A DNA stretch of 64,000 nucleotides, taken from NCBI RefSeq assembly GCF_031085175.1, contig NZ_JAVHUY010000018.1:1-64000 (forward strand). The letters run 5' to 3'. Of this stretch, positions 1 to 64,000 are shown in pieces (within the stretch, counting starts at the first letter, position 1; the number at the start of each line of letters is the position of its first letter). Source of the DNA: Phytohabitans maris. GTDB taxonomy: Bacteria > Actinomycetota > Actinomycetes > Mycobacteriales > Micromonosporaceae. The position numbers and the translations under genes are program-made. Under the pieces are notes generated by a model. That model saw only the letters and a program-made list of their open reading frames with translations, was not told the origin of the DNA and ran no database searches.

Positions 1-37
1 TGGAAGTACGTTATGGCGGCCTCATAACGTACTTCCA
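1..37. repeat. perfect 15-bp inverted repeat (hairpin)
   Basis: TGGAAGTACGTTATG is followed by a 7-nt loop and its exact reverse complement. It sits at the window edge, so the gene it might terminate is not visible. There is no T-tract. Confidence 0.7.
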
Positions 38-270
38 GTACCGCTGAGCAGAGACTCGGTCCTCGATCGGCGGCCAGTGCCGCCCTGACGCCTCGGGCGG
101 GCCGGTCGGGGCCGGGTGGGTTGCGGTCGCCAGGCGTGGAGGCTGAGGCTGCGGGAGCAACGGTCCGGACCCAACGCCCGGTCAGCTTAAGTTGATCAAG
201 TCGGCCGACGGTACGTCCCGGGCGACCGCGGCGATCCTATGATCGACACTTCGGTCGGGATCGTCCCAGC

Positions 271-320
271 AGATCGTGGTACGGATCGGCCCGCCTGGGG
301 GCACCTGCGTACCACGATCT
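271..320. repeat. 13-bp inverted repeat
   Basis: AGATCGTGGTACG (271-283) and its exact reverse complement (308-320) are separated by 24 bp. It could form a hairpin or be a binding site. No adjacent gene decides which. Confidence 0.6.
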
Positions 321-440
321 CGACGTCCGCCCGGTGCTGTCCTTGATCGATCGCGGCCCGGCTCGGGCCGGTCAACAGCCTGACGCTGCTGAGCGTGCCC
401 AGCTCACGGCCTTGATCGAATCAGTGTGAGTGGCGTTGGG

Positions 441-545
441 TCCGGACCGCGACGGGCATCGCGGTAGCTCATACCTTGGAATAGATCGTCTAGACCAACT
501 TCCAGACAGAGATTTGAGCTACCGCGATGTCCGTGGTGGTCCGGG
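441..545. repeat. long inverted repeat with GAGCTACCGCGATG core
   Basis: CATCGCGGTAGCTCA (457-471) is exactly complementary to 515-529. The pairing continues imperfectly outward to about 31 bp per arm (441-471 with 515-545), with four mismatches. The same GCTACCGCGA core recurs at 4,318 and in the 17.4-kb terminator. Confidence 0.7.
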
Positions 546-632
546 CCGTTGCGCGGGGTCCCGGGGGAAACGTGGAGCGCAGCGGAGCGTTTTCTTGGGG
601 TGCGTTCCCGCGGCCTCACCCTCTGCGGTTCA
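505..632. repeat. dispersed intergenic repeat, copy A
   Basis: About 128 bp from GACAGAGAT onward match 4,307-4,434 at roughly 88 percent identity by eye. Both copies include the GAGCTACCGCGA start and the internal segment GTGGAGCGCAGCGGAGCG. The repeat is too short for an insertion sequence and has no reading frame, so it looks like a non-autonomous extragenic element. Confidence 0.7.
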
Positions 633-706
633 CAACCTTGACGCGGATGGCCGGCGCCGCGCCGGTAACGCAAGATGGTGAGAAATGGCCCGCCTCGCCG
701 CGGTGG

Positions 707-1378
707 TCATGGCTGGCGCGGCCACCCGGACGACTTCGATCGTCTGCGCTTGGCCCGGCTGCTCTTCGGGTCAAGCGGGGTCGCGAGGTTCATGGGCGGC
801 TCGTAGGAACGGGAGGGCGGGCCACTTTCGACAGCCCGCCGGTACTCGTCCGCGATCATTTGGTAGAAGGCGCGCTCGCGACGGCGGCGTGAGTGTGAGC
901 GCCATGCTCCGAATATCCTCCAATACTCGCGTGACACTTCGCTCTCGAAGGATGCGCGTATGTAGGCACGGACCTGCTGATCGCCAATTTGGCGTTGCTC
1001 CCACGCGTACGACCAGACCGTAAGCATCATGTTGACGTAGTAGAAGAGCCGCTCATCCATGTCGGGAGGCGTTACCCGAGGGCCCCAGCACTGGGCATAG
1101 ACGGGATCGTCCATGGCCATCTGGACGATATTTGTCGTGTACTCTCGCTGCAACCACAGGCGTTCGTGGCTCATCTGCTTTCGCTGGATCAGCGTGGACG
1201 TCGCCGCCACAAACAACGTGACGATACCTGCGGCCATCCAGTCTTGATCTCCGCTGTCCAAGCCAAGGTGTGGTGCGGGTAAAACGACGGCACCTACAAA
1301 GGCGGCTGCGGACAAGACCGCGAGTAGTGCTGCGATCTTTCCTGAGTGTGCGGTGAATCCGGCTTTGGAAACATGCAT
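707..1378 (-). CDS. DUF6082 family membrane-anchored protein
   Basis: The 223-residue protein begins with two hydrophobic segments (about residues 14-33 and 48-62). A cytoplasmic helical region follows, with an FYYVNMMLTVWSYAW segment and REYW, the pattern of actinobacterial DUF6082 proteins. The C-terminus from about residue 165 is very Arg/Ser/Pro-rich and probably disordered. The family function is unknown. It is divergent from the AraC gene, with about 110 bp between start codons. The family call is from recognition of the pattern only. Confidence 0.6.
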   Translation of the reverse strand: MHVSKAGFTAHSGKIAALLAVLSAAAFVGAVVLPAPHLGLDSGDQDWMAAGIVTLFVAATSTLIQRKQMSHERLWLQREYTTNIVQMAMDDPVYAQCWGPRVTPPDMDERLFYYVNMMLTVWSYAWEQRQIGDQQVRAYIRASFESEVSREYWRIFGAWRSHSRRRRERAFYQMIADEYRRAVESGPPSRSYEPPMNLATPLDPKSSRAKRRRSKSSGWPRQP

Positions 1379-1487
1379 CTCGGGCCCCTGTCTGGTCGCT
1401 CAGGCTGTCCCTATGGTGATGCTCAAAAGCAATCGCCGCCTGTGGCGATTTCTTGGAGGAAGATCGCGGGCGTGGTGTGATGGCGGC

Positions 1488-2030
1488 GTGAGCCGTGCTG
1501 TCGAGGAGACCAACCGCCGGATGTTGCGGGCTCGCGACGCCATGGACCGGGCCTACGCGCAGCCGCTCGACGTCCCGGCGCTCGCTCGCCTCGCCCATGT
1601 ATCCGAGGGGCATTTCATCCGGACGTTTCGGGCCACCTTCGGCGAGACGCCGCACCGCTACCTGCAACGGCGGCGGGTGGAGCGGTCGATGTTCCTGCTC
1701 CGCGAGACCGACCGCTCGGTCACCGACATCTGCTACGCGGTGGGGTTCACCAGCCTGGGCACGTTCAGCCGGACCTTTCGCGACATCGTCGGGCAGTCGC
1801 CGTCGCTGTACCGGCGGACCGCGGTGAACGTGCCGGTGCCCACCTGCTTCACCCGGACCTGGATGCGACCCGCGACGCCGGCGGGGCCAGCGACGCCGGC
1901 AGCACCCGCGACGCCAGCAGGGCCAGCGACGCCAGCAGGGCCAGCGACGCCAGCAGGACCCGGCACGCCGGCGGGATCCGCTACGACGGTGCGAACCGCG
2001 ACCTGGATGGGACCCGTCAGTTTTGGATAA
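1488..2030 (+). CDS. AraC family transcriptional regulator with a repeat tail
   Basis: The gene encodes about 180 residues. A pair of AraC helix-turn-helix motifs covers roughly residues 15-115, including the signature around RSVTDICYAVGFTSLGTFSR. There is no separate ligand-binding domain. The C-terminal third is six TPAGPA-type hexapeptides, unusual for this family. GTG 1488 is chosen because the HTH begins soon after it; an upstream extension to 1353 would overlap the divergent DUF6082 gene and looks non-coding. The VOC gene follows 35 bp later and may be its target (inference). Confidence 0.8.
   Translation: MSRAVEETNRRMLRARDAMDRAYAQPLDVPALARLAHVSEGHFIRTFRATFGETPHRYLQRRRVERSMFLLRETDRSVTDICYAVGFTSLGTFSRTFRDIVGQSPSLYRRTAVNVPVPTCFTRTWMRPATPAGPATPAAPATPAGPATPAGPATPAGPGTPAGSATTVRTATWMGPVSFG
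1875..1982 (+). repeat. six 18-bp tandem repeats in the AraC gene
   Basis: Six in-frame 18-bp units encode TPAGPA, TPAAPA, TPAGPA, TPAGPA, TPAGPG and TPAGSA. The three middle units are nearly identical at DNA level, so the array probably expands and contracts by slippage. Confidence 0.85.
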
Positions 2031-2065
2031 GACTCGCCGGCGGCGGTGGCACTAGCGTCACCGGC

Positions 2066-2473
2066 ATGTTGAACGCGACCGCGATGTCCTCAATCTTCGT
2101 ACTCGACCAGGATCAGGCCCTCAACTTCTACGTGGGCACGCTCGGGCTGGAGGTCAACACCGACCAGGATCTGGGCTTCATGCGCTGGCTCACCGTAAAC
2201 GTGCCCGGGCAGCCGGACCGCACGATCCTGCTGGAGCGGCCCGGCCCGCCCTCGATGGACGAGGCGACCGCCGAGCGGGTGCGTGAGCTGGTCACAAAGG
2301 GTGCGGCCGGCGGGTGGCTGGGCTTCGACACCGACGACGCGCACCGGACGTACGAGGAGTTGAAGGCGAAGGGCGTGGACTTCACCGACGAGCCGACCGA
2401 GCGGCCGTACGGGACCGACTTCGGCCTGCGCGACCCGTTCGGCAACGCGATCCGTATCGTGCAGCGACGCTAA
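2066..2473 (+). CDS. VOC (glyoxalase/dioxygenase) family protein
   Basis: This 135-residue protein shows the paired beta-alpha-beta-beta-beta repeats of the vicinal oxygen chelate superfamily. The first module starts at SIFVLDQDQALNFYVGTLGL and the second at GGWLGFDTDDAHRTYEELKAKG. It ends with the typical GTDFGLRDPFGNAIRIVQ strand. The family includes glyoxalases, extradiol dioxygenases and antibiotic-binding proteins; the substrate cannot be told. It follows the AraC gene on the same strand and may be co-transcribed. No strong ribosome site is visible; ATG 2084 is an alternative start. Confidence 0.85.
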   Translation: MLNATAMSSIFVLDQDQALNFYVGTLGLEVNTDQDLGFMRWLTVNVPGQPDRTILLERPGPPSMDEATAERVRELVTKGAAGGWLGFDTDDAHRTYEELKAKGVDFTDEPTERPYGTDFGLRDPFGNAIRIVQRR

Positions 2474-2554
2474 GGAGTCCTGCCGGCAGCCGGTGGAGGG
2501 GCGGCAGACCGGGACGTCCCCGCGAGCGAGGCCGTGGGGAAGCAGCCAAGGACG

Positions 2555-3184
2555 TCAGGAAACGCCCGCCGGGCGGAACTGGACGCTCACGCGGGGGCCG
2601 ACCGGCCTGGCGGTCTTGGGCACGGCATGCTCCCACGTGCGCTGGCACGAGCCGCCCATGACGACCAGGTCGCCGTGGCCGAGCGGAAACCGGATGCTGG
2701 CACCGCCGCCACGGGGGCGGAGGAGCAGCGGCCGGGCCGTGCCGAACGAGACGATCGCGACCATCGTGTCGAAGCGGGACGAGCGGCCGTTGGTGTCGCC
2801 GTGCCAGGCGACGCTGTCGCGGCCGGTGCGGTAGAGGCACATCCCGGCCGTGACGAAGGGCTCGCCCAGCTCGGCCGCATAGTGGGCGGTGAGGCCCTCG
2901 CGGGCCTGCTCCAGCAGCGGGTCGGGGAGCGGGTCACCCTCGCCGTACCAGCACAGGAGGCGGGGCACGTCCACCTCCCGCTCATACATCTCGCGGCGCT
3001 CGGCCCGCCACGGCACGTCGTGCAGCAGCGTGTCGAGCAGCAGGTCGGAGCCGCGCACCCAGCCGGGGAGGTGGTCGACCCAGGCGCCGCGGGTCAGCTG
3101 GTGGCGCCGCACCTGGCCGGCGAGGGGGCCGAGGCTGGCCCGCTCGGCGAGGTCGAGCATCGAGGGCTGGTGTGCGACTTCCAT
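2555..3184 (-). CDS. AlkB-like 2OG-Fe(II) dioxygenase
   Basis: The 209-residue protein is an AlkB-type DNA or RNA demethylase, which removes alkyl groups oxidatively using 2-oxoglutarate and Fe(II). The iron ligands are visible as WHGD (about residue 128) and the later His in WEHAVP. The RVSVQFR near the C-terminus supplies the 2-oxoglutarate-binding Arg. Length and the GDLVVMGG strand fit the bacterial AlkB family. It stands alone, with a TetR gene 18 bp downstream on the same strand reading toward it. The preferred substrate is not shown by the sequence. Confidence 0.88.
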   Translation of the reverse strand: MEVAHQPSMLDLAERASLGPLAGQVRRHQLTRGAWVDHLPGWVRGSDLLLDTLLHDVPWRAERREMYEREVDVPRLLCWYGEGDPLPDPLLEQAREGLTAHYAAELGEPFVTAGMCLYRTGRDSVAWHGDTNGRSSRFDTMVAIVSFGTARPLLLRPRGGGASIRFPLGHGDLVVMGGSCQRTWEHAVPKTARPVGPRVSVQFRPAGVS

Positions 3185-3202
3185 ACCCGCACCATACGCC
3201 GC

Positions 3203-3799
3203 TTAGTACACGCGTGCTAACCCGTACGCGGCCAGCGTGTCGTCCAGCACCCGCTCCTGGACGGCGGGCGGATAGCCGGCCGGATCGCCCGAGCCGAGCG
3301 CGGCGGCCCCCTCCACCAGCGCGATCAGGGTGGAGGCCACGGCCGCCGCGCGCTCGGCGGACCAGTCGGGCGCGGCGGCGGCGACCAGGCGGGTGATGCG
3401 CTGCCGCCACGCCTGGTTGTTCGCACGGTGTTGGGCGATCAACTCGTCATCGGCCACCGCCGCGGCGAGGAAGCCCACCCAGACGGTGCTCTCGGTGCGC
3501 AGCTCGTCATCGAGCGAGAGGCCCTGCCGGAGCACCGCGCGCAACGCCTCCCGCGGCGTCGCCGACGAGGCCTCCAGCGCCTCGACCCGGGCCCGGGTCC
3601 GCTCGTGCAGCAGGCGCCGGGCGTGCAGGAGCAGCGCGCGGCGGTGCGGAAAGCGGTGCATGACCAGGCCGGTCGTGCATCCGGCGGCGGCGGCGACCGC
3701 GCGGATCGTCAGGCGCTCCAGGCCCTGGTGGGCGAGCACGTCCCAGACCGCGCGAGAGAGCAGCGCCTCCTGCGCGGGTCGATCGGCCGTTCGTGCCAT
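3203..3799 (-). CDS. TetR family transcriptional regulator
   Basis: This 198-residue regulator has an N-terminal TetR helix-turn-helix (about residues 10-55, with LTIRAVAAAAGCTTGLVMHRFPHR) and a helical C-terminal ligand domain. ATG 3799 is chosen because the HTH follows at normal distance; a longer frame would read through the divergent promoter and the GNAT gene. It is divergent from the GNAT gene with a 34-bp gap carrying inverted GTAAC/GTTAC arms. It therefore probably represses itself and the acetyltransferase. Confidence 0.88.
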   Translation of the reverse strand: MARTADRPAQEALLSRAVWDVLAHQGLERLTIRAVAAAAGCTTGLVMHRFPHRRALLLHARRLLHERTRARVEALEASSATPREALRAVLRQGLSLDDELRTESTVWVGFLAAAVADDELIAQHRANNQAWRQRITRLVAAAAPDWSAERAAAVASTLIALVEGAAALGSGDPAGYPPAVQERVLDDTLAAYGLARVY

Positions 3800-3803
3800 A
3801 GGC

Positions 3804-3830
3804 GTAACCGTAACGCATGTTACCGTAACG
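3804..3830. promoter_or_regulatory. probable TetR operator
   Basis: GTAACCGTAACG (3804-3815) and GTTACCGTAACG (3819-3830) are near-identical direct copies. The inner arms GTAAC-N4-GTTAC (3810-3823) form a palindrome. The site fills the whole 34-bp gap between the two divergent start codons, so the transcripts must have very short or no leaders. Confidence 0.6.
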
Positions 3831-3833
3831 TTC

Positions 3834-4319
3834 GTGACGGGAAACGACGCGCGGTGGACGATCGAGGCGCGGCAGTGGGACGACCCCGCCGGCACCGCCC
3901 TCCGCAAGGAGCAGCGGGTCGAGCTCGACGCCCGATACGGCAGCGACGACCACGAGCCCGGGCCGCTGCCGTCGGCCGCCGACATCGACCACTTCCTCGT
4001 CGCGGTCGACCCGGCCAGCGGCGTGGCGCTCGGCTGCGGCGCCCTGCGCCGGCTCGACGCCACGAGCGCCGAGGTCAAGCGGATGTACGTGGTGCCACAC
4101 TCCCGTGGCACCGGCGTGGCGACCGCCCTGCTCCGCGCGCTCGAAGCGGCCGCGGTCGAGCGCGGCTGGACGACGATCCGCCTGGAGACCGGCACCGCGC
4201 AGCCGGACGCGCAGCGCTTTTACGCGCGCGAGGGCTACACCCCGATCCCCCAGTTCGGCGTCTACATCGGATCGCCGGTTTCGCTCTGTTACGAGCGAAA
4301 GCTCAAGACAGAGATCTGA
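3834..4319 (+). CDS. GNAT family N-acetyltransferase
   Basis: This 161-residue GNAT fold enzyme transfers an acetyl group from acetyl-CoA to an unidentified amine. The acetyl-CoA-binding motif is visible as VKRMYVVPHSRGTGVATALL (about residues 83-102), followed by the IRLETG strand and QRFYAREGY. GTG 3834 is used because the divergent TetR gene starts only 34 bp away. The stop codon lies inside repeat copy B, so the repeat may have defined the present C-terminus. The substrate is unknown. Confidence 0.87.
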   Translation: MTGNDARWTIEARQWDDPAGTALRKEQRVELDARYGSDDHEPGPLPSAADIDHFLVAVDPASGVALGCGALRRLDATSAEVKRMYVVPHSRGTGVATALLRALEAAAVERGWTTIRLETGTAQPDAQRFYAREGYTPIPQFGVYIGSPVSLCYERKLKTEI

Positions 4320-4434
4320 GCTACCGCGACGTCCGCGGTGGTCCGGACCGTTGCGCGGGGTCCCCGGGGAAACGTGGAGCGCAGCGGAGCGTTTTCTTGG
4401 GGTGCATTTCCCGCGGCCTTACTCTCCGCGGTCC
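4307..4434. repeat. dispersed intergenic repeat, copy B
   Basis: This copy matches 505-632. It begins inside the last four codons of the GNAT gene, supplies its TGA (4317-4319), and fills the gap to the convergent VWA gene. It may serve as a bidirectional terminator there. Confidence 0.7.
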
Positions 4435-4443
4435 ATAGAAAGA

Positions 4444-5601
4444 TCAGCGCGCCGCGAACCGCTCGGCGAACGCGCGCAGGTCACGGCGCTCGATCGCGGC
4501 GGCCATCAGCTCGGGAAACGCGTCCGGCGTACAGGCGAAGGCCGGCACGCCCAGCGACGCCAGTGCGGCCGCGTTGTCGTGGTCGTACGCCGGCGCGCCC
4601 TCGTCCGAGAGCGCGAGCAGCACCACCACCTGCACGCCCGCCTCCACCAGCGCGGCGACCCGGCGCAGCATCTCGGCCCGGACACCGCCTTCGTACAGGT
4701 CGCTGATCAGCACGAAGATGCTGTCTCGGGGCCGGGTCACCAGCTCCTGGCAGTACGCGATCGCCCGGTTGATGTCGGTGCCGCCGCCGAGCTGGGTGCC
4801 GAAGAGCACCTCGACCGGGTCGTGCAGCTGGTCGGTCAGGTCGACGACCGCGGTGTCGAAGACCACCAGTGACGTGCGCAGCGACCGCATCGAGGCGAGT
4901 ACCGCCGCGAACACTCCTGAGTAGACGACCGAGGCGGCCATCGAGCCGGACTGGTCGACGCAGAGGATCACGTCACGCTGCACGGCGGTGGTGCGCCGCC
5001 CGTACCCGACGAGGCGCTCGGGCACGACGGTGCGGTACTCAGGCTGGTAGTGCTTGAGGTTGGCCCGGATCGTGCGGTCCCAGTCGATGTCGGCGTGGCG
5101 CGGGCGGTTGATCCGGGTGGCGCGGTTGAGGGCGCCGGTCACGGCGGCCTTGGTCTTGTCGGCGATGCGCCGTTCGAGGTCGTCGACGACCTTGCGCACC
5201 ACCTGGCGTGCGACGTCCTTGGTCTGGTCGGGCATGACCCGGTTGAGCGAGAGGAGCGTGCCGACCAGGTGGACGTCGGGCTCGACCGCGTCGAGCATCT
5301 CGGGTTCGAGCAGCAGGCTGGTGAGGTTGAGCCGCTCGATCGCGTCGGACTGCATGATCTGCACGACCGTGCTCGGGAAGTACTCGCGGATGTCGCCCAG
5401 CCAGCGCGCGACCTGAGGCGCGGAGGCGCCGAGCCCGGCCGAGCGCCGACGCCCACCCTCAAGGGAGCCGTCTGCCGCGCCGGAGTCGTAGAGCGCGGCC
5501 AGTGCCGCGTCCATGGCCGCCTCGTTGCCGCCGAGCTCGCCCAGCGACTCTTCGGCCGCACCCCCGAGCACCAGCCGCCACCGGCGCGAACGCTCATCCA
5601 T
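4444..5601 (-). CDS. VWA domain protein of the SWIM-MoxR-DUF5682 operon
   Basis: The 385-residue protein has a helical N-terminal region and a von Willebrand A domain from about residue 205. Its MIDAS motif DQSGSM (about 216-221) should bind Mg2+. MoxR-type AAA ATPases commonly work with such VWA proteins as chaperone or metal-insertion systems. ATG 5601 overlaps the end of the DUF5682 gene by 8 bp, so the two are translationally coupled and this is the last gene of a four-gene operon. The client protein is unknown. Confidence 0.85.
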   Translation of the reverse strand: MDERSRRWRLVLGGAAEESLGELGGNEAAMDAALAALYDSGAADGSLEGGRRRSAGLGASAPQVARWLGDIREYFPSTVVQIMQSDAIERLNLTSLLLEPEMLDAVEPDVHLVGTLLSLNRVMPDQTKDVARQVVRKVVDDLERRIADKTKAAVTGALNRATRINRPRHADIDWDRTIRANLKHYQPEYRTVVPERLVGYGRRTTAVQRDVILCVDQSGSMAASVVYSGVFAAVLASMRSLRTSLVVFDTAVVDLTDQLHDPVEVLFGTQLGGGTDINRAIAYCQELVTRPRDSIFVLISDLYEGGVRAEMLRRVAALVEAGVQVVVLLALSDEGAPAYDHDNAAALASLGVPAFACTPDAFPELMAAAIERRDLRAFAERFAAR

Positions 5602-7765
5602 GCCGGATCTCCCGCCCGAGCAATGTAGACAGTGTGGGAAGTACGAGGGCGGCCCGGTCCTGGTCGAGGCGGGCCACCACCGGCTCGGAAGCGGACACGC
5701 CGCCGCGCACCCGCTCGCCGATCGAACGCCGCTCCGGCGGGGCGAACGTGCCGAACGTACGGCGCAGCAGCGGCAGCACGTCGGTGAACGAGTCGGCCGC
5801 CACCGCCGAGAGCCACTCGTCCACAAGGGACAGCAGGGCCGCGTCGTGCACGAGCAGCAGGCCGCCGCCGGCGAGGAACCCCTCGACCCAGTGCGCCGCT
5901 CGCGCCGGCGGTGTGCCCGCGGTCAGCACCAGCCCCATCCGGCGCCGGGTCTCGGCGGCGTCGAGGCGGCCGGCGTCGTACAGCAGGCGGGTCAGCCGCC
6001 CGGTGACCAGGCCGTGGATCTGGTCGGAGCCGGCGAGCCCGCCGAGCGTGTCGAGCCACCGCTCCCGCATCTCCGGCTGGTCGAGCAGTCCGAGCGAGCT
6101 GTGGACCGCGTCGATGTGGGTGCGCAGCGAAGCGGCCGCCTCGTCGGAGAGGGACGCGACCGCGCCGGGCAGGCCGACACAGATGCGCACCAGCAGCCCC
6201 TCGGTGACGGTACGCAGGGCGCTCACGTCGGTGCCCCGCACGTCGCCGTACCGGAGTGTGCGGGCCAGCGGCGGCACCGCGCCCATCAGGTGGGCCACGT
6301 CGGTGTCGAGCGCGGCCCGGGTGTCGAGCGCGCGGAGCACGGCCGGCGTGGCGTCGGGCAGGTCGGCGAGCAGGCAGACCTCGACCAGCGGCGTCACCTC
6401 GGCCAGCGTCTCGGCGGCGCGGGCGGCTTCGGTGACCTTGGCCGTGGCCGCGCTCGGCACCGTCGTGCCGTAGCCACCCGCCTCGACCACCGCCACCGCA
6501 AACTCCGGCAGCCACCGCAGCCGCCACTCCTCGCGAAACGTCCCCTTGCCCCGGCTGCCGCCCAGCGGCTCGCCCCACGGGATGCCGAGCAGCCGTAGCC
6601 GGTGCAGCAGCTGGCTGCGGGCCAGGTCGATCTTGCGGCGCAGGTCGAGGTCGAGGGCGCGTTCGAGGGCCTCGGCCTTGAGGCGGAGGCTGCGCTGCTG
6701 CGCGGCCAGGTCGCGGGCGAGCGGCACCGCGGGCATGTCGTCGGGCACCTCGCCGAGGCGCTCGCTCACCACCAGCCGCCGGCCGATCAGCTCGACGCGC
6801 AGCTCGTCGCCGTCGCAGAGCACCGCCCGGGTCGCCTCGGTCAGCTCGGCGAGCCCGGCCAGCGGGCGGCCCCGCAGCGTGGCAAGCGCCTCGGTCAGCC
6901 GGACCGCCTCGATGACGTGCGCGGACGAGGTCGGCACACCCTCGTCGCGGAGGACGCCGGCGGCCGCCACCAGCCAGCGGGTGACCACCTCGTCGGGCGC
7001 GGTGAAGAGATGGTGGTACCAGCCCGGCGAGCGGACGCCCGCGCCGTAGCCCTGCCAGGAGGCAAGCCGCCCGTACGTCCACGGCACCCAGGTGAACGTG
7101 ACCTTGGTCTTCTTCCGCCCCTTGAGCAGCGCGGTGTCGTGGGCCGCGGTCACCTTGGCGGTCAGCGCCGGCACGTGCCACGCACCGCAGACCACCGCCA
7201 CGTTCTCGTGCGACCTGCGCACCTCGCGGAGGACACCGCGCATGTACGCCTCGCGTACCAGATCCTCCGGATCCTCCTCGGCCTCGGCGCGGATCGCGGA
7301 CATTGCCTCGCCGATGGCCTCGAAAGCCGGGGCGCCGCGATGCTCGACCACGTCTTCCCACCAGCGCTCGGGGTCGTCGTAGCCGGCGGCCCGGGCCAGC
7401 TCACCGATCGGGTCGGCCGGCCGCTCGGGCCGCTGGGCCTCCTCGTCGCGGGAGAGCCGGTAGGCGTATGGAAGATCGAAAAACCGCACTGGTACGCCGT
7501 GCGCGCCCGCCCACCGCATCGCCTGCCACTCCGGGGAGAAGACGGCGAACGGCCAGTACGCGGCCTGTCGCGGATCGTCGGCCGCGTACCCGAGCAGGGC
7601 CACCGGCGGCTCCAGCCGCTCGTCGGCGACCCACCGCACCAGCTCGTCGGCCTCGGGCGGCCCCTCGATGAGCAGCACGTCGGGGCGCTGCTCGTCGAGC
7701 GCCCGCAGCACCGCCCGGGCCGAGCCGGGCCCGTGGTGCCGTACGCCGTAGAAGTGCTCAGGCAT
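5594..7765 (-). CDS. DUF5682 family protein
   Basis: The 723-residue cytoplasmic protein opens with GVRHHGPGSARAV (about residues 7-19), the conserved start of the DUF5682 family. This family is known mainly from operons with MoxR ATPases and VWA proteins. An early DVLLIEGPPEADELV strand resembles TraB/ChaN-type folds. No catalytic function is established. It overlaps the upstream AAA gene by 8 bp and the downstream VWA gene by 8 bp. Its central position implies it acts with them, perhaps as effector or scaffold. Confidence 0.8.
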   Translation of the reverse strand: MPEHFYGVRHHGPGSARAVLRALDEQRPDVLLIEGPPEADELVRWVADERLEPPVALLGYAADDPRQAAYWPFAVFSPEWQAMRWAGAHGVPVRFFDLPYAYRLSRDEEAQRPERPADPIGELARAAGYDDPERWWEDVVEHRGAPAFEAIGEAMSAIRAEAEEDPEDLVREAYMRGVLREVRRSHENVAVVCGAWHVPALTAKVTAAHDTALLKGRKKTKVTFTWVPWTYGRLASWQGYGAGVRSPGWYHHLFTAPDEVVTRWLVAAAGVLRDEGVPTSSAHVIEAVRLTEALATLRGRPLAGLAELTEATRAVLCDGDELRVELIGRRLVVSERLGEVPDDMPAVPLARDLAAQQRSLRLKAEALERALDLDLRRKIDLARSQLLHRLRLLGIPWGEPLGGSRGKGTFREEWRLRWLPEFAVAVVEAGGYGTTVPSAATAKVTEAARAAETLAEVTPLVEVCLLADLPDATPAVLRALDTRAALDTDVAHLMGAVPPLARTLRYGDVRGTDVSALRTVTEGLLVRICVGLPGAVASLSDEAAASLRTHIDAVHSSLGLLDQPEMRERWLDTLGGLAGSDQIHGLVTGRLTRLLYDAGRLDAAETRRRMGLVLTAGTPPARAAHWVEGFLAGGGLLLVHDAALLSLVDEWLSAVAADSFTDVLPLLRRTFGTFAPPERRSIGERVRGGVSASEPVVARLDQDRAALVLPTLSTLLGREIRHG

Positions 7766-8819
7766 CGCGCGCGGCGCGGTAGAAGGCGGACCAGCCGTCG
7801 CGCTCGCGTACGACCGTCTCCAGGTACTCCCGCCACACCACCGGGTCGGTCGTCGGGTCCTTCACCACGGCGCCCACGATGCCCGAGGCGACGTCGCGCG
7901 GCCGGAGCGTACCGTCGCCGAAGTGCGCGGCCAGCGCCCAACCGTTCGTGATCACGGAGATCGCCTCGGCGGTGGAGAGCGTGCCGGTGGGCGACTTGAG
8001 CTTGGTGCGGCCGTCTTCGGTGAGTCCGGTGCGCAGCTCGCGGAAGACCGTCACCACGCGACGGATCTCCTCCAGCGCCGGCGGCACCTCGGGCAGCTCC
8101 AGCGAGCGGCCGAGCTGCGCCACCCGGCGGGCCACGATGTCGACCTCTTCGTCGGCGCTGGCCGGCACCGGCAGCACCACCGTGTTGAACCGGCGGCGCA
8201 GCGCGCTGGAGAGCTCGTTGACGCCGCGGTCGCGGTCGTTGGCGGTGGCGATGATGTTGAAGCCCTTGACCGCCTGCACCTCGCCGCCAAGCTCCGGGAT
8301 CGGCAGCGTCTTTTCCGACAGGATCGTGATCAGCGTGTCCTGCACGTCGGAGGGGACGCGGGTCAGCTCTTCCACCCGGGCGATGCCGCCGCTCTCCATC
8401 GCGCGCATCACCGGGCTCGACACGAGCGCCGCCGGCGAGGGGCCTTCGGCGAGCAGGCGGGCGTAGTTCCAGCCGTACCGGATCGCCTCTTCGGCCGTGC
8501 CGGCGGTGCCCTGCACCAGCAGCGTAGAGTCGCCGGAGATCGCCGCCGCGAGGTGCTCGGAGACCCAGGTCTTGGCCGTGCCGGGCACGCCGAGCAGCAG
8601 CAGCGCCCGGTCGGTGGCGAGCGTGGCCACCGCGACCTCCATGAGCCGGCGCGGCCCGACGTACTTGGGTGTGATCTTGCCGCCGTCGCCGAGCAGGTAG
8701 GTCACCACCGCCTGCGGCGACAGCCGCCACCCGGGCGGGCGGGACCGGTCGTCCTCGGCGGCGAGCGCGGCCAGCTCGTCGGCGAACAGCTGCTCGGCGT
8801 GCGGTCGCATTACCGTCAT
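7758..8819 (-). CDS. MoxR-like AAA+ ATPase
   Basis: This 353-residue AAA+ ATPase carries Walker A GVPGTAKT (about 77-84), a degenerate Walker B region with ARVEEL, and sensor-1 FNIIATANDRD. These fit MoxR-like AAA_5 proteins. Such ATPases remodel client proteins together with VWA partners. The start 8819 is fixed by an ATGA overlap with the stop of the SWIM gene, and the end overlaps DUF5682. The lack of a canonical DE Walker B pair in the visible motif is notable. Confidence 0.85.
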   Translation of the reverse strand: MTVMRPHAEQLFADELAALAAEDDRSRPPGWRLSPQAVVTYLLGDGGKITPKYVGPRRLMEVAVATLATDRALLLLGVPGTAKTWVSEHLAAAISGDSTLLVQGTAGTAEEAIRYGWNYARLLAEGPSPAALVSSPVMRAMESGGIARVEELTRVPSDVQDTLITILSEKTLPIPELGGEVQAVKGFNIIATANDRDRGVNELSSALRRRFNTVVLPVPASADEEVDIVARRVAQLGRSLELPEVPPALEEIRRVVTVFRELRTGLTEDGRTKLKSPTGTLSTAEAISVITNGWALAAHFGDGTLRPRDVASGIVGAVVKDPTTDPVVWREYLETVVRERDGWSAFYRAARDA

Positions 8820-11665
8820 CGAAGCTCCTCGTACATCTCGCGGCGGAAGGTCAGTGCGGAGGCCAACTGCGCGACGGCGATGGCCTGGCGGGTCGGTGGG
8901 TCGGTGGCGTGCAGCGCCTCGGCGAGCGCGGCGACGCGGTCGGCGAAGCGCACCGGCATCGACGGGGCGGCGGTGCGGCACAGCTCGCCGATGTGCCACG
9001 CGTGGCGCTCGCCGCCGGCCAGCACCTTGATCGCGTCGAGCACCGCGACCGCGAGGTCGTCGGGCCAGGGACCGGTCTGCATGGCGAGCAGCCGGTGCGC
9101 CCGGATCGGGTCGCGGCCGAGCGCGCGGGCCGCGTACCGAGCCAGCTCGTCCGGGGGCAGCGCCTCGTAGAGCTGGGCGGTCAGCGCCTCGTCGTACGGC
9201 TCGAGGTCTTTGTTGACCGGGCGGGACATCTCGTCGGCCAGCTCGGTGACCCACGCCGGGTCGCGCTGCACCACCGCGGCCCGCGCGAGTCCCTTGTGGA
9301 GGGTGGACCCCCAGTCGTCCGCCACCGGCAGGGCGAGCACCCGGTCGGCAGGGCGCTCGAACGCGGTGGTCCAGGTGTCGAGCGGCGTGCGCGCCAGGAT
9401 CTCTTCCAGGAGCCAGGCCTGCGGCCCGATGCCCCGTGCCGGCTTGGCCTGTACACCATCCCGGCGCATGCTGACGTCACACTCACCCGGCGGCGTGACC
9501 ACCAGCCGGTCCCGCCCCAGCGCGCGCCGCTCGATCCGGACGCAGGCCAGCGCCCGCTCGGCCATCCGCTGGCGCAGCGCCGAGCCGGGCAGGGCGGAGA
9601 GCAGGTCGGCCGCGACCGACCGGACCTCTTTGCGCCGGTCGTCGAGCGCCCGCTCCAGCAGCGGCTCGTCGCCCCGGCCGAGCCCGGTGGCGAGGGCGCC
9701 GAGCAGCCGGGCCCGGTCGTCCGGGTCTTCGGCGTCGAACGTCTCGCTGAGCAGCGCGAGGCCGGCGGCCGGATCGGCGGCGCGCAGGGCGGTCAGGTAG
9801 GCGAGGCGCTGGCCCGGGGTGCCGGTCGCCCAGTCTTGCGGGTCGGGGTCGGCGGCCGCCTCGGTCAGCAGGTATCGCCAGTCGGCCCGGCGGGTCGCGA
9901 GCCAGCTCGCCCGGCGGCCGGCCACGGACGCGAGCGCCGGCCGCAGCGCGGTGCGCCGCCGACCCGTGTCGAGCAGGGCGGGCAGCAGCTCGGGCGGCAC
10001 CCGGTAGCCGAGGTCGGCCGCGTGGGCGAGCCAGTCGCCGAGCAGGCCGAGGGCCACTTCGGTGCCGCCCGGCACGCCGCCGTCGCTGAGCAGCAGGGTG
10101 AGGCGGTGGGCCGCGGCGGCCGGCACCTGCGGGCTGGTCTCTTCCGGCGCGGGCTCGATCGGCACCCGGTCGGGCACCGGGCTGACACCGGCCCGGGCGT
10201 ACGCCAGCGCGACCGCGGCGCCCTCCAGCAGCCCGGCCGGCCCCGCGCCGTCGAGCAGCACCCCGCCGATGGCACCTCCGGAGTACGGCCGGCGCTCGGT
10301 GCCGACGAGCGCGGCGGAGAGGAGGTCGGGCGGGAGCAGCGGGCCGCGCCGGTCGCCGGTGGGGCCGATCGGCGCCGGGACGAACCGCCCGTCCGGCCAG
10401 GCGGCGAGCGGGCGGAAGCCACCCGGGCCGTACTCCCCGGCGATCGTCGCCGGCCGGCCACCGCTCGCCGCGAGCAGCCACCAGGGCTGGTCGTGCCCGG
10501 CGCTGAGCGGGAGCGCGTCGCCGGCCCTGTCGACGACGTGCCCGTCGTCGGTGAGCGTCACGCCGCCGAGCAGCATCGGCACGTTTTCGCACCACGGCTC
10601 GGCCGCGACCGCCGCGGACCAGCCGGCGAGCGCCGCCGCCACGCCGACCGCACCGGCCGGTGCCTGCTCCGGCTGGCGGACCGCGTGTCGCTGCGCGACC
10701 AACGCCCGCATCGGGAGGTTTCCCGGATGCCAGCACAGGTCGGCGTCGAGGATCATGCCGGGCACCGCGTCGGCCGGGAACGCCTGCCCGATCGGCACGA
10801 ACGTGAGCAGCAGCGCGAACCGCCCCGACTCCTCGCCGTGCAGCCAGGTGCGCCGGGTCGCGAGCCGCTCGTCGGCGAGGTCGACCTGGCCCAGCACGTA
10901 CCACCGGTCGCGCACTCGCGGGCCGGCCAGCACCTCCTCGCTGGGGACCGGTATGCCGACCCGGGACCGCACGGTGGCGGCCAGTGGCGCGGGCAGCTCA
11001 CCGAGCCGGCCGTACGCCGCGACGAGCAGGCGCAGCAGGGCCAGCTCGCCGAGGAGCCGGTCGGCCCAGTGCTGGCCGACCCCGGCGACCCGGCCGAGCC
11101 GGCGCACGGCGTTGGCCGCGCCGGGTGCTTGCGCGTCGACCAGGCGGGCGGCCATCGCCTCGTACGGCCCGTAGCCGGAGCGCTCGGCGCCGGCCAGCCC
11201 GTGGGCGACCTGGTCGGTGAGCCAGCGGTCGAGCTCGTCCAGGCCGGCCGTGATCCGGTCGGCGCGCTGCTCGGCCCGCTTGCGGGCGGCCGCCTCGTCG
11301 GGTGGGCCTTTCGGGGCGGCGGCTGGGCGGGACCGGGATGAACGGGCCGCGCGCCACTCGGCGACCCAGTCGGGTGCCGCTGCGTCGGGCGCGCCGCCCG
11401 CCGCCCACATCAGCATCAGGCCGAGCGCGTGCTTGCAGGGAAACTTGCGGCTCGGGCAGGAGCACCGGTACGCCGGCTCGGTCAGGTCGACACAGGCCTG
11501 GTATGGATGCTTGCCGCTGCCCCGGCACAGCCCCCAGAGCACGTCGCCGTCACGCCCCGCGGCCTCCCACTTGGTGGCCGCGCTGACCCCCTGGGCCGCG
11601 CGCGAGGAGCTGGCATCCGGGGCGAGTGCGAGCACCTGCGCGGTGCTCCACCGTTCGATCGGCAC
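8816..11665 (-). CDS. SWIM zinc-finger protein, probably fused to DUF5691
   Basis: At 949 residues this is about twice a normal SWIM zinc-finger protein. The SWIM motif CxCx6CxH is at C68, C70, C77 and H79 and should bind Zn and nucleic acid or protein. The middle and C-terminal half (about 450-949) is HEAT-like and Leu/Ala-rich, resembling the separate DUF5691 protein that lies next to SWIM-MoxR genes in Streptomyces. I infer a fusion of two normally adjacent genes. It is the first gene of the minus-strand operon and is coupled to the AAA gene by a 4-bp overlap. Confidence 0.75.
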   Translation of the reverse strand: MPIERWSTAQVLALAPDASSSRAAQGVSAATKWEAAGRDGDVLWGLCRGSGKHPYQACVDLTEPAYRCSCPSRKFPCKHALGLMLMWAAGGAPDAAAPDWVAEWRAARSSRSRPAAAPKGPPDEAAARKRAEQRADRITAGLDELDRWLTDQVAHGLAGAERSGYGPYEAMAARLVDAQAPGAANAVRRLGRVAGVGQHWADRLLGELALLRLLVAAYGRLGELPAPLAATVRSRVGIPVPSEEVLAGPRVRDRWYVLGQVDLADERLATRRTWLHGEESGRFALLLTFVPIGQAFPADAVPGMILDADLCWHPGNLPMRALVAQRHAVRQPEQAPAGAVGVAAALAGWSAAVAAEPWCENVPMLLGGVTLTDDGHVVDRAGDALPLSAGHDQPWWLLAASGGRPATIAGEYGPGGFRPLAAWPDGRFVPAPIGPTGDRRGPLLPPDLLSAALVGTERRPYSGGAIGGVLLDGAGPAGLLEGAAVALAYARAGVSPVPDRVPIEPAPEETSPQVPAAAAHRLTLLLSDGGVPGGTEVALGLLGDWLAHAADLGYRVPPELLPALLDTGRRRTALRPALASVAGRRASWLATRRADWRYLLTEAAADPDPQDWATGTPGQRLAYLTALRAADPAAGLALLSETFDAEDPDDRARLLGALATGLGRGDEPLLERALDDRRKEVRSVAADLLSALPGSALRQRMAERALACVRIERRALGRDRLVVTPPGECDVSMRRDGVQAKPARGIGPQAWLLEEILARTPLDTWTTAFERPADRVLALPVADDWGSTLHKGLARAAVVQRDPAWVTELADEMSRPVNKDLEPYDEALTAQLYEALPPDELARYAARALGRDPIRAHRLLAMQTGPWPDDLAVAVLDAIKVLAGGERHAWHIGELCRTAAPSMPVRFADRVAALAEALHATDPPTRQAIAVAQLASALTFRREMYEELR

Positions 11666-11796
11666 CGCAGCAATCTATTGCCCCCGTGCGACATCTCAGG
11701 GGGCCACCCCGAGATCGTCTCAGGGGCGGATCAGGGGGCCGCTCCGGGCTGCGGCCCTGATGTGCGGATATAGATGCGCCCATAGCGTCTATTGGC

Positions 11797-12876
11797 ATGA
11801 CGGAGTGGCTGGGGTGGGTCGCGGAGCTGCCAACGGCGGTATTCACCGCCGCGCTGAGCGTGATCATGGTGCTCGACGCGATTCCTCTGGTGGGCATCCT
11901 GGTGCCGAGCGACGTGGTGGTGCTGACCGCGCTCGGCGCGCGCGGGCCGCTCGGTGGGGGCAGCGTATTCCTGGCCATCGTGCTTGGCTGCCTGGCCGGC
12001 TGGTCGCTCGTCTTCCTCGCCGGGCGGCACCTCGGCGACCAGGTGCGCGGCAGCCGGGTCGGGCGCTGGATCGGCGAGTCGCGGTGGGCGGCGGCCGAGC
12101 GGGCGCTGCGCCTCGAAGGTACCCGGATGGTCATGGTCGCCCCGTTCCTGCCCGTCCTGAACACGCTGGTCCCGCTCGCCGCCGGTGGGCTCCGGATGCC
12201 GTACCGCCGGTTTCTCCGCTCGGCCACCGTCGGCGCCGCGCTGTGGGGCGGCCTCTACGTCGGCCTCGGCCTCTTCGGCCAGGCGGTCGGCGGCGCGCTC
12301 GGCGGTACGACGACCACGATGGCGGCAACGATCGCGATAGGCCTGGCGTTCGGATGGGTGGCCCTCTACGGCGCCCGCAGGCGCCTGGCGCTGGCCGGCC
12401 CGGACGCGGTGCTGGCCGGCCCGGACGCGGTGGCGGAGGCGGGGTCGGATGTGGCGGCGGTCACAAATGATGTACTGGTTGGAACAGAGTGCACCCTTCG
12501 TAACTTGAGTCGGAGTAGCTCAACTCAAGAACGGGGCGCACCTCATGACGACACTTCCGGTTCTGCCATTGACCGACGCGGTGCTGCTGCCCGGCATGGT
12601 CATCCCGGTGACACTCGACACGACGACGCAGTCCGCGATCGACGCCGCCCGTACGTCGGCCGGCAAGAAGCTGCTGGCCGTGCCGCGGCTCGACGGCGAG
12701 TACGGCTCGGTTGGCACGATCGCGACGATAGAGAAGGTGGGTCGACTCCCCACCGGCGAGCCCGCGGCGGTGATCCGTGGTCTCGCGCGGGCGCGCATCG
12801 GCTCCGGCGTGCCCGGACCCGGCGCGGCCCTCTGGGTCGAGGCCGCGGAGTTGGCCGAGGAGCCGCCCTCCGGTAA
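11797..12876 (+). CDS. DedA/SNARE-associated family membrane protein, frame lacking a proper stop
   Basis: Residues 1-195 are a DedA-family (VTT) membrane protein with several hydrophobic segments, an early GILVPSDVVVLTALG and the conserved RMVMVAPFLPVLNTLVPLAAG. DedA proteins act in membrane lipid homeostasis, probably as flippases. Past about residue 196 the frame has no stop until 12,876, running 332 bp into lon in another frame. That tail is not protein-like, so the original stop was probably lost by an indel near the tandem duplication at 12,391. The true functional end is likely near 12,390-12,480. Confidence 0.75.
   Translation: MTEWLGWVAELPTAVFTAALSVIMVLDAIPLVGILVPSDVVVLTALGARGPLGGGSVFLAIVLGCLAGWSLVFLAGRHLGDQVRGSRVGRWIGESRWAAAERALRLEGTRMVMVAPFLPVLNTLVPLAAGGLRMPYRRFLRSATVGAALWGGLYVGLGLFGQAVGGALGGTTTTMAATIAIGLAFGWVALYGARRRLALAGPDAVLAGPDAVAEAGSDVAAVTNDVLVGTECTLRNLSRSSSTQERGAPHDDTSGSAIDRRGAAARHGHPGDTRHDDAVRDRRRPYVGRQEAAGRAAARRRVRLGWHDRDDREGGSTPHRRARGGDPWSRAGAHRLRRARTRRGPLGRGRGVGRGAALR
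12391..12432 (+). repeat. 21-bp tandem duplication
   Basis: Two exact 21-bp units each encode LAGPDAV at the end of the DedA domain. This recent duplication may be linked to the missing stop codon, although 21 bp itself keeps the frame. Confidence 0.85.
12504..12529. promoter_or_regulatory. HAIR-like HspR operator before lon
   Basis: CTTGAGT-N7-GCTCAAC (12504-12524) matches 12 of 14 positions of the HspR HAIR consensus CTTGAGT-N7-ACTCAAG. It is immediately followed by a perfect ACTCAAG half site (12523-12529). It lies 15-40 bp before the lon start. HspR is known to repress lon in Streptomyces, so heat-shock control is likely. Confidence 0.75.
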
Positions 12877-14866
12877 GGCCAAGGAGCTGGCCCGCGAGTA
12901 CAAGGCGCTGGTCACCTCGCTCCTGCAGCGCCGGGGCGCATGGCAGGTCATCGACGCCGTGGAGCGGATGACCGACCTTTCCGAGCTGGCCGACTCGGCC
13001 GGCTACGCCCCCTGGCTCGCCAACGAACAGAAGGTCGAACTGCTGGCGGCCACCGACGTGACCGCCCGGCTGGAGCTGCTCGTCGGCTGGGTGCGCGAGA
13101 CGATCGCCGAGCAGGAGGTCACCGAGCAGATCAACGAGGACGTCCGCGAAGGGCTGGAGAAGTCGCAGCGGGAGTTCCTGCTACGCCAGCAGCTCGCCGC
13201 GATCCGCAAGGAGCTCGGTGAGGAGGAGCCGGACGGCTCCGCCGACTACCGTTCCCGGGTCGAGGCCGCCGCCCTCCCCGAGAAGGTGCACAAGGCCGCG
13301 CTCGCCGAGGTCAACAAGCTCGAACGGGCCAGCGACCAGTCGCCGGAGGCGGGCTGGATCCGCACCTGGCTGGACACCGTGCTCGACATGCCGTGGAACA
13401 CCCGTACCGAGGACAACACCGACCTCGGCGCGGCCCGGTCCGTGCTCGACGCCGACCACGCCGGACTCTCCGACGTGAAGGACCGCATCCTGGAGTACCT
13501 GGCGGTGCGCAACCGCCGCGCCTCCCGTGGCCTGCACGTGGTCGGCGGCCGTGGCTCGGGTGCCGTGCTGGCCCTCGCCGGCCCGCCCGGTGTCGGCAAG
13601 ACCAGCCTCGGCGAGTCCGTCGCCCGGGCGCTGGGGCGCAAGTTCGTCCGGGTCTCGCTCGGCGGCATCCGGGACGAGGCGGAGATCCGCGGCCACCGGC
13701 GCACGTACGTCGGCGCGCTGCCCGGCCGGATCGTCCGGGCGCTGCGCGAGGCCGGTTCGATGAACCCGGTCGTGCTGCTCGACGAGGTCGACAAGCTGAG
13801 CGTCGGCTTCGCCGGCGACCCGGCCGCGGCCCTGCTCGAGGTGCTCGACCCGGCGCAGAACCACACGTTCCGCGACCACTACCTCGAGGTCGACCTGGAC
13901 CTGTCCGACGTGCTGTTCCTCGCCACGGCCAACGTGATCGAGACCATCCCGGGTCCGCTGCTGGACCGCATGGAGCTGGTCGCGCTCGACGGCTACACCG
14001 AGGAGGAGAAGGTCGCCATCGCCCGTGACCACCTGCTCCCGCGACAGCTGGAGCGGGCCGGCCTGACCACCGACGAGGTCACGATCGCCGACGAGGCGCT
14101 GCGCGAGATCGCCGCCGCGCACACCCGCGAGGCGGGGGTACGGCAGCTGGAGCGCGCGCTGGCCAAGGTGCTGCGCAAGGTCGCGGTCGCCCTGGCCGGC
14201 GGTGGCGAGCCGATCCGGGTGGACGCGGGCAACCTGGTCAAGTACCTGGGCCGGCCGCGGTTCACGCCGGAGTCGGCGGAGCGTACGGCCGTGCCGGGCG
14301 TGGCGACCGGGCTCGCGGTGACCGGTGCCGGTGGCGACGTCCTCTTCATCGAGGCCACCGCCATGGAGGGCGAGCCGGGGCTGACCCTGACCGGCCAGCT
14401 CGGCGACGTCATGAAGGAGTCGGCGCAGATCGCGCTCTCGTACCTGCGCTCGCACGGCGCGGAGCTCGGCATCGACGCGGCCTCGCTGGCCAAGCGCCGG
14501 ACCCACGTGCACTTCCCGGCCGGGGCGGTGCCGAAGGACGGCCCGAGCGCGGGCATCACGATGGTGACGGCGCTCGCGTCGCTCGCCTCGGGACGCCCGG
14601 TGCGCCCGGAGGTCGGCATGACCGGCGAGGTCACGCTGGCCGGGCGGGTGCTCCCGATCGGTGGTGTGAAGCAGAAGCTGCTCGCCGCGCACCGGGCCGG
14701 GCTGACCGACGTGATCATCCCGGCGCGCAACGAGCCCGACCTCGACGACGTGCCGGAGGCGGTGCGCGAGGCGCTCACCATCCACACCGTCGGTGAGGTG
14801 GCCGACGTGCTGGAGCTGGCCCTGCGGCCGGCGGAGGAGCGGGCTCCCGCACTCGCCGCCGCCTGA
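12545..14866 (+). CDS. lon: ATP-dependent protease Lon
   Basis: This 773-residue LonA protease degrades misfolded and regulatory proteins in the cytoplasm. It has an N-terminal LON substrate domain (about 1-200), AAA+ Walker A GPPGVGKT (346-353) and Walker B VVLLDEVDKL. A C-terminal protease domain follows, with catalytic Ser668 in KDGPSAGI and Lys709 in GGVKQK. Length is normal for actinobacterial Lon. A HAIR-type site lies just upstream and a strong terminator follows, so it is probably a single heat-regulated transcript. The DedA frame overlaps its 5' end. Confidence 0.97.
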   Translation: MTTLPVLPLTDAVLLPGMVIPVTLDTTTQSAIDAARTSAGKKLLAVPRLDGEYGSVGTIATIEKVGRLPTGEPAAVIRGLARARIGSGVPGPGAALWVEAAELAEEPPSGKAKELAREYKALVTSLLQRRGAWQVIDAVERMTDLSELADSAGYAPWLANEQKVELLAATDVTARLELLVGWVRETIAEQEVTEQINEDVREGLEKSQREFLLRQQLAAIRKELGEEEPDGSADYRSRVEAAALPEKVHKAALAEVNKLERASDQSPEAGWIRTWLDTVLDMPWNTRTEDNTDLGAARSVLDADHAGLSDVKDRILEYLAVRNRRASRGLHVVGGRGSGAVLALAGPPGVGKTSLGESVARALGRKFVRVSLGGIRDEAEIRGHRRTYVGALPGRIVRALREAGSMNPVVLLDEVDKLSVGFAGDPAAALLEVLDPAQNHTFRDHYLEVDLDLSDVLFLATANVIETIPGPLLDRMELVALDGYTEEEKVAIARDHLLPRQLERAGLTTDEVTIADEALREIAAAHTREAGVRQLERALAKVLRKVAVALAGGGEPIRVDAGNLVKYLGRPRFTPESAERTAVPGVATGLAVTGAGGDVLFIEATAMEGEPGLTLTGQLGDVMKESAQIALSYLRSHGAELGIDAASLAKRRTHVHFPAGAVPKDGPSAGITMVTALASLASGRPVRPEVGMTGEVTLAGRVLPIGGVKQKLLAAHRAGLTDVIIPARNEPDLDDVPEAVREALTIHTVGEVADVLELALRPAEERAPALAAA

Positions 14867-14880
14867 CGAATCCCTTTGCA

Positions 14881-14916
14881 GACCCCGCTCCACGGTTACG
14901 GCCGTGGGGCGGGGTC
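14881..14916 (+). terminator. rho-independent terminator after lon
   Basis: GACCCCGC-T-CCACGG pairs with CCGTGG-G-GCGGGGTC across a 6-nt loop. It lies 15 bp after the lon stop. There is no clear U-tract, as is common in high-GC actinobacteria. Confidence 0.85.
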
Positions 14917-14982
14917 GCTGTCGTTACGGAATCGTAACTACGGGGTGGCTCGGCTACGACCCGTGAGCGTCATGGCAGTTGG

Positions 14983-15149
14983 TAACCGGTTAGGGCCGAT
15001 TTGTCATTACGCCGCTCGTACTAATGGGTGACGAGGAGTGACAAGCCAGGAACGAGCGTCACACGATCGTGTTACCAACCGGTAGCAAGGGGGTTGTGAC
15101 GCGCGTCGCTTCGCGAGAGCATCGGCTCCGCGCTTGCTACCGGCCGGTA
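14983..15149. promoter_or_regulatory. three ACCGGT-type palindromes before DUF6230
   Basis: TAACCGGTTA (14983-14992), TACCAACCGGTA (15073-15084) and TACCGGCCGGTA (15138-15149) share an ACCGGT-like core, and the first and third are perfect palindromes. They lie in a 375-bp gene-free gap before the DUF6230 start. They look like binding sites of one regulator, probably TetR-type. The rest of the gap shows no gene. Confidence 0.5.
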
Positions 15150-15241
15150 ATGGCCAGGAAACAGCCCTCAACGCGTACCCCACGCTCCCATCCGTCGCCG
15201 GGGCTTCCGTCGCGCCGGTGACACCCATCGAGGAGGACCTT

Positions 15242-15856
15242 GTGAAGGATCCGCAAGGCCACCTGGTGCAGGGGCGCACCAGGTGGCGGCGCTTCGCCGC
15301 GTTGATGATCCCCGCGACCGCGGTCGCCGGGGCCATCGTCTTCGGTATGGCCAATGGCGCGATCGCCGCGTCGTTCGCCGTGTCGGGCCAGACGTTCAAG
15401 GTCTCCGCCAGCAAGCTGGACGGCGAGGGCTTCACGCAGTACGGCGGGATGGTGACCGAGAAGTCGAGCGGGAAGACGCACCCGGTCGCGGTCTCCGGCA
15501 TCGCCAGCGCCAAGCTCTACGACCTGTGCCAGTCGGTCAAGGTGCCCAACCTCCCGGTGGTGCTCACCATCAACGCGGGTGGCGGCGGCGACCCCGCGAC
15601 CGCCACCGACCTCCTCCTCGACATCGAGCGGCTCGAAGGCGACGCCACGTTCACCAACATCGACATCGGCGTGGACGAGACCGACATCGGCGGCCAGCGC
15701 GCGGGCGGCTTCGGCCAGCGTTCGGAGAAGGTCGTCATCACCGACCTCAAGCAGGTCGCGTGGTCGACCACCGCCGGCACGTTTACGCTGAAGGGCCTGA
15801 AGCTGAAGGTCAACGTCGGCGCCGACGCCAAGGAATGCTTCGTCACCACCGATTAG
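15242..15856 (+). CDS. DUF6230 family secreted or membrane-anchored protein
   Basis: This 204-residue protein has a basic N-terminus and one hydrophobic segment (about 20-45), then a beta-rich extracytoplasmic domain with FAVSGQTFKVSASKL and two conserved Cys. DUF6230 proteins are usually encoded beside DUF6114 proteins, as here. Their function is unknown; some were annotated cholesterol esterase without strong support. GTG 15242 is chosen over the upstream frame because AGGAGG (15231-15236) sits 5 nt before it. Confidence 0.8.
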   Translation: MKDPQGHLVQGRTRWRRFAALMIPATAVAGAIVFGMANGAIAASFAVSGQTFKVSASKLDGEGFTQYGGMVTEKSSGKTHPVAVSGIASAKLYDLCQSVKVPNLPVVLTINAGGGGDPATATDLLLDIERLEGDATFTNIDIGVDETDIGGQRAGGFGQRSEKVVITDLKQVAWSTTAGTFTLKGLKLKVNVGADAKECFVTTD

Positions 15857-15935
15857 CCGCCACGAGGCCCGCGGAGGGACCGCCTTCGCGGGCCTCGTTC
15901 TGGCTTGCCGTCGTATCTCGCCATTGGAGGAGTTG

Positions 15936-17369
15936 GTGACTTCCGCGACGCCGCAGCATGCCCGGACGAACGTGCTGGTCCGGGGCTGGCGGGCCTTCCG
16001 CGTGTGGCGGCGGACCCGGCCCTTCTGGGGCGGCCTCTTCACGATCCTCTCCGGCCTGGAGATCTTCGCGACGACCCAGGGAAGCCTCGGCGGCCTGACG
16101 TTTCAGATGGGCCCGACCGGCTTCCTCTCCTGGCTGATCCCGACCATCCTGGTCGCCTGCGGGCTGCTGATGTGGGCCACGCCAGGGCAGCGCCTCTTCT
16201 ACGCGATCGTCGCCGCGATGACGGCCGTCTTCTCGCTCATCGGCGTCAACCTGGGTGGCTTCCTCCTCGGCCTGCTGCTCGGCATGGTCGGGAGCGCGCT
16301 CGGCTTCGCGTGGACCCCGATCGCGCCGCCGCCGCCCGAGGCCGGCCCCGAGGAGCCGGACGCGGAGAACCGGCCGGAGCCAGGCGACCAGACCACAGTG
16401 GACACCCTGTTGGACGGACCCGAGGTGCCGCCGCAGCGCGACCACCGGCACGAGTCCGATGTGGACGCGACGACCGAGATCCCCACCCAGCGGCCCGGCC
16501 CCGGGCGGTCCCCGCTCTACGCGATCACCGTCGTGCTGCTGAGCCTGGCGGTGGCCGGGGTGACGCTGCACGGCGGGACTCCGGCGCACGCGGCGCCGTG
16601 CCAGACCGAGGCGCCGTCCGGTGCGCCCACGCCGACGCCGTCCGGCACTCCCACGCCGGCACCCGAGGGCGAGGAGGACGACGGCGGCAACATCATCACC
16701 GACATCCTCGAAGGCATCGGCGACCTGTTCGGCATCGGCGGCGACCGGGAAGAGGCACCGGCTGCGGAGGCGGCACCGACGCCGACCCCGAGCGGCACCC
16801 AGACCCCGGCCGCCCCCGCCGGGCCGACTCCCACGCCAAGCTGCCCACCGGCGAACGGCGGAACCGCGCCCGGCGGCGCTCAGCCCGGCGGCGAAGAGGA
16901 CGGGGAGCGGCCGGCCGTCACCCGGGTGCTGCCCCCACCCGCCGACATCAAGGCGATCAACCGCATCCCGTCGATCATGACGGGCTCCAAGCTGACGAAC
17001 TACAACCTGGAGTACCACGGGGTGACCGACCTACCACTGGACGGCGGCGGCACGATGAAGGTGCTCTGGTTCAACATGACCAAGGCGGTGACGGAAAACT
17101 TCGAGCTGAAGCCCGCCGTCCCGAACGACCGCCGCATGTCCATCAAGGCGTTTCCGCTGACGGTCGAGGGGAGCGTACGGTTCTTCACGCCGCGCTTCAC
17201 CGGCAAGCTGCTCGGCCTCGACCAGGTCTACACGCCGGCTTCGCCACCGCCGCTGATCCCGGGCATCCCGGTGCCGGTGCTGCCGATCGTCTTCACCGAC
17301 GTGGAGATCCAGCTCGCGTACGTCGACTGCAGGACGCTCACCGCGGACGGCCTGATCAACACCCCCTGA
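15936..17369 (+). CDS. DUF6114 family membrane protein with secreted C-terminal domain
   Basis: The 477-residue protein begins with RTRPFWGGLFTILSGLEI and about four membrane segments in residues 25-125, the DUF6114 pattern. Another hydrophobic stretch at about 195-215 (ITVVLLSLAVAGVTL) is followed by Pro/Thr-rich linkers (TPTPSGTPTP) and a C-terminal beta-rich domain (about 335-477). That domain resembles the product of the upstream DUF6230 gene in style. GTG 15936 has GGAGGAG just before it. The two genes are 79 bp apart and probably co-transcribed. Confidence 0.8.
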   Translation: MTSATPQHARTNVLVRGWRAFRVWRRTRPFWGGLFTILSGLEIFATTQGSLGGLTFQMGPTGFLSWLIPTILVACGLLMWATPGQRLFYAIVAAMTAVFSLIGVNLGGFLLGLLLGMVGSALGFAWTPIAPPPPEAGPEEPDAENRPEPGDQTTVDTLLDGPEVPPQRDHRHESDVDATTEIPTQRPGPGRSPLYAITVVLLSLAVAGVTLHGGTPAHAAPCQTEAPSGAPTPTPSGTPTPAPEGEEDDGGNIITDILEGIGDLFGIGGDREEAPAAEAAPTPTPSGTQTPAAPAGPTPTPSCPPANGGTAPGGAQPGGEEDGERPAVTRVLPPPADIKAINRIPSIMTGSKLTNYNLEYHGVTDLPLDGGGTMKVLWFNMTKAVTENFELKPAVPNDRRMSIKAFPLTVEGSVRFFTPRFTGKLLGLDQVYTPASPPPLIPGIPVPVLPIVFTDVEIQLAYVDCRTLTADGLINTP

Positions 17370-17425
17370 CGCCGACCAGCGCCCTCCCAAAGGCGTTCAA
17401 AGAGACCCAATTCAAAATCTCAGAT

Positions 17426-17459
17426 CCGGGCTACCGCGACGGGCGTCGCGGTAGCTCGG
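17426..17459. terminator. bidirectional terminator with GCTACCGCGAC stem
   Basis: GCTACCGCGAC (17430-17440), loop GGGC and GTCGCGGTAGC form an 11-bp stem, extended to 15 bp by flanking CCGG/TCGG. It lies between the convergent ends of the DUF6114 and DUF885 genes. The stem core is the same as in the repeats at 0.5 and 4.3 kb. Confidence 0.8.
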
Positions 17460-17464
17460 AATGT

Positions 17465-19135
17465 CTAGAGGCGCGACATCGCGGCCTTGAACGGGTCGAG
17501 GCCGAGCGAGCCGAGGTTGAGCGCGTCGCGGTGAAACTCCTTGAGGTCGAAGTCCGCACCCTTGCGCGCCTTGGCCTCTTCGCGGGCCTGGAGCCAGATG
17601 CGCTCGCCCACCTTGTACGCCGGGGCCTGGCCGGGCCAGCCGAGGTAGCGGTTGAGCTCGAAGCGCAGGTTTTCGTCCGGCACCCGGCAGTGCGCGCGCA
17701 TGAACTCCCAGCCCAGCTCCGGCGTCCAGCGCTCGCCCGGGTGGAAGTCGAACGGGTTGTCGCGCGGGATCTCCAGCTCCAGGTGCATGCCGATGTCGAC
17801 GATCACGCGGCCGGCCCGGAACGCCTGGCCGTCGAGCATGCCGAGCTTGTCGCCCGGGTCCTCCAGGTAGCCGAGGTCGTCCATGAGCCGCTCGGAGTAG
17901 AGGGCCCAGCCCTCACCGTGCCCTGACGACCAGCTCAGCAGCCGCTGCCAGCGGTTGAGCAGCTCGGCCCGGACCAGCGTCTGGGCGATCTGCAGGTGGT
18001 GGCCGGGCACGCCCTCGTGGTAGACGGTCGTGACCTCGCGCCAGGTGGAGAACGCGGTGATGCCCTGCGGCACCGCCCACCACATGCGGCCGGGGCGCGA
18101 GAAGTCTTCGCTCGGCGCGGTGTAGTAGATGCCGCCGTCGCTGGTCGGCGCCAGGCAGCACTCGATCCGGCGGACCGGCTCGGGGATGTCGAAGTGGGTG
18201 CCGTGCAGGTCGACGAGGGCCTTGTCGGCCAGCGCCTGCATCCAGTCGCGGAACGCCTCCTTGCCCTCGATCCGGCGGGACGGGTCGGCGTCCAGCGCGG
18301 TGACGGCGTCGTCGATCGAGGCGCCCGGGCCGGCGATCCGGGCGGAGACCGCGCGCATGTCGGACTCCAGGCGGGCCAGCTCGTCGAAGCCCCAGGCGTA
18401 CGTCTCGTCGAGGTCGACCCGGGCGCCCAGGAAGTAGCGGGAGGCGAGCTGGTACCGCTCGCGGCCGGCGGCCTGCTTTTCCCGGCCCAGCGGCGCCATG
18501 GTCTTGCGCAGGAACTCACCGAACTCGGCGGTCGCGGCGGTGGCCGCGGCGGCGCCCCGGTCGAGCTCGGCGGCGAGGGTGTCGCCAGCGTCGAGCCGGT
18601 CGGCCAGGCCGTGGAAGAAGTTGTCGCGCTCCGGGTCGGTCCAGCTGTCGCACTGCTTGGCGACCTCGATCATCTGGGCCTGCGGGCTCGCGTGCCCGGC
18701 CTCGGCGGCCTGCAGGAGCGTCACCTTGTACTGCTCGAGGGCGGCCGGGAACTGGCTGAGGCGGGCCGCGATGTTGGCGACCGCCTCCTCGCCCTCGGTC
18801 GGCATCAGGTCGAAGACCATGCGCAGGCCGTGCAGCGAGCTGGCGATCACGTTGAGCTCGCTGGTCACCTCGCCCGCGTCGTACCGCTCGAGCTCCAGGC
18901 CGAGCCGCTCGACCATCGCCTCCTTCGCGACGCGCTCGGGTTCGGTCGCCGGCTCGGTCGCCTCGATCGCGGCCAATGTGCGGCGGGTCAGGTCTGCTTG
19001 GGCCGCGAACCCGTCTGGCGAGAGGTCGTCCAGCCGATCGTCGTGGCCTTTGATGCCGGCATAGGTGGCGCCGGTCGGATTGAGGGTGGCCCACTCGTCT
19101 ACGTAGCGGTCCGCGAGGTCATCGATTCGTCCCAC
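17465..19135 (-). CDS. DUF885 family metallopeptidase-like protein
   Basis: The roughly 556-residue cytoplasmic protein matches the DUF885 family of predicted zinc peptidases. The signature YHEGVPGHHLQ is visible (about residue 395) with a downstream EGWALYSE, together suggesting an HExxxH-plus-E metal site. There is no signal peptide. GTG 19135 is preferred because the conserved RIDDLADRY start follows directly; TTG/ATG options upstream at 19168 lack a ribosome site. It is divergent from the EamA gene and ends at a shared terminator. The substrate is unknown. Confidence 0.85.
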   Translation of the reverse strand: MGRIDDLADRYVDEWATLNPTGATYAGIKGHDDRLDDLSPDGFAAQADLTRRTLAAIEATEPATEPERVAKEAMVERLGLELERYDAGEVTSELNVIASSLHGLRMVFDLMPTEGEEAVANIAARLSQFPAALEQYKVTLLQAAEAGHASPQAQMIEVAKQCDSWTDPERDNFFHGLADRLDAGDTLAAELDRGAAAATAATAEFGEFLRKTMAPLGREKQAAGRERYQLASRYFLGARVDLDETYAWGFDELARLESDMRAVSARIAGPGASIDDAVTALDADPSRRIEGKEAFRDWMQALADKALVDLHGTHFDIPEPVRRIECCLAPTSDGGIYYTAPSEDFSRPGRMWWAVPQGITAFSTWREVTTVYHEGVPGHHLQIAQTLVRAELLNRWQRLLSWSSGHGEGWALYSERLMDDLGYLEDPGDKLGMLDGQAFRAGRVIVDIGMHLELEIPRDNPFDFHPGERWTPELGWEFMRAHCRVPDENLRFELNRYLGWPGQAPAYKVGERIWLQAREEAKARKGADFDLKEFHRDALNLGSLGLDPFKAAMSRL

Positions 19136-19260
19136 GGTGGAAAACCTTACGGGAGAGCAGTGTGACACGCCCGTTCATTGCCACTGCCCGAATCGGTGCC
19201 GCGTGACGGCCATCACCAGGTCCGAAATGCGCGCGACTTTCGTCGTACCCCTCCGGCAAA

Positions 19261-20241
19261 GTGTCAGGGGTGTCCGCCGCTTCCGCTCCTGACCGGCTCG
19301 ACCTGCGCGCCTTCCTGCCGGGCTACCTCGCCCTGGCGGTGATCTGGGGTGCCAGCTTCCTCTTCATCAAGGTCGGCGTGCGCGAGCTGCACCCGCTCTA
19401 CCTCACCCTCTTCCGGGTCGGCACGGGCACGCTGACGCTCCTCGTCGTGCTCGCGGTCATGCGCGTGCGGCTGCCCCGCGATCCGAAGCTCTGGGCCCAC
19501 CTCAGCGTGGTCGGCGCGATCGGCGTGGCGCTGCCGTTCACACTCTTCGGCTTTGGCGAGGAGCGGGTCTCGTCGGTGCTCGCCGGCATCTGGAACGCGA
19601 CCACCCCGCTGATCGCGCTGCCGATGGCGGTGTTCGCGTTTCGCACCGAGCGGCTGACCACCCGGGGCGCTGTGGGCGTCGGGATCGGCTTCGCCGGCGT
19701 GCTGACCGTGCTGGGCGTGTGGCAGGGCGTCGGCGGCTCCCACCTGACCGGCCAGCTCATGTGCTTCGGCGCGGCAGCCTGCTACGGACTCGGCATCCCG
19801 TACACGAAGCGGTTCGTCGCGGGCCGGTCGGAGTCGGGCGTCGCGCTCTCCGCGGCCCAGCTGCTCACCGCGACCGTGCAGCTGGCGATCGTGACACCGT
19901 TGCTGGTCGGCGCGCCGCCGGCCCCGACCGACCTCTCGCTCGACGTGATCGGCAGCGTGCTCGCGCTGGGCGCGCTCGGCACCGGCCTGGCCTTCGTGAT
20001 CAACATGCGCAACATCCGGCTCGCCGGGGCCAGCACCGCGTCGACCGTGACCTACCTGATCCCGATCGCGGCCACGGTGATCGGCGTGCTCGCCCTCGAC
20101 GAGCGGCTTTCCTGGTACCAGCCGGTCGGCGCGCTCATCGTGCTCGCCGGTGTGGCGGTGTCGCAGGGCCTGCTGCGCCGGCGGCCGGTCACCCGTGCGA
20201 GCGAGCCCATTCGACAACCTGCTCGGCAGGCCAGCTATTGA
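19261..20241 (+). CDS. EamA/DMT family transporter
   Basis: This 326-residue protein has ten predicted membrane segments in two EamA repeats. The first begins at GYLALAVIWGASFLFIKVG and the second after the GQLMCFGAAACYGLGIPYTKRF segment. Family members export metabolites or amino acids, but the substrate cannot be read. GTG 19261 or GTG 19270 may be the start. The 3' end overlaps the convergent PHP gene by 53 bp. No terminator is visible there. Confidence 0.88.
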   Translation: MSGVSAASAPDRLDLRAFLPGYLALAVIWGASFLFIKVGVRELHPLYLTLFRVGTGTLTLLVVLAVMRVRLPRDPKLWAHLSVVGAIGVALPFTLFGFGEERVSSVLAGIWNATTPLIALPMAVFAFRTERLTTRGAVGVGIGFAGVLTVLGVWQGVGGSHLTGQLMCFGAAACYGLGIPYTKRFVAGRSESGVALSAAQLLTATVQLAIVTPLLVGAPPAPTDLSLDVIGSVLALGALGTGLAFVINMRNIRLAGASTASTVTYLIPIAATVIGVLALDERLSWYQPVGALIVLAGVAVSQGLLRRRPVTRASEPIRQPARQASY

Positions 20242-21268
20242 TCACGTGCTGGGGGAGCACGCCGCAGAGCGCCGCCCGCTCGCAGCCGAAGCGCTGCCAG
20301 TCGAGCTGACCCGGCGCGTGCGCGTCGGTGTCGATGGCGAACGAGCAGCCGGCCTCCAGAGCCTTTCGGATCAGGCGTTTCGGCGGGTCCTGGCGCTCCG
20401 GCCGTGAGTTGATCTCGACGGCCTTGCCGTGCTCGGCGCAGGCGGCGAAGACCGCGTCGGCGTCGAACTGGCTCTCCGGCCGCCCGGAACGGCTCGCCCG
20501 GCGGTGGCCCTTGTCGCCCTCGCCCTCGGCGCCCTTCGGCCGCTTGGTGACCATCCGGCCGGTGCAGTGGCCGAGGATGTCGAGGTGCGGGTTGGCGATC
20601 GCGGTCAGCATCCGCCGGGTCATCTTGGCGCTCTCGTCGCGCAGGTTGCTGTGCACCGAGCCCACCACCACGTCGAGCTGGGCCAGCAGCTCCTCGTCCT
20701 GGTCGAGCGAGCCGTCGGCGAGGATGTCGACCTCGATGCCGGTGAGGATGCGAAAGCCCTCGGGCAGCGCCTCGTTGACCGCCGCCACGTACTCGATCTG
20801 CTTGTGCAGCCGCCCGGCGGTCAGGCCGCGGGCCACGGTCAGGCTGGGTGAGTGGTCGGTCAGCACCATGTACTCGTGGCCGAGCTCGACCGCGGCGAGC
20901 GCCATCTCCTCGATCGGCGAACCGCCGTCGGACCACTCCGAGTGGGTGTGGCAGTCGCCGCGCAGGGCCTGCCGCAGGCGGCTGGCCGCGTCGTCGAGGT
21001 CGACGCCCTCGGTGGCGAGCAGGCGGCGCAGGTACACCGGCTCCTCGCCGGCCAGCGACTCGGTCACGCAGCGCGCGGTCACGTCGCCGACGCCGGAGAG
21101 CTTGGTCAGCGTGCCCTCCGCGGCGCGGCTGGCCACCTCTTCGGCGGGCAGCGCGGCGAGCGCCTTGGCGGCCGAGCGAAACGCGCGCACGCGGTAGGTC
21201 GCCTCGTTGGCCCGCTCCAGCAGGAACGCGATGCGCCGCAGGTCGGCGACCGGGTCACGGGTGATCAC
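20189..21268 (-). CDS. PHP domain protein with helix-hairpin-helix N-terminus
   Basis: The 359-residue protein has an N-terminal PolX-like helical region (about 1-100) with LTKLSGVGDVTARCV. A PHP phosphoesterase domain follows, with metal ligands in GDCHTHSEWSDG (about 104-115), VLTDHS, EVDIL, GSVHSN, GHCTGR and IDTDAHAP. It looks like the PHP half of bacterial PolX without the nucleotidyltransferase, and so could be a phosphatase or nuclease in repair. It overlaps the EamA gene tail-to-tail. The hypothetical gene upstream starts 10 bp beyond its start region, so the two may be co-transcribed. Confidence 0.87.
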   Translation of the reverse strand: MITRDPVADLRRIAFLLERANEATYRVRAFRSAAKALAALPAEEVASRAAEGTLTKLSGVGDVTARCVTESLAGEEPVYLRRLLATEGVDLDDAASRLRQALRGDCHTHSEWSDGGSPIEEMALAAVELGHEYMVLTDHSPSLTVARGLTAGRLHKQIEYVAAVNEALPEGFRILTGIEVDILADGSLDQDEELLAQLDVVVGSVHSNLRDESAKMTRRMLTAIANPHLDILGHCTGRMVTKRPKGAEGEGDKGHRRASRSGRPESQFDADAVFAACAEHGKAVEINSRPERQDPPKRLIRKALEAGCSFAIDTDAHAPGQLDWQRFGCERAALCGVLPQHVINSWPAEQVVEWARSHG

Positions 21269-21277
21269 GCCCCGAAC

Positions 21278-22258
21278 CTACCGTCCCGCCCCGCGCGCGC
21301 TCAGGTAGTGCTCGACCGGGTCGCCGCCGCCCATGTAGTGCCACGGGTGGTCGGTGATGTACGCGTCGCCGATCAGCCGGAACTGGTCCGCCGCGGCCGG
21401 TACGTCGCCGGACTGCCAGAACGCGAAGGCGAACGAGTTGTGCAGCCTCGGCCAGCCCGGGCGCGGCTGGTACGCCGGGTGCCAGATCGACCGCTCCGCC
21501 GCGGCCCGGATCTCGGCGCCCACCTCGGGGCGCTGCATGTACGCCACGTCTTCGCCGCTGGGCAGGTCGAGCCACATCTCGATGTGCGCCTCGACCAGCC
21601 CGCCGTGCAGTTGCGAGCCGGGCGGCGCGTACCCGGAGGTCTGCCGGGCGAAGCCGAACATCTGCTCGTGGCTGCCGAACCACTTGCGGCACAGGTACTG
21701 CTGCATCGCGCCGTGCGCCCACTTGTGCAGCGGGTGGCGCTTGACCACCTCCTGGAAGCGGCGCTGCTGCTCCTCCAGGTCGACCTGGCGGCCGACGCCC
21801 GAGGTGAGCAGGAACGCGCGGGCGGTGGTGTCGTACGGGTCGCGGTCGACCACCTCGTCGAGGCAGTTTTCGGCGAACCGCAGCCGCTTGAAGAACAGGT
21901 CGAACTGATCCCGCTGGGTCTGCTCGGCCCGGGCCGCGCCACGCGCCTCCCAGGCCCAGAAGACGCCGTGCGCGCCCTGCACCAGCAGCGGCAACGTGGA
22001 CTGCGGCTCGGCCGCCACCCACTCGCCGATCCACTCCTGGACGCCGCTGACGTCCGCGCAGACCGAGATGTAGAAGGCGTGGTCGTCCGGGTCGCGCACG
22101 GATTGCAGGAAGCCGCGCGCGGAGGGCCAGTCGCGCCGCTCCAGCGCGGTGATCAGCTGGCGTGCGGCCGGGTCGCGCTGAGCCTTGTCGATGGCTGGCC
22201 GTGGCTGTCCGCTCGGCTGCTGGGCGTGGGCCGGCCGTTTCCTGGAAAACAGTCCCAT
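21278..22258 (-). CDS. conserved hypothetical protein
   Basis: This 326-residue soluble protein is rich in Trp, His and Arg. It has helical, TPR-like spacing (for example residues 40-75 and 270-310), conserved-looking KWAHGAMQQYLCRKWFGS and HPWHYMGGGDPVEHYL. I do not recognise the family with certainty. Similar actinobacterial proteins are annotated DUF4034, but I cannot confirm that. ATG 22258 is chosen because GGGGGAAAG precedes it by 6 nt. It lies just upstream of the PHP gene on the same strand. Confidence 0.65.
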   Translation of the reverse strand: MGLFSRKRPAHAQQPSGQPRPAIDKAQRDPAARQLITALERRDWPSARGFLQSVRDPDDHAFYISVCADVSGVQEWIGEWVAAEPQSTLPLLVQGAHGVFWAWEARGAARAEQTQRDQFDLFFKRLRFAENCLDEVVDRDPYDTTARAFLLTSGVGRQVDLEEQQRRFQEVVKRHPLHKWAHGAMQQYLCRKWFGSHEQMFGFARQTSGYAPPGSQLHGGLVEAHIEMWLDLPSGEDVAYMQRPEVGAEIRAAAERSIWHPAYQPRPGWPRLHNSFAFAFWQSGDVPAAADQFRLIGDAYITDHPWHYMGGGDPVEHYLSARGAGR

Positions 22259-22380
22259 CGGTTCTTTCCCCCGTCTCGATGACCCTCGGAACTGTAGACC
22301 TGGCCGCCGACGTGCCGGAAGGGGTTGCTGGCCAGAGATCAACTCGGTAGTGTCCGCACGTTTCCACGGGGAGGAAGCGC

Positions 22381-24225
22381 ATGGTCGCCGCAGTCCGCGC
22401 CGGTGCGTCAGTGCTCATGCTCGCCGGCTTCTATATCGTCGCGCTCGTCCAGGTCGCCGCCGCCATCGCGTTCGGCGTGTGGCTCAGCTCGCTCGTGCCG
22501 GGCGGCATCGCCCTGAAGATCATTTTTCCGGTACTGGTGGCCGCGATCGGCTCGGTGGCGGTCGGGCTCTGGAAGGCCGTACGCGCCAAGCCCAAGCCGC
22601 CCGAAGGGCTGAGCGTCGGCCCCGACCAGGCCCCCGAGCTGTGGCGTACCGTGCACGAGCTGGCCCACGTCGTCGGCACCCGGGTGCCCAACGAGATCCG
22701 CCTCGTGCCGGAGGTCAACGCCGCCGTCTTCGAGGACTCCCGCCTGCTCGGCCTCGTCGGCGGGCGGCGCACCCTCTACATCGGACTGCCGCTGCTCCAG
22801 GCGTTCACGGTCGACCAGCTGCGCGCCGTCCTCGCCCACGAGCTGGGCCACTACTCACACGCGCACACCCGGCTCGGCGCGATCGCGTACCGGGGGCGGC
22901 TCGCGATCGGCGGCACCGTCGGCCGGATCGGGCCGTACAACGTGGCGGGTTGGGTCTTCAAGGGCTACGCCCGGCTGTACCTGCTGGTCGACAACGCCTC
23001 CTCCCGCCGCCAGGAGCTGGAGGCCGACCAGGCCGCGGTCCGCGCCGCCGGCCGGGCCGCCGCGGCCAGTGCGCTGCGCGAGGTGCCGGTCGTGGACGCG
23101 GCGTGGGGCTTCTACTTCCGGCGGTACGTGGAGCCGGGCTGGGAGTCGGGCTACGCGCCGGACGACCTCTTCGGCGGGTTCGCCGAGCTGATCGCCGCCC
23201 GCAAGGACGAGCTGGACGAGCTGCGCGGTCAGGAGCCGCCGAGCGAGGGTTCGGTCTGGGACACCCACCCGCCGATCGCCGAGCGGATCGGCGCGATCGC
23301 CGCCACGCCGGAGGTGGTGCGCCCGCCGGACGGTCGCCGGGCCGGTGCGCTCCTGCCCGACCTGGGCGGCGCCGGGCGGGCGATGCAGGGCCGGATGCTC
23401 GACGTGGGAGAGCGGCAGGTGCTGCCGTGGGCGTACTTCACGGCCGCCACCGCCACCACCGTGATGCAGCGGGACGCCGACGCGGTCTTCCGGGCGATCG
23501 GCCGTACGGTCGGCACCAACCAGCTCAACCTGGCCGCACTGCTCGACATCGCCGAGGCCAACCGGCTCGGCACCGCGGCGGAGAGCCTCTTTCCGGACGC
23601 CACCCGGCGGGAGGTGCCGAAGCGGTTCGTCGACACGATGGCGATGCTGATCGCGCTCGCCGCCGTCCGCTCCAACGCGGCGTACTGGCAGCACTCGTGG
23701 ACCGGGCCGGCCCGCCTCGTCGGGCGCGACGGCCAGCCACTGCCGACCGCCGAGATCGCCGCGCGGGCGGTGTCGCCGCAGACCGTGGGGGAGGCCCGCG
23801 CCTGGCTGGCCCACCTCGGCATCGACCCGGGCAGCGCTGCGGTGGTCGAGCAGCGGGCCAGCGCGACCGGCGCCGGCGTGATCGCGGCGATCGCCAACGT
23901 CAAGGTCGACGGCGTCGAGCACGACCTGGTGGTGCTGGACAAGGGGCTGGTGTTCGTCGGCAACCCCGGCAAGTCCGACAAGGGAAAGGTGCGCCTGGAG
24001 GAGCTGGTCGGCTCGGCGCCGGCCGACGAGATCGCCAAGCGGCACCGCTTCCTGCCGTACGAGGAGATCGCCTCGGTCGCCATCACCAAGAACGTGCCGC
24101 TGCGCGCCGACCTCACCCTGCACAGTGGACAGATGATCTCCGTACACGAGGCGTGGAGCAGTGAGCTGATCGCCAAGAACAGCCGCGACGTGCTGGCCGA
24201 CGTCCTGAAACAGGTCTCCGACTAG
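22381..24225 (+). CDS. M48 family metalloprotease (membrane)
   Basis: The 614-residue protein has two N-terminal membrane segments (about 8-38 and 43-65) and an M48 zinc protease domain. HELGH is at 153-157, with the third ligand in the RRQELEAD region (about 209-216). M48 proteases such as HtpX handle membrane-protein quality control. The C-terminal 200 residues form an extra domain not found in HtpX. ATG 22381 is preceded by GGGGAGGAAGCGC, a good ribosome site. A long hairpin follows the stop. Confidence 0.9.
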   Translation: MVAAVRAGASVLMLAGFYIVALVQVAAAIAFGVWLSSLVPGGIALKIIFPVLVAAIGSVAVGLWKAVRAKPKPPEGLSVGPDQAPELWRTVHELAHVVGTRVPNEIRLVPEVNAAVFEDSRLLGLVGGRRTLYIGLPLLQAFTVDQLRAVLAHELGHYSHAHTRLGAIAYRGRLAIGGTVGRIGPYNVAGWVFKGYARLYLLVDNASSRRQELEADQAAVRAAGRAAAASALREVPVVDAAWGFYFRRYVEPGWESGYAPDDLFGGFAELIAARKDELDELRGQEPPSEGSVWDTHPPIAERIGAIAATPEVVRPPDGRRAGALLPDLGGAGRAMQGRMLDVGERQVLPWAYFTAATATTVMQRDADAVFRAIGRTVGTNQLNLAALLDIAEANRLGTAAESLFPDATRREVPKRFVDTMAMLIALAAVRSNAAYWQHSWTGPARLVGRDGQPLPTAEIAARAVSPQTVGEARAWLAHLGIDPGSAAVVEQRASATGAGVIAAIANVKVDGVEHDLVVLDKGLVFVGNPGKSDKGKVRLEELVGSAPADEIAKRHRFLPYEEIASVAITKNVPLRADLTLHSGQMISVHEAWSSELIAKNSRDVLADVLKQVSD

Positions 24226-24227
24226 CC

Positions 24228-24283
24228 CGTGATCAAAGCTCCCGCCACGTCGCTAGAACGACGTGGTGGGAGCTTTGATCACG
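24228..24283. terminator. 25-bp-stem bidirectional terminator
   Basis: Two 25-nt arms (24228-24252 and 24259-24283) beginning CGTGATCAAAGCTCCC pair with a single G-U position around the loop CTAGAA. It lies between the convergent M48 and tyrA genes and overlaps the last bases of tyrA. Confidence 0.85.
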
Positions 24284-25262
24284 GGGAGGGCGCGGGGCGG
24301 ACGACGGTCACCGAGCGGCGGTCCGCTGCCACGGCGGTCACCCAGCCGCCGGCCCGGCCGAGGCGGAGCAGCGCGTCCGAGCGGGCCGGTACCTCCAGCG
24401 ACTTGCCCGGCTTGGGCGGCCAGGCCGCGCGGGCGGCCGCACCGGGCGTGAGCCACGCGGTCAGCTCGCGGATCGGGTCGGCGCTGGCGAGGGCGTCTCG
24501 GGCCCGGCCGAGCGCGTCGAGCACCACGTCGAGGGCCGGCCCCACCGCCGCCGCGTTGCCGCCGCACATCGCCGCCACGAGCTCCGGCCGGGCGGCGGCG
24601 ACCCGGGTGCCGTCGCGGAACGACCCGGCGGCCAGCGCCGCCGCGAGCGGATCGGTCGCGCTGGCGGCGAGCGCCGCGGCCAGCAGATGGGGTACGTGGC
24701 TGACGGCCGCCACCGCCCGGTCGTGCTCCTCGGCCGTCGCCGGTACGACCCGCGCGCCCAGCCCGGTGAGCAGCGTGGCCAGCTCCAGCCAGTCGGGGAG
24801 CGAAGTCTCCCGCGGCTCCAGGCAGAGCACCCACGCGCAGCCGGTGAAGAGGTCGGGATCGGCCGAGGTAAAGCCCGAGGTCTCCCGCCCGGCCATCGGG
24901 TGCCCGCCGACGAACCCGGCCAGCCGGTGCAGCCGGCGCCCGACCAGCTCGCGGACCGGGACCTTGACCGAGGTGACGTCGGTGACCAGTCCCGAGTAGC
25001 CGGCCTTGCCCAGCTCGTCGAGGACGATCTCGAACGCCGGCAGCGGCACCGCGACCACCACGAGCTCGGCGCTGGCGACCGCGTCCCGTACCGTCGGCGC
25101 GACCTGCCACCGCCCGCCGGCCGGGGCCTTCGCCGCCGCGGTGCGCGCGGTGGCCCGGGTGGCTGGGTCGGCGTCATAGCCGAGCACCCGGTGCCCGGCT
25201 CGGGCGAGCGCCCGCAGCGTCGATCCCCCGATGAGTCCCAGCCCGATCACCGCGATGTCCAC
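24279..25262 (-). CDS. tyrA: prephenate dehydrogenase
   Basis: This 327-residue enzyme oxidatively decarboxylates prephenate to 4-hydroxyphenylpyruvate with NAD(P), a step of tyrosine synthesis. The Rossmann motif GLGLIGGS (7-14) is followed by VTDVTSVK and the catalytic region GGHPMAGRETSG, and SHVPHLL lies in the helical dimerization domain. There is no chorismate mutase or ACT domain. Its neighbours are not aromatic-pathway genes. The 3' end sits inside the shared terminator. Confidence 0.92.
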   Translation of the reverse strand: MDIAVIGLGLIGGSTLRALARAGHRVLGYDADPATRATARTAAAKAPAGGRWQVAPTVRDAVASAELVVVAVPLPAFEIVLDELGKAGYSGLVTDVTSVKVPVRELVGRRLHRLAGFVGGHPMAGRETSGFTSADPDLFTGCAWVLCLEPRETSLPDWLELATLLTGLGARVVPATAEEHDRAVAAVSHVPHLLAAALAASATDPLAAALAAGSFRDGTRVAAARPELVAAMCGGNAAAVGPALDVVLDALGRARDALASADPIRELTAWLTPGAAARAAWPPKPGKSLEVPARSDALLRLGRAGGWVTAVAADRRSVTVVRPAPSP

Positions 25263-25344
25263 GCGGGAGACTTAAGCACACCCCGACGCGGGACGGTTAC
25301 CGAGATCTCCGGCTACCGCGCGAAACGGCGGTTACCGTAATCGC

Positions 25345-26490
25345 GTGACTTTCCGGGCTTTTCGCTTTAGTGTGCTCGGGCTGGTCGCCGCGCTGCTCCC
25401 GGCGGCTCCCGCCCTGGCGGCGGCGGTGTCCGCGGTGCCCGAGCGGACGCCCACGTTCGACGGCGTGGTCTGGGCGACCGCGTACGACGGGGACACCGTC
25501 TACGTCGGCGGCGACTTCACCGCCGCGGTCGTGTCCGGACGGTCCATCCCCCGGGCGCGGCTCGCCGCCTTCGACGCCCGTACCGGGGCGCTGCGCAGTT
25601 GGGCGCCGAGCGCCGACGGCCGGGTCCGGGCCATCGCGGTGTCCGGCGGCTCGGTGTACGTGGCCGGCGAGTTCGGTCGCATCAGTGGCGTGCGGCGGGA
25701 CAACCTCGCGCGGCTCGACGCGGTGACCGGCGGGGTGCGCGGCGGCCTGGTGCACAGCGTCTCGGGACAGCCGTACGCGCTCGCGACCGGCGACGGCCGC
25801 CTCTACGTCGGCGGCACGATCAGCGCGGTCGACGGGGAGGCCCGGTCCCGGCTGGCCGCGTTCGACCTGCGCGGCGGGGCCCTCGACCTGTCCTGGCGCC
25901 CGGCCGCCGACGGCACCGTCCAGGCCGTCGTGGCCAGCGGCGACCGGGTGTACGTGGGTGGCAAGTTCGGCACGGTCGACGGCGTGGCCGGCTCCGCGCG
26001 GCTCGCCGCCCTGCACCCGGTGTCCGGCACCGTCGACCTGAGCTTCCGCCCGACCGTCGCCGAAGAGGTACGCGGGCTCGCGGTGGGCGGGTCCTCCGTG
26101 TACGCGGCGCACGGCGGCCAGGGCGGCCGGGTCGCGGCGTACGACTCCGGCGGCGGCAGCCGGTGGCGCCTGACCATGGACGGCGACCCGCAGGCGATCG
26201 CGGTGCTCGACGGCGTCGTCTACTTCGGCGGCCACTTCGACCACGTCTGCCGCTCGCCGCAGACCGGCGCGAACGGCACCTGCCTGGAGGGCTCGATCGG
26301 GCGGGTCAAGCTCGGCGCGGCGGCCACTGGCGACGGCCACCTGCTCCCCTGGACCGCGAACGCCAACGGCGTGGAGGGCGTACACGCGCTGGCGGCCAGC
26401 GGGCGGCTCGACAAGGTCGCCGCGGGTGGCGCGTTCACAAAGATCAACGGCGTGGCCCAGCCGTACTTCGCGCAGTTTTCCCAGGGCTGA
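25345..26490 (+). CDS. secreted beta-propeller (delta-60 repeat) protein
   Basis: The 381-residue protein has a Sec signal peptide (residues 1-27, cleavage near ALAAA). Repeated blades follow of the type VYVGGDF / LAAFDARTG, VYVAGEF, LYVGGTI and VYVGGKFG, which is the delta-60/WD40-like propeller of actinobacterial secreted proteins. The role is unknown; binding or structural is likely. GTG 25345 directly begins the signal peptide. Its stop is one base from the convergent M23 gene, so transcription units meet head-on with no spacer. Confidence 0.85.
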   Translation: MTFRAFRFSVLGLVAALLPAAPALAAAVSAVPERTPTFDGVVWATAYDGDTVYVGGDFTAAVVSGRSIPRARLAAFDARTGALRSWAPSADGRVRAIAVSGGSVYVAGEFGRISGVRRDNLARLDAVTGGVRGGLVHSVSGQPYALATGDGRLYVGGTISAVDGEARSRLAAFDLRGGALDLSWRPAADGTVQAVVASGDRVYVGGKFGTVDGVAGSARLAALHPVSGTVDLSFRPTVAEEVRGLAVGGSSVYAAHGGQGGRVAAYDSGGGSRWRLTMDGDPQAIAVLDGVVYFGGHFDHVCRSPQTGANGTCLEGSIGRVKLGAAATGDGHLLPWTANANGVEGVHALAASGRLDKVAAGGAFTKINGVAQPYFAQFSQG

Positions 26491-26491
26491 C

Positions 26492-27232
26492 CTACGGCTC
26501 CTTGGGGCAGCCCTTGCTCGCCTTGAACGACGCGACCTTGCTCACCGGCGACGTGCTCTTCTTCTTGCGCCAGTCGTCGAGGAACGGCGCCGGCCAGATC
26601 ACGCCGCGGCGGATCCACCAGTCGCCCGTGCGCCCGCACACCGGCGAGATGCCGAAGTGCAGGTGGCAGACGTTGTTGGCGTTGCCGGTCTTGCCGACCG
26701 TGCCGAGCCGCTGGCCGGCCCGGACCCGTACGCCCGCCTCGATGCCGGACTGCACCACGGTCATGTGGGAGCCGTAGTAGCGCACGCCGTCGTCGCCGAG
26801 CAGCGACACGGAGAGCCCGCCGTTGTCGGGGCCCTGTGGACCACTCTTGCTGTATGTGTCGACCCGGCTGACCTCGAGCACCTTGCCGTCGGTGACCGCT
26901 ACGACCGGCTCGCCGCAGTCGGCGAAGACGTCGGTCGCCGGGTAGCCGGAGTGGGTCGGGTGGTAGGACACGTTGCCGGACTGGACCGGAAACACGTACC
27001 GCCAGTTGCCGGTGGTCTTGGCGGCGGCGCTCTTGGACGGCGCCGGCTTGGGGGTGGGCGTGGTCGCCGCGCTCGGCGTCGGGCTGGGCTCCGGCGGGGT
27101 GGTCGTCGGGTCGGCCGCGGCCGTGGTCGCCGGCGGCGCCTCCCAGGCGACCGGCTCGCCCGCCTCCGGAGCGTGCCGCGCGCAGCCGGCCACCAGGGCG
27201 CCGGCCAGCACAGCGATCATCGCCGCCCGCAT
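26492..27232 (-). CDS. M23 family peptidase lipoprotein
   Basis: The 246-residue protein has a lipoprotein signal ending LVAGC (Cys17), a Thr/Pro/Ser linker (about 25-70) and an M23 LytM-type domain. Ligands are visible in HPTHSGYPATDVF and HLHFG. Such enzymes cleave peptidoglycan cross-bridges, or regulate it when degenerate. The first motif lacks the usual HxGxD spacing only slightly, so activity is plausible. ATG 27232 is chosen to give a proper signal; upstream codons are not signal-like. Confidence 0.87.
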   Translation of the reverse strand: MRAAMIAVLAGALVAGCARHAPEAGEPVAWEAPPATTAAADPTTTPPEPSPTPSAATTPTPKPAPSKSAAAKTTGNWRYVFPVQSGNVSYHPTHSGYPATDVFADCGEPVVAVTDGKVLEVSRVDTYSKSGPQGPDNGGLSVSLLGDDGVRYYGSHMTVVQSGIEAGVRVRAGQRLGTVGKTGNANNVCHLHFGISPVCGRTGDWWIRRGVIWPAPFLDDWRKKKSTSPVSKVASFKASKGCPKEP

Positions 27233-27298
27233 CCGAAGCACCCGGCCATAGTGGCAGACGAGCCGGGCCACCGCAGACCTGCCGGGTAGTCTGCCCTT

Positions 27299-27646
27299 AT
27301 GGCGGACCACTTCCCGCATACCCCGTCGGGGTTGTTTCCGTCCCGGCCGCCGCGCCCCACCTACCGGGAGCCCAACCGGGTGCGGGGTGGTGCGCTGAGC
27401 GCCGGGTTGGGCGCGGGCGCCGCCTGGATGCTCTTCCTCGGCCTGCTCGGCGACGATCTGCGTACCTATGTCTGGTGGTCGCTGCTGGCCGGCGCGGTCG
27501 CCTGGGCGGCGGCCTGGGTCCTGACCCGGCAGGGCGACCGGGGTGTCGCCGCCGGGGTCGCGATCAGCGTGGGTGTTGCCTGGTCCGCGGCGGCGATCGC
27601 GGTCGCGGTCCGCTGGGGGATGAGCGGCGACTGGCCGCTCTGGTAG
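27299..27646 (+). CDS. small membrane protein
   Basis: This 115-residue protein has a Pro/Arg-rich cytoplasmic N-terminus (1-35) and three hydrophobic helices (about 38-52, 57-74 and 82-103), ending GMSGDWPLW. I do not recognise a family. It starts 67 bp from the divergent M23 gene, so they share a promoter region. Similar small membrane proteins next to tadA are common in Micromonosporaceae by my recollection, which is weak evidence. Confidence 0.65.
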   Translation: MADHFPHTPSGLFPSRPPRPTYREPNRVRGGALSAGLGAGAAWMLFLGLLGDDLRTYVWWSLLAGAVAWAAAWVLTRQGDRGVAAGVAISVGVAWSAAAIAVAVRWGMSGDWPLW

Positions 27647-27744
27647 GTGTACTCCGCGCATTCGCCGGATCGCTCACCGCGACCTGGGGAGATAACCGGC
27701 ACCCGGGCTTGACTAAGGGCGCCACCGTTGTGCACCCTCGCGGC

Positions 27745-27912
27745 ATGGCCTGGACTGTGGAGCGGCTCGACCCCGACCGAAGCCGCCGCCGGCTCCAGCT
27801 CCTCGCGGAGCTCGCCAGCGCGAAGTCGGTGCGGGATCGCGAGCGCCCTCGGCGAGTGCGCGGAGATCGGCTGCGCGAGCTGATCGCCGTGCGCCGGCGC
27901 CTGGCAAGCTGA
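27745..27912 (+). CDS. small basic hypothetical protein
   Basis: The 55-residue frame is rich in Arg and Leu with a regular helical pattern (DRSRRRLQLLAELASAKSVRDRER). GTG 27730 is an alternative start. Codon third positions are GC-rich as in real genes, and a terminator follows 28 bp after the stop. It lies in the gap between the small membrane gene and the tadA-partner gene. No family is known to me. Confidence 0.4.
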   Translation: MAWTVERLDPDRSRRRLQLLAELASAKSVRDRERPRRVRGDRLRELIAVRRRLAS

Positions 27913-27940
27913 GCGGAGCCCCCTTCGGGCCACTAGATGA

Positions 27941-27965
27941 GCCCCGAGAGCACGATTCTCGGGGC
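27941..27965 (+). terminator. rho-independent terminator
   Basis: GCCCCGAGA and TCTCGGGGC form a perfect 9-bp stem with a 7-nt loop, followed by GTTGT. It lies after the small ORF and before the tadA-partner gene. Confidence 0.75.
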
Positions 27966-28029
27966 GTTGTCCGGCCAGCCGCCGATCCGAGCGGCTACCG
28001 TCACGCGTAGCGCGAAACTTGGGGGGACC

Positions 28030-28554
28030 GTGTCGTACTTCGCTGCTGCCGTCGCGCGCGGCTCCACCGGCTGGGCCGCGTCCGAGCTGGATCTGACCGG
28101 TGCCGCCGACATCGACGAGGTCGTCGACCGGCTGCGCGACGTCGACCCCGACGCCGACGTGGCGCTGCTGTTCGTCGAGTCGGACGACTCCTATCTGGCC
28201 ATCCTCCGCCTCGACCAGGGCGAAGACCTGCGCGTCTTCGGCTCCGACTCGGTGTTTGCCGAGGAGTCCCGGCTGGGCGCGCTGCTGCTCGGCGACGTGA
28301 AGGCGCCGGCGCTGGAGATCGACGAGGTGACCAACCCGCCGGCCCCCGCGGGCGACGACGAGACCGGCACCCCGCCGGCCGCCGAGCCCGACGTCGACCC
28401 GGTCGGTGACCCCGAGCTCCTCGCCGACCTCGGCGTCTCCGCGCACCAGCTGCTCAGCCTCTGCGCCCACGAGGGCCTGCTGCCGGCCGACGTCACCGCG
28501 GAGATCTGCCAGGTGCTGGGCTGCGCCGACGAGGTCGAAGACCTGCGTGAGTGA
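28030..28554 (+). CDS. tRNA adenosine deaminase-associated protein
   Basis: The 174-residue acidic protein starts SYFAAAVARGSTGWAASELDL and is the protein found directly before tadA in most actinobacteria. Its biochemical role is unknown; the context suggests it assists or regulates the A34-to-inosine tRNA editing enzyme. GTG 28030 has GGGGGGA just before it. The stop codon TGA is formed by the first copy of the GTGAGTGAGCGAG repeat, which then continues through the 223-bp gap to tadA. Confidence 0.85.
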   Translation: MSYFAAAVARGSTGWAASELDLTGAADIDEVVDRLRDVDPDADVALLFVESDDSYLAILRLDQGEDLRVFGSDSVFAEESRLGALLLGDVKAPALEIDEVTNPPAPAGDDETGTPPAAEPDVDPVGDPELLADLGVSAHQLLSLCAHEGLLPADVTAEICQVLGCADEVEDLRE

Positions 28555-28780
28555 GCGAGTTGGCGCGGCGTCGTCTGGACGGAGCTGCCCCGCCGACGAA
28601 GTCGGGGTTTCGGGGTGGCGGAGGAAGACGTCGCCTTCGGCGCCGCACGAGCGAACGAACCAGGAATACAGTGAGTGAGCGAGTTGGCGCGGCGTCGTCT
28701 GGACGGAGCCGCCCCGCCTCCTCAGGCCGCAGGCGGGCCCGACGAAGCCGGGGTCTCGGGGCGGCGCGGGAAACGCAGTG
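28547..28780 (+). repeat. direct repeats of GTGAGTGAGCGAGTTGGCG type
   Basis: Copy 1 (28547-28620) and copy 2 (28671-28767) share about 45 identical bases at the start, then diverge but keep the GACGAAG-CGGGGT-TCGGGG ending. A short third piece, GTGAGTGAGCG, begins at 28778 and is the tadA start. The first copy gives the stop codon of the upstream gene. Copy 2 contains an extra GC-rich hairpin segment. Confidence 0.8.
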
Positions 28781-29233
28781 AGTGAGCGGCGGGACCGCTA
28801 CGAGGAGTGGATGCGGCGGGCGCTGGCGGTCGCCGGTTCGTCCGGCCCGGACATTCCGGTCGGGGCCGTTGTCTACGGCCCGGACGGTGCCGAGCTGGGC
28901 GCCGCCCCCAACGAGCGGGAGCTGACCGGCGACCCGACCGCGCACGCCGAGATCGTGGCGCTGCGCCGGGCCGCCGAGGCCACCGGCTCGTGGCGGCTGG
29001 ACGGGTGCACGCTCGTCGTCACGCTGGAACCCTGCACGATGTGTGCCGGCGCGCTGGTGCTGGCCCGGATCTCCACGCTGGTCTTCGGCGCCTGGGAGCC
29101 GAAGACCGGGGCGGTCGGCTCGCTGTGGGACGTCGTGCGCGACCGCCGCCTCAACCACCGCCCCGAGGTCTACTCCGGCGTGCTCGAAGCGGAGTGCGCC
29201 GCGCTGCTACGCGACTTCTTCCGGCTCCAGTGA
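28778..29233 (+). CDS. tadA: tRNA-specific adenosine(34) deaminase
   Basis: This 151-residue zinc enzyme converts A34 to inosine in tRNA-Arg(ACG). The HAE motif (His56, Glu58) and PCTMC (Cys86, Cys89) are the zinc and catalytic residues. Length is normal. GTG 28778 is used; it lies within the third piece of an intergenic repeat, so the first residues MSER derive from repeat sequence. The 3' end overlaps the convergent thioesterase gene by 27 bp. Confidence 0.93.
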   Translation: MSERRDRYEEWMRRALAVAGSSGPDIPVGAVVYGPDGAELGAAPNERELTGDPTAHAEIVALRRAAEATGSWRLDGCTLVVTLEPCTMCAGALVLARISTLVFGAWEPKTGAVGSLWDVVRDRRLNHRPEVYSGVLEAECAALLRDFFRLQ

Positions 29234-29698
29234 GCGTTCCGGCTTCAGGAGCGGCAAGGCCACCTCGCGGGCGGCTTCGGTCCACGGGGTCGGGCGGAGC
29301 GTGACCTGGTCGAGGCGGACGATCGCCCGGTGCCCTTCCGCGTAGCAGGTGCGGCCGTCGGAGGAGAGGAAGCGGAAGCCGTACCGCGCGCTGGTCTCGC
29401 CGAACGTGTCGAGCCAGAAGTGCACCAGCACCTCGCCCGCGCCCCGGATCGGCCGGTGGTACGTGATCGAAAACTCCCGTACCGCGTGGAAGAGGTCGGG
29501 CGTGGACGGTCCGTTGTGGTCGAAGTAGTGGCCCCGCGCGGTCCAGTACGGCGTGATGGCCCGCTCCAGGAGCACCGGGTAGCGCGCGTTGTGCACGATC
29601 CCCATCGGGTCGTGGTCGTCGAAGTAGACCGCGATCGGCTCGACGTGGCCGTAGTCGACCTCGAAGGGCGCGGGCGCGAGTGCGGTGTGCGTCATCAT
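29207..29698 (-). CDS. acyl-CoA thioesterase (hotdog fold)
   Basis: The 163-residue protein is a 4HBT/YbgC-type thioesterase. The signature VYFDDHDPMGIVHNARYPVLLERA (about 24-47) contains the catalytic Asp. These enzymes hydrolyse acyl-CoA or hydroxybenzoyl-CoA; the substrate is unknown. Its start overlaps the stop of the upstream TetR gene (ATGA type), so they form a two-gene operon and the regulator probably senses an acyl compound. It overlaps tadA tail-to-tail. Confidence 0.87.
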   Translation of the reverse strand: MMTHTALAPAPFEVDYGHVEPIAVYFDDHDPMGIVHNARYPVLLERAITPYWTARGHYFDHNGPSTPDLFHAVREFSITYHRPIRGAGEVLVHFWLDTFGETSARYGFRFLSSDGRTCYAEGHRAIVRLDQVTLRPTPWTEAAREVALPLLKPERSLEPEEVA

Positions 29699-30327
29699 TC
29701 CTCCGGCAGCAGGGTCGGGTCGGTGCAGAGCCCGCGCAGCCGCTCAAGCACGGCCCGGCGGGCCAGCGGGTAGACGACCTGCGGCGAGAGCAGGCGAAAC
29801 TGCATGACGGCGGCGACTCCGGCCGCCTCGATCTCGTACGCCAGCATGGCCACGTCGGTGTCCGGCCGCAGCTCGCCCAGCTCGACGGCGTGGCGGGCGA
29901 GCTTCTCCACGTACTCCATCCACTCGGCGTGGCTCTGCGCGATCCGCTCGTAGACCGGGCCGGAGCGGGCGTTGTACTCGAACTTGACGGTCGCGAAGAA
30001 GCAGCCGCCGGGCAGTGCGCTGGACGCGTAGAAGTCGAGCCGCGCGACGTGCAGCGCCCACAGCCGGCGGATGCCGCGCGGCGCCTCCCGGGCTGGCCCG
30101 ATCACCCGCTCGGCCCACTGGTCGCGGGCCCGCTCGACGGTGGCGAGCTGGAGATCCTGCTTGGAACGCCAGTGGGCGAAGAGGCCGGACTTGCTGACGC
30201 CGAGCGCCTCGGCGAGGTGGCCGAGCGACAGGCCGTCGAGCCCGTCCTGGGTGACGAGCGCGACCGCGGTGTCCAGCACCGCCGTGCGCGTCCGCTCGCC
30301 CCGGGCCACCCGGCCGTCGACCATCAC
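29695..30327 (-). CDS. TetR family transcriptional regulator
   Basis: This 210-residue regulator has a TetR HTH at about 10-57 (LGHLAEALGVSKSGLFAHWRSK) and a C-terminal domain containing ALPGGCFFATVKFEYNARSGPV, the TetR_C subfamily common in actinobacteria. It is translationally coupled to the thioesterase. A palindromic CGACCGGTCG lies 23 bp upstream of its start and is the likely autoregulatory operator. Confidence 0.9.
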   Translation of the reverse strand: MMVDGRVARGERTRTAVLDTAVALVTQDGLDGLSLGHLAEALGVSKSGLFAHWRSKQDLQLATVERARDQWAERVIGPAREAPRGIRRLWALHVARLDFYASSALPGGCFFATVKFEYNARSGPVYERIAQSHAEWMEYVEKLARHAVELGELRPDTDVAMLAYEIEAAGVAAVMQFRLLSPQVVYPLARRAVLERLRGLCTDPTLLPEE

Positions 30328-30349
30328 CCGGCCAGCATATAAATAAGAC

Positions 30350-30359
30350 CGACCGGTCG
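30350..30359. promoter_or_regulatory. probable operator of the TetR-thioesterase operon
   Basis: CGACCGGTCG is a perfect 10-bp palindrome flanked by an AT-rich stretch. It lies between the TetR start (30327) and the end of the histidine kinase gene. YGACCGGTCR-type half sites are typical TetR operators. Confidence 0.55.
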
Positions 30360-30364
30360 TAAAT

Positions 30365-31519
30365 CTAATTCGCCGGAAGAGTGACCTGAACCACCAGCCC
30401 GCCGCCCTCCCGGGGCGTCGCCCGGACCGTACCGCCGTGCGCGGTAGCCACCGCCCGGACGATCGACAGGCCCAGGCCGAAGCCGCGCCCGCCGTCGATC
30501 CGCTCCCGGCCCAGCCGCCGGAACGGCTGGAAGAGCGCCTCGATCTCGTACGGCGGGACGACCGGGCCGGTGTTGGTGACGGTGAGCACGGCCCACCCGT
30601 TCACCGCCTGCGTGGTGACGGCGAGCCAGCCACCCGGGGTGTTGTGGCGGGTCGCGTTCTCCACGAGGTTTTGCACCAGCCGTTCCAGCAGGATCGGGTC
30701 GCCCCGGGTGGGCGCCGGGGCCAACTGCCGCAGCACCTCCAGCTCGGCGGTCTTGAGCTGGTCGAGCACGTGCTCCGCCACCTCGTACAGGTCGAGCGGG
30801 GAGCGGTCGGCCACCTCGTTCTCCGCGTCGGCGAGCGTGAGGAGCCCGTCGATCAGCCGCTCGTGCCGCTCGTTGACGGTCAGCAGCGACTCGCCGAGCT
30901 GCTTGGTCTCGGTGGCCGCGCCGGGCCGGGTCACGGCCAGTTCGACGAGGGCCCGGTTGAGGGCGAGCGGGGTACGCAGCTCGTGCGAGGCGTTGGCCAC
31001 GAAGCGGCGCTGGCCGTCGAAGGAGCGGTCCAGCCGTTCCAGCATGACGTCGAACGTGTCGGCCAGCTCCTTGACCTCGTCGCGCGGCCCCTTCAGCGCG
31101 ATCCGCTCGTGCAGCCCGGTACGCGCGCCGTCCGCCCCGGCGATGCGGCGGGCGGTGTCGGTGATCCGGTGCAGCGGCTGGAGTGCCCGCCCGGCGACCA
31201 GCCACCCGAAGGCGCCCGCGACCACACCCACGCCCAGCAGCGCGATGCCGCCCTGGGTGAGCAGTGAGTTGAGGGCGTCGTCCCGCACCCGATCGCGCTC
31301 GGCCAGCGCGTGCTGGACGGCCTGTGCCATCGCGGCGTTGTTCGGAAACAGCTCCCGCACCTGGTCCTGACGGATACCGATATCGGCGCGGGAGCCCAGG
31401 TTGCGGTCCAGGCGCTGCGCCATCAGCAGGTACGTCACGCCCAGCAGCACCGCCCCGGCCAGGAAGAACAGCCCGCCGTAGAGCACCGTGAGCCGTACCC
31501 GGATGGTCCATCGGTTCAT
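30365..31519 (-). CDS. two-component sensor histidine kinase
   Basis: The 384-residue membrane kinase has two membrane helices (about 10-33 and 91-111) flanking a short sensor loop and a HAMP domain (about 112-165). The H-box NASHELRTPLA has phospho-acceptor His179. The C-terminal HATPase has the N box NLVENATRH and the G box DGGRGFGLGLSIVR. It overlaps the upstream response regulator gene by 4 bp. The small sensor loop fits kinases that sense membrane-active compounds. The divergent ABC operon is the probable target. Confidence 0.92.
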   Translation of the reverse strand: MNRWTIRVRLTVLYGGLFFLAGAVLLGVTYLLMAQRLDRNLGSRADIGIRQDQVRELFPNNAAMAQAVQHALAERDRVRDDALNSLLTQGGIALLGVGVVAGAFGWLVAGRALQPLHRITDTARRIAGADGARTGLHERIALKGPRDEVKELADTFDVMLERLDRSFDGQRRFVANASHELRTPLALNRALVELAVTRPGAATETKQLGESLLTVNERHERLIDGLLTLADAENEVADRSPLDLYEVAEHVLDQLKTAELEVLRQLAPAPTRGDPILLERLVQNLVENATRHNTPGGWLAVTTQAVNGWAVLTVTNTGPVVPPYEIEALFQPFRRLGRERIDGGRGFGLGLSIVRAVATAHGGTVRATPREGGGLVVQVTLPAN

Positions 31520-32175
31520 GGCACTCGGTACCCCACTCCCGGTACGGTCTCCACCACCTGTGGCTCGCCCAGCTTGCGGCGGAGCTTCATCACGGTGACC
31601 CGGACGACGTTCGTGAACGGGTCGATGTTTTCGTCCCAGGCCTTCTCCAGCAGCTGCTCCGCCGAGACGACAGCGCCACCGGCCCGCAGCAGCTCGGCCA
31701 GCACCGCGAACTCCTTGTTGGCCAGCGGCACCAGGCGCCCGTCCCGATAGACCTCGCGCTTGGCCGGATCGAGCTGGATGCCGGCCCGCTCCAGCACCGG
31801 CGGCGCCGCCGGGCGGGCCCGCCGCCCGAGCGCGTGCACCCGGGCCGAGAGCTCGGCGAACGCGAACGGCTTGGTCAGGTAGTCGTCCGCCCCGATGCCC
31901 AGGCCCTCCACCCGGTCGCGGACCCGGGCCGCCGCGGTCAGCATGAGCACGCGGGCCGCCGCGCCACTCGCCCCTATCGCGCGGCAGACGTCGTCGCCGT
32001 GCACGAGCGGAAGATCACGATCGAGTACGACGACGTCGTACTCGTTGACCGGGACGCGCTCGAGAGCGGCCGCGCCGTCGTACACCACGTCGACCGCGAA
32101 CGCCTCCCGTCGCAGCCACTCGGCGACCGCGTCGGCCAGCATCTTCTCGTCTTCGACCACCAGGATCCGCACCAT
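31516..32175 (-). CDS. OmpR/PhoB family response regulator
   Basis: This 219-residue regulator has a receiver domain with acidic pair E8-D9, phospho-acceptor Asp52 (VVVLDRD) and the conserved Lys in LTKPF. A winged-helix DNA-binding domain follows (about 125-219, ending RRKLGEPQVVETVPGVGYRVP). ATG 32175 is preferred to a TTG five codons upstream. It is coupled to the kinase gene and divergent from the lipoprotein-ABC operon with a 110-bp intergenic region. Confidence 0.93.
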   Translation of the reverse strand: MVRILVVEDEKMLADAVAEWLRREAFAVDVVYDGAAALERVPVNEYDVVVLDRDLPLVHGDDVCRAIGASGAAARVLMLTAAARVRDRVEGLGIGADDYLTKPFAFAELSARVHALGRRARPAAPPVLERAGIQLDPAKREVYRDGRLVPLANKEFAVLAELLRAGGAVVSAEQLLEKAWDENIDPFTNVVRVTVMKLRRKLGEPQVVETVPGVGYRVP

Positions 32176-32285
32176 CCCATGGTCACTCAACAGCGGATAA
32201 CACCCGCGTTAACTCGTCGGTTATGCCCGGGTTACTGCCGTCCCGGTTCACTTCCCGGTGTTGCTTCTATCAGGGGAGACCATCG

Positions 32286-32825
32286 ATGAGAGTGCGTATC
32301 CATCTGGCGCTCGCCGCGGCGGCGCTGGCGTTCCTGTCCGCCTGTGGTGGTGAGACGGACGCGGGCGGCGTGGCCACCGTGGGTGGCAGCGCGGCGGCGA
32401 GCCCGTCGGCCAGTGCCGACACCGCCGATCAGGGGCGGAAGTTCGCCCAGTGCATGCGGGACAACGGCCTGCCCGACTTTCCGGATCCCGGTCCGAACGG
32501 GCAGCCGATGGGCGGCGGCGACTTCGACCGCAAGAAGCTCACGTCCGACGCCGGCGTGAAGGCGCTCCAGGCGTGCCGCGACCTGGCGCCCAACGGCGGC
32601 GAGCGCGCCGACCTCGATCCCGCCCAGCAGGAGCAGCTGCGCCAGTGGGCCGAGTGCATGCGGGCCAACGGCATCGAGATGCCCGACCCCAACCCCAACA
32701 CCGGCGGGTTCCTCGGGCTCGACGGCGGCGAGCTGCCGTTCGACCCGGACGACCCGAAGTTCCAGGCGGCGATGGAGGCGTGCCAGGACAAGTTCACGTT
32801 CCGCGGTCAGGGAGGCGACCAGTGA
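32286..32825 (+). CDS. lipoprotein with duplicated CMR-NG-PDP motif
   Basis: The 179-residue protein has a lipoprotein signal ending FLSAC (Cys20) and a Gly/Ser/Ala linker. Two related segments follow, [16 protein letters not shown] and [15 protein letters not shown], each ahead of an acidic stretch and each with further Cys. The function is not established. Proteins of this type start efflux operons with a HlyD-like adaptor and MacB-like ABC genes in many actinobacteria. It overlaps the adaptor gene by 4 bp. Confidence 0.75.
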
Positions 32826-33877
32826 GGGGTCGTACCGTCCTCCTGGTCGGCGGGGCCGTCCTCGTGGTCGCCTCAGGTGCCGCGGCGGCCGTCGGCTTCG
32901 GCGGCGCGGACGCCTCCACGCCGCCGCGCAGCGCGCTCCCGCCGGCGACCGCCACCATCACCCGCGGCACGCTGATCCAGACCGAGACCGTGGACGGCAC
33001 GCTGGGCTACGGCGATCCGGTGGCGGTCAAGGCCAAGGGCTCGGGCGGCACGCTCACCTGGCTCCCGGCCGAGGGGTCGACCATCACCCGCGGCAAGACC
33101 GTGTACAAAGTGGACGACGATCCGGTCGTACTCCTCTATGGAGCGACGCCGTTGTACCGCGCGCTCACGACGGACGTCTCCGGCGCGGACGTGGCGGAGT
33201 TCGAAAAGAACCTCGCCGCGCTCGGCTACGACGGGTTCACAGTGGACGACGAGTACACGTCGGCCACCGCGGACGCGGTCGAGCGGTGGCAGGAGGACCT
33301 CGGCCTGGAGGAGACCGGCACCGTGGCGCCCGGCCAGGTCGTGGTGGCGCCCGGCGAGATCCGGGTGGGCGAGCTGCAACTGAGCAAGGGCGACCAGGCG
33401 GCCGGGCCGGTCCTGACGTACACCGGCACCACGCGCAGCGTCACCGTCGACCTGGAAGTCGACAAGCAGCAGCTGGTCGAGAAGGGGCTGGCGGCCACGG
33501 TCGAGCTGCCGGGCGGCGCGCGGGTCGCCGGCACGGTGTCCGCGGTCGGCTCGGTGGCCGTCACCTCGCCGGCCGCCTCGAACGGCGACTCGAAGACCAC
33601 CATCGACGTCACGGTGACGGTCAGCGACCAGAAGAAGCTCGGCACGCTCGACCAGGCGCCGGTGGACGTGATCCTCGAGTCCGACAAGCGCGCGGACGTG
33701 CTCACGGTGCCGATCAACGCGCTCGTCGCGCTCGCCGAGGGCGGGTACGGCCTCCAGGTCGTCGAGGGCGACACCACCCGGTACATCGCGGTGAAGACCG
33801 GGATGTTCGCCAGCGGGAAGGTCGAGGTCTCCGGCGACGGTGTGGCCGAAGGGACGGTCGTGGGGGTACCCAAGTGA
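32822..33877 (+). CDS. periplasmic adaptor-like protein with peptidoglycan-binding domain
   Basis: The 351-residue protein begins with one membrane helix (about 7-25). A biotinyl-lipoyl-like region follows ([19 protein letters not shown]), then a PG_binding_1 domain (about 110-165, [20 protein letters not shown]), then HlyD-like beta-barrel modules to the C-terminus. It should link the ABC transporter to the cell wall. GTG 32822 overlaps the lipoprotein stop, and its end overlaps the ATPase start (GTGA), so the four genes are tightly coupled. Confidence 0.85.
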
Positions 33878-34527
33878 TCACGCTCTCGTCGGTGTCCAAG
33901 GTCTATCCCGGCGGGGTCGCCGCGCTCCGCGACGTGTCGCTCTCGATCGCGGCGGGCGAGCTGGTCGCGATCGTCGGACCCTCCGGGTCCGGAAAATCCA
34001 CCATGCTCAACCTCATCGGTACCCTCGACCGCCCGTCGTCGGGCACGGTGAGCATCGACGGGTACGAGGTGTCGGCGCTCTCCGACCGTTCCCTGTCGGC
34101 CCTCCGGGCGACCCGGATCGGCTTCGTCTTCCAGCAGTTCCACCTGGCCGCGGGCGTGTCCGCGCTGGACAACGTCGCCAACGGCCTGCTCTACGGCGGC
34201 GTGCGCATCGGCGAGCGCCGCCGGCGGGCCGCGGCGGCGCTGGAGCGGGTGGGGCTGGGGCACCGCATGCGCCACGACCCGCACGAGCTCTCCGGCGGTG
34301 AGCGCCAGCGGGTGGCGATCGCGCGGGCGGTGGTGGGGGAGCCGGCGGTACTGCTGGCCGACGAGCCCACCGGCAACCTCGACTCCGCCTCCGGCGCCAC
34401 GGTGATGGCGTTGCTGCACGACCTGCACGCCGCCGGTACCACGGTCGTGGTGATCACCCACGACCGCGACATCGCCACGTCGCTGCCGCGGCAGGTGGCC
34501 ATGCGTGATGGGCAGGTGCGGCCGTGA
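33874..34527 (+). CDS. ABC transporter ATP-binding protein (MacB/LolD type)
   Basis: This 217-residue ATPase has Walker [10 protein letters not shown]-loop VFQQFHL, signature [14 protein letters not shown], Walker [13 protein letters not shown] and the H-loop ITHD. Length and sequence fit the MacB/LolD class that powers extracytoplasmic mechanotransmission rather than import. It lies between the adaptor and permease genes with 4-bp overlaps on each side. Confidence 0.94.
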
Positions 34528-35711
34528 AGCCCGCGCGCCTGTCCTTCACCGATGTGCTGCGGGTCGGCGCGGCCGGGCTGCGGGCGCGGCCGCTGCGGGT
34601 GTTCCTGTCCGCATTGGGCATCGCGATCGGCATCGCGGCCATGCTCTCGGTGGTGGGCATCTCCACGTCGTCCCGCGCCGAGCTGGACCGCACGCTGGAC
34701 CGGCTCGGCACCAACCTGCTGACGGTCGGCCCCGGCCAGAACTTCTTCGGCGAGGACTCCCACCTGCCCGACGAGGCGATCGAGATGATCGACCGGATCG
34801 AGCCGGTGGAGTCGGTGAGCGCGACCGGCAACGTCGACGCGCAGGTCTACCGCACCGACCAGATACCGGCCACCCAGTCCGGCGGCATCGCGGTGCGGGC
34901 CACCCGCATCGACCTGCCCGACACGGTCGGCGCCACGGTGGCCAGCGGCGCGTGGCTCAACGAGGCGACCGCCCGGTACCCCGCCGTCGTACTCGGCGCC
35001 ACCGCCGCCGACCGCCTCGGGGTGGCCCTGGCCGGCCCGTCCGTGCAGGTGTGGCTGGGCGGGCGGTGGTTCACCGTGGTCGGGGTGCTGCAGCCGGTGC
35101 CGCTCGCCGAGGAGTTGGACGCGGCCGCGCTGGTCGGCTGGCCGGTCGCCGCGTCGGAGCTGGGCTTCGACGGCTACGCCACGACGGTCTACACCCGTAC
35201 GGCGGAGGCGTCGGTGGAGGCGGTGCAGGGCGTGCTCGCCGCCACCGCCAACCCGGAAAACCCCAACGAGGTCAAGGTCTCCCGGCCCTCCGACGCGCTG
35301 GCCGCCAAGCAGGCCACCGACGAGGCCCTGAACGGCCTGCTGCTCGGCCTGGGTGCGGTGGCGCTGCTGGTCGGCGGCGTGGGCGTGGCCAACACGATGG
35401 TCATCTCGGTGCTGGAACGCCGCGCCGAGATCGGCCTGCGCCGCTCGCTGGGCGCCACGCGGGGCCAGATCCGCACCCAGTTCCTGGCCGAGTCGCTGTT
35501 GCTCTCCGCGCTGGGCGGCCTGGCCGGGGTGCTGCTGGGGGTCGCGGTGACCACGGCCTACGCCACGACCCAGTCCTGGCCCACCGAGGTCCCGGTGTGG
35601 GCCCTGACCGGCGCCCTGGCCGCCACGCTGGTGATCGGCGCGATAGCCGGCCTGTACCCCGCGGTGAGGGCCAGCCACCTCCCACCCACGGAAGCCCTGT
35701 CCACCCCCTGA
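34524..35711 (+). CDS. ABC transporter permease (MacB type)
   Basis: The 395-residue permease has an N-terminal membrane helix (about 28-50), a large extracytoplasmic MacB_PCD domain (about 55-245) and three C-terminal helices of the FtsX family. The latter carry the conserved [25 protein letters not shown]. Together with the ATPase it probably exports or extracts hydrophobic compounds such as antibiotics or peptides. It is the last gene of the operon; a 15-bp-arm hairpin follows 13 bp after the stop. Confidence 0.92.
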
Positions 35712-35723
35712 CCCCCCTTCGCA

Positions 35724-35784
35724 GTTGATCAGGGAGTTGGAGGGCGTGTTTACAGCGTGTCGCTCCATTAACTCCCTGATCAAC
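35724..35784. repeat. GTTGATCAGGGAGTT inverted repeat (terminator-like)
   Basis: GTTGATCAGGGAGTT (35724-35738) and its exact complement (35770-35784) flank a 31-bp spacer. It may terminate the ABC operon. The right arm with following CCG recurs at 36249. Confidence 0.75.
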
Positions 35785-35816
35785 CGCGCTTACCAGCAGG
35801 CTCCGTGGGATGGGGG

Positions 35817-35844
35817 TTGTCCACAGGGGGCCTGGTTATCCACA
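35817..35844. promoter_or_regulatory. two DnaA-box-like sites
   Basis: TTGTCCACA (35817-35825) and TTATCCACA (35836-35844) are perfect DnaA-box-type nonamers 19 bp apart. They lie 54-80 bp before the AbiEi-like start. They could be regulatory sites of that gene; they are too few for an origin. Confidence 0.45.
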
Positions 35845-35897
35845 GGGAGACGGGCCCGGGTGGAGAGACGGCGTGGCCGGTGCCAGTCTGTCTCCCC

Positions 35898-36264
35898 GTG
35901 GACATCGGGACTCTGGCGGCTCAACAGGACGGGGTGGTGACGGCAACGCAGTGTTCGGCCGCCGGCATCGACCGGGACGACGTGGCGTCGCTGTGTGACA
36001 AGGGTGAATGGCGGCGGGTGTTTCGTGGGGCGTACTTTGTTGCCGATCAGGTGTCCGAGGTTCCGGCTCGGGCTCGGATCCGGGCCGCGTTGCTTACGCT
36101 CGGGCCGGACGCGGTTGCCACGCTGACGTCGGCCGCCCAACTACTCGACCTGCCGTGCGTTCCGTCGGACCCGGCCGTGCACGTTGTTACGCCGACGGCC
36201 CTACGGCGGCGCGATCAGGACGGGCTGGTGGGCGTGTCGTGCGGCGCGAACTCCCTGATCAACC
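35898..36264 (+). pseudogene. truncated AbiEi-like (N-terminal domain) gene
   Basis: From GTG 35898 the protein begins DIGTLAAQQDGVVTATQCSAAGI and CDKGEWRRVFRGAYFV. This is the winged-helix AbiEi_4-type N-terminus of a large actinobacterial family normally around 300 residues. After about residue 115 (VGVSCGANSLIN) the frame enters the AACTCCCTGATCAACC repeat and then reads antisense to deoD. The C-terminal domain is missing, so I treat it as a remnant cut at the repeat. Confidence 0.65.
36249..36264. repeat. third copy of AACTCCCTGATCAACC
   Basis: The 16 bp match 35770-35785 exactly. The copy marks the truncation point of the AbiEi-like gene, 11 bp from the deoD stop codon. It may be the joint of a repeat-mediated deletion. 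Confidence 0.7.
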
Positions 36265-36274
36265 GGGATTGGGG

Positions 36275-36982
36275 CTATGCGATGCTGGTGTCCAGCGCTA
36301 CCTCGACCATTTCGGCGAAGGTGCGTTCGCGGTCCTCGGCGGTCGTACGTTCGCCGGTCTTGATGTGGTCGCTGACCGTCAGGACCGTCAGGGCCCTCGC
36401 CTTGAACCGCGCGGCGATCGTGTAGAGGGCGGCCGACTCCATCTCGACCGCGAGCACGCCGTAGTCGGCCAGGCGGTCGTACAGGTCGGGGCGGTCGGTG
36501 TAGAAGGCGTCGGTGGCGAGGATCGGGCCGACGTGCATCTGGATGCCGCGGCGCTCGGCCACCTCGACGGCGGTGCGTAGGAGTCCGAAGTCCGCGACCG
36601 GCGCGTAGTCGACGAGGCCGTCGAAGCGGGCACGGTTCATGTTCGAGTCGGTGGCCGAGCCGATGGCCGCGATCACGTCCCGCAGCTTGAGCGACTCGGT
36701 GAGAGCGCCGCACGACCCCACCCGGATGAGGGTGTTGACGCCGTAGTCGTTGATCAGCTCGTGCGCATAGATCGACGCGGACGGCATGCCCATGCCCGAG
36801 CCCTGGACCGACAGGCGGACCCCCTGGTAGGTCCCGGTGAAGCCGAACATGCCGCGGACCGTCGAGTAGCACTTGGCGTCCTCGAGGTAGTGCTCCGCGA
36901 TCCACTTGGCCCGCAGCGGATCCCCCGGCATCAGGACCCGCTCCGCGATCTCGCCCGGCTGGGCGCCGATGTGCGTACTCAT
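36275..36982 (-). CDS. deoD: purine nucleoside phosphorylase DeoD-type
   Basis: This 235-residue hexameric-type phosphorylase cleaves purine (deoxy)nucleosides with phosphate. Characteristic motifs are [14 protein letters not shown] near the N-terminus, [27 protein letters not shown] and the active-site VEMESAALY with the general-acid Asp in VSDH. ATG 36982 gives MSTHIGAQ, the usual family start. It belongs to nucleoside salvage and stands alone beside the tRNA-Ser gene. Confidence 0.93.
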
Positions 36983-37049
36983 GCCGCCGATCCTGCCAGG
37001 CGGCATGCCGCCCCAAGGCGGCCCCCACCGGTCAGGTACCCTTCTCGGC

Positions 37050-37136
37050 GGTGGTGTGTCCGAGTGGCCTAAGGAGCACGCCTCGAAAGCGTGTGAGGGT
37101 GCAAGCCCTCCGCGGGTTCAAATCCCGCCGCCACCG
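37050..37136 (+). tRNA. tRNA-Ser (CGA)
   Basis: The 87-nt gene has acceptor GGTGGTG/CGCCACC, anticodon CGA (37084-37086), a long variable arm (GAGGG...CCCTC) typical of tRNA-Ser, and a T arm with GGTTCAAATCC. CCA is not encoded. Its 3' 56 bases belong to a 59-bp sequence repeated at 39336, so it is the attachment site of a mobile element. Confidence 0.95.
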
Positions 37137-37139
37137 CTC
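37081..37139 (+). repeat. att site copy 1 (3' half of tRNA-Ser)
   Basis: 59 bp from the anticodon loop to 3 bp past the tRNA end match 39336-39394 with one mismatch (T to C in the anticodon stem). Such a duplication marks integrase-mediated insertion into a tRNA gene. Confidence 0.85.
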
Positions 37140-37153
37140 CTGAGCAGGCACGA

Positions 37154-37193
37154 ACGCCCGAGCCGTCGAGCGCGACGGAGTCGGGCGTTTTGC
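37154..37193 (+). terminator. terminator after tRNA-Ser
   Basis: ACGCCCGA and TCGGGCGT form the outer stem, with CCGTCG/CGACGG inside, followed by TTTTGCTTT. It is the best classical terminator in this part of the window and lies on the element side of the att repeat. Confidence 0.88.
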
Positions 37194-37308
37194 TTTCTAG
37201 TCTCATTTCGACTCAGTCGCGGTCGCCGTTGCGTGTCGCCCGACCCGCCCGAGTGCTTTCTTGATCTTGATTAGGGGATGTTAACGCAGGCCCCGGTAGG
37301 TGGGCAGG

Positions 37309-37397
37309 TCCTGTACAACATCACGGGTGGTCCTGTACAACGCGGACTGTTCCTGTACAACAGCTGTGGCACAATCGGCGGTAGGCAGGTTGTACAG
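37309..37397. promoter_or_regulatory. CTGTACAAC repeats (autoregulatory operator)
   Basis: TCCTGTACAAC occurs at 37309-37319, 37331-37341 and 37351-37361, spaced 22 and 20 bp. The inverted GTTGTACAG lies at 37389-37397. They end just before the ribosome site of the AlbA_2 gene. Spacing of two helical turns suggests cooperative binding of one regulator, perhaps the gene product. Confidence 0.7.
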
Positions 37398-37409
37398 AAG
37401 GAGGGATCA

Positions 37410-39203
37410 ATGATCCCCGCGGACATCCCAGCGCTGCTCGCAGAGCTTCGGCGGGTCGGCAACGATCACTTTCGCTGCGAGGTGAAGCGCTCGCAGGGTG
37501 GCCCGCCGGCCACGCTTTGGGAGTCGATCAGTGCCTTCGCCAACGCGCAGGGCGGATGCATCCTGCTCGGCATTGACGAGCGGTCCGGCTTCACCGTGGT
37601 GGGCGTCAACGACGCCGGCGCTATGGAGAGCCATCTGGGCGCCGTGTGTTCTGAGATGGAACCTACTGTGCGGGCCGAGATCTTCACGGCGACGGTCGAC
37701 GACAAGAACGTGGTTGCCTGCTATGTGCCGCCGACCCCTCGGGATCAGCGACCGTGTCACCGCAGGAGTCTCGGCCCGTGGGCGGGCTCGCGTATCCGGG
37801 TGGCGGACGGAGACCGGAAGCTCACCGACTACGAGGTCGCGATCCTGCTAGCGAATCGTACCGAACAGAAGTACGACGTCCGAGCCGTGCCTGGCAGCAG
37901 CTTCGCGGATCTGGATCAGAAGGCAGTCAGCCGATTTCTGGGCCGGATCCGCGAGACCAAGGGCGAGCTTTTCCGCAAGGTTGACGACGAGCGTGCGCTG
38001 ACCATGCTCAACGTTCTGACCGTGCACGACGGCGACCTCGTGCCGACCCTGGCCGGGCTACTTGCATTTGGGATCTACCCGCAGACCTTTGAGCCGCAGC
38101 TCAACCTTACGTTCGTAGCCTATTCCGGTACCGAGCCCGGCACTCTCGGCCCGGCGGGTGAGCGGTTTATCGAGAACCGATCGGTGGACGGCTCGATTCC
38201 CTTTATCGTGAACGAGTGCGTACGTGTCCTGAAGCGGAACATGAAGCGTCGCAGTATCGTCTCCGGCATTTTCCGCATCGATGAATGGGAGTATCCGGAA
38301 GAGGTCTTGCGGGAGGCGTTGGTCAACGCGCTGGTGCATCGCGACTACTCAGATTTCGCGCGCGGCATGCAGGTCCAGGTTGAGATGTATCCCGATCGGC
38401 TGGTTATTCGGAATCCCGGCGGACTGTATGGGCCAGTCGACGTTGGTGCCCTAGGCACGACCACGGTGACATCCTCCAGAAACAAGGCACTACTCAAGAT
38501 TCTTGAAGACACACCACACTTTGACGGCCACATGGTGTGCGAGAATCGCGGAAGCGGGATCACCCGAATCCGAATCGTTCTAACTGAGGCCGGTATGGAG
38601 CCTCCGGAGTTCATTGATGGGGTCTCCTCGTTCACTGTCGAGTTCCCCAACCACGCGCTGCTCGACCAGGACGCGATTGAATGGCTGCAATCCCTAGACA
38701 ATCGACCGTTGTCACGGTCTCAAATGACTGCGCTCGTCATGATGCGCAACGGTGCGGTACTGACTAACGGCACCTATCGCGCCTCCACCGGGGTCCAGGA
38801 CAGCCGAACCGTGAGTCGAGAGCTTCGCGATCTTGTCGAGCGCGGCTTGATCGAGCAACAGGGTACGCGTGGCACGACAACCTACCGGCATTCGGACGGC
38901 AGGACGTTCGAGCAGGAGGAGGATCTCTTTACGCTGACTCGTCTGGACGATCGCGACGCCGAGGGATCCGCTTCGACCGCCGACGCACCAACCACCGAGG
39001 AGCTTGTGCTGAGCGTTATGTCGAGGACCGAGCTGTCGCGTACGGACATCGAGCAGCAAACCGGTCTGAGAGGCCATCAGGTGCTGCGTGCGCTGCAGTC
39101 GTTGCGGGACCGCGGTCTTGTTCGGATGATCGGGCGGCCTCGATCGCGGAGCGCGCGGTACGTCGCGACTTCACCAGCCCCGGCACCAACGGAGCGCTCT
39201 TAA
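37410..39203 (+). CDS. AlbA_2 / HATPase_c_4 ATP-binding protein
   Basis: The roughly 597-residue protein has an N-terminal AlbA_2 (Schlafen-like) domain (about 10-130, with EVKRSQGGPP and SISAFANAQGGCILLGI). A central region leads to a GHKL ATPase (HATPase_c_4, about 290-410, with EALVNALVHRDYS and ENRGSGITRIR). Two C-terminal winged helices follow. Such proteins are accessory regulators or defence-related; the exact role is unknown. ATG 37410 has GAAGGAGGG at ideal spacing, better than the far upstream TTG/ATG. It is the only gene between the two att copies. Confidence 0.85.
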   Translation: MIPADIPALLAELRRVGNDHFRCEVKRSQGGPPATLWESISAFANAQGGCILLGIDERSGFTVVGVNDAGAMESHLGAVCSEMEPTVRAEIFTATVDDKNVVACYVPPTPRDQRPCHRRSLGPWAGSRIRVADGDRKLTDYEVAILLANRTEQKYDVRAVPGSSFADLDQKAVSRFLGRIRETKGELFRKVDDERALTMLNVLTVHDGDLVPTLAGLLAFGIYPQTFEPQLNLTFVAYSGTEPGTLGPAGERFIENRSVDGSIPFIVNECVRVLKRNMKRRSIVSGIFRIDEWEYPEEVLREALVNALVHRDYSDFARGMQVQVEMYPDRLVIRNPGGLYGPVDVGALGTTTVTSSRNKALLKILEDTPHFDGHMVCENRGSGITRIRIVLTEAGMEPPEFIDGVSSFTVEFPNHALLDQDAIEWLQSLDNRPLSRSQMTALVMMRNGAVLTNGTYRASTGVQDSRTVSRELRDLVERGLIEQQGTRGTTTYRHSDGRTFEQEEDLFTLTRLDDRDAEGSASTADAPTTEELVLSVMSRTELSRTDIEQQTGLRGHQVLRALQSLRDRGLVRMIGRPRSRSARYVATSPAPAPTERS

Positions 39204-39335
39204 GCGCTCACAGACAACGCTTCGTCGCAATTGTCGTCTCGTTCCTCTCCGTTCGCGAGTGGCCATGCGCGCCGGCCGCTTCGTGTAGGCGCCGCGGAGG
39301 ATGGTGTCGACCGTTGCTGAACAGACCAGGGCAGA

Positions 39336-39394
39336 CCTCGAAAGCGCGTGAGGGTGCAAGCCCTCCGCGGGTTCAAATCCCGCCGCCACCGCTC
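39336..39394 (+). repeat. att site copy 2
   Basis: The 59-bp partial tRNA-Ser copy starts at the anticodon loop; the 5' half of the tRNA is absent, so it is not a functional tRNA. It lies in a 260-bp gene-free gap. Confidence 0.85.
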
Positions 39395-39463
39395 TTGGCC
39401 GTTGACGCCCGGTAGATCCCATGAGCGCCGAGCGTTTGCCTGCGTCCTCCGACCCTGTCCGCG

Positions 39464-40261
39464 TCAAGTTTCGTTCAGGGACGGCATCACCAGCTCAGAC
39501 CAAGGCGCCTCGTCGTCACCTGTGATCAGCTGTACGCCGACGCTGCGGCAGAGTGCGAACCAGGCCGGGTCGACAACTCGGCTGACAAGCAGGACAGCGC
39601 TGGCAGGGCCGCGCAGGGCAGAAACACGGTGGCGGTACTCGAGCACTTGGCCGAGTCCGAGCCGCAGCTGACTGATGTCGTTTCCTGCGCTACAGCTCTT
39701 TACCTCGGCGATCATCTGCACACCCGCCGGGCTTTGCCAGGCGATGTCTACCGGCGGATCGACCAGCTCACCGGCAAATATCCCGTAGCGCTCCAGGTAT
39801 GCGATGAGCCGCCTACAGAGGGCGTCGTGTTCTCGTACGGCGGCTTCCTTCGCCTCCGGACTGGTTTCTTGCGTGGGTGGGTAGAGGCCCTCTGCCGGTT
39901 TGCCGCGATAGGAGCGATCGAAGCCTGGACCAGCCGACGATCCTGGTGCCCTCTCCACTGGTGCGGCGTCTCCCAAGAGCCGCCGACGGATCTGTGCGGC
40001 CTCGGCTCGCATCTCGGACGGACGGGCTTGGAAGTCGTTGAAGACCTCGCGGTCTAGCCGGTTGCCGTTGCTACTTTCGTTGACGATTTTCTATGTCTTG
40101 CGGGCAACTCCCACTAGGTTGCGAAAGTCGGGATGCCTGGGGTCGGTGTGTATGGCGGGGCTTTGCAGGATTGTCGAGAGTTCTGCGACTCTTGGATCGC
40201 CCGAGTCGAGTTGGCGCCATCCGTTGTCGACCACAAGTTCACACGCGAGAATGATCTCGTC
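39464..40261 (-). pseudogene. decayed ScoMcrA-like restriction gene with PD-(D/E)XK C-terminus
   Basis: The open 182-residue part (39464-40012) ends in a nuclease-like domain with VDIAW, IAEVKS and QLRLGLGQVLEYR, fitting PD-(D/E)XK. Upstream on the same strand (40091-40261) a segment with DEIILACELVVDNGW and ILQ...FRN..GVARKT closely resembles residues 101-157 of the intact HNH gene at 49428. Between them are a TAG (40091) and a frameshift before MRAEAAQ. The first about 100 codons are gone. I read it as the remnant of one gene. Confidence 0.7.
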
Positions 40262-41987
40262 TCTGACCGTCTTTGTTGATCTCAAGGCTTGGGATATACG
40301 CGACGTTGAGGCCCGAGGCGACGATTGGCCGACGGTCAACGATATCTTGAAGGCATCAATCGTGCCCGCTAATGTGCAGGTCATCGCGGACATGCATAAG
40401 AATCTGCCGGGATCATCGAAGGTTATCTGGATGATTGACGGCATGAACGAACTACGCAGCGAACTGAGCGCGAAGGTACTTGAAGCACTGACGAACGAAC
40501 TCCGAGGAACTGTGCGATCTCGGCTAATTGTCGCCGACAGATCGGATTCGCGGTATAAGGGCGCCGACTGGAGGGTCCGTCTTGTGAATCCGCTAGACTC
40601 TGCGGTCGTCGAGCAGCACGTTCCGATTGTTGAGCTGGTTACTGAGGAAGATAAGAGGCGTCGAGAACTGTTACGGAGCCCGTTCTTTCTTGATGTCGCG
40701 ATCACTAACGAAGGCCTCACTTGGAGGTCTAGTGTCCAAGCAATTCACGGCTTGTTCGCATCTAGGGTCAAGTTGAATGAGTTAGAGATCGACGTACTTT
40801 CGGCTTATGCGCTCTCGGTGTACGAGGCCAAGGCGGGCCTTGCATTTGAACTGGATGATATGGTTCGGGCAGTTGGCTCTCCGATCGCCAAGCGGCTCAT
40901 AGAGTCACGGCTTGTTCAACCCGTGACCGGAACGAAGGTTTCTTTTTACCACCAGCTCCTCCATGATTACCTATCTAGCCGCAGTGTCGCGCAGCGGCCG
41001 GAGACTTGGGTTCCACGGTACTTCGATGCGCTCAGCTTCGATGCCAACACCTACGAATCTGTCTTTATGGTGCTGGACCAACTCGGTTCAGAAGACGCAT
41101 TCGCTAGGTACATCACTGCGCTTTATGACTGGAACTGGTTCGCAACCATTCGATGTGTCGAGCGTGCGCTGAGCGACGGCTGGGCCGTGCCCCACCACCT
41201 CAAGCTTATGCTATCTGCCATGCTGTGCGAAAAAAGGTTCGATCCTGTTGCGGGATCGCGTGCTAGAGCAGATAGCTGGAGTTCAAAGCTTGATGCGGTC
41301 ACAGGTTTTGGATTCGCGCGGGTCACGACCATACCGGGCCTGGTGGCAGAGGTTGAGCAGTTCAGAAAGGGTTCGGAGCCCTCGTGGTTTCAGGACTGGT
41401 ACAAGCTGTTCGCGCTGATCGGCACGCCAAGTCACGTTCCATCCGAAAACGAAATCGCACTGCTGGCAAGCCCTAATCCCTTCATTGGCTGGATCGCTGC
41501 GCAGGTGACGCGGCATTGTAATCTGACTGACGAAGGTGCTCGTCAGATCCGTGCGATATATTCGGGGGCTCGCCACGCCACGGACGACGTCTCCTGTTCG
41601 ATCAGATGGAGGGCCGTACATGCCGTCGGGCGAAACCCGTCGTCTGATAATGCCCGAATGCTTTTGTCTGCCATTGACGGCGATTCGTATTCCTGGGTAA
41701 AGTACGGTGCTGTTAGGTCTCTTCTAGAAATGGCCGCGATCTCGGAGGAGGCGGATTCTCTAAAGTTTCTGTCAGAGGTGGGCGCTAGACTGTCGAAGCT
41801 ACCTCAAGAGGCGCTCGCGCAGGTGGCTTGGGCAACCCGCTACGAAGGTACGACGGCCGGATGGGCTAGCCGGGCCTTGCCGTTGCTTGAGGCAGCTTAC
41901 GAACTCCAAGAGACCGACAAGGAAAGGGAGCAGTGGCAGAACCGAATGGAGGCTTTCAAGGCGTGGGCAGCTCGGGAGACGTCGTGA
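40262..41987 (+). pseudogene. STAND/NACHT-like NTPase lacking its N-terminus
   Basis: About 575 residues follow the junction near 40262. VIWMIDGMNEL is a NACHT-type Walker B, followed by RLIVADRSDSRY and winged-helix and repeat-like regions typical of STAND sensors. No Walker A P-loop or effector domain is present. The frame upstream of 40262 is antisense to the ScoMcrA-like remnant, so it is not its natural N-terminus. GC content is visibly lower than around it. Its stop overlaps the cytidine deaminase start. Confidence 0.65.
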
Positions 41988-42373
41988 CAGATGACGCGTC
42001 TGTTCTTGAACTAGTGCGTGCCGCGTGGCGAGTTAGGGAAAATGCTCGCATTCTGGGTAAAACGCAGGTCGGTGCGGCGGTGCTAGCTAGCGATGGAAAA
42101 ATGTACCTGGGTTGTAATGTCGAGCACAAGTTTCGTTCTCACGACGTTCATGCAGAGGTGAATGCGCTGACCTCTATGGTCGCAGCGGGTCAATCGTTGG
42201 CCCTCGCCGTGGCCATTGCGAGCAAACGCGATCACTTTACACCCTGTGGTGCGTGCATGGACTGGATCTTCGAACTTGGCGGCCCGAGCTGTCGCGTTTA
42301 CATCTCGAACAGCGAAGATGCCATTGCGTTTGAACACCTGGCAGCGGCCTTGATGCCGTTCTACCCCCATTGA
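41984..42373 (+). CDS. cytidine deaminase-like protein
   Basis: This 129-residue protein has the CDA zinc motifs HAE (His56, Glu58) and PCGAC (Cys88, Cys91), and the preceding GCNVEHK segment resembles the substrate loop of cytidine deaminases. It probably deaminates cytidine or a related nucleotide. GTG 41984 overlaps the STAND gene stop (GTGA), implying the two were one functional unit. The location in a defence-like cargo suggests a role other than housekeeping salvage (inference). Confidence 0.8.
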   Translation: MTDDASVLELVRAAWRVRENARILGKTQVGAAVLASDGKMYLGCNVEHKFRSHDVHAEVNALTSMVAAGQSLALAVAIASKRDHFTPCGACMDWIFELGGPSCRVYISNSEDAIAFEHLAAALMPFYPH

Positions 42374-42554
42374 TCTTAGTTAGCCCGACACAGAGGTGCG
42401 AAGCCAGCGCCCACATGATGCTGGCCCGGCAAAGTCTTTGGGAACGGTCGCTGATAACGGTTTCAAGAATCGGTCCTGACCGCCTGGTAGCAGCGAATAG
42501 CTGGGGGTTGGTCTCGGCGCCGCGGGTTTCCGTCGGCGGACCGGACATGCGCAA

Positions 42555-42591
42555 GTGGGCGCCTCTCGCATGACTGCGAGCAGGCGCCCAC
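42555..42591. terminator. bidirectional hairpin terminator
   Basis: GTGGGCGCCT-CTCGCA pairs with TGCGAG-(C)-AGGCGCCCAC, 16 bp with one bulge. It lies 12 bp beyond the stop of the minus-strand gene at 42603 and downstream of the cytidine deaminase. Confidence 0.8.
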
Positions 42592-42602
42592 TGGATGTAG
42601 TG

Positions 42603-44108
42603 CTATGCCACTGCCGCGGTGCCGGCGTCTGGTTCGTCTCCGCCTTGGCGGAGTTCGTCGAGCACCGCCTTATCCGCTTTCAGTTTCGATGCGGAGTCTT
42701 TCCGGCGCGCGTCTACGACGATCGGGATGACCTCGATGCCCTTGTCCCTGGCGACCAGCTTCGCTGCCCTCTCGACCATCTCTGCGTTCTCGGCGCTCAT
42801 CTCCTCGTCGGTGTACCCGATCGCAACGAAGAAGGCGACCTTGACCTCCTCGGAGATCGCGTACTGGGGCGTCTGCTCCAACAGGCCATGCCAGAACTTG
42901 GTGTTGTTCATGAGTTTGATCTCGACGACCGCACGGGCCGACCAGCCCTGGGAGAACTTGAAGTCGACCGGGCCGCGGCCCGCGTTCGCCTCGCCCGAGA
43001 TGTCAATCTCGTTGGCGCGGCAGTAGTGGGTGGCGCTGCTGCGGAAGAGCAGCTGCACCTTCCGCTCCGGCAGCGCGATGTTGCGGTACCAGAGCATCTG
43101 CCAGTCACCCTGGTGCTCGATGCCGTGTTGGAACGCCGCTAGGACCGCCTTGACGAACGTCGGGAACTCGGCCGGCTCCGTGGCGACGAAGGCCAGCGGC
43201 GACCGCGTGGCCATCTCCCCACCCAGCTCCCACCAGCGGATGCGCATCTTCGGGTCGGTGTCGACCGGGTACGGGCGGTGCTCCTGCTCTTCTTCCTTCA
43301 GCAGGTACTTGGCCACGATGTCCGGGTTCTGCCGAGCCATCTTCGCCTTCTGCCGGCGGTCGACGTTCTGTGCCAGGTCGAAGTTGAAGTCGCCGCGCAG
43401 GTCGGCGGCGTGGTTCGCCCAGGCGTAGGTCCAGAAGGCGTTGGCGGTGACCACCGGGATGTCCTTGAGGAACCGGTAGGGCACCAGCAGCACCGGCTGT
43501 CGCTTGCCTACGAAGGGGTTGACTGGAAGCTCCGTGTCGCGTTCCTGCCAGCGTGCGTACTCCTCGCTCCAGTACGCGTTCCGGACCCGGAAGGTCTCCA
43601 TCGGCACGCCGTGCCGGCGGCAGACCTCCTGGGTGTACTCGATGAAGTAGCTCTTCAGGATGTTGCACACGGCGTCGCTGATCCGGTCGAGCCCCATCCC
43701 GCCCTGGAACAGGGCAAGCATCTCCATGTGCTCCAGGTTGTCCATACCGAGGCCGAGCGCGGTGCGGACGCCCTCGAGCATGCCCTCCTGGAGGCCGCGG
43801 CCGGTGCCCGAGCCCATGGGCGACGTCTCCGCCACCCCGAGGCAGAACTCCGGCGGTTCAGGGAACATCAGCAGCCGCGAGGCCTTCAGCCACGCGGGAT
43901 GCTGCTCGTTGCCGCCGGAGTCGCGGACGAGGCCGAAGACCATCCCGAAGAAGTCGAGGATGTGGTCGTGCGCCGTGCGCCACCGTTCAGACTTCTCGGG
44001 GTAGATCAGGAAGGGGTCGACGCACAGGTTGGTGTCCGCCAAGAGCAGCGGGTCGAACCAGTCGTCGTCCGAGGTGCGTTCAATCGCGTACAGCTCGCTG
44101 AAGTGCAC
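42603..44108 (-). CDS. predicted PD-(D/E)XK nuclease-like protein
   Basis: I do not recognise this 501-residue family with certainty. Near the C-terminus GPVDFKFS and AVVEIKLMNN (about residues 405-435) give the D...ExK pattern of PD-(D/E)XK nucleases. The N-terminus has LLLADTNLCVDPFLIYP. There are no membrane segments. GTG 44108 is chosen because AAGGAGA precedes it by 8 nt; the ATG six codons upstream lacks a ribosome site. It stands alone with its own terminator, in the cargo of a mobile element. A DNA-restriction role is inference. Confidence 0.65.
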   Translation of the reverse strand: MHFSELYAIERTSDDDWFDPLLLADTNLCVDPFLIYPEKSERWRTAHDHILDFFGMVFGLVRDSGGNEQHPAWLKASRLLMFPEPPEFCLGVAETSPMGSGTGRGLQEGMLEGVRTALGLGMDNLEHMEMLALFQGGMGLDRISDAVCNILKSYFIEYTQEVCRRHGVPMETFRVRNAYWSEEYARWQERDTELPVNPFVGKRQPVLLVPYRFLKDIPVVTANAFWTYAWANHAADLRGDFNFDLAQNVDRRQKAKMARQNPDIVAKYLLKEEEQEHRPYPVDTDPKMRIRWWELGGEMATRSPLAFVATEPAEFPTFVKAVLAAFQHGIEHQGDWQMLWYRNIALPERKVQLLFRSSATHYCRANEIDISGEANAGRGPVDFKFSQGWSARAVVEIKLMNNTKFWHGLLEQTPQYAISEEVKVAFFVAIGYTDEEMSAENAEMVERAAKLVARDKGIEVIPIVVDARRKDSASKLKADKAVLDELRQGGDEPDAGTAAVA

Positions 44109-44815
44109 GGTGGATCTCTCCTTCATGGGCGCGGAGCGTGTGTCGCTCCTCGCGGCGTTGCGCCCGCCCATGAGGCAACTCACGGACCCCAAAATGCTGC
44201 GGGGCACGTGTGATCCCTGTAAGGTTCGCTGTGCGACCTAGCCAATCGCAGCGAGACCCCGGGCGGGATGTCGACCTCGGCATCCTGTAGCCGGGGTTTT
44301 CGCGTGCCAGCGTAGCAGACGGTAGTCGCCCGCCGTGCATACCAACGTGACGAGTCTGAATGTGCCGCACGTCACCTCGCGCGTTTAAACGGCCTCTATT
44401 CAGCGCCAATACCCCTCCTGTGGACAACGTACAAGTTGTCGTACCCCCGCTGTATGATGCCGAGCTTTCACCGCCGTAAGTTACGCAGAGTAGTTGCACT
44501 TAGGGGTCGCGCGAACAACCCGCCACCAAGTGGGATAGCGAACCTTAAGGTTCACGATGTAACTCTCCGTTATCCACGCGGCATCCGCCCGAGTTCTGAC
44601 CGTCACCGGCTATCCACAGCGTCGGCGCCGTCCTCCACATCCTGTGCACAGGGAGGAAGCCGCGGACGCGTTGAATACGCGACGCGGCCGACCGAAGCCA
44701 GCCGGGGCCGTTCGGCGTGGCGCGGTTCCGGGAACGGCCACAATCCATCTCGGCGGCCCCGCGCTTGGATGGACTCAGGCGAGTGCGAGACCCGGCCGGC
44801 GCAACCGACCGTCGC
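44109..44815. other. gene-free gap with DnaA-box-like sites and an inverted repeat
   Basis: No convincing gene is present in about 700 bp. TGTGGACAA (44419-44427) is a perfect inverted DnaA box; TTATCCACG (44570-44578) and CTATCCACA (44610-44618) are near matches. GACAAC-N6-GTTGTC (44423-44440) is an inverted repeat. Composition differs from flanking genes. It could be an upstream control region or a remnant origin; it is not enough to call an origin. Confidence 0.45.
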
Positions 44816-45709
44816 CTATCTCGGCGTGGCCGGCTGGCCAGGGCAGTTGTGCAGCTCGGGGAATGGATCGCGCGGCCCGCATGGCAGCATCTCTCGCGGG
44901 TGTCGCAGTAGGTCTTCAGCGGTGGGGCTGGGGCTGACCACGGTTGGCGGTGCCGCCTCGCAGCGCAGCACCGTCTGGCACAGCACCGGCGCGTCGACCT
45001 GGCAGACGCGCCAACCGTCGTCCTGAACCAGAGTGAACGTCCACGCGCCTGCGCCGATCTGTGTACCTGTGGCTCCGCCCGGCTGGCGGTCCCGGAAGGT
45101 GAACTTCAGCGCCACGTCCACCGCGACGGCGGCCCGGTCACCGTTGACGTCGACCGAGCTGGGCACATCGGCCTCGGCCTTGAGCAGCTGGACGCCACCC
45201 GCGGCCAGCTCGGCCGCCTCGACGTCACGCGCCATCGCCGCCGCCTGGCCACCCAACTCGTCCCGGCGTCCGTCACAAAGCAGCCGCCGGAAAGCCAGCT
45301 CGTTGGGCGCGACCGCGAGCGGCCCGGCCGCCAGGTATACGGTCACCGCACACTCGGGGCACTCCGCGCCTGCTGGCCCGTGATCGACTCCGAACGTCCA
45401 CAGCGTGCCGACGGGTACGGCACAGAGCAGCATCGCGGCACTGCCGCCCAGGACAGCGAGCACAACCCGGCGACCCGGCCGTTGATCAGCAACAGCCACC
45501 AAGGCGACGCCGGCTCCAGTGAGCGCCAGCCACAGCCCGCCCGCCCATCGCAACGCCGCCTGCCCATCCGCGACTGGAGACAACCACGCCAGGATGACGG
45601 CCGAGGGCAGCGCGACCGCTCCTGCCGCTGCGGTGACGGCTGCCAGCCATGGCCAGCGACGCTGCACGACTCCCCGGAGCCGCCCGCCCATGTCGCCTGA
45701 GTGGACCAT
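44816..45709 (-). CDS. hypothetical membrane-anchored protein
   Basis: The roughly 297-residue protein has three or four N-terminal hydrophobic helices (within residues 20-115). An extracytoplasmic domain follows, containing a CPEC motif, EAADVPSSVDVNGDRAAVAVDVAL-like beta strands and several Cys, and ends in a Pro-rich tail. The C-terminal domain pattern recalls NTF2-like or Mce-associated domains, but I am not sure. ATG 45709 or 45691 may be the start. No operon partner is evident. Confidence 0.6.
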   Translation of the reverse strand: MVHSGDMGGRLRGVVQRRWPWLAAVTAAAGAVALPSAVILAWLSPVADGQAALRWAGGLWLALTGAGVALVAVADQRPGRRVVLAVLGGSAAMLLCAVPVGTLWTFGVDHGPAGAECPECAVTVYLAAGPLAVAPNELAFRRLLCDGRRDELGGQAAAMARDVEAAELAAGGVQLLKAEADVPSSVDVNGDRAAVAVDVALKFTFRDRQPGGATGTQIGAGAWTFTLVQDDGWRVCQVDAPVLCQTVLRCEAAPPTVVSPSPTAEDLLRHPREMLPCGPRDPFPELHNCPGQPATPR

Positions 45710-45941
45710 CAGCCCAGGGTGCCAGCTTGCCTGCCCGGTGGCCATCGAGTACCTGCTATGCGTTGGTCAAACTCATGATCGGGCCTCAGCCTGGCGAACG
45801 CCGGTCGGTCGCGGTGATGTTGCGCCACTGCTGACCGGCGCTGAGCGGAGTGGGCTTGAGCAGGAGCGCCGGTTGAGGTCGCTACGGCCAGTGCGGATCT
45901 AATCCGTTGCGCAGCCATTGCCCGGTGACAGAATGCCTTCC

Positions 45942-46925
45942 ATGCAACGCAAGCCGACGTTTAGGGCTCTGACCTTCACGCCCCTGGCCAATGGTCTCGA
46001 CTACCTTGACAGTGTCGTGGCCCATCTGGGTGGAAAGCCGACAAAACGGGATCTGAAGTATGCGGTTCTTCACCTGTACTCCGCTATCGAGGTTCTCCTC
46101 AAATACAGACTGATACGCGAGCACTGGACAACAGTGGTCAGTCGTATGGATTCTGCTGACAAAACGAAGTTTGAGAGCGGCGACTTTGAGTCCGCGTCTT
46201 CGCTGGAGAGCTACGACCGGCTCGTTCGGATCTGCGGGCTTCCCCTCGACAAGGAGGACCGGAAAAAGATCGAGACGGTTGGGAAACTTCGGAACAAGTT
46301 GCAGCACTTCGGGCTGAGCGCGACGACGGAGGAAGTTGCTGCGACAACGGCCCGTGCTCTGGACTTCCTGTGGAGGTTCATCCACGAACACGTGGTCCCC
46401 GGTGCAGAGGACGACGAGGAGGCCGAACTCGATGACGTACTGGATCGAGTACGGGCGGACCTCGGCACGATTCTCTCCCTTGTAACCGCCCGGATGAAGG
46501 AATTGGATCCCATCCTGGCGCAGAAGGATGTTGTCGTTGACTGCCCAGCTTGTCGCCAATCGGCGCTCATCGTAGATGACACAGGCGTACCGACCTGCGC
46601 CTTCTGCTATCGCGAATGGGTGGCCGACGAAGCGGCGAGCGAATACGTCGGCGCGACACACGGACTCAATGAGCATTCCGTGCTGAAAGACGGTGGAGTA
46701 TGGCCGGTCTACTCCTGCGTTAATTGCAGTGAAGAAACGTTGGTAAGCGGAGTCTCGATCCGAGAACAAGAAGGCGAACACTGGGTTTGCTTCACGTGCG
46801 GTATGTCGGTGAGCCTTCTGGATCTGGACGCATGTACTCGCTGCGGTGCGATTACGGACACAAGCGGCGACGACGGGGCTCCTATGTGCTCATCGTGTTG
46901 GGCCGAAGTTATACGGTCGGACTAG
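45942..46925 (+). CDS. HEPN-like protein with three C-terminal zinc ribbons
   Basis: The 327-residue protein has a helical N-terminal half with RNKLQH (Arg117-His122), the Rx4H motif of HEPN ribonucleases, in the context KIETVGKLRNKLQHFGL. The C-terminal half carries three CxxC pairs of zinc-ribbon type: CPAC/CAFC, CVNC/CFTC and CTRC/CSSC. Many HEPN proteins are RNA-cleaving toxins or defence effectors; no antitoxin partner is adjacent. The function is inference. It lies alone between genes of the opposite strand. Confidence 0.65.
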   Translation: MQRKPTFRALTFTPLANGLDYLDSVVAHLGGKPTKRDLKYAVLHLYSAIEVLLKYRLIREHWTTVVSRMDSADKTKFESGDFESASSLESYDRLVRICGLPLDKEDRKKIETVGKLRNKLQHFGLSATTEEVAATTARALDFLWRFIHEHVVPGAEDDEEAELDDVLDRVRADLGTILSLVTARMKELDPILAQKDVVVDCPACRQSALIVDDTGVPTCAFCYREWVADEAASEYVGATHGLNEHSVLKDGGVWPVYSCVNCSEETLVSGVSIREQEGEHWVCFTCGMSVSLLDLDACTRCGAITDTSGDDGAPMCSSCWAEVIRSD

Positions 46926-47023
46926 GCGCTACGTAATGGGAGGGGATCAAAGCCGAGCTTTGTTGGCCTATGCGGCTGGAGGTCGCTGTGCACGCGGGTA
47001 GGTGTGATGTGCTGTCAGGGTGA

Positions 47024-47698
47024 TTACCCTGTATTTGGCGTTCGCCGATACACGAGCAAGCCGTCCGCAATTTCCCTGCTCAGCGACGCTGCTGCTTGAA
47101 GTTTTGCGACAATCTCGTCAGGGTCTGGATGCTCGAAGATTTGTGCGAGCGCCTCGTCGAGGTTCCGCGCGATCTCGGCCATAGCGACGTGACCAGCTAC
47201 AAGGTCCACGGCATCGACGCGGATGGACTCCCTGTCTCCGGCGGGTAGAGGGATCATGAGATCGTGTAGGCGTGGGATTGACACACTTGGTCTCGGGCTG
47301 TGTAGCGGAAGCATTGCCTCTCCTTGGGGACTGGAAAGGTAGGCACCGACGTATTCCATCGAGGTCACGTCGATTGAAGGTTGAACCACGACCAGGCCCT
47401 GACCCGGCTGGACGCCGCTGTAGCTTGCCGGGAGTACGGTCCAGATCCGATCCTTGGCCAGGTTCCGACCGACCAGGTCGCCCTCCCGAAGCCTCCGCGG
47501 CGGATTACGACGCGTGGTGCGGATCGGTAGATCGTCAACGGGCGTCAGCGGGCGTGTCAGTAGCGAAGGCGGCAGTACCCGATCTGTACTTCGGAACGTC
47601 GTCAGCTCTGTGCTGGCGACCTCATGGGTTGGTACCGATCCACCATAGATGCTCGCGAAGGTACTCAGCTTCACCCACCGTGCGGCCCGGTCGGGCAT
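47024..47698 (-). CDS. solo type I restriction specificity (HsdS)-like protein
   Basis: This 224-residue protein looks like a single target-recognition unit. It has WVKLSTFASIYGGS at the start, REGDLVGRN and VQPSIDVTSMEYVGAYLSS in the middle, and VSIPRLHDLMIPLP followed by a helix, the layout of half an HsdS subunit. No HsdM or HsdR is present. It might be a remnant or a specificity module working with another methylase. It reads in the same direction as the HNH gene 188 bp upstream. Confidence 0.6.
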   Translation of the reverse strand: MPDRAARWVKLSTFASIYGGSVPTHEVASTELTTFRSTDRVLPPSLLTRPLTPVDDLPIRTTRRNPPRRLREGDLVGRNLAKDRIWTVLPASYSGVQPGQGLVVVQPSIDVTSMEYVGAYLSSPQGEAMLPLHSPRPSVSIPRLHDLMIPLPAGDRESIRVDAVDLVAGHVAMAEIARNLDEALAQIFEHPDPDEIVAKLQAAASLSREIADGLLVYRRTPNTG

Positions 47699-47886
47699 TG
47701 GTCAGCTCCCTGCTTTCAGTCGTAATCCCCCGGCTCCTCAGGACTACCCCCAATGACCGGTCAGATGCGAAGCGACTTCAGCGGCGCGTGGATCTTGCTG
47801 GCGATGCGATGCCCGTGATTGCCACTATAGATGGACGACGCTTGCGCCTGGACGCTCATCTCCTGCTTCTGGGCAGGCCGGGTGGT

Positions 47887-48870
47887 CTAGATGGTCGCTC
47901 GGAAGGTATGCGTTCTGTGCCAAGCGAAGTATTTCTCGCGGTCCTGAGTCCACCATTCGGTGGTGCGCCCGAGGAGGTGATCGTCGCAATGCCGCGCGAC
48001 CGAGGGCGACAGGGTGACTTCCGAGCTGATAGCGATCTTGCCGCCTGGGTCGACGGTGATGTAGCCGTGCTCATACAGGCTGTCGCAGCCGAGTAGACAC
48101 GCCAGCATGGCGACGTTGTCCAGATCGAGTTTCTCGGTGTCCGAGCATTCGGTGCGTCGCTTGATATGTGCGGCGACAAGGAACTGCGGAGGTAGCTGCT
48201 CGCCGCAGAGGGCGCAACTCCTGCCGCCAAGTTGGCGGAGCCTGCGCTTGAGAAGGCGTTGCTCGGCCCGGTACGCCGCGTTCCTGGTGCGATCGAGCGG
48301 CCCGGAGAAGCGGTTGACGGCGTCAGCGACGTCACTGCCGGCCGGTGCGGTCGGCAGGGCGTAGTCGGACGGGTCCAGGTTGGCCAGCTCGGCCAGGCCC
48401 TCAGCCTCTGCGCCCTCCCAGACCCTGAAGCCTTGCACGATGCCGCTGGTCCAGCCCAGAACCGGGCGCACCTCCTCGATTGGGATCTCCACCGAGCGTG
48501 TGCCCGTGAGGGCGTACATGTACTCCCAGGTTTGGCCCTTGCCGTCACGCTGCCACAGCCGTTCGGCCAAGGGTTCGTTGTGGAACCGCCACGCGATCGT
48601 GGCGGCAAGGTAGAGCCGCCCGTAGCCGTAGAACATGACGAAGTCGCCCGGCTGAAGCCTGACCACCTGGCCGACGTTGCGGTCGTCCACACCGGGGGTG
48701 ACGCCCCACATCTGGGCCGACCCATCGGGGAACAGCTCGCGGAGCCTGGCCAGGTCGGCCGCGCTCAGAAGGTCGACATGGGAATTGAACGGCACCGGTG
48801 AGGCGATCGTGTCCTCGTAGTGCTGCCGCACGGCGCCCTCAAGCCGTGCCGGCTGCAGTGCCACCCTCAT
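47887..48870 (-). CDS. HNH endonuclease with PUA/EVE-like N-terminal domain
   Basis: The 327-residue protein has a C-terminal HNH_2-type domain with CALC, VAAHIKRR and DNVAMLACLLGCDSLYEHGYI. The N-terminal half includes GDFVMFYGYGRLYLAATI and TWEYMYAL, which resembles the EVE/PUA-like folds that read modified bases. This layout is typical of modification-dependent (type IV) restriction enzymes; modified-base recognition is inference. ATG 48870 lies 32 bp inside the end of the MazG gene, so the two are co-transcribed. Confidence 0.72.
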   Translation of the reverse strand: MRVALQPARLEGAVRQHYEDTIASPVPFNSHVDLLSAADLARLRELFPDGSAQMWGVTPGVDDRNVGQVVRLQPGDFVMFYGYGRLYLAATIAWRFHNEPLAERLWQRDGKGQTWEYMYALTGTRSVEIPIEEVRPVLGWTSGIVQGFRVWEGAEAEGLAELANLDPSDYALPTAPAGSDVADAVNRFSGPLDRTRNAAYRAEQRLLKRRLRQLGGRSCALCGEQLPPQFLVAAHIKRRTECSDTEKLDLDNVAMLACLLGCDSLYEHGYITVDPGGKIAISSEVTLSPSVARHCDDHLLGRTTEWWTQDREKYFAWHRTHTFRATI

Positions 48871-49231
48871 GCGACCCCTCCCCGAGCTGGTCGTACTTGT
48901 CGGCGCGTCCGTACGCCAAGCTGGCTGGATACCGCTGTTCGTTGAGCGCGATCTTCTCATCGAGGGCCGACAAGACATCGATGTCCAGAACGTCGGCGAG
49001 TCGTAACAGATATGCCAGCACGTCGGCGATCTCGTGACGCACGTTCGCCGCCTGCCGGGAATCCTGCATCACAGCTGCCGCCTGCTCAAAGGTCAGCCAC
49101 TGAAAGATCTCCAACAGCTCGCCCGCCTCGCCGGCAACGGCCATGGCGAGGTTCTTCGGGTTGTGGAACTGCCGCCAATCGCGCTCATCGACGAACGTGG
49201 CCAACCGCTGTTGAAGCGAGTGAAGGTCCAT
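48839..49231 (-). CDS. MazG-like nucleotide pyrophosphohydrolase
   Basis: This 130-residue all-helical protein has the MazG/dCTPase metal motif EAGELLEIFQWL (about 35-46) and EIADVLAYLLRL (about 67-78), with an N-terminal RDWRQFHNPKNLA. Enzymes of this group hydrolyse dCTP or other NTPs to monophosphates. Its end overlaps the downstream HNH gene by 32 bp, and it is divergent from a second HNH gene 196 bp away. That places it inside the restriction-like cluster. Confidence 0.88.
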   Translation of the reverse strand: MDLHSLQQRLATFVDERDWRQFHNPKNLAMAVAGEAGELLEIFQWLTFEQAAAVMQDSRQAANVRHEIADVLAYLLRLADVLDIDVLSALDEKIALNEQRYPASLAYGRADKYDQLGEGSHEGGTAAGTA

Positions 49232-49427
49232 CCTGGCTGCCTACCACAACACAGCGAAGTCGTCGGCCTGGGACAGGGCAGTGCCCGCTACGCCGCGCGT
49301 ACGCGCCTGAGGAGCGGCCATTCCGTAGGACTGCCGATGCCGTACGCCATGCCATCGAGGGGCAGGCCCTTGCCGCCAGCCCGCCAAGCGCTCCGAGGTG
49401 TCGATAGGCCGCTCTATGCTTCCCGGT

Positions 49428-50450
49428 ATGGCGCTGACCGACATCACCCGACAAGCCGTTCTGGACGCAATGGAAGAGTTCGACCGGCTGGGCCGCGATG
49501 CGTTCCTCGAACGCTACAAGTTCGGTCGCGCTTTAACCTACTTCGTCGAGCACGACGGTAAGCTCTACGACTCCAAGGCCCTCGCTGGATACGCCCACGG
49601 TCAGATCCCCGGCCAACGCCGGTGGACCACCGACGACTTCACCGGCGGAGAAAACTCCGTCGCCCGGCATCTTCGCGACCGACTCGGCTTCTCCATGCAC
49701 GTCCGAAACAACCCCGACTGGAACCACGACGAGCTGATTCTCGCCTGCGACTTGGTCTACGCCAACAACTGGCACGAACTCCGAGCCGAATATCCCGAAG
49801 TCATCGAGTTGTCAGCCCTCCTCCAACGATACTGGGCACACCCGGTCGACCAGCGAACAGAGACGTTCCGCAACCCCAACAGCGTCGGTCGAAAGACCAC
49901 CGACATCGCCACCCACCATCCCGATTACGGTGGTGCCCCTACCCGCGGCGGCAAACTAGATCGCGAAGTCCTGGCCGAGTTTCTCGCCGACCCCGACGAG
50001 ATGCATCGCCAAGCCTTGGCGCTCAGGGCCGCCATCCTTGCCGGCCCCACCGACGAAACGGGGGCCACAGACCCTGCGGACCTCGATCTAGATGACGCCA
50101 GCGCACAGGAAGGCGGCCTACTGGAACGGCTGCACCTGCGCCGCGAACGGGACCGCGGGATCCGCAACAAAGCCGTCAAGGCGTATAAACGCAAACATGG
50201 CCACGTCGCCTGTGAAGCCTGCGGCTTCGACTTCGCCGCCACATACGGTCCTCACGGCGAAGATTACATCGAATGCCATCACAAGGTACCGCTCTCAGAG
50301 TCCGGCGCCACCACCACAAAGGTCGCCGACTTCGCGCTGCTCTGCTCGAACTGCCATCGCATGATCCACCGGGTACGACCATGGCTCACCATGGACCAGT
50401 TGATTCAGATCATTACCACCAGGCGGCGGTCGCAAACACCGACCCCTTGA
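49428..50450 (+). CDS. HNH endonuclease with ScoMcrA-like head domain
   Basis: The 340-residue protein begins with a domain like the N-terminal head of ScoMcrA (about 1-90, with EEFDRLGRDAFLERYKFGRA, YDSKALAGYAHG and DDFTGGE). A second domain follows (about 97-165, DELILACDLVYANNW), then a C-terminal HNH nuclease (about 255-325) with CEACGFDF, IECHHKVPLS and LLCSNCHRMIHR. Relatives restrict modified, including phosphorothioated or methylated, DNA. No sulfur-binding or SRA domain is evident here. A decayed relative lies at 39464-40261. Confidence 0.78.
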   Translation: MALTDITRQAVLDAMEEFDRLGRDAFLERYKFGRALTYFVEHDGKLYDSKALAGYAHGQIPGQRRWTTDDFTGGENSVARHLRDRLGFSMHVRNNPDWNHDELILACDLVYANNWHELRAEYPEVIELSALLQRYWAHPVDQRTETFRNPNSVGRKTTDIATHHPDYGGAPTRGGKLDREVLAEFLADPDEMHRQALALRAAILAGPTDETGATDPADLDLDDASAQEGGLLERLHLRRERDRGIRNKAVKAYKRKHGHVACEACGFDFAATYGPHGEDYIECHHKVPLSESGATTTKVADFALLCSNCHRMIHRVRPWLTMDQLIQIITTRRRSQTPTP

Positions 50451-50613
50451 CCGCTAGAAACCGACACGTCCCTTGCGGCTTCAAGGCCGAGAGCCCCGCG
50501 CCGACTCCGAACTGCTGAACGGTCAAGCCTGGATTCCCACCGACGGCATCGACCCGAGGATGACGGGCCAAGCCCTGCATGACGCGCCGCATCCCGCCTG
50601 TGTAGGGCGCTGT

Positions 50614-51144
50614 TCAGCCCCGGCGCACGCGATTGTGGATCTCCCTCGCCGCATCGGCGGCTGAGACCTCGGCGGTGTTAAGTGTCAGATCAGCCGCGCC
50701 TAGGGGCCTCGTCTCATCCCATACCGCCAGCCGCGCGTCTAGGTCGCCTGTCCCGCGCGCACGGATTCGCTCTGCCGCAACGTCGCGTGGGCACCACAGA
50801 TAGGCGACAAGCCACCGCGTCCCTGGAACGGCGGATGCTACAGCAGAAACGCCTTCCTCTTGGCCAAGATGAACTACTGGAACGCAGTCGGTAAGCTGCT
50901 CTATGAGCGCAGGTCGGTCGATCACGTAAGTGGACCCATAGCGGCTGTTTTCCCAGACAACTTGGTGTTGCTCACGAAGTGAGGCAATATCAGAGTCTCT
51001 CGCAATCCGGTAGCCGGCCGTTCTTCCTGCCCCCGCTTTCAACCGGTGGAATAGGGCGTAGCGAGGGTCAATCCTCGTTAGCTCGTGCGTGACGGTATCC
51101 TTCCCGCTACCTGGCGGGCCGTACAGGATAATGCCGTGTGTCAT
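50614..51144 (-). CDS. guanylate-kinase-like P-loop kinase
   Basis: The 176-residue protein has a Walker A motif near its N-terminus, GPPGSGKDTVTHEL, and a layout like guanylate kinase or PhnN (QVVWENSRYGSTYVIDRPAL, RIRARG). It probably phosphorylates a nucleotide or sugar phosphate. ATG 51144 overlaps the stop of the GntR-kinase gene (ATGA), so the two are coupled. The pair stands at the boundary between cargo and backbone of the element. Confidence 0.75.
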   Translation of the reverse strand: MTHGIILYGPPGSGKDTVTHELTRIDPRYALFHRLKAGAGRTAGYRIARDSDIASLREQHQVVWENSRYGSTYVIDRPALIEQLTDCVPVVHLGQEEGVSAVASAVPGTRWLVAYLWCPRDVAAERIRARGTGDLDARLAVWDETRPLGAADLTLNTAEVSAADAAREIHNRVRRG

Positions 51145-51992
51145 GCCGCCTCGCCTAGAATCCTCTTGAGTAATTCCTGTGCTTGATCCTGCAACGGCGC
51201 GCTGGACGCTGAGTTGTCGACAACCACATGTTCGCCACTCGGCCGGAAATCGGTATTGATCCGGGCTAACCATACGGACCAGTCGGAGAGCTTTGCCGCA
51301 TCGCGCGCTGCGCCCCGGCGCCGAATGTATGTGTGCATCGTATCGGCGTCGCAGTACACCCATACAAGCGTCGTCACGGCGTTCATGCCACCGAACAGCG
51401 CCTGCGTCCGGCCGATCCAGGAGGGATCGCTAAACTCCTGAACGAACGGCGCGGTCACGATGGCGCTGTTGCCACACTCGACGTTCTCCGTGGTCGCCGC
51501 AACGAGTGCCTCATATTCTCGCGGACGAATCGTGCTGAGATATGGGTCAGAATCGCGGTCGTGTGGTGACTGGCCGAGGATCTCTAGGGCGATTTCGACA
51601 ACGGGCCGCGTAAGCGTGTCCTTGTCGAGCATCGGCCAGCCTGTTTCCCGTGCGATGATCCGGCCTAGTTCCGTCTTCCCACTTCCGGCGTATCCGCCGA
51701 TCAACAGCACGTGCGGCTTTCGGAGGCGCACTTCGCCTCGACGTGCCTGATCGGGAGCGCGAACAACCCGCTTAGAGCGCGACTTGCTCTCCACTAGGCC
51801 ATCGGCAATCAGAATCTTCATTGCTTCATTAATCGTGAAGACGCTGACGCCCCATGTCTGAGCCAGTTCACGCGTGGAGGGCAGCACGTCTCCGTTCCTC
51901 AGCACCCCTGCGTCGATCTCGTTTCGGATGTTTCGCGCAACCTGCTGGTGTAGCGACTCTGCCCGCGTGAGTCGTGGCCGGGGTGAAGACAT
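51141..51992 (-). CDS. GntR-type regulator fused to a P-loop kinase
   Basis: The 283-residue protein has an N-terminal GntR winged helix (about 10-78, NGDVLPSTRELAQTWGVSVFTINEAMKIL) joined directly to a P-loop kinase (about 92-283). The kinase has Walker A GGYAGSGKT and resembles zeta-toxin/AAA_33 kinases instead of a ligand domain. Known AICE regulators such as KorSA are GntR proteins with a different C-terminus. It is divergent from the backbone genes, and CTAACAGT sites lie upstream of its start, so it probably autoregulates and controls them. Confidence 0.78.
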   Translation of the reverse strand: MSSPRPRLTRAESLHQQVARNIRNEIDAGVLRNGDVLPSTRELAQTWGVSVFTINEAMKILIADGLVESKSRSKRVVRAPDQARRGEVRLRKPHVLLIGGYAGSGKTELGRIIARETGWPMLDKDTLTRPVVEIALEILGQSPHDRDSDPYLSTIRPREYEALVAATTENVECGNSAIVTAPFVQEFSDPSWIGRTQALFGGMNAVTTLVWVYCDADTMHTYIRRRGAARDAAKLSDWSVWLARINTDFRPSGEHVVVDNSASSAPLQDQAQELLKRILGEAA

Positions 51993-52045
51993 GCGCGCTC
52001 CCTCGGAGCTAGTGGTGTCTCGATCAGCAAGAGCCTATCAGACGC

Positions 52046-52150
52046 CTAACAGTGAGCTAACAGTCGCGGGCTGCACATATGCGCTGCTAGCGGCCTATCT
52101 GTGCCACTCCCCGTCTGGCCAGTTGACCAGGGGTCCTAACAACTGTTAGG
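52046..52150. promoter_or_regulatory. CTAACAGT operators of the GntR-kinase protein
   Basis: CTAACAGT occurs at 52046-52053 and 52057-52064, 11 bp apart (one helical turn). CCTAAC-AACT-GTTAGG (52135-52150) is a palindrome of the same half site. They lie 54-158 bp upstream of the GntR-kinase start and ahead of the backbone genes, so one protein could control both directions. Confidence 0.65.
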
Positions 52151-52513
52151 TTGCACGTATCACACCAGCCGGTTGGTAACCGGAACGGCGGAGCGGCTTC
52201 GGCGGCGACGTGCGATCCCCGGGACGCCAGCCGCGCACTTGATGTTTGAGAACTCCACAGTGGACCGGGATGCCAGGGAGATCCGTCTCTCCGATTGGTC
52301 CCGATGCGTGCGATCTAGGGGTGGCGCGCGGGTGTCGGCTGTTGACCTTGTCCGGCCGCAAGACCTGTCCGCCCGCTCCGCCCAACCGAGGGTCGCGAAA
52401 TCCAGATCTGCGTATTCCGCCCCTGGTCAGGGGCTGTTTCTGCTGCTTTGCGGGACACGGCGCTACACGCGTCGTGTCCCGCGCTCCCTTCGACGTTTAG
52501 GCGGTGCATTGCC
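52151..52513. other. leader region with a hairpin
   Basis: No gene is supported here. CGGGACACG (52451-52459) pairs with CGTGTCCCG (52473-52481), a 9-bp stem that could act as terminator or attenuator ahead of the backbone operon. A long frame through this stretch (from 52173) reads into DUF6284 but looks non-coding. Confidence 0.5.
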
Positions 52514-52684
52514 ATGGCTGCTTTCGCTGAGCTGCTTCGAGTTTCGGCACGTCAGGGCGCCTGCTGGCGCGAGTGCACCGGTTGTACCGGCCTCGCTGCG
52601 CTGGCGCCGGACGAGACCCATTGCCCGGCCTGCCGACCCGGAACGCAGCGCGTCACGCGCCGCCGGTCGGCTCGGGCCGCCTGA
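52514..52684 (+). CDS. small Cys-rich protein
   Basis: The 56-residue protein starts MAAFAELL and has ECTGC and HCPAC, two CxxC pairs 18 residues apart that could bind one zinc. It starts the row of small genes typical of AICEs. The start ATG lies 33 bp after the upstream hairpin. No specific family is known to me. Confidence 0.5.
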   Translation: MAAFAELLRVSARQGACWRECTGCTGLAALAPDETHCPACRPGTQRVTRRRSARAA

Positions 52685-52706
52685 TCCGGAAGGACTTCCC
52701 CGACCC

Positions 52707-52949
52707 ATGTGGATCAACTTCGACGACGCCGAGCCCTCGCCCGGCGACCTGGCCGCGATCGAGGCCGAGTGGCCGCAGATCGAGGCGGACCTGGCCGAGC
52801 TGGACGCAGAGATCCGTGCCATCTATGCCGCGGACCGCGGCGGCCCGACCGAGCTGGATTGGCGCCGCACGCGCCGCAGCGCCGCCCGGGTGACCCGGAC
52901 CGCGACCCGCGCGGCCCGACCGACCGCCGACCTGCGGCCTGCCGCCTGA
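52707..52949 (+). CDS. DUF6284-like small protein
   Basis: This 80-residue acidic-then-basic protein begins MWINFDDAEPSPGDLAAIEAEWP and has a predicted coiled region with EADLAELDAEIRAI and then GPTELDWRRTRRSAARV. This pattern matches DUF6284 proteins encoded in actinomycete plasmids and integrative elements. The function is unknown. It is followed 7 bp later by another small gene. Confidence 0.6.
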   Translation: MWINFDDAEPSPGDLAAIEAEWPQIEADLAELDAEIRAIYAADRGGPTELDWRRTRRSAARVTRTATRAARPTADLRPAA

Positions 52950-52956
52950 GGTGCCG

Positions 52957-53223
52957 ATGAGCCTCTACGCGGACAACGATGGCCTGTTCCCCGACGACGC
53001 CGCGGTCCTAGTCCGCTTCCCGCTGCCGACCACGCCGACCGACGCCGACCGCGCTGACTGGCCCTGGGTGGCCGGCCACGTGTTGGGGCAGTGCGGCCCG
53101 GATGAGTGGCACATCGTCGTGGACGGCTCGCCTGAACTGGCCGAGCCGGACCCGGACGACCCGGACGGCGAACCGCTGTTCCCGGCCTGTTTCCGGGACG
53201 CCAGTGAGCTGCGGCTGGCATGA
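52957..53223 (+). CDS. small acidic hypothetical protein
   Basis: The 88-residue protein is strongly acidic, with a PDPDDPDGEP stretch, and has an aromatic-rich middle (DWPWVAGHVLGQCGPDEWHIVV). ATG 52957 or GTG 52951 may be the start. Its stop overlaps the start of the MazG-like gene (ATGA), so they are translationally coupled in the backbone operon. No family is recognised. Confidence 0.6.
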   Translation: MSLYADNDGLFPDDAAVLVRFPLPTTPTDADRADWPWVAGHVLGQCGPDEWHIVVDGSPELAEPDPDDPDGEPLFPACFRDASELRLA

Positions 53224-53558
53224 CCGCCGACGTGTACGCGGCGGTGCACGCCGCGGCGAACTGGCTGGACGAACACAACGGCGCCGGCCACACCGAGCTC
53301 ATGGCCCGCATCCTCAAGGTCACCGAGGAGGCGGGCGAGGTCGCCGCGGCGTGGATCGGCGCGACCGGTCAGAACCCGCGCAAGGGCGTCACGCACACCT
53401 ATGGCGACGTGGCCGCCGAGTTGGCCGACGTCGCGTTCACCGCCCTCGTGGCGATCGATTCCCTCGGCTTCGACCCGGCCGATGTCGTCGCCGCCTGTGC
53501 GGCGAAGGTGACCGGCCGCCTCGACGTCCCGGCAATGTCCGGAGGTACCCACTCATGA
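53220..53558 (+). CDS. MazG-like family protein
   Basis: This 112-residue helical protein has the NTP pyrophosphohydrolase pattern KVTEEAGEVAAAWIG (about 33-47) and ELADVAFTALVAI (about 66-78), the metal-binding E/D pairs of MazG-like proteins. It probably hydrolyses a nucleotide during element replication or as house-cleaning. It is coupled on both sides by ATGA overlaps. It is the second MazG-type gene of the element and is distinct from the one at 48839. Confidence 0.8.
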   Translation: MTADVYAAVHAAANWLDEHNGAGHTELMARILKVTEEAGEVAAAWIGATGQNPRKGVTHTYGDVAAELADVAFTALVAIDSLGFDPADVVAACAAKVTGRLDVPAMSGGTHS

Positions 53559-55009
53559 TCACCTTTCGAAATCCGCATGTGGCCGACCCGGACGCGGACC
53601 TGACCCGGTCGGTCCGGCACACGTCCGTGATCCGGCAGGTCTTCTACGTCGTCGTGCTGCTGGTGGCGCTGGCCGGTCAGGTGCTCGGCGCGCACGAGGC
53701 CCTCGGGATCCCGATCGGGTTCGCGGTCCCGGCGGTGGTGGCGTTGGAGTTGGGCGGCATCGTGGTGCTGTCCAACGCCGACGTGCGGCGCCGGCTCGGT
53801 GAGCGGGCCGTCGCATCCCGGATCCTGTCGGCTGGGATCGCGGCCGGTGCGGTCGCGTTCAACCTGGCCACCCACTCCGATCGGCTGTTGGGGGCGTTCT
53901 TCGGCGGCATGTCCGCGTTGGGCTATCTGGTGTGGCTGATGCACACCGAGAACCAGCGCCGCGACCGGCTCCGCGCCACGGGCGCCCTGCCGCCGACCAC
54001 ACCGGCGTACGAGCTGGTTGGGCACTGGCTGCGCCACCCCGTGCTTACCCTGAAGGCCAGGAGCCTGGCCAAGGCCAACCCCGCCCTCGGCCTGTACGGG
54101 TCGCTGGATGCGGCCCGGACGCAGGCCCGCAGCGAGCGGCGGCAGGCCGCGATCGCGAAGGTGCTGCACCGCAAGATCCGCACCGCGGTCGATCCGGTCA
54201 CCGCGGACATCGCCACCGCCAGCTACAACCTCGATGAGGTCGCCGCCCGCCTAGCCGCCAGCGCCGACTACGACGCGCTGACCTCGCTGATCAGCACCGA
54301 CCTGCACCCGACCCGGCTGGTCAACTCCGACGCCGATCTCGTCACGCAGCTCGAACGAGCACGCGAGGCAGAAGCCACCGCGCTGGCATCCGCACGAGAC
54401 GCCAAGGCGGAGGCGGAGCGGCTGGGCACCGAGGTGACCACTCTGGCAGCCGAGGCCGCCACCACAACGCAGGCATTGGATGGCGAGCGGGCGCGGCACG
54501 CCGAGACGGCGGCCGAGCTGACCGCGGCGCTGGCGCGGGCCGAGGCCGAAGCGCAGCACCGCGACGCCGCCGACGCCCGCCTCGACACCCTCGTCGCCCA
54601 AATGGCCGGACTGGAGCAGGCCCGGCACGCGGCCGAGACCGAGACCGCGCAGGCCCTCGACACGGCCGCTGGGCTGGCCCGTGAAAACGAGGCCCTGAGC
54701 GCCCGCCTCGCCGAGGCCGAGGCACACGTCGCCCGGCTCACCGCCCAGGCCGTCGAGCAGGCCAAGCCCACTGTCCGGGCAACGGCGAAGCGGCAGCCCA
54801 GCGCTGCTGAGCGGGTCGCGAAAGCGATCGCGCGTAGCCCTCGGGCAAGTGACGCCACCATCGCCGCCCGGCTCGACCTTTCCGAGGCCACCGTGCGGCG
54901 GCACCGTCGACAGGCTGTCGACAGCGTGTCGACAGCCAGCGAGACGCCAGAGACCAAAACGGGTCGCGTGGTGGAGCTGCCCGAGCGACGTAACGCGGCG
55001 GTGGCGTGA
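53555..55009 (+). CDS. DUF2637-type membrane protein with coiled coil and HTH
   Basis: The 484-residue protein has about four N-terminal membrane helices (25-125), the DUF2637 module common in actinomycete mobile elements. A long Ala/Glu-rich coiled coil follows (about 265-405). A C-terminal helix-turn-helix (about 415-450, SPRASDATIAARLDLSEATVRRHRR) resembles plasmid regulatory domains. It may tether element DNA or the transfer apparatus to the membrane (inference). It overlaps the next gene by one base. Confidence 0.75.
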   Translation: MITFRNPHVADPDADLTRSVRHTSVIRQVFYVVVLLVALAGQVLGAHEALGIPIGFAVPAVVALELGGIVVLSNADVRRRLGERAVASRILSAGIAAGAVAFNLATHSDRLLGAFFGGMSALGYLVWLMHTENQRRDRLRATGALPPTTPAYELVGHWLRHPVLTLKARSLAKANPALGLYGSLDAARTQARSERRQAAIAKVLHRKIRTAVDPVTADIATASYNLDEVAARLAASADYDALTSLISTDLHPTRLVNSDADLVTQLERAREAEATALASARDAKAEAERLGTEVTTLAAEAATTTQALDGERARHAETAAELTAALARAEAEAQHRDAADARLDTLVAQMAGLEQARHAAETETAQALDTAAGLARENEALSARLAEAEAHVARLTAQAVEQAKPTVRATAKRQPSAAERVAKAIARSPRASDATIAARLDLSEATVRRHRRQAVDSVSTASETPETKTGRVVELPERRNAAVA

Positions 55010-55278
55010 TGGCCCGCCGCAGACCACGGACCCGCCGCGCCCGCCGTAACCGCGGCGGTCGCCTCGTCTGGCGCTTCCTGCTCGGCCAGCCGCTGGACGG
55101 GCGCCGCTACTCGGACGCCACGTTCTGGCGCCGCGGCGGCAGGATCCGCCGACACCCATGGGTGTTCACCTGGACCTGGTGGACCCTCGCCGCGGGCTGG
55201 CAACGCGCCGGCATCCGCCTGGCCGCCGTGGTCGTGCTGCTCACAGCCACACTCGCGGCCTTGGCGCTGGCCGCCTGA
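55009..55278 (+). CDS. small basic membrane protein
   Basis: The 89-residue protein has a very basic N-terminus (RRRPRTRRARRNRGGR), a Trp-rich middle and one C-terminal hydrophobic helix (about 70-89). The start ATG shares a base with the preceding stop (TGATG). Small basic membrane proteins are frequent in AICE spread (Spd) clusters, and a role in intra-mycelial spreading is possible but unproven. Confidence 0.6.
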   Translation: MARRRPRTRRARRNRGGRLVWRFLLGQPLDGRRYSDATFWRRGGRIRRHPWVFTWTWWTLAAGWQRAGIRLAAVVVLLTATLAALALAA

Positions 55279-55393
55279 CCTCGATCGCAGGGCTAGCAGC
55301 ACCCATAGCCCTGTCCGGGAGCGCGGCCCATGGCCTAGGAAACCGTGCCGCGCTCCCGGTCACCGTCACGAACCCGAAAGGGGGTTCGATCCG

Positions 55394-55558
55394 ATGGCCA
55401 ACGCTACCCCGCCACCCGGTTGTACCTGCGGCTACACCGGCCGCTGCCGCGGCTGCGGCCGGCTCATCGCCGCGACCGCGACCCGCGAGGGTCGCTCGCC
55501 GGCCCAACGCACCGGCATCGCCGCACTCACCCGCCTGTCCACTAAGGACGCCGCGTAG
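55394..55558 (+). CDS. 54-residue zinc-ribbon-like protein
   Basis: The frame from ATG 55394 to TAG 55556-55558 encodes a protein with [14 protein letters not shown] near the N-terminus, a CxC...CxxC cluster that could bind zinc. AAAGGGGG precedes the start by about 9 nt. It fits the compact spacing of the backbone operon. Similar tiny Cys proteins occur at 52514 and 59425. Confidence 0.6.
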
Positions 55559-55656
55559 CCGAGTCCGGCTCTACGCCTTCGCTCCCTTTGTTTCATCCCG
55601 CTGCGGGGTGTGGCGACCGTCCACGCCCCGCGGCCCGTTCAAGCCCCGGGAAGGGG

Positions 55657-56148
55657 ATGTCCACAGTGGCCAACGAACCCGTCATCACGGTCATCGGGAA
55701 CCTGACCGACGACCCCGAGCTGCGTTACACCCCGTCCGGCGCCGCGGTCGCCAAGTTCCGTATCGCGTCGACCCCGCGCACCTTCGACAAGCAGACCAGC
55801 GAGTGGCGCGACGGCGAACCGCTCTTCCTGACCTGCAACATCTGGCGCGACTCGGCCGAGCACGTGGCCGAGTCGCTCAAGCGCGGCACCCGCGTCATCG
55901 TGCACGGCCGGCTGCGGCAGCGCTCCTACGAGACCCGCGAGGGCGAGAAGCGCACCGTGTACGAGCTGGAAGTCGACGAGATCGGCCCGTCGCTGCGCTA
56001 CGCCACCGCCGCCGTGCAGCGGATGACCCGCACCAACGGCAGCACCACGGCGGCGCCGGCCGCGCAGGGCGACGACCCGTGGTCGGTGCCCGCCTCCACC
56101 GCCGCACCCGCCAGCGGTGGTTCGTTCGACGACGAGCCGCCGTTCTAG
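55657..56148 (+). CDS. ssb: single-stranded DNA-binding protein
   Basis: This 163-residue SSB has the OB fold (about 8-115: [57 protein letters not shown]) and an acidic C-terminal tip DDEPPF that contacts partner proteins. It is an element-borne copy for replication or transfer, not the chromosomal ssb, judging by its neighbours. ATG 55657 is adjacent to GGGAAGGGG; GTG 55666 is an alternative start with better spacing. Confidence 0.9.
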
Positions 56149-56237
56149 CCCCCGCTGGCCGGTCGCCGCGGCGGCGCTGCGGCCGGCCTCGCCTCAGGGC
56201 ACCCCTGTCCGAGACACGGATCGGAGAGCACAGCCTG

Positions 56238-56765
56238 ATGAAGACGTTGGAGCCCGAGCAGTGGCGCGTTCTGGGCCGCATGGTCTCCCTGTGCGGCGCC
56301 CGGGCGCGGCTGGGCGAGATGTTGAAGTCGCAGGACGCCAGCCCGGAAGCGGTCAGCGACATGGCCGAGCGTGGCCTGATCCTGGCCACGCTGGACGGTG
56401 AGCAGATCGACCTCACGCCGGGGCTGATCAAGACGCACCGCCGCAGCATGTTCCTGCACCTGGCCCCGGCGGGCGAGAGCTACTACTGGAACGACCCGCA
56501 CCGGGTGCTGCGTTCGCTCGGCCGGACCACCCACGGCCTGACCCTGACCTACCTGCTCGGCATGATCCTGTTCGAGGACATCGCCGAGCTGCACCGCGAG
56601 GGCATGCTCTACGCCCTGACCGAGGACGACACAATCGACCTCAGCGAGGCGCGCCAACCGTTTGCTGGTAGTTCCAAGCTCATCCTGCCCGGTGGCGCAG
56701 AGGTGTGGATCGACGTCGTGATCGTCCGGACCACCAACAAGGGTCAGCTCTACTGCGAACGCTGA
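56238..56765 (+). CDS. hypothetical protein of the element backbone
   Basis: I do not recognise this 175-residue protein. It is soluble, with a helical first half (LEPEQWRVLGRMVSLCGARARLGEMLKSQ) that may contain a winged helix, and a C-terminal strand-rich part. AGTTCC-AAG near 56670 shows no frame disruption. It lies between ssb and a strong terminator, so it ends the first backbone transcription unit. Confidence 0.55.
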   Translation: MKTLEPEQWRVLGRMVSLCGARARLGEMLKSQDASPEAVSDMAERGLILATLDGEQIDLTPGLIKTHRRSMFLHLAPAGESYYWNDPHRVLRSLGRTTHGLTLTYLLGMILFEDIAELHREGMLYALTEDDTIDLSEARQPFAGSSKLILPGGAEVWIDVVIVRTTNKGQLYCER

Positions 56766-56839
56766 CCGCTGCTGCTCAACCTGCTGCGGGCCGGGTGTGT
56801 TCTTCCACCCCCGGTCCGCAGCGTGGATCTGTCGCTTCC

Positions 56840-56871
56840 GCCGGCAGGTGCAACGCCTGCCGGCTTTGTTT
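56840..56871 (+). terminator. rho-independent terminator
   Basis: GCCGGCAGG and CCTGCCGGC form a perfect 9-bp stem with a 7-nt loop, followed by TTTGTTT. It separates the ssb unit from the transfer unit. Confidence 0.88.
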
Positions 56872-56965
56872 GTCTCGCCGGTCCGGTGACGCGCCGCGTC
56901 CCGCTGGCAAGTCGACGCGTCGGGTCCGCGGTGGATCCGACGCTTGGGACTTGGAAAGGATATTG

Positions 56966-57331
56966 ATGGCTCGCCGTCTGATCCCCGACGCCGATATCCG
57001 CAACGACGAAGACCTGCTCAACATGCTGGAAGGCATCCGCGCTGTTGGCCTGGCCGGGCACGACGAGATCGACGAGTTGGCCGGGCTGATCCGGGTGAAG
57101 ATCGAACGGTATGGCCGCCGCAACGGCCTGTCCCGGATGCGGGCGAAGTTCTGGGGCCGCCAGGTCGCCCGCCCCCTCGTGCGCGCGGCCGACGAGATGC
57201 TCGCGGTCGCCGCCTACGCGCGGGTGTGCCGCAACCGGTTCGAGGCGTTCCTGATCGCCTTGGACGACGAGAAGCCCGGCGCCGGTGACTTCACCGTCCG
57301 CGCCCGCGACAACGGCAGCAGGGCTGCCTGA
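56966..57331 (+). CDS. TraA-like plasmid transfer-associated protein
   Basis: The 121-residue helical protein has a basic middle (RVKIERYGRRNGLSRMRAKFWGR) and ends with a helix containing ADEMLAVAAYARVCRNRFEAFL. Its size, its place directly before the FtsK gene (one-base TGATG overlap) and its style fit the small TraA-type proteins before TraB in actinomycete elements. The family call is weak. It begins the transfer unit after the terminator; GGAAAGG precedes its start. Confidence 0.55.
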   Translation: MARRLIPDADIRNDEDLLNMLEGIRAVGLAGHDEIDELAGLIRVKIERYGRRNGLSRMRAKFWGRQVARPLVRAADEMLAVAAYARVCRNRFEAFLIALDDEKPGAGDFTVRARDNGSRAA

Positions 57332-59364
57332 TGGCCCGGCAGAGCCGCGGTATCCGTGGCACCGACGTGGCGCGGGGCGCCTACCGCGAAGTGAAGCAAA
57401 GCCCGTGGCCGTACGTGATCCCACCGATCGCGGCGGTGGGCAACCTGATCCTGTCCGGGATCCTGTCGCTGATCTGGGGCGCCTACGCCCAGCCCACCGT
57501 GTGGGAAGTGGCATGGCGGGCCGCGCTCGTGCTCGGCTGCTCCGCGGCGATCGTGTGGACCACTTGGGGTGTCGGTCGGGCTCGGAAGATGGAGCTGCGG
57601 GCCGCGTCGCTGCTGATGGCCACCGGCTCGTGTGTGGGCCTGTTCGTGCTCACCTTCCGCGGCTGGTCCCGCGATTCGGTGCTGGTCTACCTGCTGGTGA
57701 TGGTCACCGCCTCGATCCTGCTGGCCACAACCAAGCTGCTGCGCGGCGACGGCACCGACGCCCGCGCGAACCTGTTCGGCGAACTGGGCGAGCGGGTCAA
57801 GGAGTTGCAGGACGTCGGTCAGACCGGCAGGCCGAAGGTGGTCGACGGCCGGATCGTGACGCACACCGAGATGGTGCCCGGCGCCGACTTCAACAGCCTG
57901 GCCAAGCCGGATGTCCGCACCGCGATCGCCTCGGCGCTCGATGTGCCGCCGGGCGGGGTGCGGATGGTGAGGAATCGGAACACGCCCCGGGTGGGGCGGA
58001 TGGAGGTGTCCCCTGTGGACATGCTCGAACACCCGCCGGCCTGGCCCGGCCTGTCCGCCCCCGGCGGCACCATCGGAGCGCCGATCCGGCTGGCGGTTTA
58101 CCAGACCGGTGCGCCGATCCCGCTGCTGCTGCCCGGTAACCCGGCCGCCGGGCAGAACCCGATCGGGGTTCTGCTGCTGCTCGGGCAGTCCGGATCCGGC
58201 AAGACCGAGCTGCAGCTCATGCTGGCTGCCGAAGCGCGTTCCCGCGCGGACAGCGAGGTCGTCTACATCGACGGCCGCAAGGGACTCCAGTTGCCGCGGG
58301 CGTTCCGGGACGCGATGCACGTGTTCATCCACCGCGCCGACGAGGGCGAGCGCTATCTCGACGGGCTGATCCCGGATGTCGCCAAGCGGGCCGGGCAGAT
58401 CGGCGGACACGGGCACGAGCAGTGGACGGCCGGGTGCCGTCGGTGCCCGCCGTTCCGGGTGGTGATCGTGGATGAGGCGAGCAAGTTCGTCGAGTCCGAG
58501 GACACCCTGGTCGAGCTGGCCGAGTCGGTCCGCTCGGTCGGCGTGTTCGTCCTGCTGGGCATCCAGCGGGCGACCGGCGACCGGATGCCTACTAGCGTCC
58601 GGACCACGGTCGGCGGCGTGATCTGCATGGGCGTGCGGGACGTGGGCGAGGGCGCCCGGGTGCTGTCCGAGGAGACCATCGAGGCCGGTGCGGACCCGGG
58701 GTGGAAGAACCGCAAGCCCGGCGCCCTGTACGCCGAGCTGCCGGGCACTGACCCGGACGACTGGTCCCTGCCCGGCCGCACCTTCAAGCCGGACCGGGAT
58801 GCGGTCATCGCCGAACTCGTCGCCCACCTGGCCGGCACCGGTCAGAGCACGACCACGCCGGCCGCGGCACCGGCACCGGCGCCGGCCGTCCCGCTGCCGC
58901 GGGCAGCCGCAGCCATGCCGGAGCGGGAGCGGGCAGGCGAGGACGACGCGGACGACCCGGACGCCGACAACGATCCCGAGTTGGCGCCGCCTCCGGTCGA
59001 TCCGGAGTGCCCGCCGGACGCCGACCCGTACGATCCGATCACCGTCCCGGTACGGGAGCGGATCCCGCTCGACCTCGACCCGGAGGACGGCCGACAGTAC
59101 ACCCCGACTGAGATCCGGCTGATGGTCCGCACCACGATCCTGGCCGCCTACGAGCGAGGCACGCGGCAGGTACGGCCGTCCAACTTCGCCCCGCTCGTCG
59201 ACAAGGTCGGCGACGAAGGACTCAAGCCACCGACCCTGAGCAAGATCCTCGGCGAGTTCTGCCAAGGACCGGCGCCGCTGCTGCGCCGGTCCGAGGACCG
59301 CGGCGTGTACGAAATCCTTCCGCCGCAGGGCAGCCCGAGCCCGGCGCTCGCCGAGGCCGCCTGA
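57331..59364 (+). CDS. traB: FtsK/SpoIIIE-type DNA translocase (TraB/TraSA-like)
   Basis: The 677-residue protein is the single-protein conjugation motor of AICEs, which moves double-stranded DNA between hyphae as a membrane hexamer. Four N-terminal membrane helices (about 25-130) are followed by the motor domain with Walker A GQSGSGKT (285-292) and Walker B VVIVDEASKF (about 377-386). A linker rich in Ala/Pro/Asp and a C-terminal winged-helix-like domain (about 590-670) follow. The last should bind the clt repeats; a candidate array lies 290 bp downstream. Confidence 0.93.
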   Translation: MARQSRGIRGTDVARGAYREVKQSPWPYVIPPIAAVGNLILSGILSLIWGAYAQPTVWEVAWRAALVLGCSAAIVWTTWGVGRARKMELRAASLLMATGSCVGLFVLTFRGWSRDSVLVYLLVMVTASILLATTKLLRGDGTDARANLFGELGERVKELQDVGQTGRPKVVDGRIVTHTEMVPGADFNSLAKPDVRTAIASALDVPPGGVRMVRNRNTPRVGRMEVSPVDMLEHPPAWPGLSAPGGTIGAPIRLAVYQTGAPIPLLLPGNPAAGQNPIGVLLLLGQSGSGKTELQLMLAAEARSRADSEVVYIDGRKGLQLPRAFRDAMHVFIHRADEGERYLDGLIPDVAKRAGQIGGHGHEQWTAGCRRCPPFRVVIVDEASKFVESEDTLVELAESVRSVGVFVLLGIQRATGDRMPTSVRTTVGGVICMGVRDVGEGARVLSEETIEAGADPGWKNRKPGALYAELPGTDPDDWSLPGRTFKPDRDAVIAELVAHLAGTGQSTTTPAAAPAPAPAVPLPRAAAAMPERERAGEDDADDPDADNDPELAPPPVDPECPPDADPYDPITVPVRERIPLDLDPEDGRQYTPTEIRLMVRTTILAAYERGTRQVRPSNFAPLVDKVGDEGLKPPTLSKILGEFCQGPAPLLRRSEDRGVYEILPPQGSPSPALAEAA

Positions 59365-59424
59365 ACCCGGGCGCCCGCTGTCCACCCTTTTCCGAAGTCC
59401 TGTGGCCCGAAAGGGGGCTGTCGC

Positions 59425-59598
59425 ATGCGCACGCCCACCATCGCCAACCGGATCCGCCGGGTCGCCGCGTGGCGGCCCGGCGCCCGGCCCGGCGCCCGCG
59501 TCATCAAGATGCTCTGCCCGCACTGCCACCGCTGGCGCTCGCCGCGGTACTTCCGCCGCTACGGCGGCGGCTGCCGCAAATGCATCGGCACCGGCTGA
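59425..59598 (+). CDS. 57-residue zinc-ribbon-like protein
   Basis: The frame from ATG 59425 to TGA 59596-59598 encodes a very basic protein with LCPHC and CRKC, two CxxC pairs about 20 residues apart, consistent with a small zinc ribbon. AAAGGGGG precedes the start at good distance. It lies between traB and the repeat array, so it is the last gene before the presumed cis transfer site. Confidence 0.6.
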   Translation: MRTPTIANRIRRVAAWRPGARPGARVIKMLCPHCHRWRSPRYFRRYGGGCRKCIGTG

Positions 59599-59655
59599 CC
59601 ACGCCCGCACAACCACCCGCGCCCGTCACGCACAGTCACGCGGACGGACGCGTAT

Positions 59656-59768
59656 TTCACGCGCTTCACGCACTTCACGGACTTCACGCGAGCACCCGGA
59701 AACCCCGCCTACGCGTGCGCGTGCGCGCGCGCGAGCCTCCGTGAAGTCCGTGAAGTGAAGTCCGTGAA
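59656..59768. other. inverted array of 9-bp TTCACG repeats: candidate clt/oriT or origin
   Basis: TTCACG begins at 59656, 59665, 59674 and 59683, an exact 9-bp period. The reverse form CGTGAA begins at 59740, 59749 and 59763, with a partial copy at 59755. The 18 bp at 59671-59688 are the exact complement of 59740-59757. The centre holds alternating GCGTGCGCG-type sequence (about 59711-59733). TraB proteins bind tandem 8-bp repeats at clt in related plasmids, so a TraB-bound clt is the best reading; a replication iteron is the alternative. Confidence 0.75.
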
Positions 59769-59803
59769 GTCAAAGGATCATCTACAGAAAGTGATAGTCA
59801 ATC

Positions 59804-60157
59804 ATGGCTTCCTGGTTCCGCCTCGCCCGGCGCGGCGCCGCCAACGAGTTCGGCCGCCGGCTGTGGCGCTGGTTCGCCGCCTTCGAACTCATCCGCTGGC
59901 TGGCCCGCCGGGTCCTGCCGACCCTGCTGATCCTCGTCGCCCTCGCGGTCGCCGTCTGGCTGGCCGTCCGCGCCGCGGGATGGTGGCTGCCCCGGCTGAC
60001 CGCCCTGGCGGCCATCGCCGGCACCCTGGCCGCCGCCGTGTGGCTGGCCCGCCGCTACCGCTGGGAACTACGCGCCGGCCTGCCCCGCACCGCCGTCGCC
60101 GCTCTCGCCCTCGTCGTGGCCGGCGTGCTCGGCACCGCCGTCTATCACCTGCGCTGA
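59804..60157 (+). CDS. small membrane protein (SpdB-like?)
   Basis: The 117-residue protein has a basic N-terminus and three hydrophobic helices (about 38-55, 62-80 and 95-113) with Trp/Arg between them (LARRYRWELRAGLPRT). Its position after the repeat array and close to traB fits small Spd-type spread proteins, but the homology is not certain. The next gene starts 16 bp after its stop. Confidence 0.6.
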   Translation: MASWFRLARRGAANEFGRRLWRWFAAFELIRWLARRVLPTLLILVALAVAVWLAVRAAGWWLPRLTALAAIAGTLAAAVWLARRYRWELRAGLPRTAVAALALVVAGVLGTAVYHLR

Positions 60158-60173
60158 GGGGAGGTGACCGTCG

Positions 60174-60491
60174 TTGAACGGCTTCGAGACGCTGCCGCTG
60201 TTCGGTGAGCCCGACCGGCCCACCGTCCCGCCGCCACCGGTGGTCAAGGTGCAGTGGTCCAACTACCGCACCGTGGGGCGTGTGCAGTGCATGCACTGTC
60301 TCGCCGTGGCCCACGCCCGACGCGGCACCGGCCCGGTCGACATCCGCGGCGCTCGGCGCCGCCGCACCGGACCCGACGGCGAACTACTGCTGTGCACCGC
60401 ACACGCCGAGGCCAAACACGCCGCCGATGTCGTCGCCGGGCTCGTACCGCCGCCCAAGGGCCGAGCACTAGCGGTACGCCGGGCTGCCTAG
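60174..60491 (+). CDS. hypothetical Cys/His-containing protein
   Basis: The 105-residue protein contains CMHC followed by a distant LLCTAHAEAKHAAD, a possible zinc site. The likely start is TTG 60174, eight bases after GGGGAGG; no ATG or GTG in frame is better. It belongs to the backbone unit before the Prim-Pol gene. Function unknown. Confidence 0.55.
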   Translation: MNGFETLPLFGEPDRPTVPPPPVVKVQWSNYRTVGRVQCMHCLAVAHARRGTGPVDIRGARRRRTGPDGELLLCTAHAEAKHAADVVAGLVPPPKGRALAVRRAA

Positions 60492-60560
60492 CGGCTCACC
60501 TGAGCGCAGCTGACCTGGATTCCCTGCTTCGCACTGCCCATCCGGAAGGGAGGACCCTGC

Positions 60561-61961
60561 ATGCCCGAACACGCGTACCGGGTGCTGGTTACCGGCTCTC
60601 GTACGTGGCCACGACCTGGCGACATCACCACTGCTTTGGACGAGCTGCACGAGCAGCACGGCGGTCGGCTGATCATTGTGCACGGCGCGTGCCCGCGCGG
60701 CGCCGACGCGATCGCGGACGCCTGGTGCCGCCGACGTCGGGTGAACGTCGAGCGGTGGCCGGCGGACTGGTCGATCGGCAACCATGCCGGTCACGTCCGT
60801 AACGCCGCGATGGTGGCCACCGCACCGGCGCTGTGCCTAGCGTTCATCCACGACCGGTCGCCCGGCGCCACCGGCTGCGCCATGCTCGCCAAGGAAGCCA
60901 AGATCCCGACGATTCGGCACCGGCGCGACCAACGGCCCACCGAGATCGCCGCCGCGGTCCGGGCACTGCGGCCGGGCTGGCGGATGTGTACCGGCGGCTG
61001 CGGCTGGCCCGTCGATCCCGCCATCGGCTGCGGCAACCACCCGACCTGCCCGGCACCGGACAACGGCCGCGGCTGGCACGGCGCCGGAGCGGACCTGCTG
61101 CCGGCTGCGTTCGCGCTAGCCCGCGATGGCCTGCCGGTGTTCTGGCTCGGCCGCACCAAACGCCCGGTCGCCAACTGTCCCGCCTGCCCGAAGGTCGAAG
61201 ACGACCCCGACCACGACCCCGAGGCGTGCACCTGTCTGACCTGTCACGGGTTCTACGCCGCCAGCATCGACCCGGACCGGATCGCGGCGATGCACGCCGC
61301 CGTCCCGGGCGGCATGCTCGCCATCCGCACTGGCACCGCATCTGGCCGGGTGGTGATCGACATCGACCCGCGCAACGGCGGCACGGTGCTGCCCGAGCTG
61401 ATGCCGCCCACCCGGTGCGCCCGTACCGGCTCCGGCGGCTGGCACCTGCACTACCGCCACCCCGGCGGCAAGCTCGCCGGCAAGCTGCACGGGCATCCGG
61501 GGATCGACATCAAGGCCGACGGTGGGTACGTCGTCGCCCCACCCTCGATCCACCCGGCCACCCGACAGCCGTACCGGTGGGTGGGGGACCGGCCAGTGAT
61601 TGAGATGCCCCCGCCGCTGATCGTCGCCTGCCGACCCGCCGAGCCGCCGCCAGGCGTCGGCCCGCCCGCCGCGCCGACCCCGACGACGAGGGGACGGGGC
61701 ATCTCATCTGCTGACGCCCTGCTGGCCGCACACCTCGACGCGCTCGCCCGAGCACCCGAAGGCCGACGCCGCACCACGCTCTACGGCGTGGCCCGCGGGG
61801 TCGCCCGGATGGTCGCCGCGGACGCGATCACGTCCGGCGACGCGTACGCCGTGCTCTACCGAGCCGGCCGAGCGGCCGGGCAGAGCGACCGGGACACCCG
61901 CGCCGCGATCGCGGACGGTTTCCGGCACGAATCCGTTGCCACCGAAGGGATCCCCGCGTGA
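60561..61961 (+). CDS. SLOG (DUF2493)-Prim-Pol fusion, element replication protein
   Basis: The 466-residue protein joins two domains. Residues about 5-135 are a SLOG/DUF2493 domain (VLVTGSRTWPRPGDI, IVHGACPRGADAIAD). A Cys-rich linker (CTGGCGWPVDPAIGCG...CPAC) leads to a primase-polymerase domain (about 175-350) with VVIDIDPRNGG (catalytic DxD), SGGWHLHY and GIDIKADGGYVVAPPS. The C-terminal helical tail resembles primase helper domains. Prim-Pol proteins initiate replication of one AICE class. The fused SLOG, a nucleotide-binding sensor fold, is unusual. Confidence 0.85.
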   Translation: MPEHAYRVLVTGSRTWPRPGDITTALDELHEQHGGRLIIVHGACPRGADAIADAWCRRRRVNVERWPADWSIGNHAGHVRNAAMVATAPALCLAFIHDRSPGATGCAMLAKEAKIPTIRHRRDQRPTEIAAAVRALRPGWRMCTGGCGWPVDPAIGCGNHPTCPAPDNGRGWHGAGADLLPAAFALARDGLPVFWLGRTKRPVANCPACPKVEDDPDHDPEACTCLTCHGFYAASIDPDRIAAMHAAVPGGMLAIRTGTASGRVVIDIDPRNGGTVLPELMPPTRCARTGSGGWHLHYRHPGGKLAGKLHGHPGIDIKADGGYVVAPPSIHPATRQPYRWVGDRPVIEMPPPLIVACRPAEPPPGVGPPAAPTPTTRGRGISSADALLAAHLDALARAPEGRRRTTLYGVARGVARMVAADAITSGDAYAVLYRAGRAAGQSDRDTRAAIADGFRHESVATEGIPA

Positions 61962-61989
61962 CCGGCCGCCATCTTGTCGTGACCTGTGG

Positions 61990-62766
61990 TCAGTCGAACA
62001 GCGATTGCTGCCCGTCCACTTCGGTGACGCTCTCCTGCGGCTCGTCGTCCACCATCGGGTCGTCGTCATCCGATGATGGTCCCCACCGTAGCGGCGGGGG
62101 CGGATCCTGTTCGGCCTTGGCGAGGATCGCCGCGGCCAAGTCCATCATCTCGGTGATCGACCGGGCGTGGATGACCAGGAACTCCGGTCGCTCGTCATCA
62201 ATGCCGAAGCCGCAGGAACTGCGCTGGACCAGCGGCTGTAGCCACTGCGCGTGTTCACGGTCGATGGCCGCCAGGACGACCGGTCGGTCGGACCACGACC
62301 GCTCGGCATGGCTGCGGCAACTGGCGGCCGGTACGCACCCGGTCGCCGCCAGCGCGTACGTGAGCCCGGCAACCCCGAGGTCGAGGCCGCACAGGCTGAC
62401 GGAGTCGACGTCGCCGTGCTCGGCAAGCGTCGCCATGTCGGCCTCGTCCTCGGGTTCCTCGGACGGGAAGTCCGGGTTGTGGCCCTCGATCACGCGGGCG
62501 AAGTCCTCAAACGATTCGGCATCGGTCGCCACGGCATCAACGGCCGCCGCCGCGGCCCGCTCGTCGGCCACCACCACGGCCGCCTCGGACAGCGGCACGT
62601 CGAAGATCGCCCACACGCCGCGGAAGAACCCGATCCCTTCGTCGTGGATCTCATCCCGGGCCGGCATCCAGAACGTGGCAGCCCCCGGAAGAGCCGAATC
62701 AAGATCGATGTCCGTGCGAGGGATCAACCGTGTCTCCTCCCGGGCGACGGCGTCCACATCAGTCAA
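61990..62766 (-). CDS. hypothetical acidic protein on the opposite strand
   Basis: The 258-residue protein is acidic (DDDDPMVDDEP near the C-terminus) and reads against the backbone. A central part has SLCGLDLGVAGLTYALAATGC and RPVVLAAIDREHAQWLQP. I do not recognise a family. It is convergent with the Prim-Pol gene (28-bp gap) and divergent from the methyltransferase with a 60-bp shared promoter region. Its acidity and place beside a methyltransferase would suit a DNA-mimic or anti-restriction role, which is speculation. Confidence 0.6.
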   Translation of the reverse strand: MTDVDAVAREETRLIPRTDIDLDSALPGAATFWMPARDEIHDEGIGFFRGVWAIFDVPLSEAAVVVADERAAAAAVDAVATDAESFEDFARVIEGHNPDFPSEEPEDEADMATLAEHGDVDSVSLCGLDLGVAGLTYALAATGCVPAASCRSHAERSWSDRPVVLAAIDREHAQWLQPLVQRSSCGFGIDDERPEFLVIHARSITEMMDLAAAILAKAEQDPPPPLRWGPSSDDDDPMVDDEPQESVTEVDGQQSLFD

Positions 62767-62826
62767 TCAGCAACCAGAACCCCGCTCAACCCAGACCACG
62801 GGCACGCGGCGGACGGCGGTGGCAGC

Positions 62827-63522
62827 GTGAACGTGCTCGAACTGTTCGCCGGCATCGGCGGCCTGTCGTTGGGGTTGCAGCGGGCCGGGATGACCATTGT
62901 CGGCCACGTCGAACTCGATCCGTTCTGCCGCGCTGTTCTTTCCAAGCACTGGCCGGAGGTGCCCTGCCATGACGATGTCCGCACCGCCGTCGCCTGGTGG
63001 CGTAGCCAGCCGCGTCCCCGGGTCGATGTCGTCGCCGGCGGCTACCCCTGCCCGGGAGAAAGCAACGCCGGCAAACGACGCGGACACGAGGACGAACGGT
63101 GGCTGTGGCCGGAGATGGCCCGCGTCATCCACGCCATCCGACCCCGATACGTCATCGCCGAAAACGTCCTGGGCCACCGCACCCGAGGGCTTCGTTTCGT
63201 CCTCCGAGACCTCGACCGGCTCGGATACACCGCCCGTGCCGGCATTGTCCGAGCTTGCCAGATGGGGGCACCACACCCACGGTCCCGCCTGTTCATCCTG
63301 GCCCACACCAGCGGCCAGGGACGCGGACCGGGGAGCGGGCTGGAACCGCCCCGGACGGCCCCTGTCCGAACGGGTTGGTGGGCCAGTGAACCCCAGGTGG
63401 CTCGAATGGCTCATGGGGTTCCCGCCGGGGTGGACCGACGTCGAGCCCTCGGAAACGCTGTCGTCCCCCACGTCGGCGAGCACATCGGCCGCATCATCCT
63501 CGACCACCACGCGAGCGGGTGA
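62827..63522 (+). CDS. DNA (cytosine-5) methyltransferase
   Basis: This 231-residue C5 methyltransferase has motif I FAGIGGLSLGLQRAG, motif IV GGYPCPGES with the catalytic Cys, motif VI AENV, motif VIII QMGAPHPRSRLFIL and motif X RALGNAVVPHV. The region between VIII and X is very short, so the target-recognition domain is minimal and specificity is uncertain. GTG 62827 starts directly at the SAM-binding motif. No endonuclease is paired with it, so it probably protects the element from host restriction. Confidence 0.88.
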   Translation: MNVLELFAGIGGLSLGLQRAGMTIVGHVELDPFCRAVLSKHWPEVPCHDDVRTAVAWWRSQPRPRVDVVAGGYPCPGESNAGKRRGHEDERWLWPEMARVIHAIRPRYVIAENVLGHRTRGLRFVLRDLDRLGYTARAGIVRACQMGAPHPRSRLFILAHTSGQGRGPGSGLEPPRTAPVRTGWWASEPQVARMAHGVPAGVDRRRALGNAVVPHVGEHIGRIILDHHASG

Positions 63523-63526
63523 CCAC

Positions 63527-64000
63527 ATGACCGAACCGACCGACACCGAGACAGCCGTGGGCGGCGCGATCCTCGACCGCCTCCACCAGATCATCACCCG
63601 CTATGTGATCCTGCCCAGCCCGGAAGCCCTCGACGCGGTCGTGCTGTGGACCGCGGCCACCCACGGGCAGCCGGCATGGGCGCACGCCCCGCGGCTGGTC
63701 ATCCGGGCGCCGGAGAAGCGGTGCGGCAAGTCCCGACTGCTCGACGTCGTGGAGGGCACCTGCTACAGCCCGCTGATCACCGTCAACGCCTCCACCCCGG
63801 CCGTGTACCGGTCGATCGGCGGAGACGACCCGCCGACCATCCTGCTGGATGAGGCCGACACGATCTTCGGCGGCAAGCAGGCCGAGGCCAACGAGGACCT
63901 GCGCGGCCTGCTGAATGCCGGCCACCAGCGCAACCGGCCGACCATCCGCTGGAACCAGCAGCAACAGCAGGTCGAGCGGATCGCCACCTTCGCCATGGCC
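63527..64000 (+). CDS. DUF3631 domain protein (partial)
   Basis: The gene starts at ATG 63527 and is open to the window end (158 codons). It shows a Walker A-like APEKRCGKSRLL (about 65-76) and Walker B TILLDEADTIF, followed by GGKQAEANEDLRGLLNAGH, the DUF3631 pattern found with Prim-Pol genes in AICEs. It is probably the replicative helicase or loader of the element. It starts 5 bp after the methyltransferase stop. Confidence 0.85.
   Translation, partial: MTEPTDTETAVGGAILDRLHQIITRYVILPSPEALDAVVLWTAATHGQPAWAHAPRLVIRAPEKRCGKSRLLDVVEGTCYSPLITVNASTPAVYRSIGGDDPPTILLDEADTIFGGKQAEANEDLRGLLNAGHQRNRPTIRWNQQQQQVERIATFAMA

Follow-up and report, generated by a model that had tools for sequence, protein, structure and literature searches.

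The closest described counterparts of the locus analysed here are clt loci, which lie behind the TraB-type genes of plasmids. In the excerpts of PMC3583192 available for this comparison, the clt of pWTY27 is given as a 175-bp segment (16 bp inside tra and 159 bp behind it) that is involved in transfer; 87 bp of this segment are called essential, and the Tra protein footprints four copies of TGACACC. The clt of pJV1 is described there as nine CCGCACA[C/G][C/G] repeats of 9 bp. The same excerpts place the RepA iterons of pWTY27 elsewhere than its clt, call pJV1 a rolling-circle plasmid and have the TraB of pSVH1 read 8-bp repeats via its helix alpha-3. The accessible parts of the literature also describe TraB as assembling into a hexamer at clt.

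We analysed the first 64,000 nucleotides of contig NZ_JAVHUY010000018.1 of Phytohabitans maris (assembly GCF_031085175.1), a stretch referred to below as the window. A preliminary description had drawn attention to an inverted array of TTCACG repeats at 59656-59768, behind a traB gene, as a candidate clt or origin whose code might be matched to the winged helix of this TraB. Our sequence comparisons suggest, with a probability that we put at roughly 0.86, that the array is the putative clt of an actinomycete integrative conjugative element (AICE), and that it would be read by helix alpha-3 of TraB for the transfer of double-stranded DNA.

The array and its surroundings

In the order of the window, ssb and a small gene precede traB, a 57-aa ORF separates traB from the array, and the array is followed by genes for a small membrane protein and a Prim-Pol. 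The features are listed below, where the clade is the set of 15 close TraB relatives described in the next section.

56966..57331, + strand: small conserved gene directly 5' of traB, 121 aa, traA-like by position only
57331..59364, + strand: traB-type DNA translocase, 677 aa, with a match to NCBIfam NF041214 (plasmid_TraB)
59104..59316, + strand: predicted C-terminal winged-helix domain of TraB, residues 592-662 (AlphaFold2 model, alignment)
59224..59259, + strand: putative recognition helix alpha-3, KPPTLSKILGEF, residues 632-643, of all segments the one whose similarity follows the repeat code most closely
59425..59598, + strand: small ORF between traB and the array, 57 aa, without a match at that place in 6 of 15 clade loci
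59656..59688, + strand: left arm, four TTCACG cores in exact 9-bp steps
59671..59757, no strand: 18-bp perfect inverted repeat made of the innermost repeats of both arms
59689..59739, no strand: centre between the arms, 51 bp, with an alternating CG/TG tract at 59711-59733
59740..59768, + strand: right arm, CGTGAA at 59740, 59749 and 59763, GTGAA at 59755
59804..60157, + strand: small membrane-protein gene directly 3' of the array, 117 aa, with a homologue in 15 of 15 clade loci
60561..61961, + strand: Prim-Pol, SLOG-like domain at its N-terminus, part of the AICE replication module (Pfam PF09250, PF10686)
63527..64000, + strand: start of a DUF3631 (RepAM-type) gene that ends at contig position 64717
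contig 65424-66698, beyond the window end: tyrosine integrase
contig 66777-66864, beyond the window: tRNA-Ser, adjoining the integrase

The excerpt of PMC3218068 describes an AICE as containing integrase, replication and transfer genes, and the array sits in such an element: traB, a replication module (Prim-Pol and DUF3631) and a tyrosine integrase are found in one block. A search for att repeats returned no exact repeat of at least 16 bp of the tRNA-Ser/integrase region within the window. The 117-aa membrane protein, for which Pfam and NCBIfam gave no match, is possibly the product of an spd gene, a guess made from position.

The layout of the array agrees closely with what the preliminary description reported. 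Its left-arm cores start at 59656, 59665, 59674 and 59683, at the exact 9-bp period claimed, and its count of "three or four" CGTGAA repeats is fair for a right arm with three complete copies and one GTGAA. Strict 9-bp periodicity is absent from the right arm, where the steps between CGTGAA copies are 9 and 14 bp. Both the 18-bp perfect inverted repeat (59671-59688 and 59740-59757) and the alternating GC centre, a tract of 23 bp in which purines and pyrimidines alternate, are present, and the gap between the traB stop codon and the array is 291 bp, where 290 bp had been given.

The array is real, and it is not a product of chance. Sites within three mismatches of GTGAAGTCCGTGAAG number seven in the window, five of them in the array, against 1.46 expected, and seven sites were reached in 0 of 100 shuffles. 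In the 9.87-Mb genome (95 contigs), the 15-mer CGTGAAGTCCGTGAA has exact matches in the array only; with at most one mismatch, one site lies outside the array and the reversed control gives none. A looser 18-base pattern with at most one mismatch yielded 10 genome sites, three of them in the array, and one site for its reversed control. The seven sites outside the array lie far from one another, and this pattern therefore reveals no second array in the 95 contigs. Against plasmids, the array DNA gave three short matches only. A 31-bp match to the left arm (93.5%, E 4e-3) occurs at NZ_CP013104.1:12933-12963 and at NZ_CP015960.1:1823352-1823382, two Paraburkholderia replicons with no listed gene at either site.

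In their layout, facing iteron arms on either side of a spacer are reminiscent of certain origins of phages, satellites and plasmids. As a replication origin, the array would consist of iterons for the Prim-Pol and DUF3631 proteins, which would open the duplex between the arms once the element is excised, a reading that we regard as unlikely. The 51-bp centre is approximately 78% G+C (40 of 51), and an A+T-rich unwinding element is not found there; an A+T-richer stretch lies 3' of the right arm, at 59769-59803. It is also conceivable, at still lower odds, that the array is the operator or promoter of an operon of the spd-like membrane-protein gene, with a specific repressor binding there. The start codon of that gene lies 35 bp 3' of the right arm, but a search of 59200-60000 gave no sigma-70-like promoter or terminator, with the proviso that actinomycete promoters may be missed in this way.

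The product of traB matched NF041214 over residues 27-665 (E 5.4e-86) with 289.5 bits, the curated cut-off being 800, and matched Pfam AAA_22 at E 1.1e-4, under the family cut-off. Its closest named relatives are from Actinoplanes and Paractinoplanes, and TraB matches were obtained in 51 plasmid records. In the AlphaFold2 model of the C-terminal domain (mean pLDDT 72.1), three helices and strands are arranged as in a winged helix, and the helix at 60-69 of the fragment (TraB residues 633-642) falls at the alpha-3 segment. The model is consistent with a cognate FtsK-like TraB that carries a C-terminal winged helix. A search of PDB sequences gave nothing convincing (best E 0.0076, calmodulin), and Foldseek against the PDB gave no match at E <= 0.001, some winged-helix domains being among the weak matches.

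The same array beside close TraB relatives

The preliminary description had proposed looking for these repeats beside close traB homologues; they were found, at the same place, in all 15 homologues that are at least 65% identical. From 28 TraB matches we used 19 and left out nine weaker ones (E 5.5e-7 to 7.6e-4), and L006-L009, whose contigs match those of L064, L057, L056 and L063 in length, were counted once with them. The 15 clade genes encode TraB proteins 65-100% identical, and each is followed by a TTCACG/CGTGAA array and then by the same small membrane-protein gene. The same array lies 3' of traB in four of four homologues from named genomes. Across the 15 members, the array starts 21-300 bp 3' of traB, the left arm holds two to five cores and the centre measures 51-60 bp. 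Its consensus unit is CGTGAAGT(G/C), derived from 49 left and 48 right copies, and, of 66 same-strand steps no longer than 20 bp, 53 measure exactly 9 bp. An alternating run of at least 10 bp occurs within 350 bp of traB in 14 of the 15 loci, the window's own tract lying beyond that distance.

A scan of 354 genomes of the family with a pattern of two repeats per arm returned 15 array loci in 14 genomes and none with the reversed control. In 14 of these loci the array adjoins this TraB, the exception being genome G282. Ten of the 15 loci were already known via TraB, and the blind part of the scan is therefore five loci, four of which have TraB. The pattern failed to pick up genome G011, which has this TraB, owing to a 16-bp step; the array is present there on reading. 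A sixteenth TraB (L123, IMG/VR UViG_2855698653) was read after the statistics and stands outside all counts. It is 62% identical and has an array with five right-arm copies and a degenerate left arm; its contig is filed as viral and is probably an AICE, not a virus.

The 18-bp inverted repeat might suggest that the arms form an RNA hairpin acting as a terminator or regulatory leader, which we consider scarcely credible. The cores are constant across the clade but the spacers of the arms differ, those of the left arm being mostly GTG (20 of 49) and those of the right arm mostly GTC (19 of 48); a hairpin would also have to span the 51-60 nt of the centre, no terminator-like site was found, and the TGACACC and CGCACA arrays of other loci are mostly direct repeats. 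We set the hairpin aside on the ground that the spacers are non-complementary across the clade and full pairing is not kept. An origin would fit the position of Prim-Pol, which in each of the 15 clade loci lies approximately 0.75-5.6 kb away from the array; origin and clt are thereby inseparable within the clade. The membrane-protein gene after the array in every clade locus speaks for an operator.

The exception in the scan, L067:10108-10211 (G282:C63), is a clearly related TTCACG array that shares the arms and the CG centre. It lies in an element of integrase and phage genes that lacks traB; encoded there, besides the integrase, are a repressor, an O-like initiator and a tape-measure-like protein. 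TraB was not found in the G282 genome by a search made without a positive control in that genome. L067 is possibly a hitchhiker. Comparison of the L067 array and of TraB with phages gave no matches.

Three further loci were noted on reading. In genome G011 (L070:11831-12544, G011:C5), a 237-aa protein encoded after the array carries a free-standing domain that resembles the winged helix of TraB (33% identity to TraB residues 583-676) and has no Pfam match. On an IMG/VR contig (L055:1136-1223), facing TTCACG arms lie behind a helicase-like gene whose product ends in a helix-turn-helix, and this phage contig reads as a similar layout with another motor. On another, phage-like IMG/VR contig (L054:7882-8073), intergenic TTCACGGTC arrays surround an A+T-rich centre.

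Two of these loci bear on the origin reading. The traB-less L067 has its O-like initiator, and the array of L055 stands directly behind a gene read as a replicative helicase. An origin keeps some probability because a Prim-Pol lies near every clade array and because of L067.

Repeat codes behind distant TraB genes

We extended the comparison to 64 TraB loci, comprising the 15 clade loci, two further sets of 12 and 22, and 15 plasmids out of the 51 matching plasmid records. Arrays were sought in the last 20 coding bases of traB and the first 230 bp behind it, at shuffle p <= 0.05. A tandem array was detected at 40 of the 49 loci outside the clade; pWTY27, whose clt is experimentally established, is among the nine that fail. 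Eight of the 15 clade loci failed the test, their arrays being located for the most part past the 230-bp limit, and another core accounted for the pass of L058; counts for the clade were taken from core positions instead. The mean array score over the 64 loci was 5.6 behind traB, 2.8 at 300-550 bp (a control stretch that includes some clade arrays) and 2.4 upstream, these being means only. An expectation-maximisation motif finder proved far too permissive and stands behind no claim.

The two published clt loci fall at the same place behind their TraB gene. At pJV1, the detector returned CGCACA. At pWTY27, it returned CCGCCC at p 0.069, resembling CCCGCCC, the second repeat given in the excerpts of PMC3583192; on reading, TGACACC was present in four forward copies and one reverse copy. 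Other repeats outside the clade include GTCCA, TTCCA, TTTCCA, GTCCGG, TGCCACG and GTGCGCA, besides TGACACC, CGCACA and others, with cores taken partly by eye. Facing arms were found in the window clade and in L081, L082 and L101, and the TGACACC, GTCCA and CGCACA arrays are mostly direct. Alternating tracts of at least 12 bp occur within 350 bp behind traB at 17 of 62 loci, a count made without two loci that have less than 250 bp behind traB, and upstream of it at 0 of 61.

Arrays thus placed beside TraBs with other replication systems, those of pWTY27 and pJV1 as far as the excerpts describe them, argue against an origin. In the distant set of 12 loci, a Prim-Pol is found in five (L077, L078, L079, L082 and L081), in favour of an origin; none was found in the other seven, a weak point against one, with only one or two ORFs per locus scanned for families. 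At L077:850-946 (G062:C49), TraB is only 28% identical, the Prim-Pol is 64% identical over 107 residues and the repeat is still TTTCACG, in 12-bp steps. This locus may be a case for a link to replication, or for a convergent code. With regard to an operator, no homologue of the membrane-protein gene was found in the same 12 loci (which include L077-L079, L081 and L082), though arrays are present there.

A small membrane-protein-like ORF follows the array at several distant loci, by reading, which an operator would also accommodate.

We then compared repeat codes with segments of TraB at 62 of the 64 loci, after removal of L102, which has an odd C-terminus, and L107, which is truncated by the end of its record. 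Code similarity was based on 6-mers recurring in the 350 bp that follow the stop codon, and segment identities came from one TraB alignment. Within motor clusters and with the window clade out (123 pairs), code correlated with alpha-3 given the motor at r 0.37, a value reached in 0 of 2000 permutations. Given the wing the value was 0.44 and given the N-terminal domain 0.50, with a range of 0.37-0.50 over all other segments (0 of 1000 permutations each). With alpha-3 given, in turn, the values were 0.33 for the N-terminal domain (10 of 1000 permutations), 0.20 for the motor (37 of 1000), 0.16 for the alpha-1 region (49 of 1000), 0.08 for the wing (74 of 1000) and 0.08 for alpha-2 (155 of 1000). 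The wing is encoded nearer the array than alpha-3 and yet its association is weak, which argues against mere co-inheritance of neighbouring DNA. When the window clade was included, the permutation null moved off zero and every segment passed, even with near-zero values for the wing, and our claim therefore rests on the test without this clade.

The same trend is visible in simple counts. Among the 47 loci outside the window clade, pairs with motors at least 55% identical shared their code in 1 of 32 cases when alpha-3 was less than 50% identical, in 19 of 42 at 50-67% and in 30 of 35 at 67% or above. Over all pairs, with the last 20 coding bases included, code was associated with C-terminal-domain identity beyond the motor (0 of 500 permutations), at 0.13-0.18 for the domain given the motor and 0.22-0.23 for the motor given the domain. 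Control regions 5' of traB, or 350-600 bp past its end, showed weak or no association (14 of 500 in the strongest of eight tests). Partial correlations over the whole set were modest and non-specific (N-terminal domain 0.24-0.27, alpha-3 0.21-0.23), and the claim about the code therefore rests on the within-cluster tests. In a scan by column, alpha-3 columns 634 and 638 ranked third and fourth of 453, with one alpha-2 column and one motor column above them.

Individual loci illustrate the pattern. L113 and L120 have the code TGACACC and an alpha-3 that starts with SRPW; their motors are 64-69% identical to the CGCACA group and only 56-60% identical to the TGACACC group whose code they share. 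L087 has TAACACC with SRSWVSL, and its relatives have TGACACC with SRPWVS. These results suggest that, outside the window clade, the repeat follows alpha-3 beyond motor similarity, as judged by co-variation. Together with the two published clt loci, they support the earlier suggestion that the code is matched to the winged helix of TraB. Of the two functions first offered for the array, clt is well supported and an origin is disfavoured, one reason being that the code follows alpha-3; the same observation speaks against an operator with its own repressor. An origin or an operator is less likely than a clt, although TraB binding could regulate the membrane-gene operon as a side effect, and the operator and clt roles could coexist.

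A putative clt and its relation to known systems

If the array is a clt, the C-terminal winged helix of TraB would read the unit CGTGAAGT(G/C) through alpha-3, and several consecutive units would seed a TraB hexamer on the double-stranded circle that excision produces. The FtsK-like motor would then pump double-stranded DNA into the recipient. We guess that the two facing arms load hexamers in opposite orientations, and that one hexamer would therefore always point the right way. TraB lineages differ in their repeat, and an element would therefore address mainly itself.

A broader proposal, which we hold only tentatively and think somewhat less probable than its negation, joins three ideas: a self-address system of TraB and array across actinomycetes, arms built like a staircase, and traB-less hitchhikers moved in trans. 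Under the first, a few alpha-3 residues would choose the repeat, each AICE or plasmid would move mainly itself, and codes might change in small steps such as TGACACC to TAACACC or GTCCA to TTCCA. Under the second, each 9-bp step would turn back round the helix by approximately 51 degrees if a turn takes 10.5 bp, which nearly matches the 60 degrees per subunit of a hexamer; one arm might seat neighbouring subunits, and two facing arms two opposed rings. Under the third, elements like L067, with an address and no motor, would be moved in trans by an AICE with the matching TraB. If clt adjoins traB and alpha-3 predicts the repeat, shared and private addresses become testable from sequence, which would also show which traB-less elements carry the address of another. 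The natural swap seen when L113 and L120 are set beside the CGCACA group, together with the one-letter changes of code, offers material from which a code of recognition between protein and DNA could be worked out.

The clt of TraB systems is an already known kind of locus. What is new here is the TTCACG code, the convergent arms with exact 9-bp steps, the alternating-CG centre and a traB-less element with the same array. The open-licence literature searched, as far as its text was accessible, contained none of the TTCACG code, the facing arms, the CG centre, the AICE-wide placement and the co-variation of code and helix, nor a survey of clt arrays or codes behind traB. The array of pWTY27 resembles that of the window in running from the 3' end of tra into intergenic DNA, beside a protein of the TraB family whose alignment indicates a winged helix at the C-terminus; it differs in its TGACACC repeat, mainly direct, in starting inside tra and in belonging to a free plasmid and not an AICE. 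The repeats of pJV1 are units of about the same length directly behind a TraB-type gene, but their code is different, and the four copies seen before the record end cuts the array are all direct, with no facing arms. The TraB of pSVH1 reads its repeats through alpha-3 according to the excerpts, and the mechanism suggested here, in which alpha-3 of the winged helix sets the repeat, is the same. The repeat of pSVH1 is, as the preliminary description states, a different sequence. FtsK and SpoIIIE are motors with a C-terminal winged helix that load on short DNA motifs (KOPS/SRS), and TraB would resemble them as a winged-helix motor loading on short motifs; KOPS are scattered across the chromosome, whereas the window has one clustered array with two facing arms. 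These arms also set the window's array apart from the published clt loci seen here, whose repeats are mainly direct.
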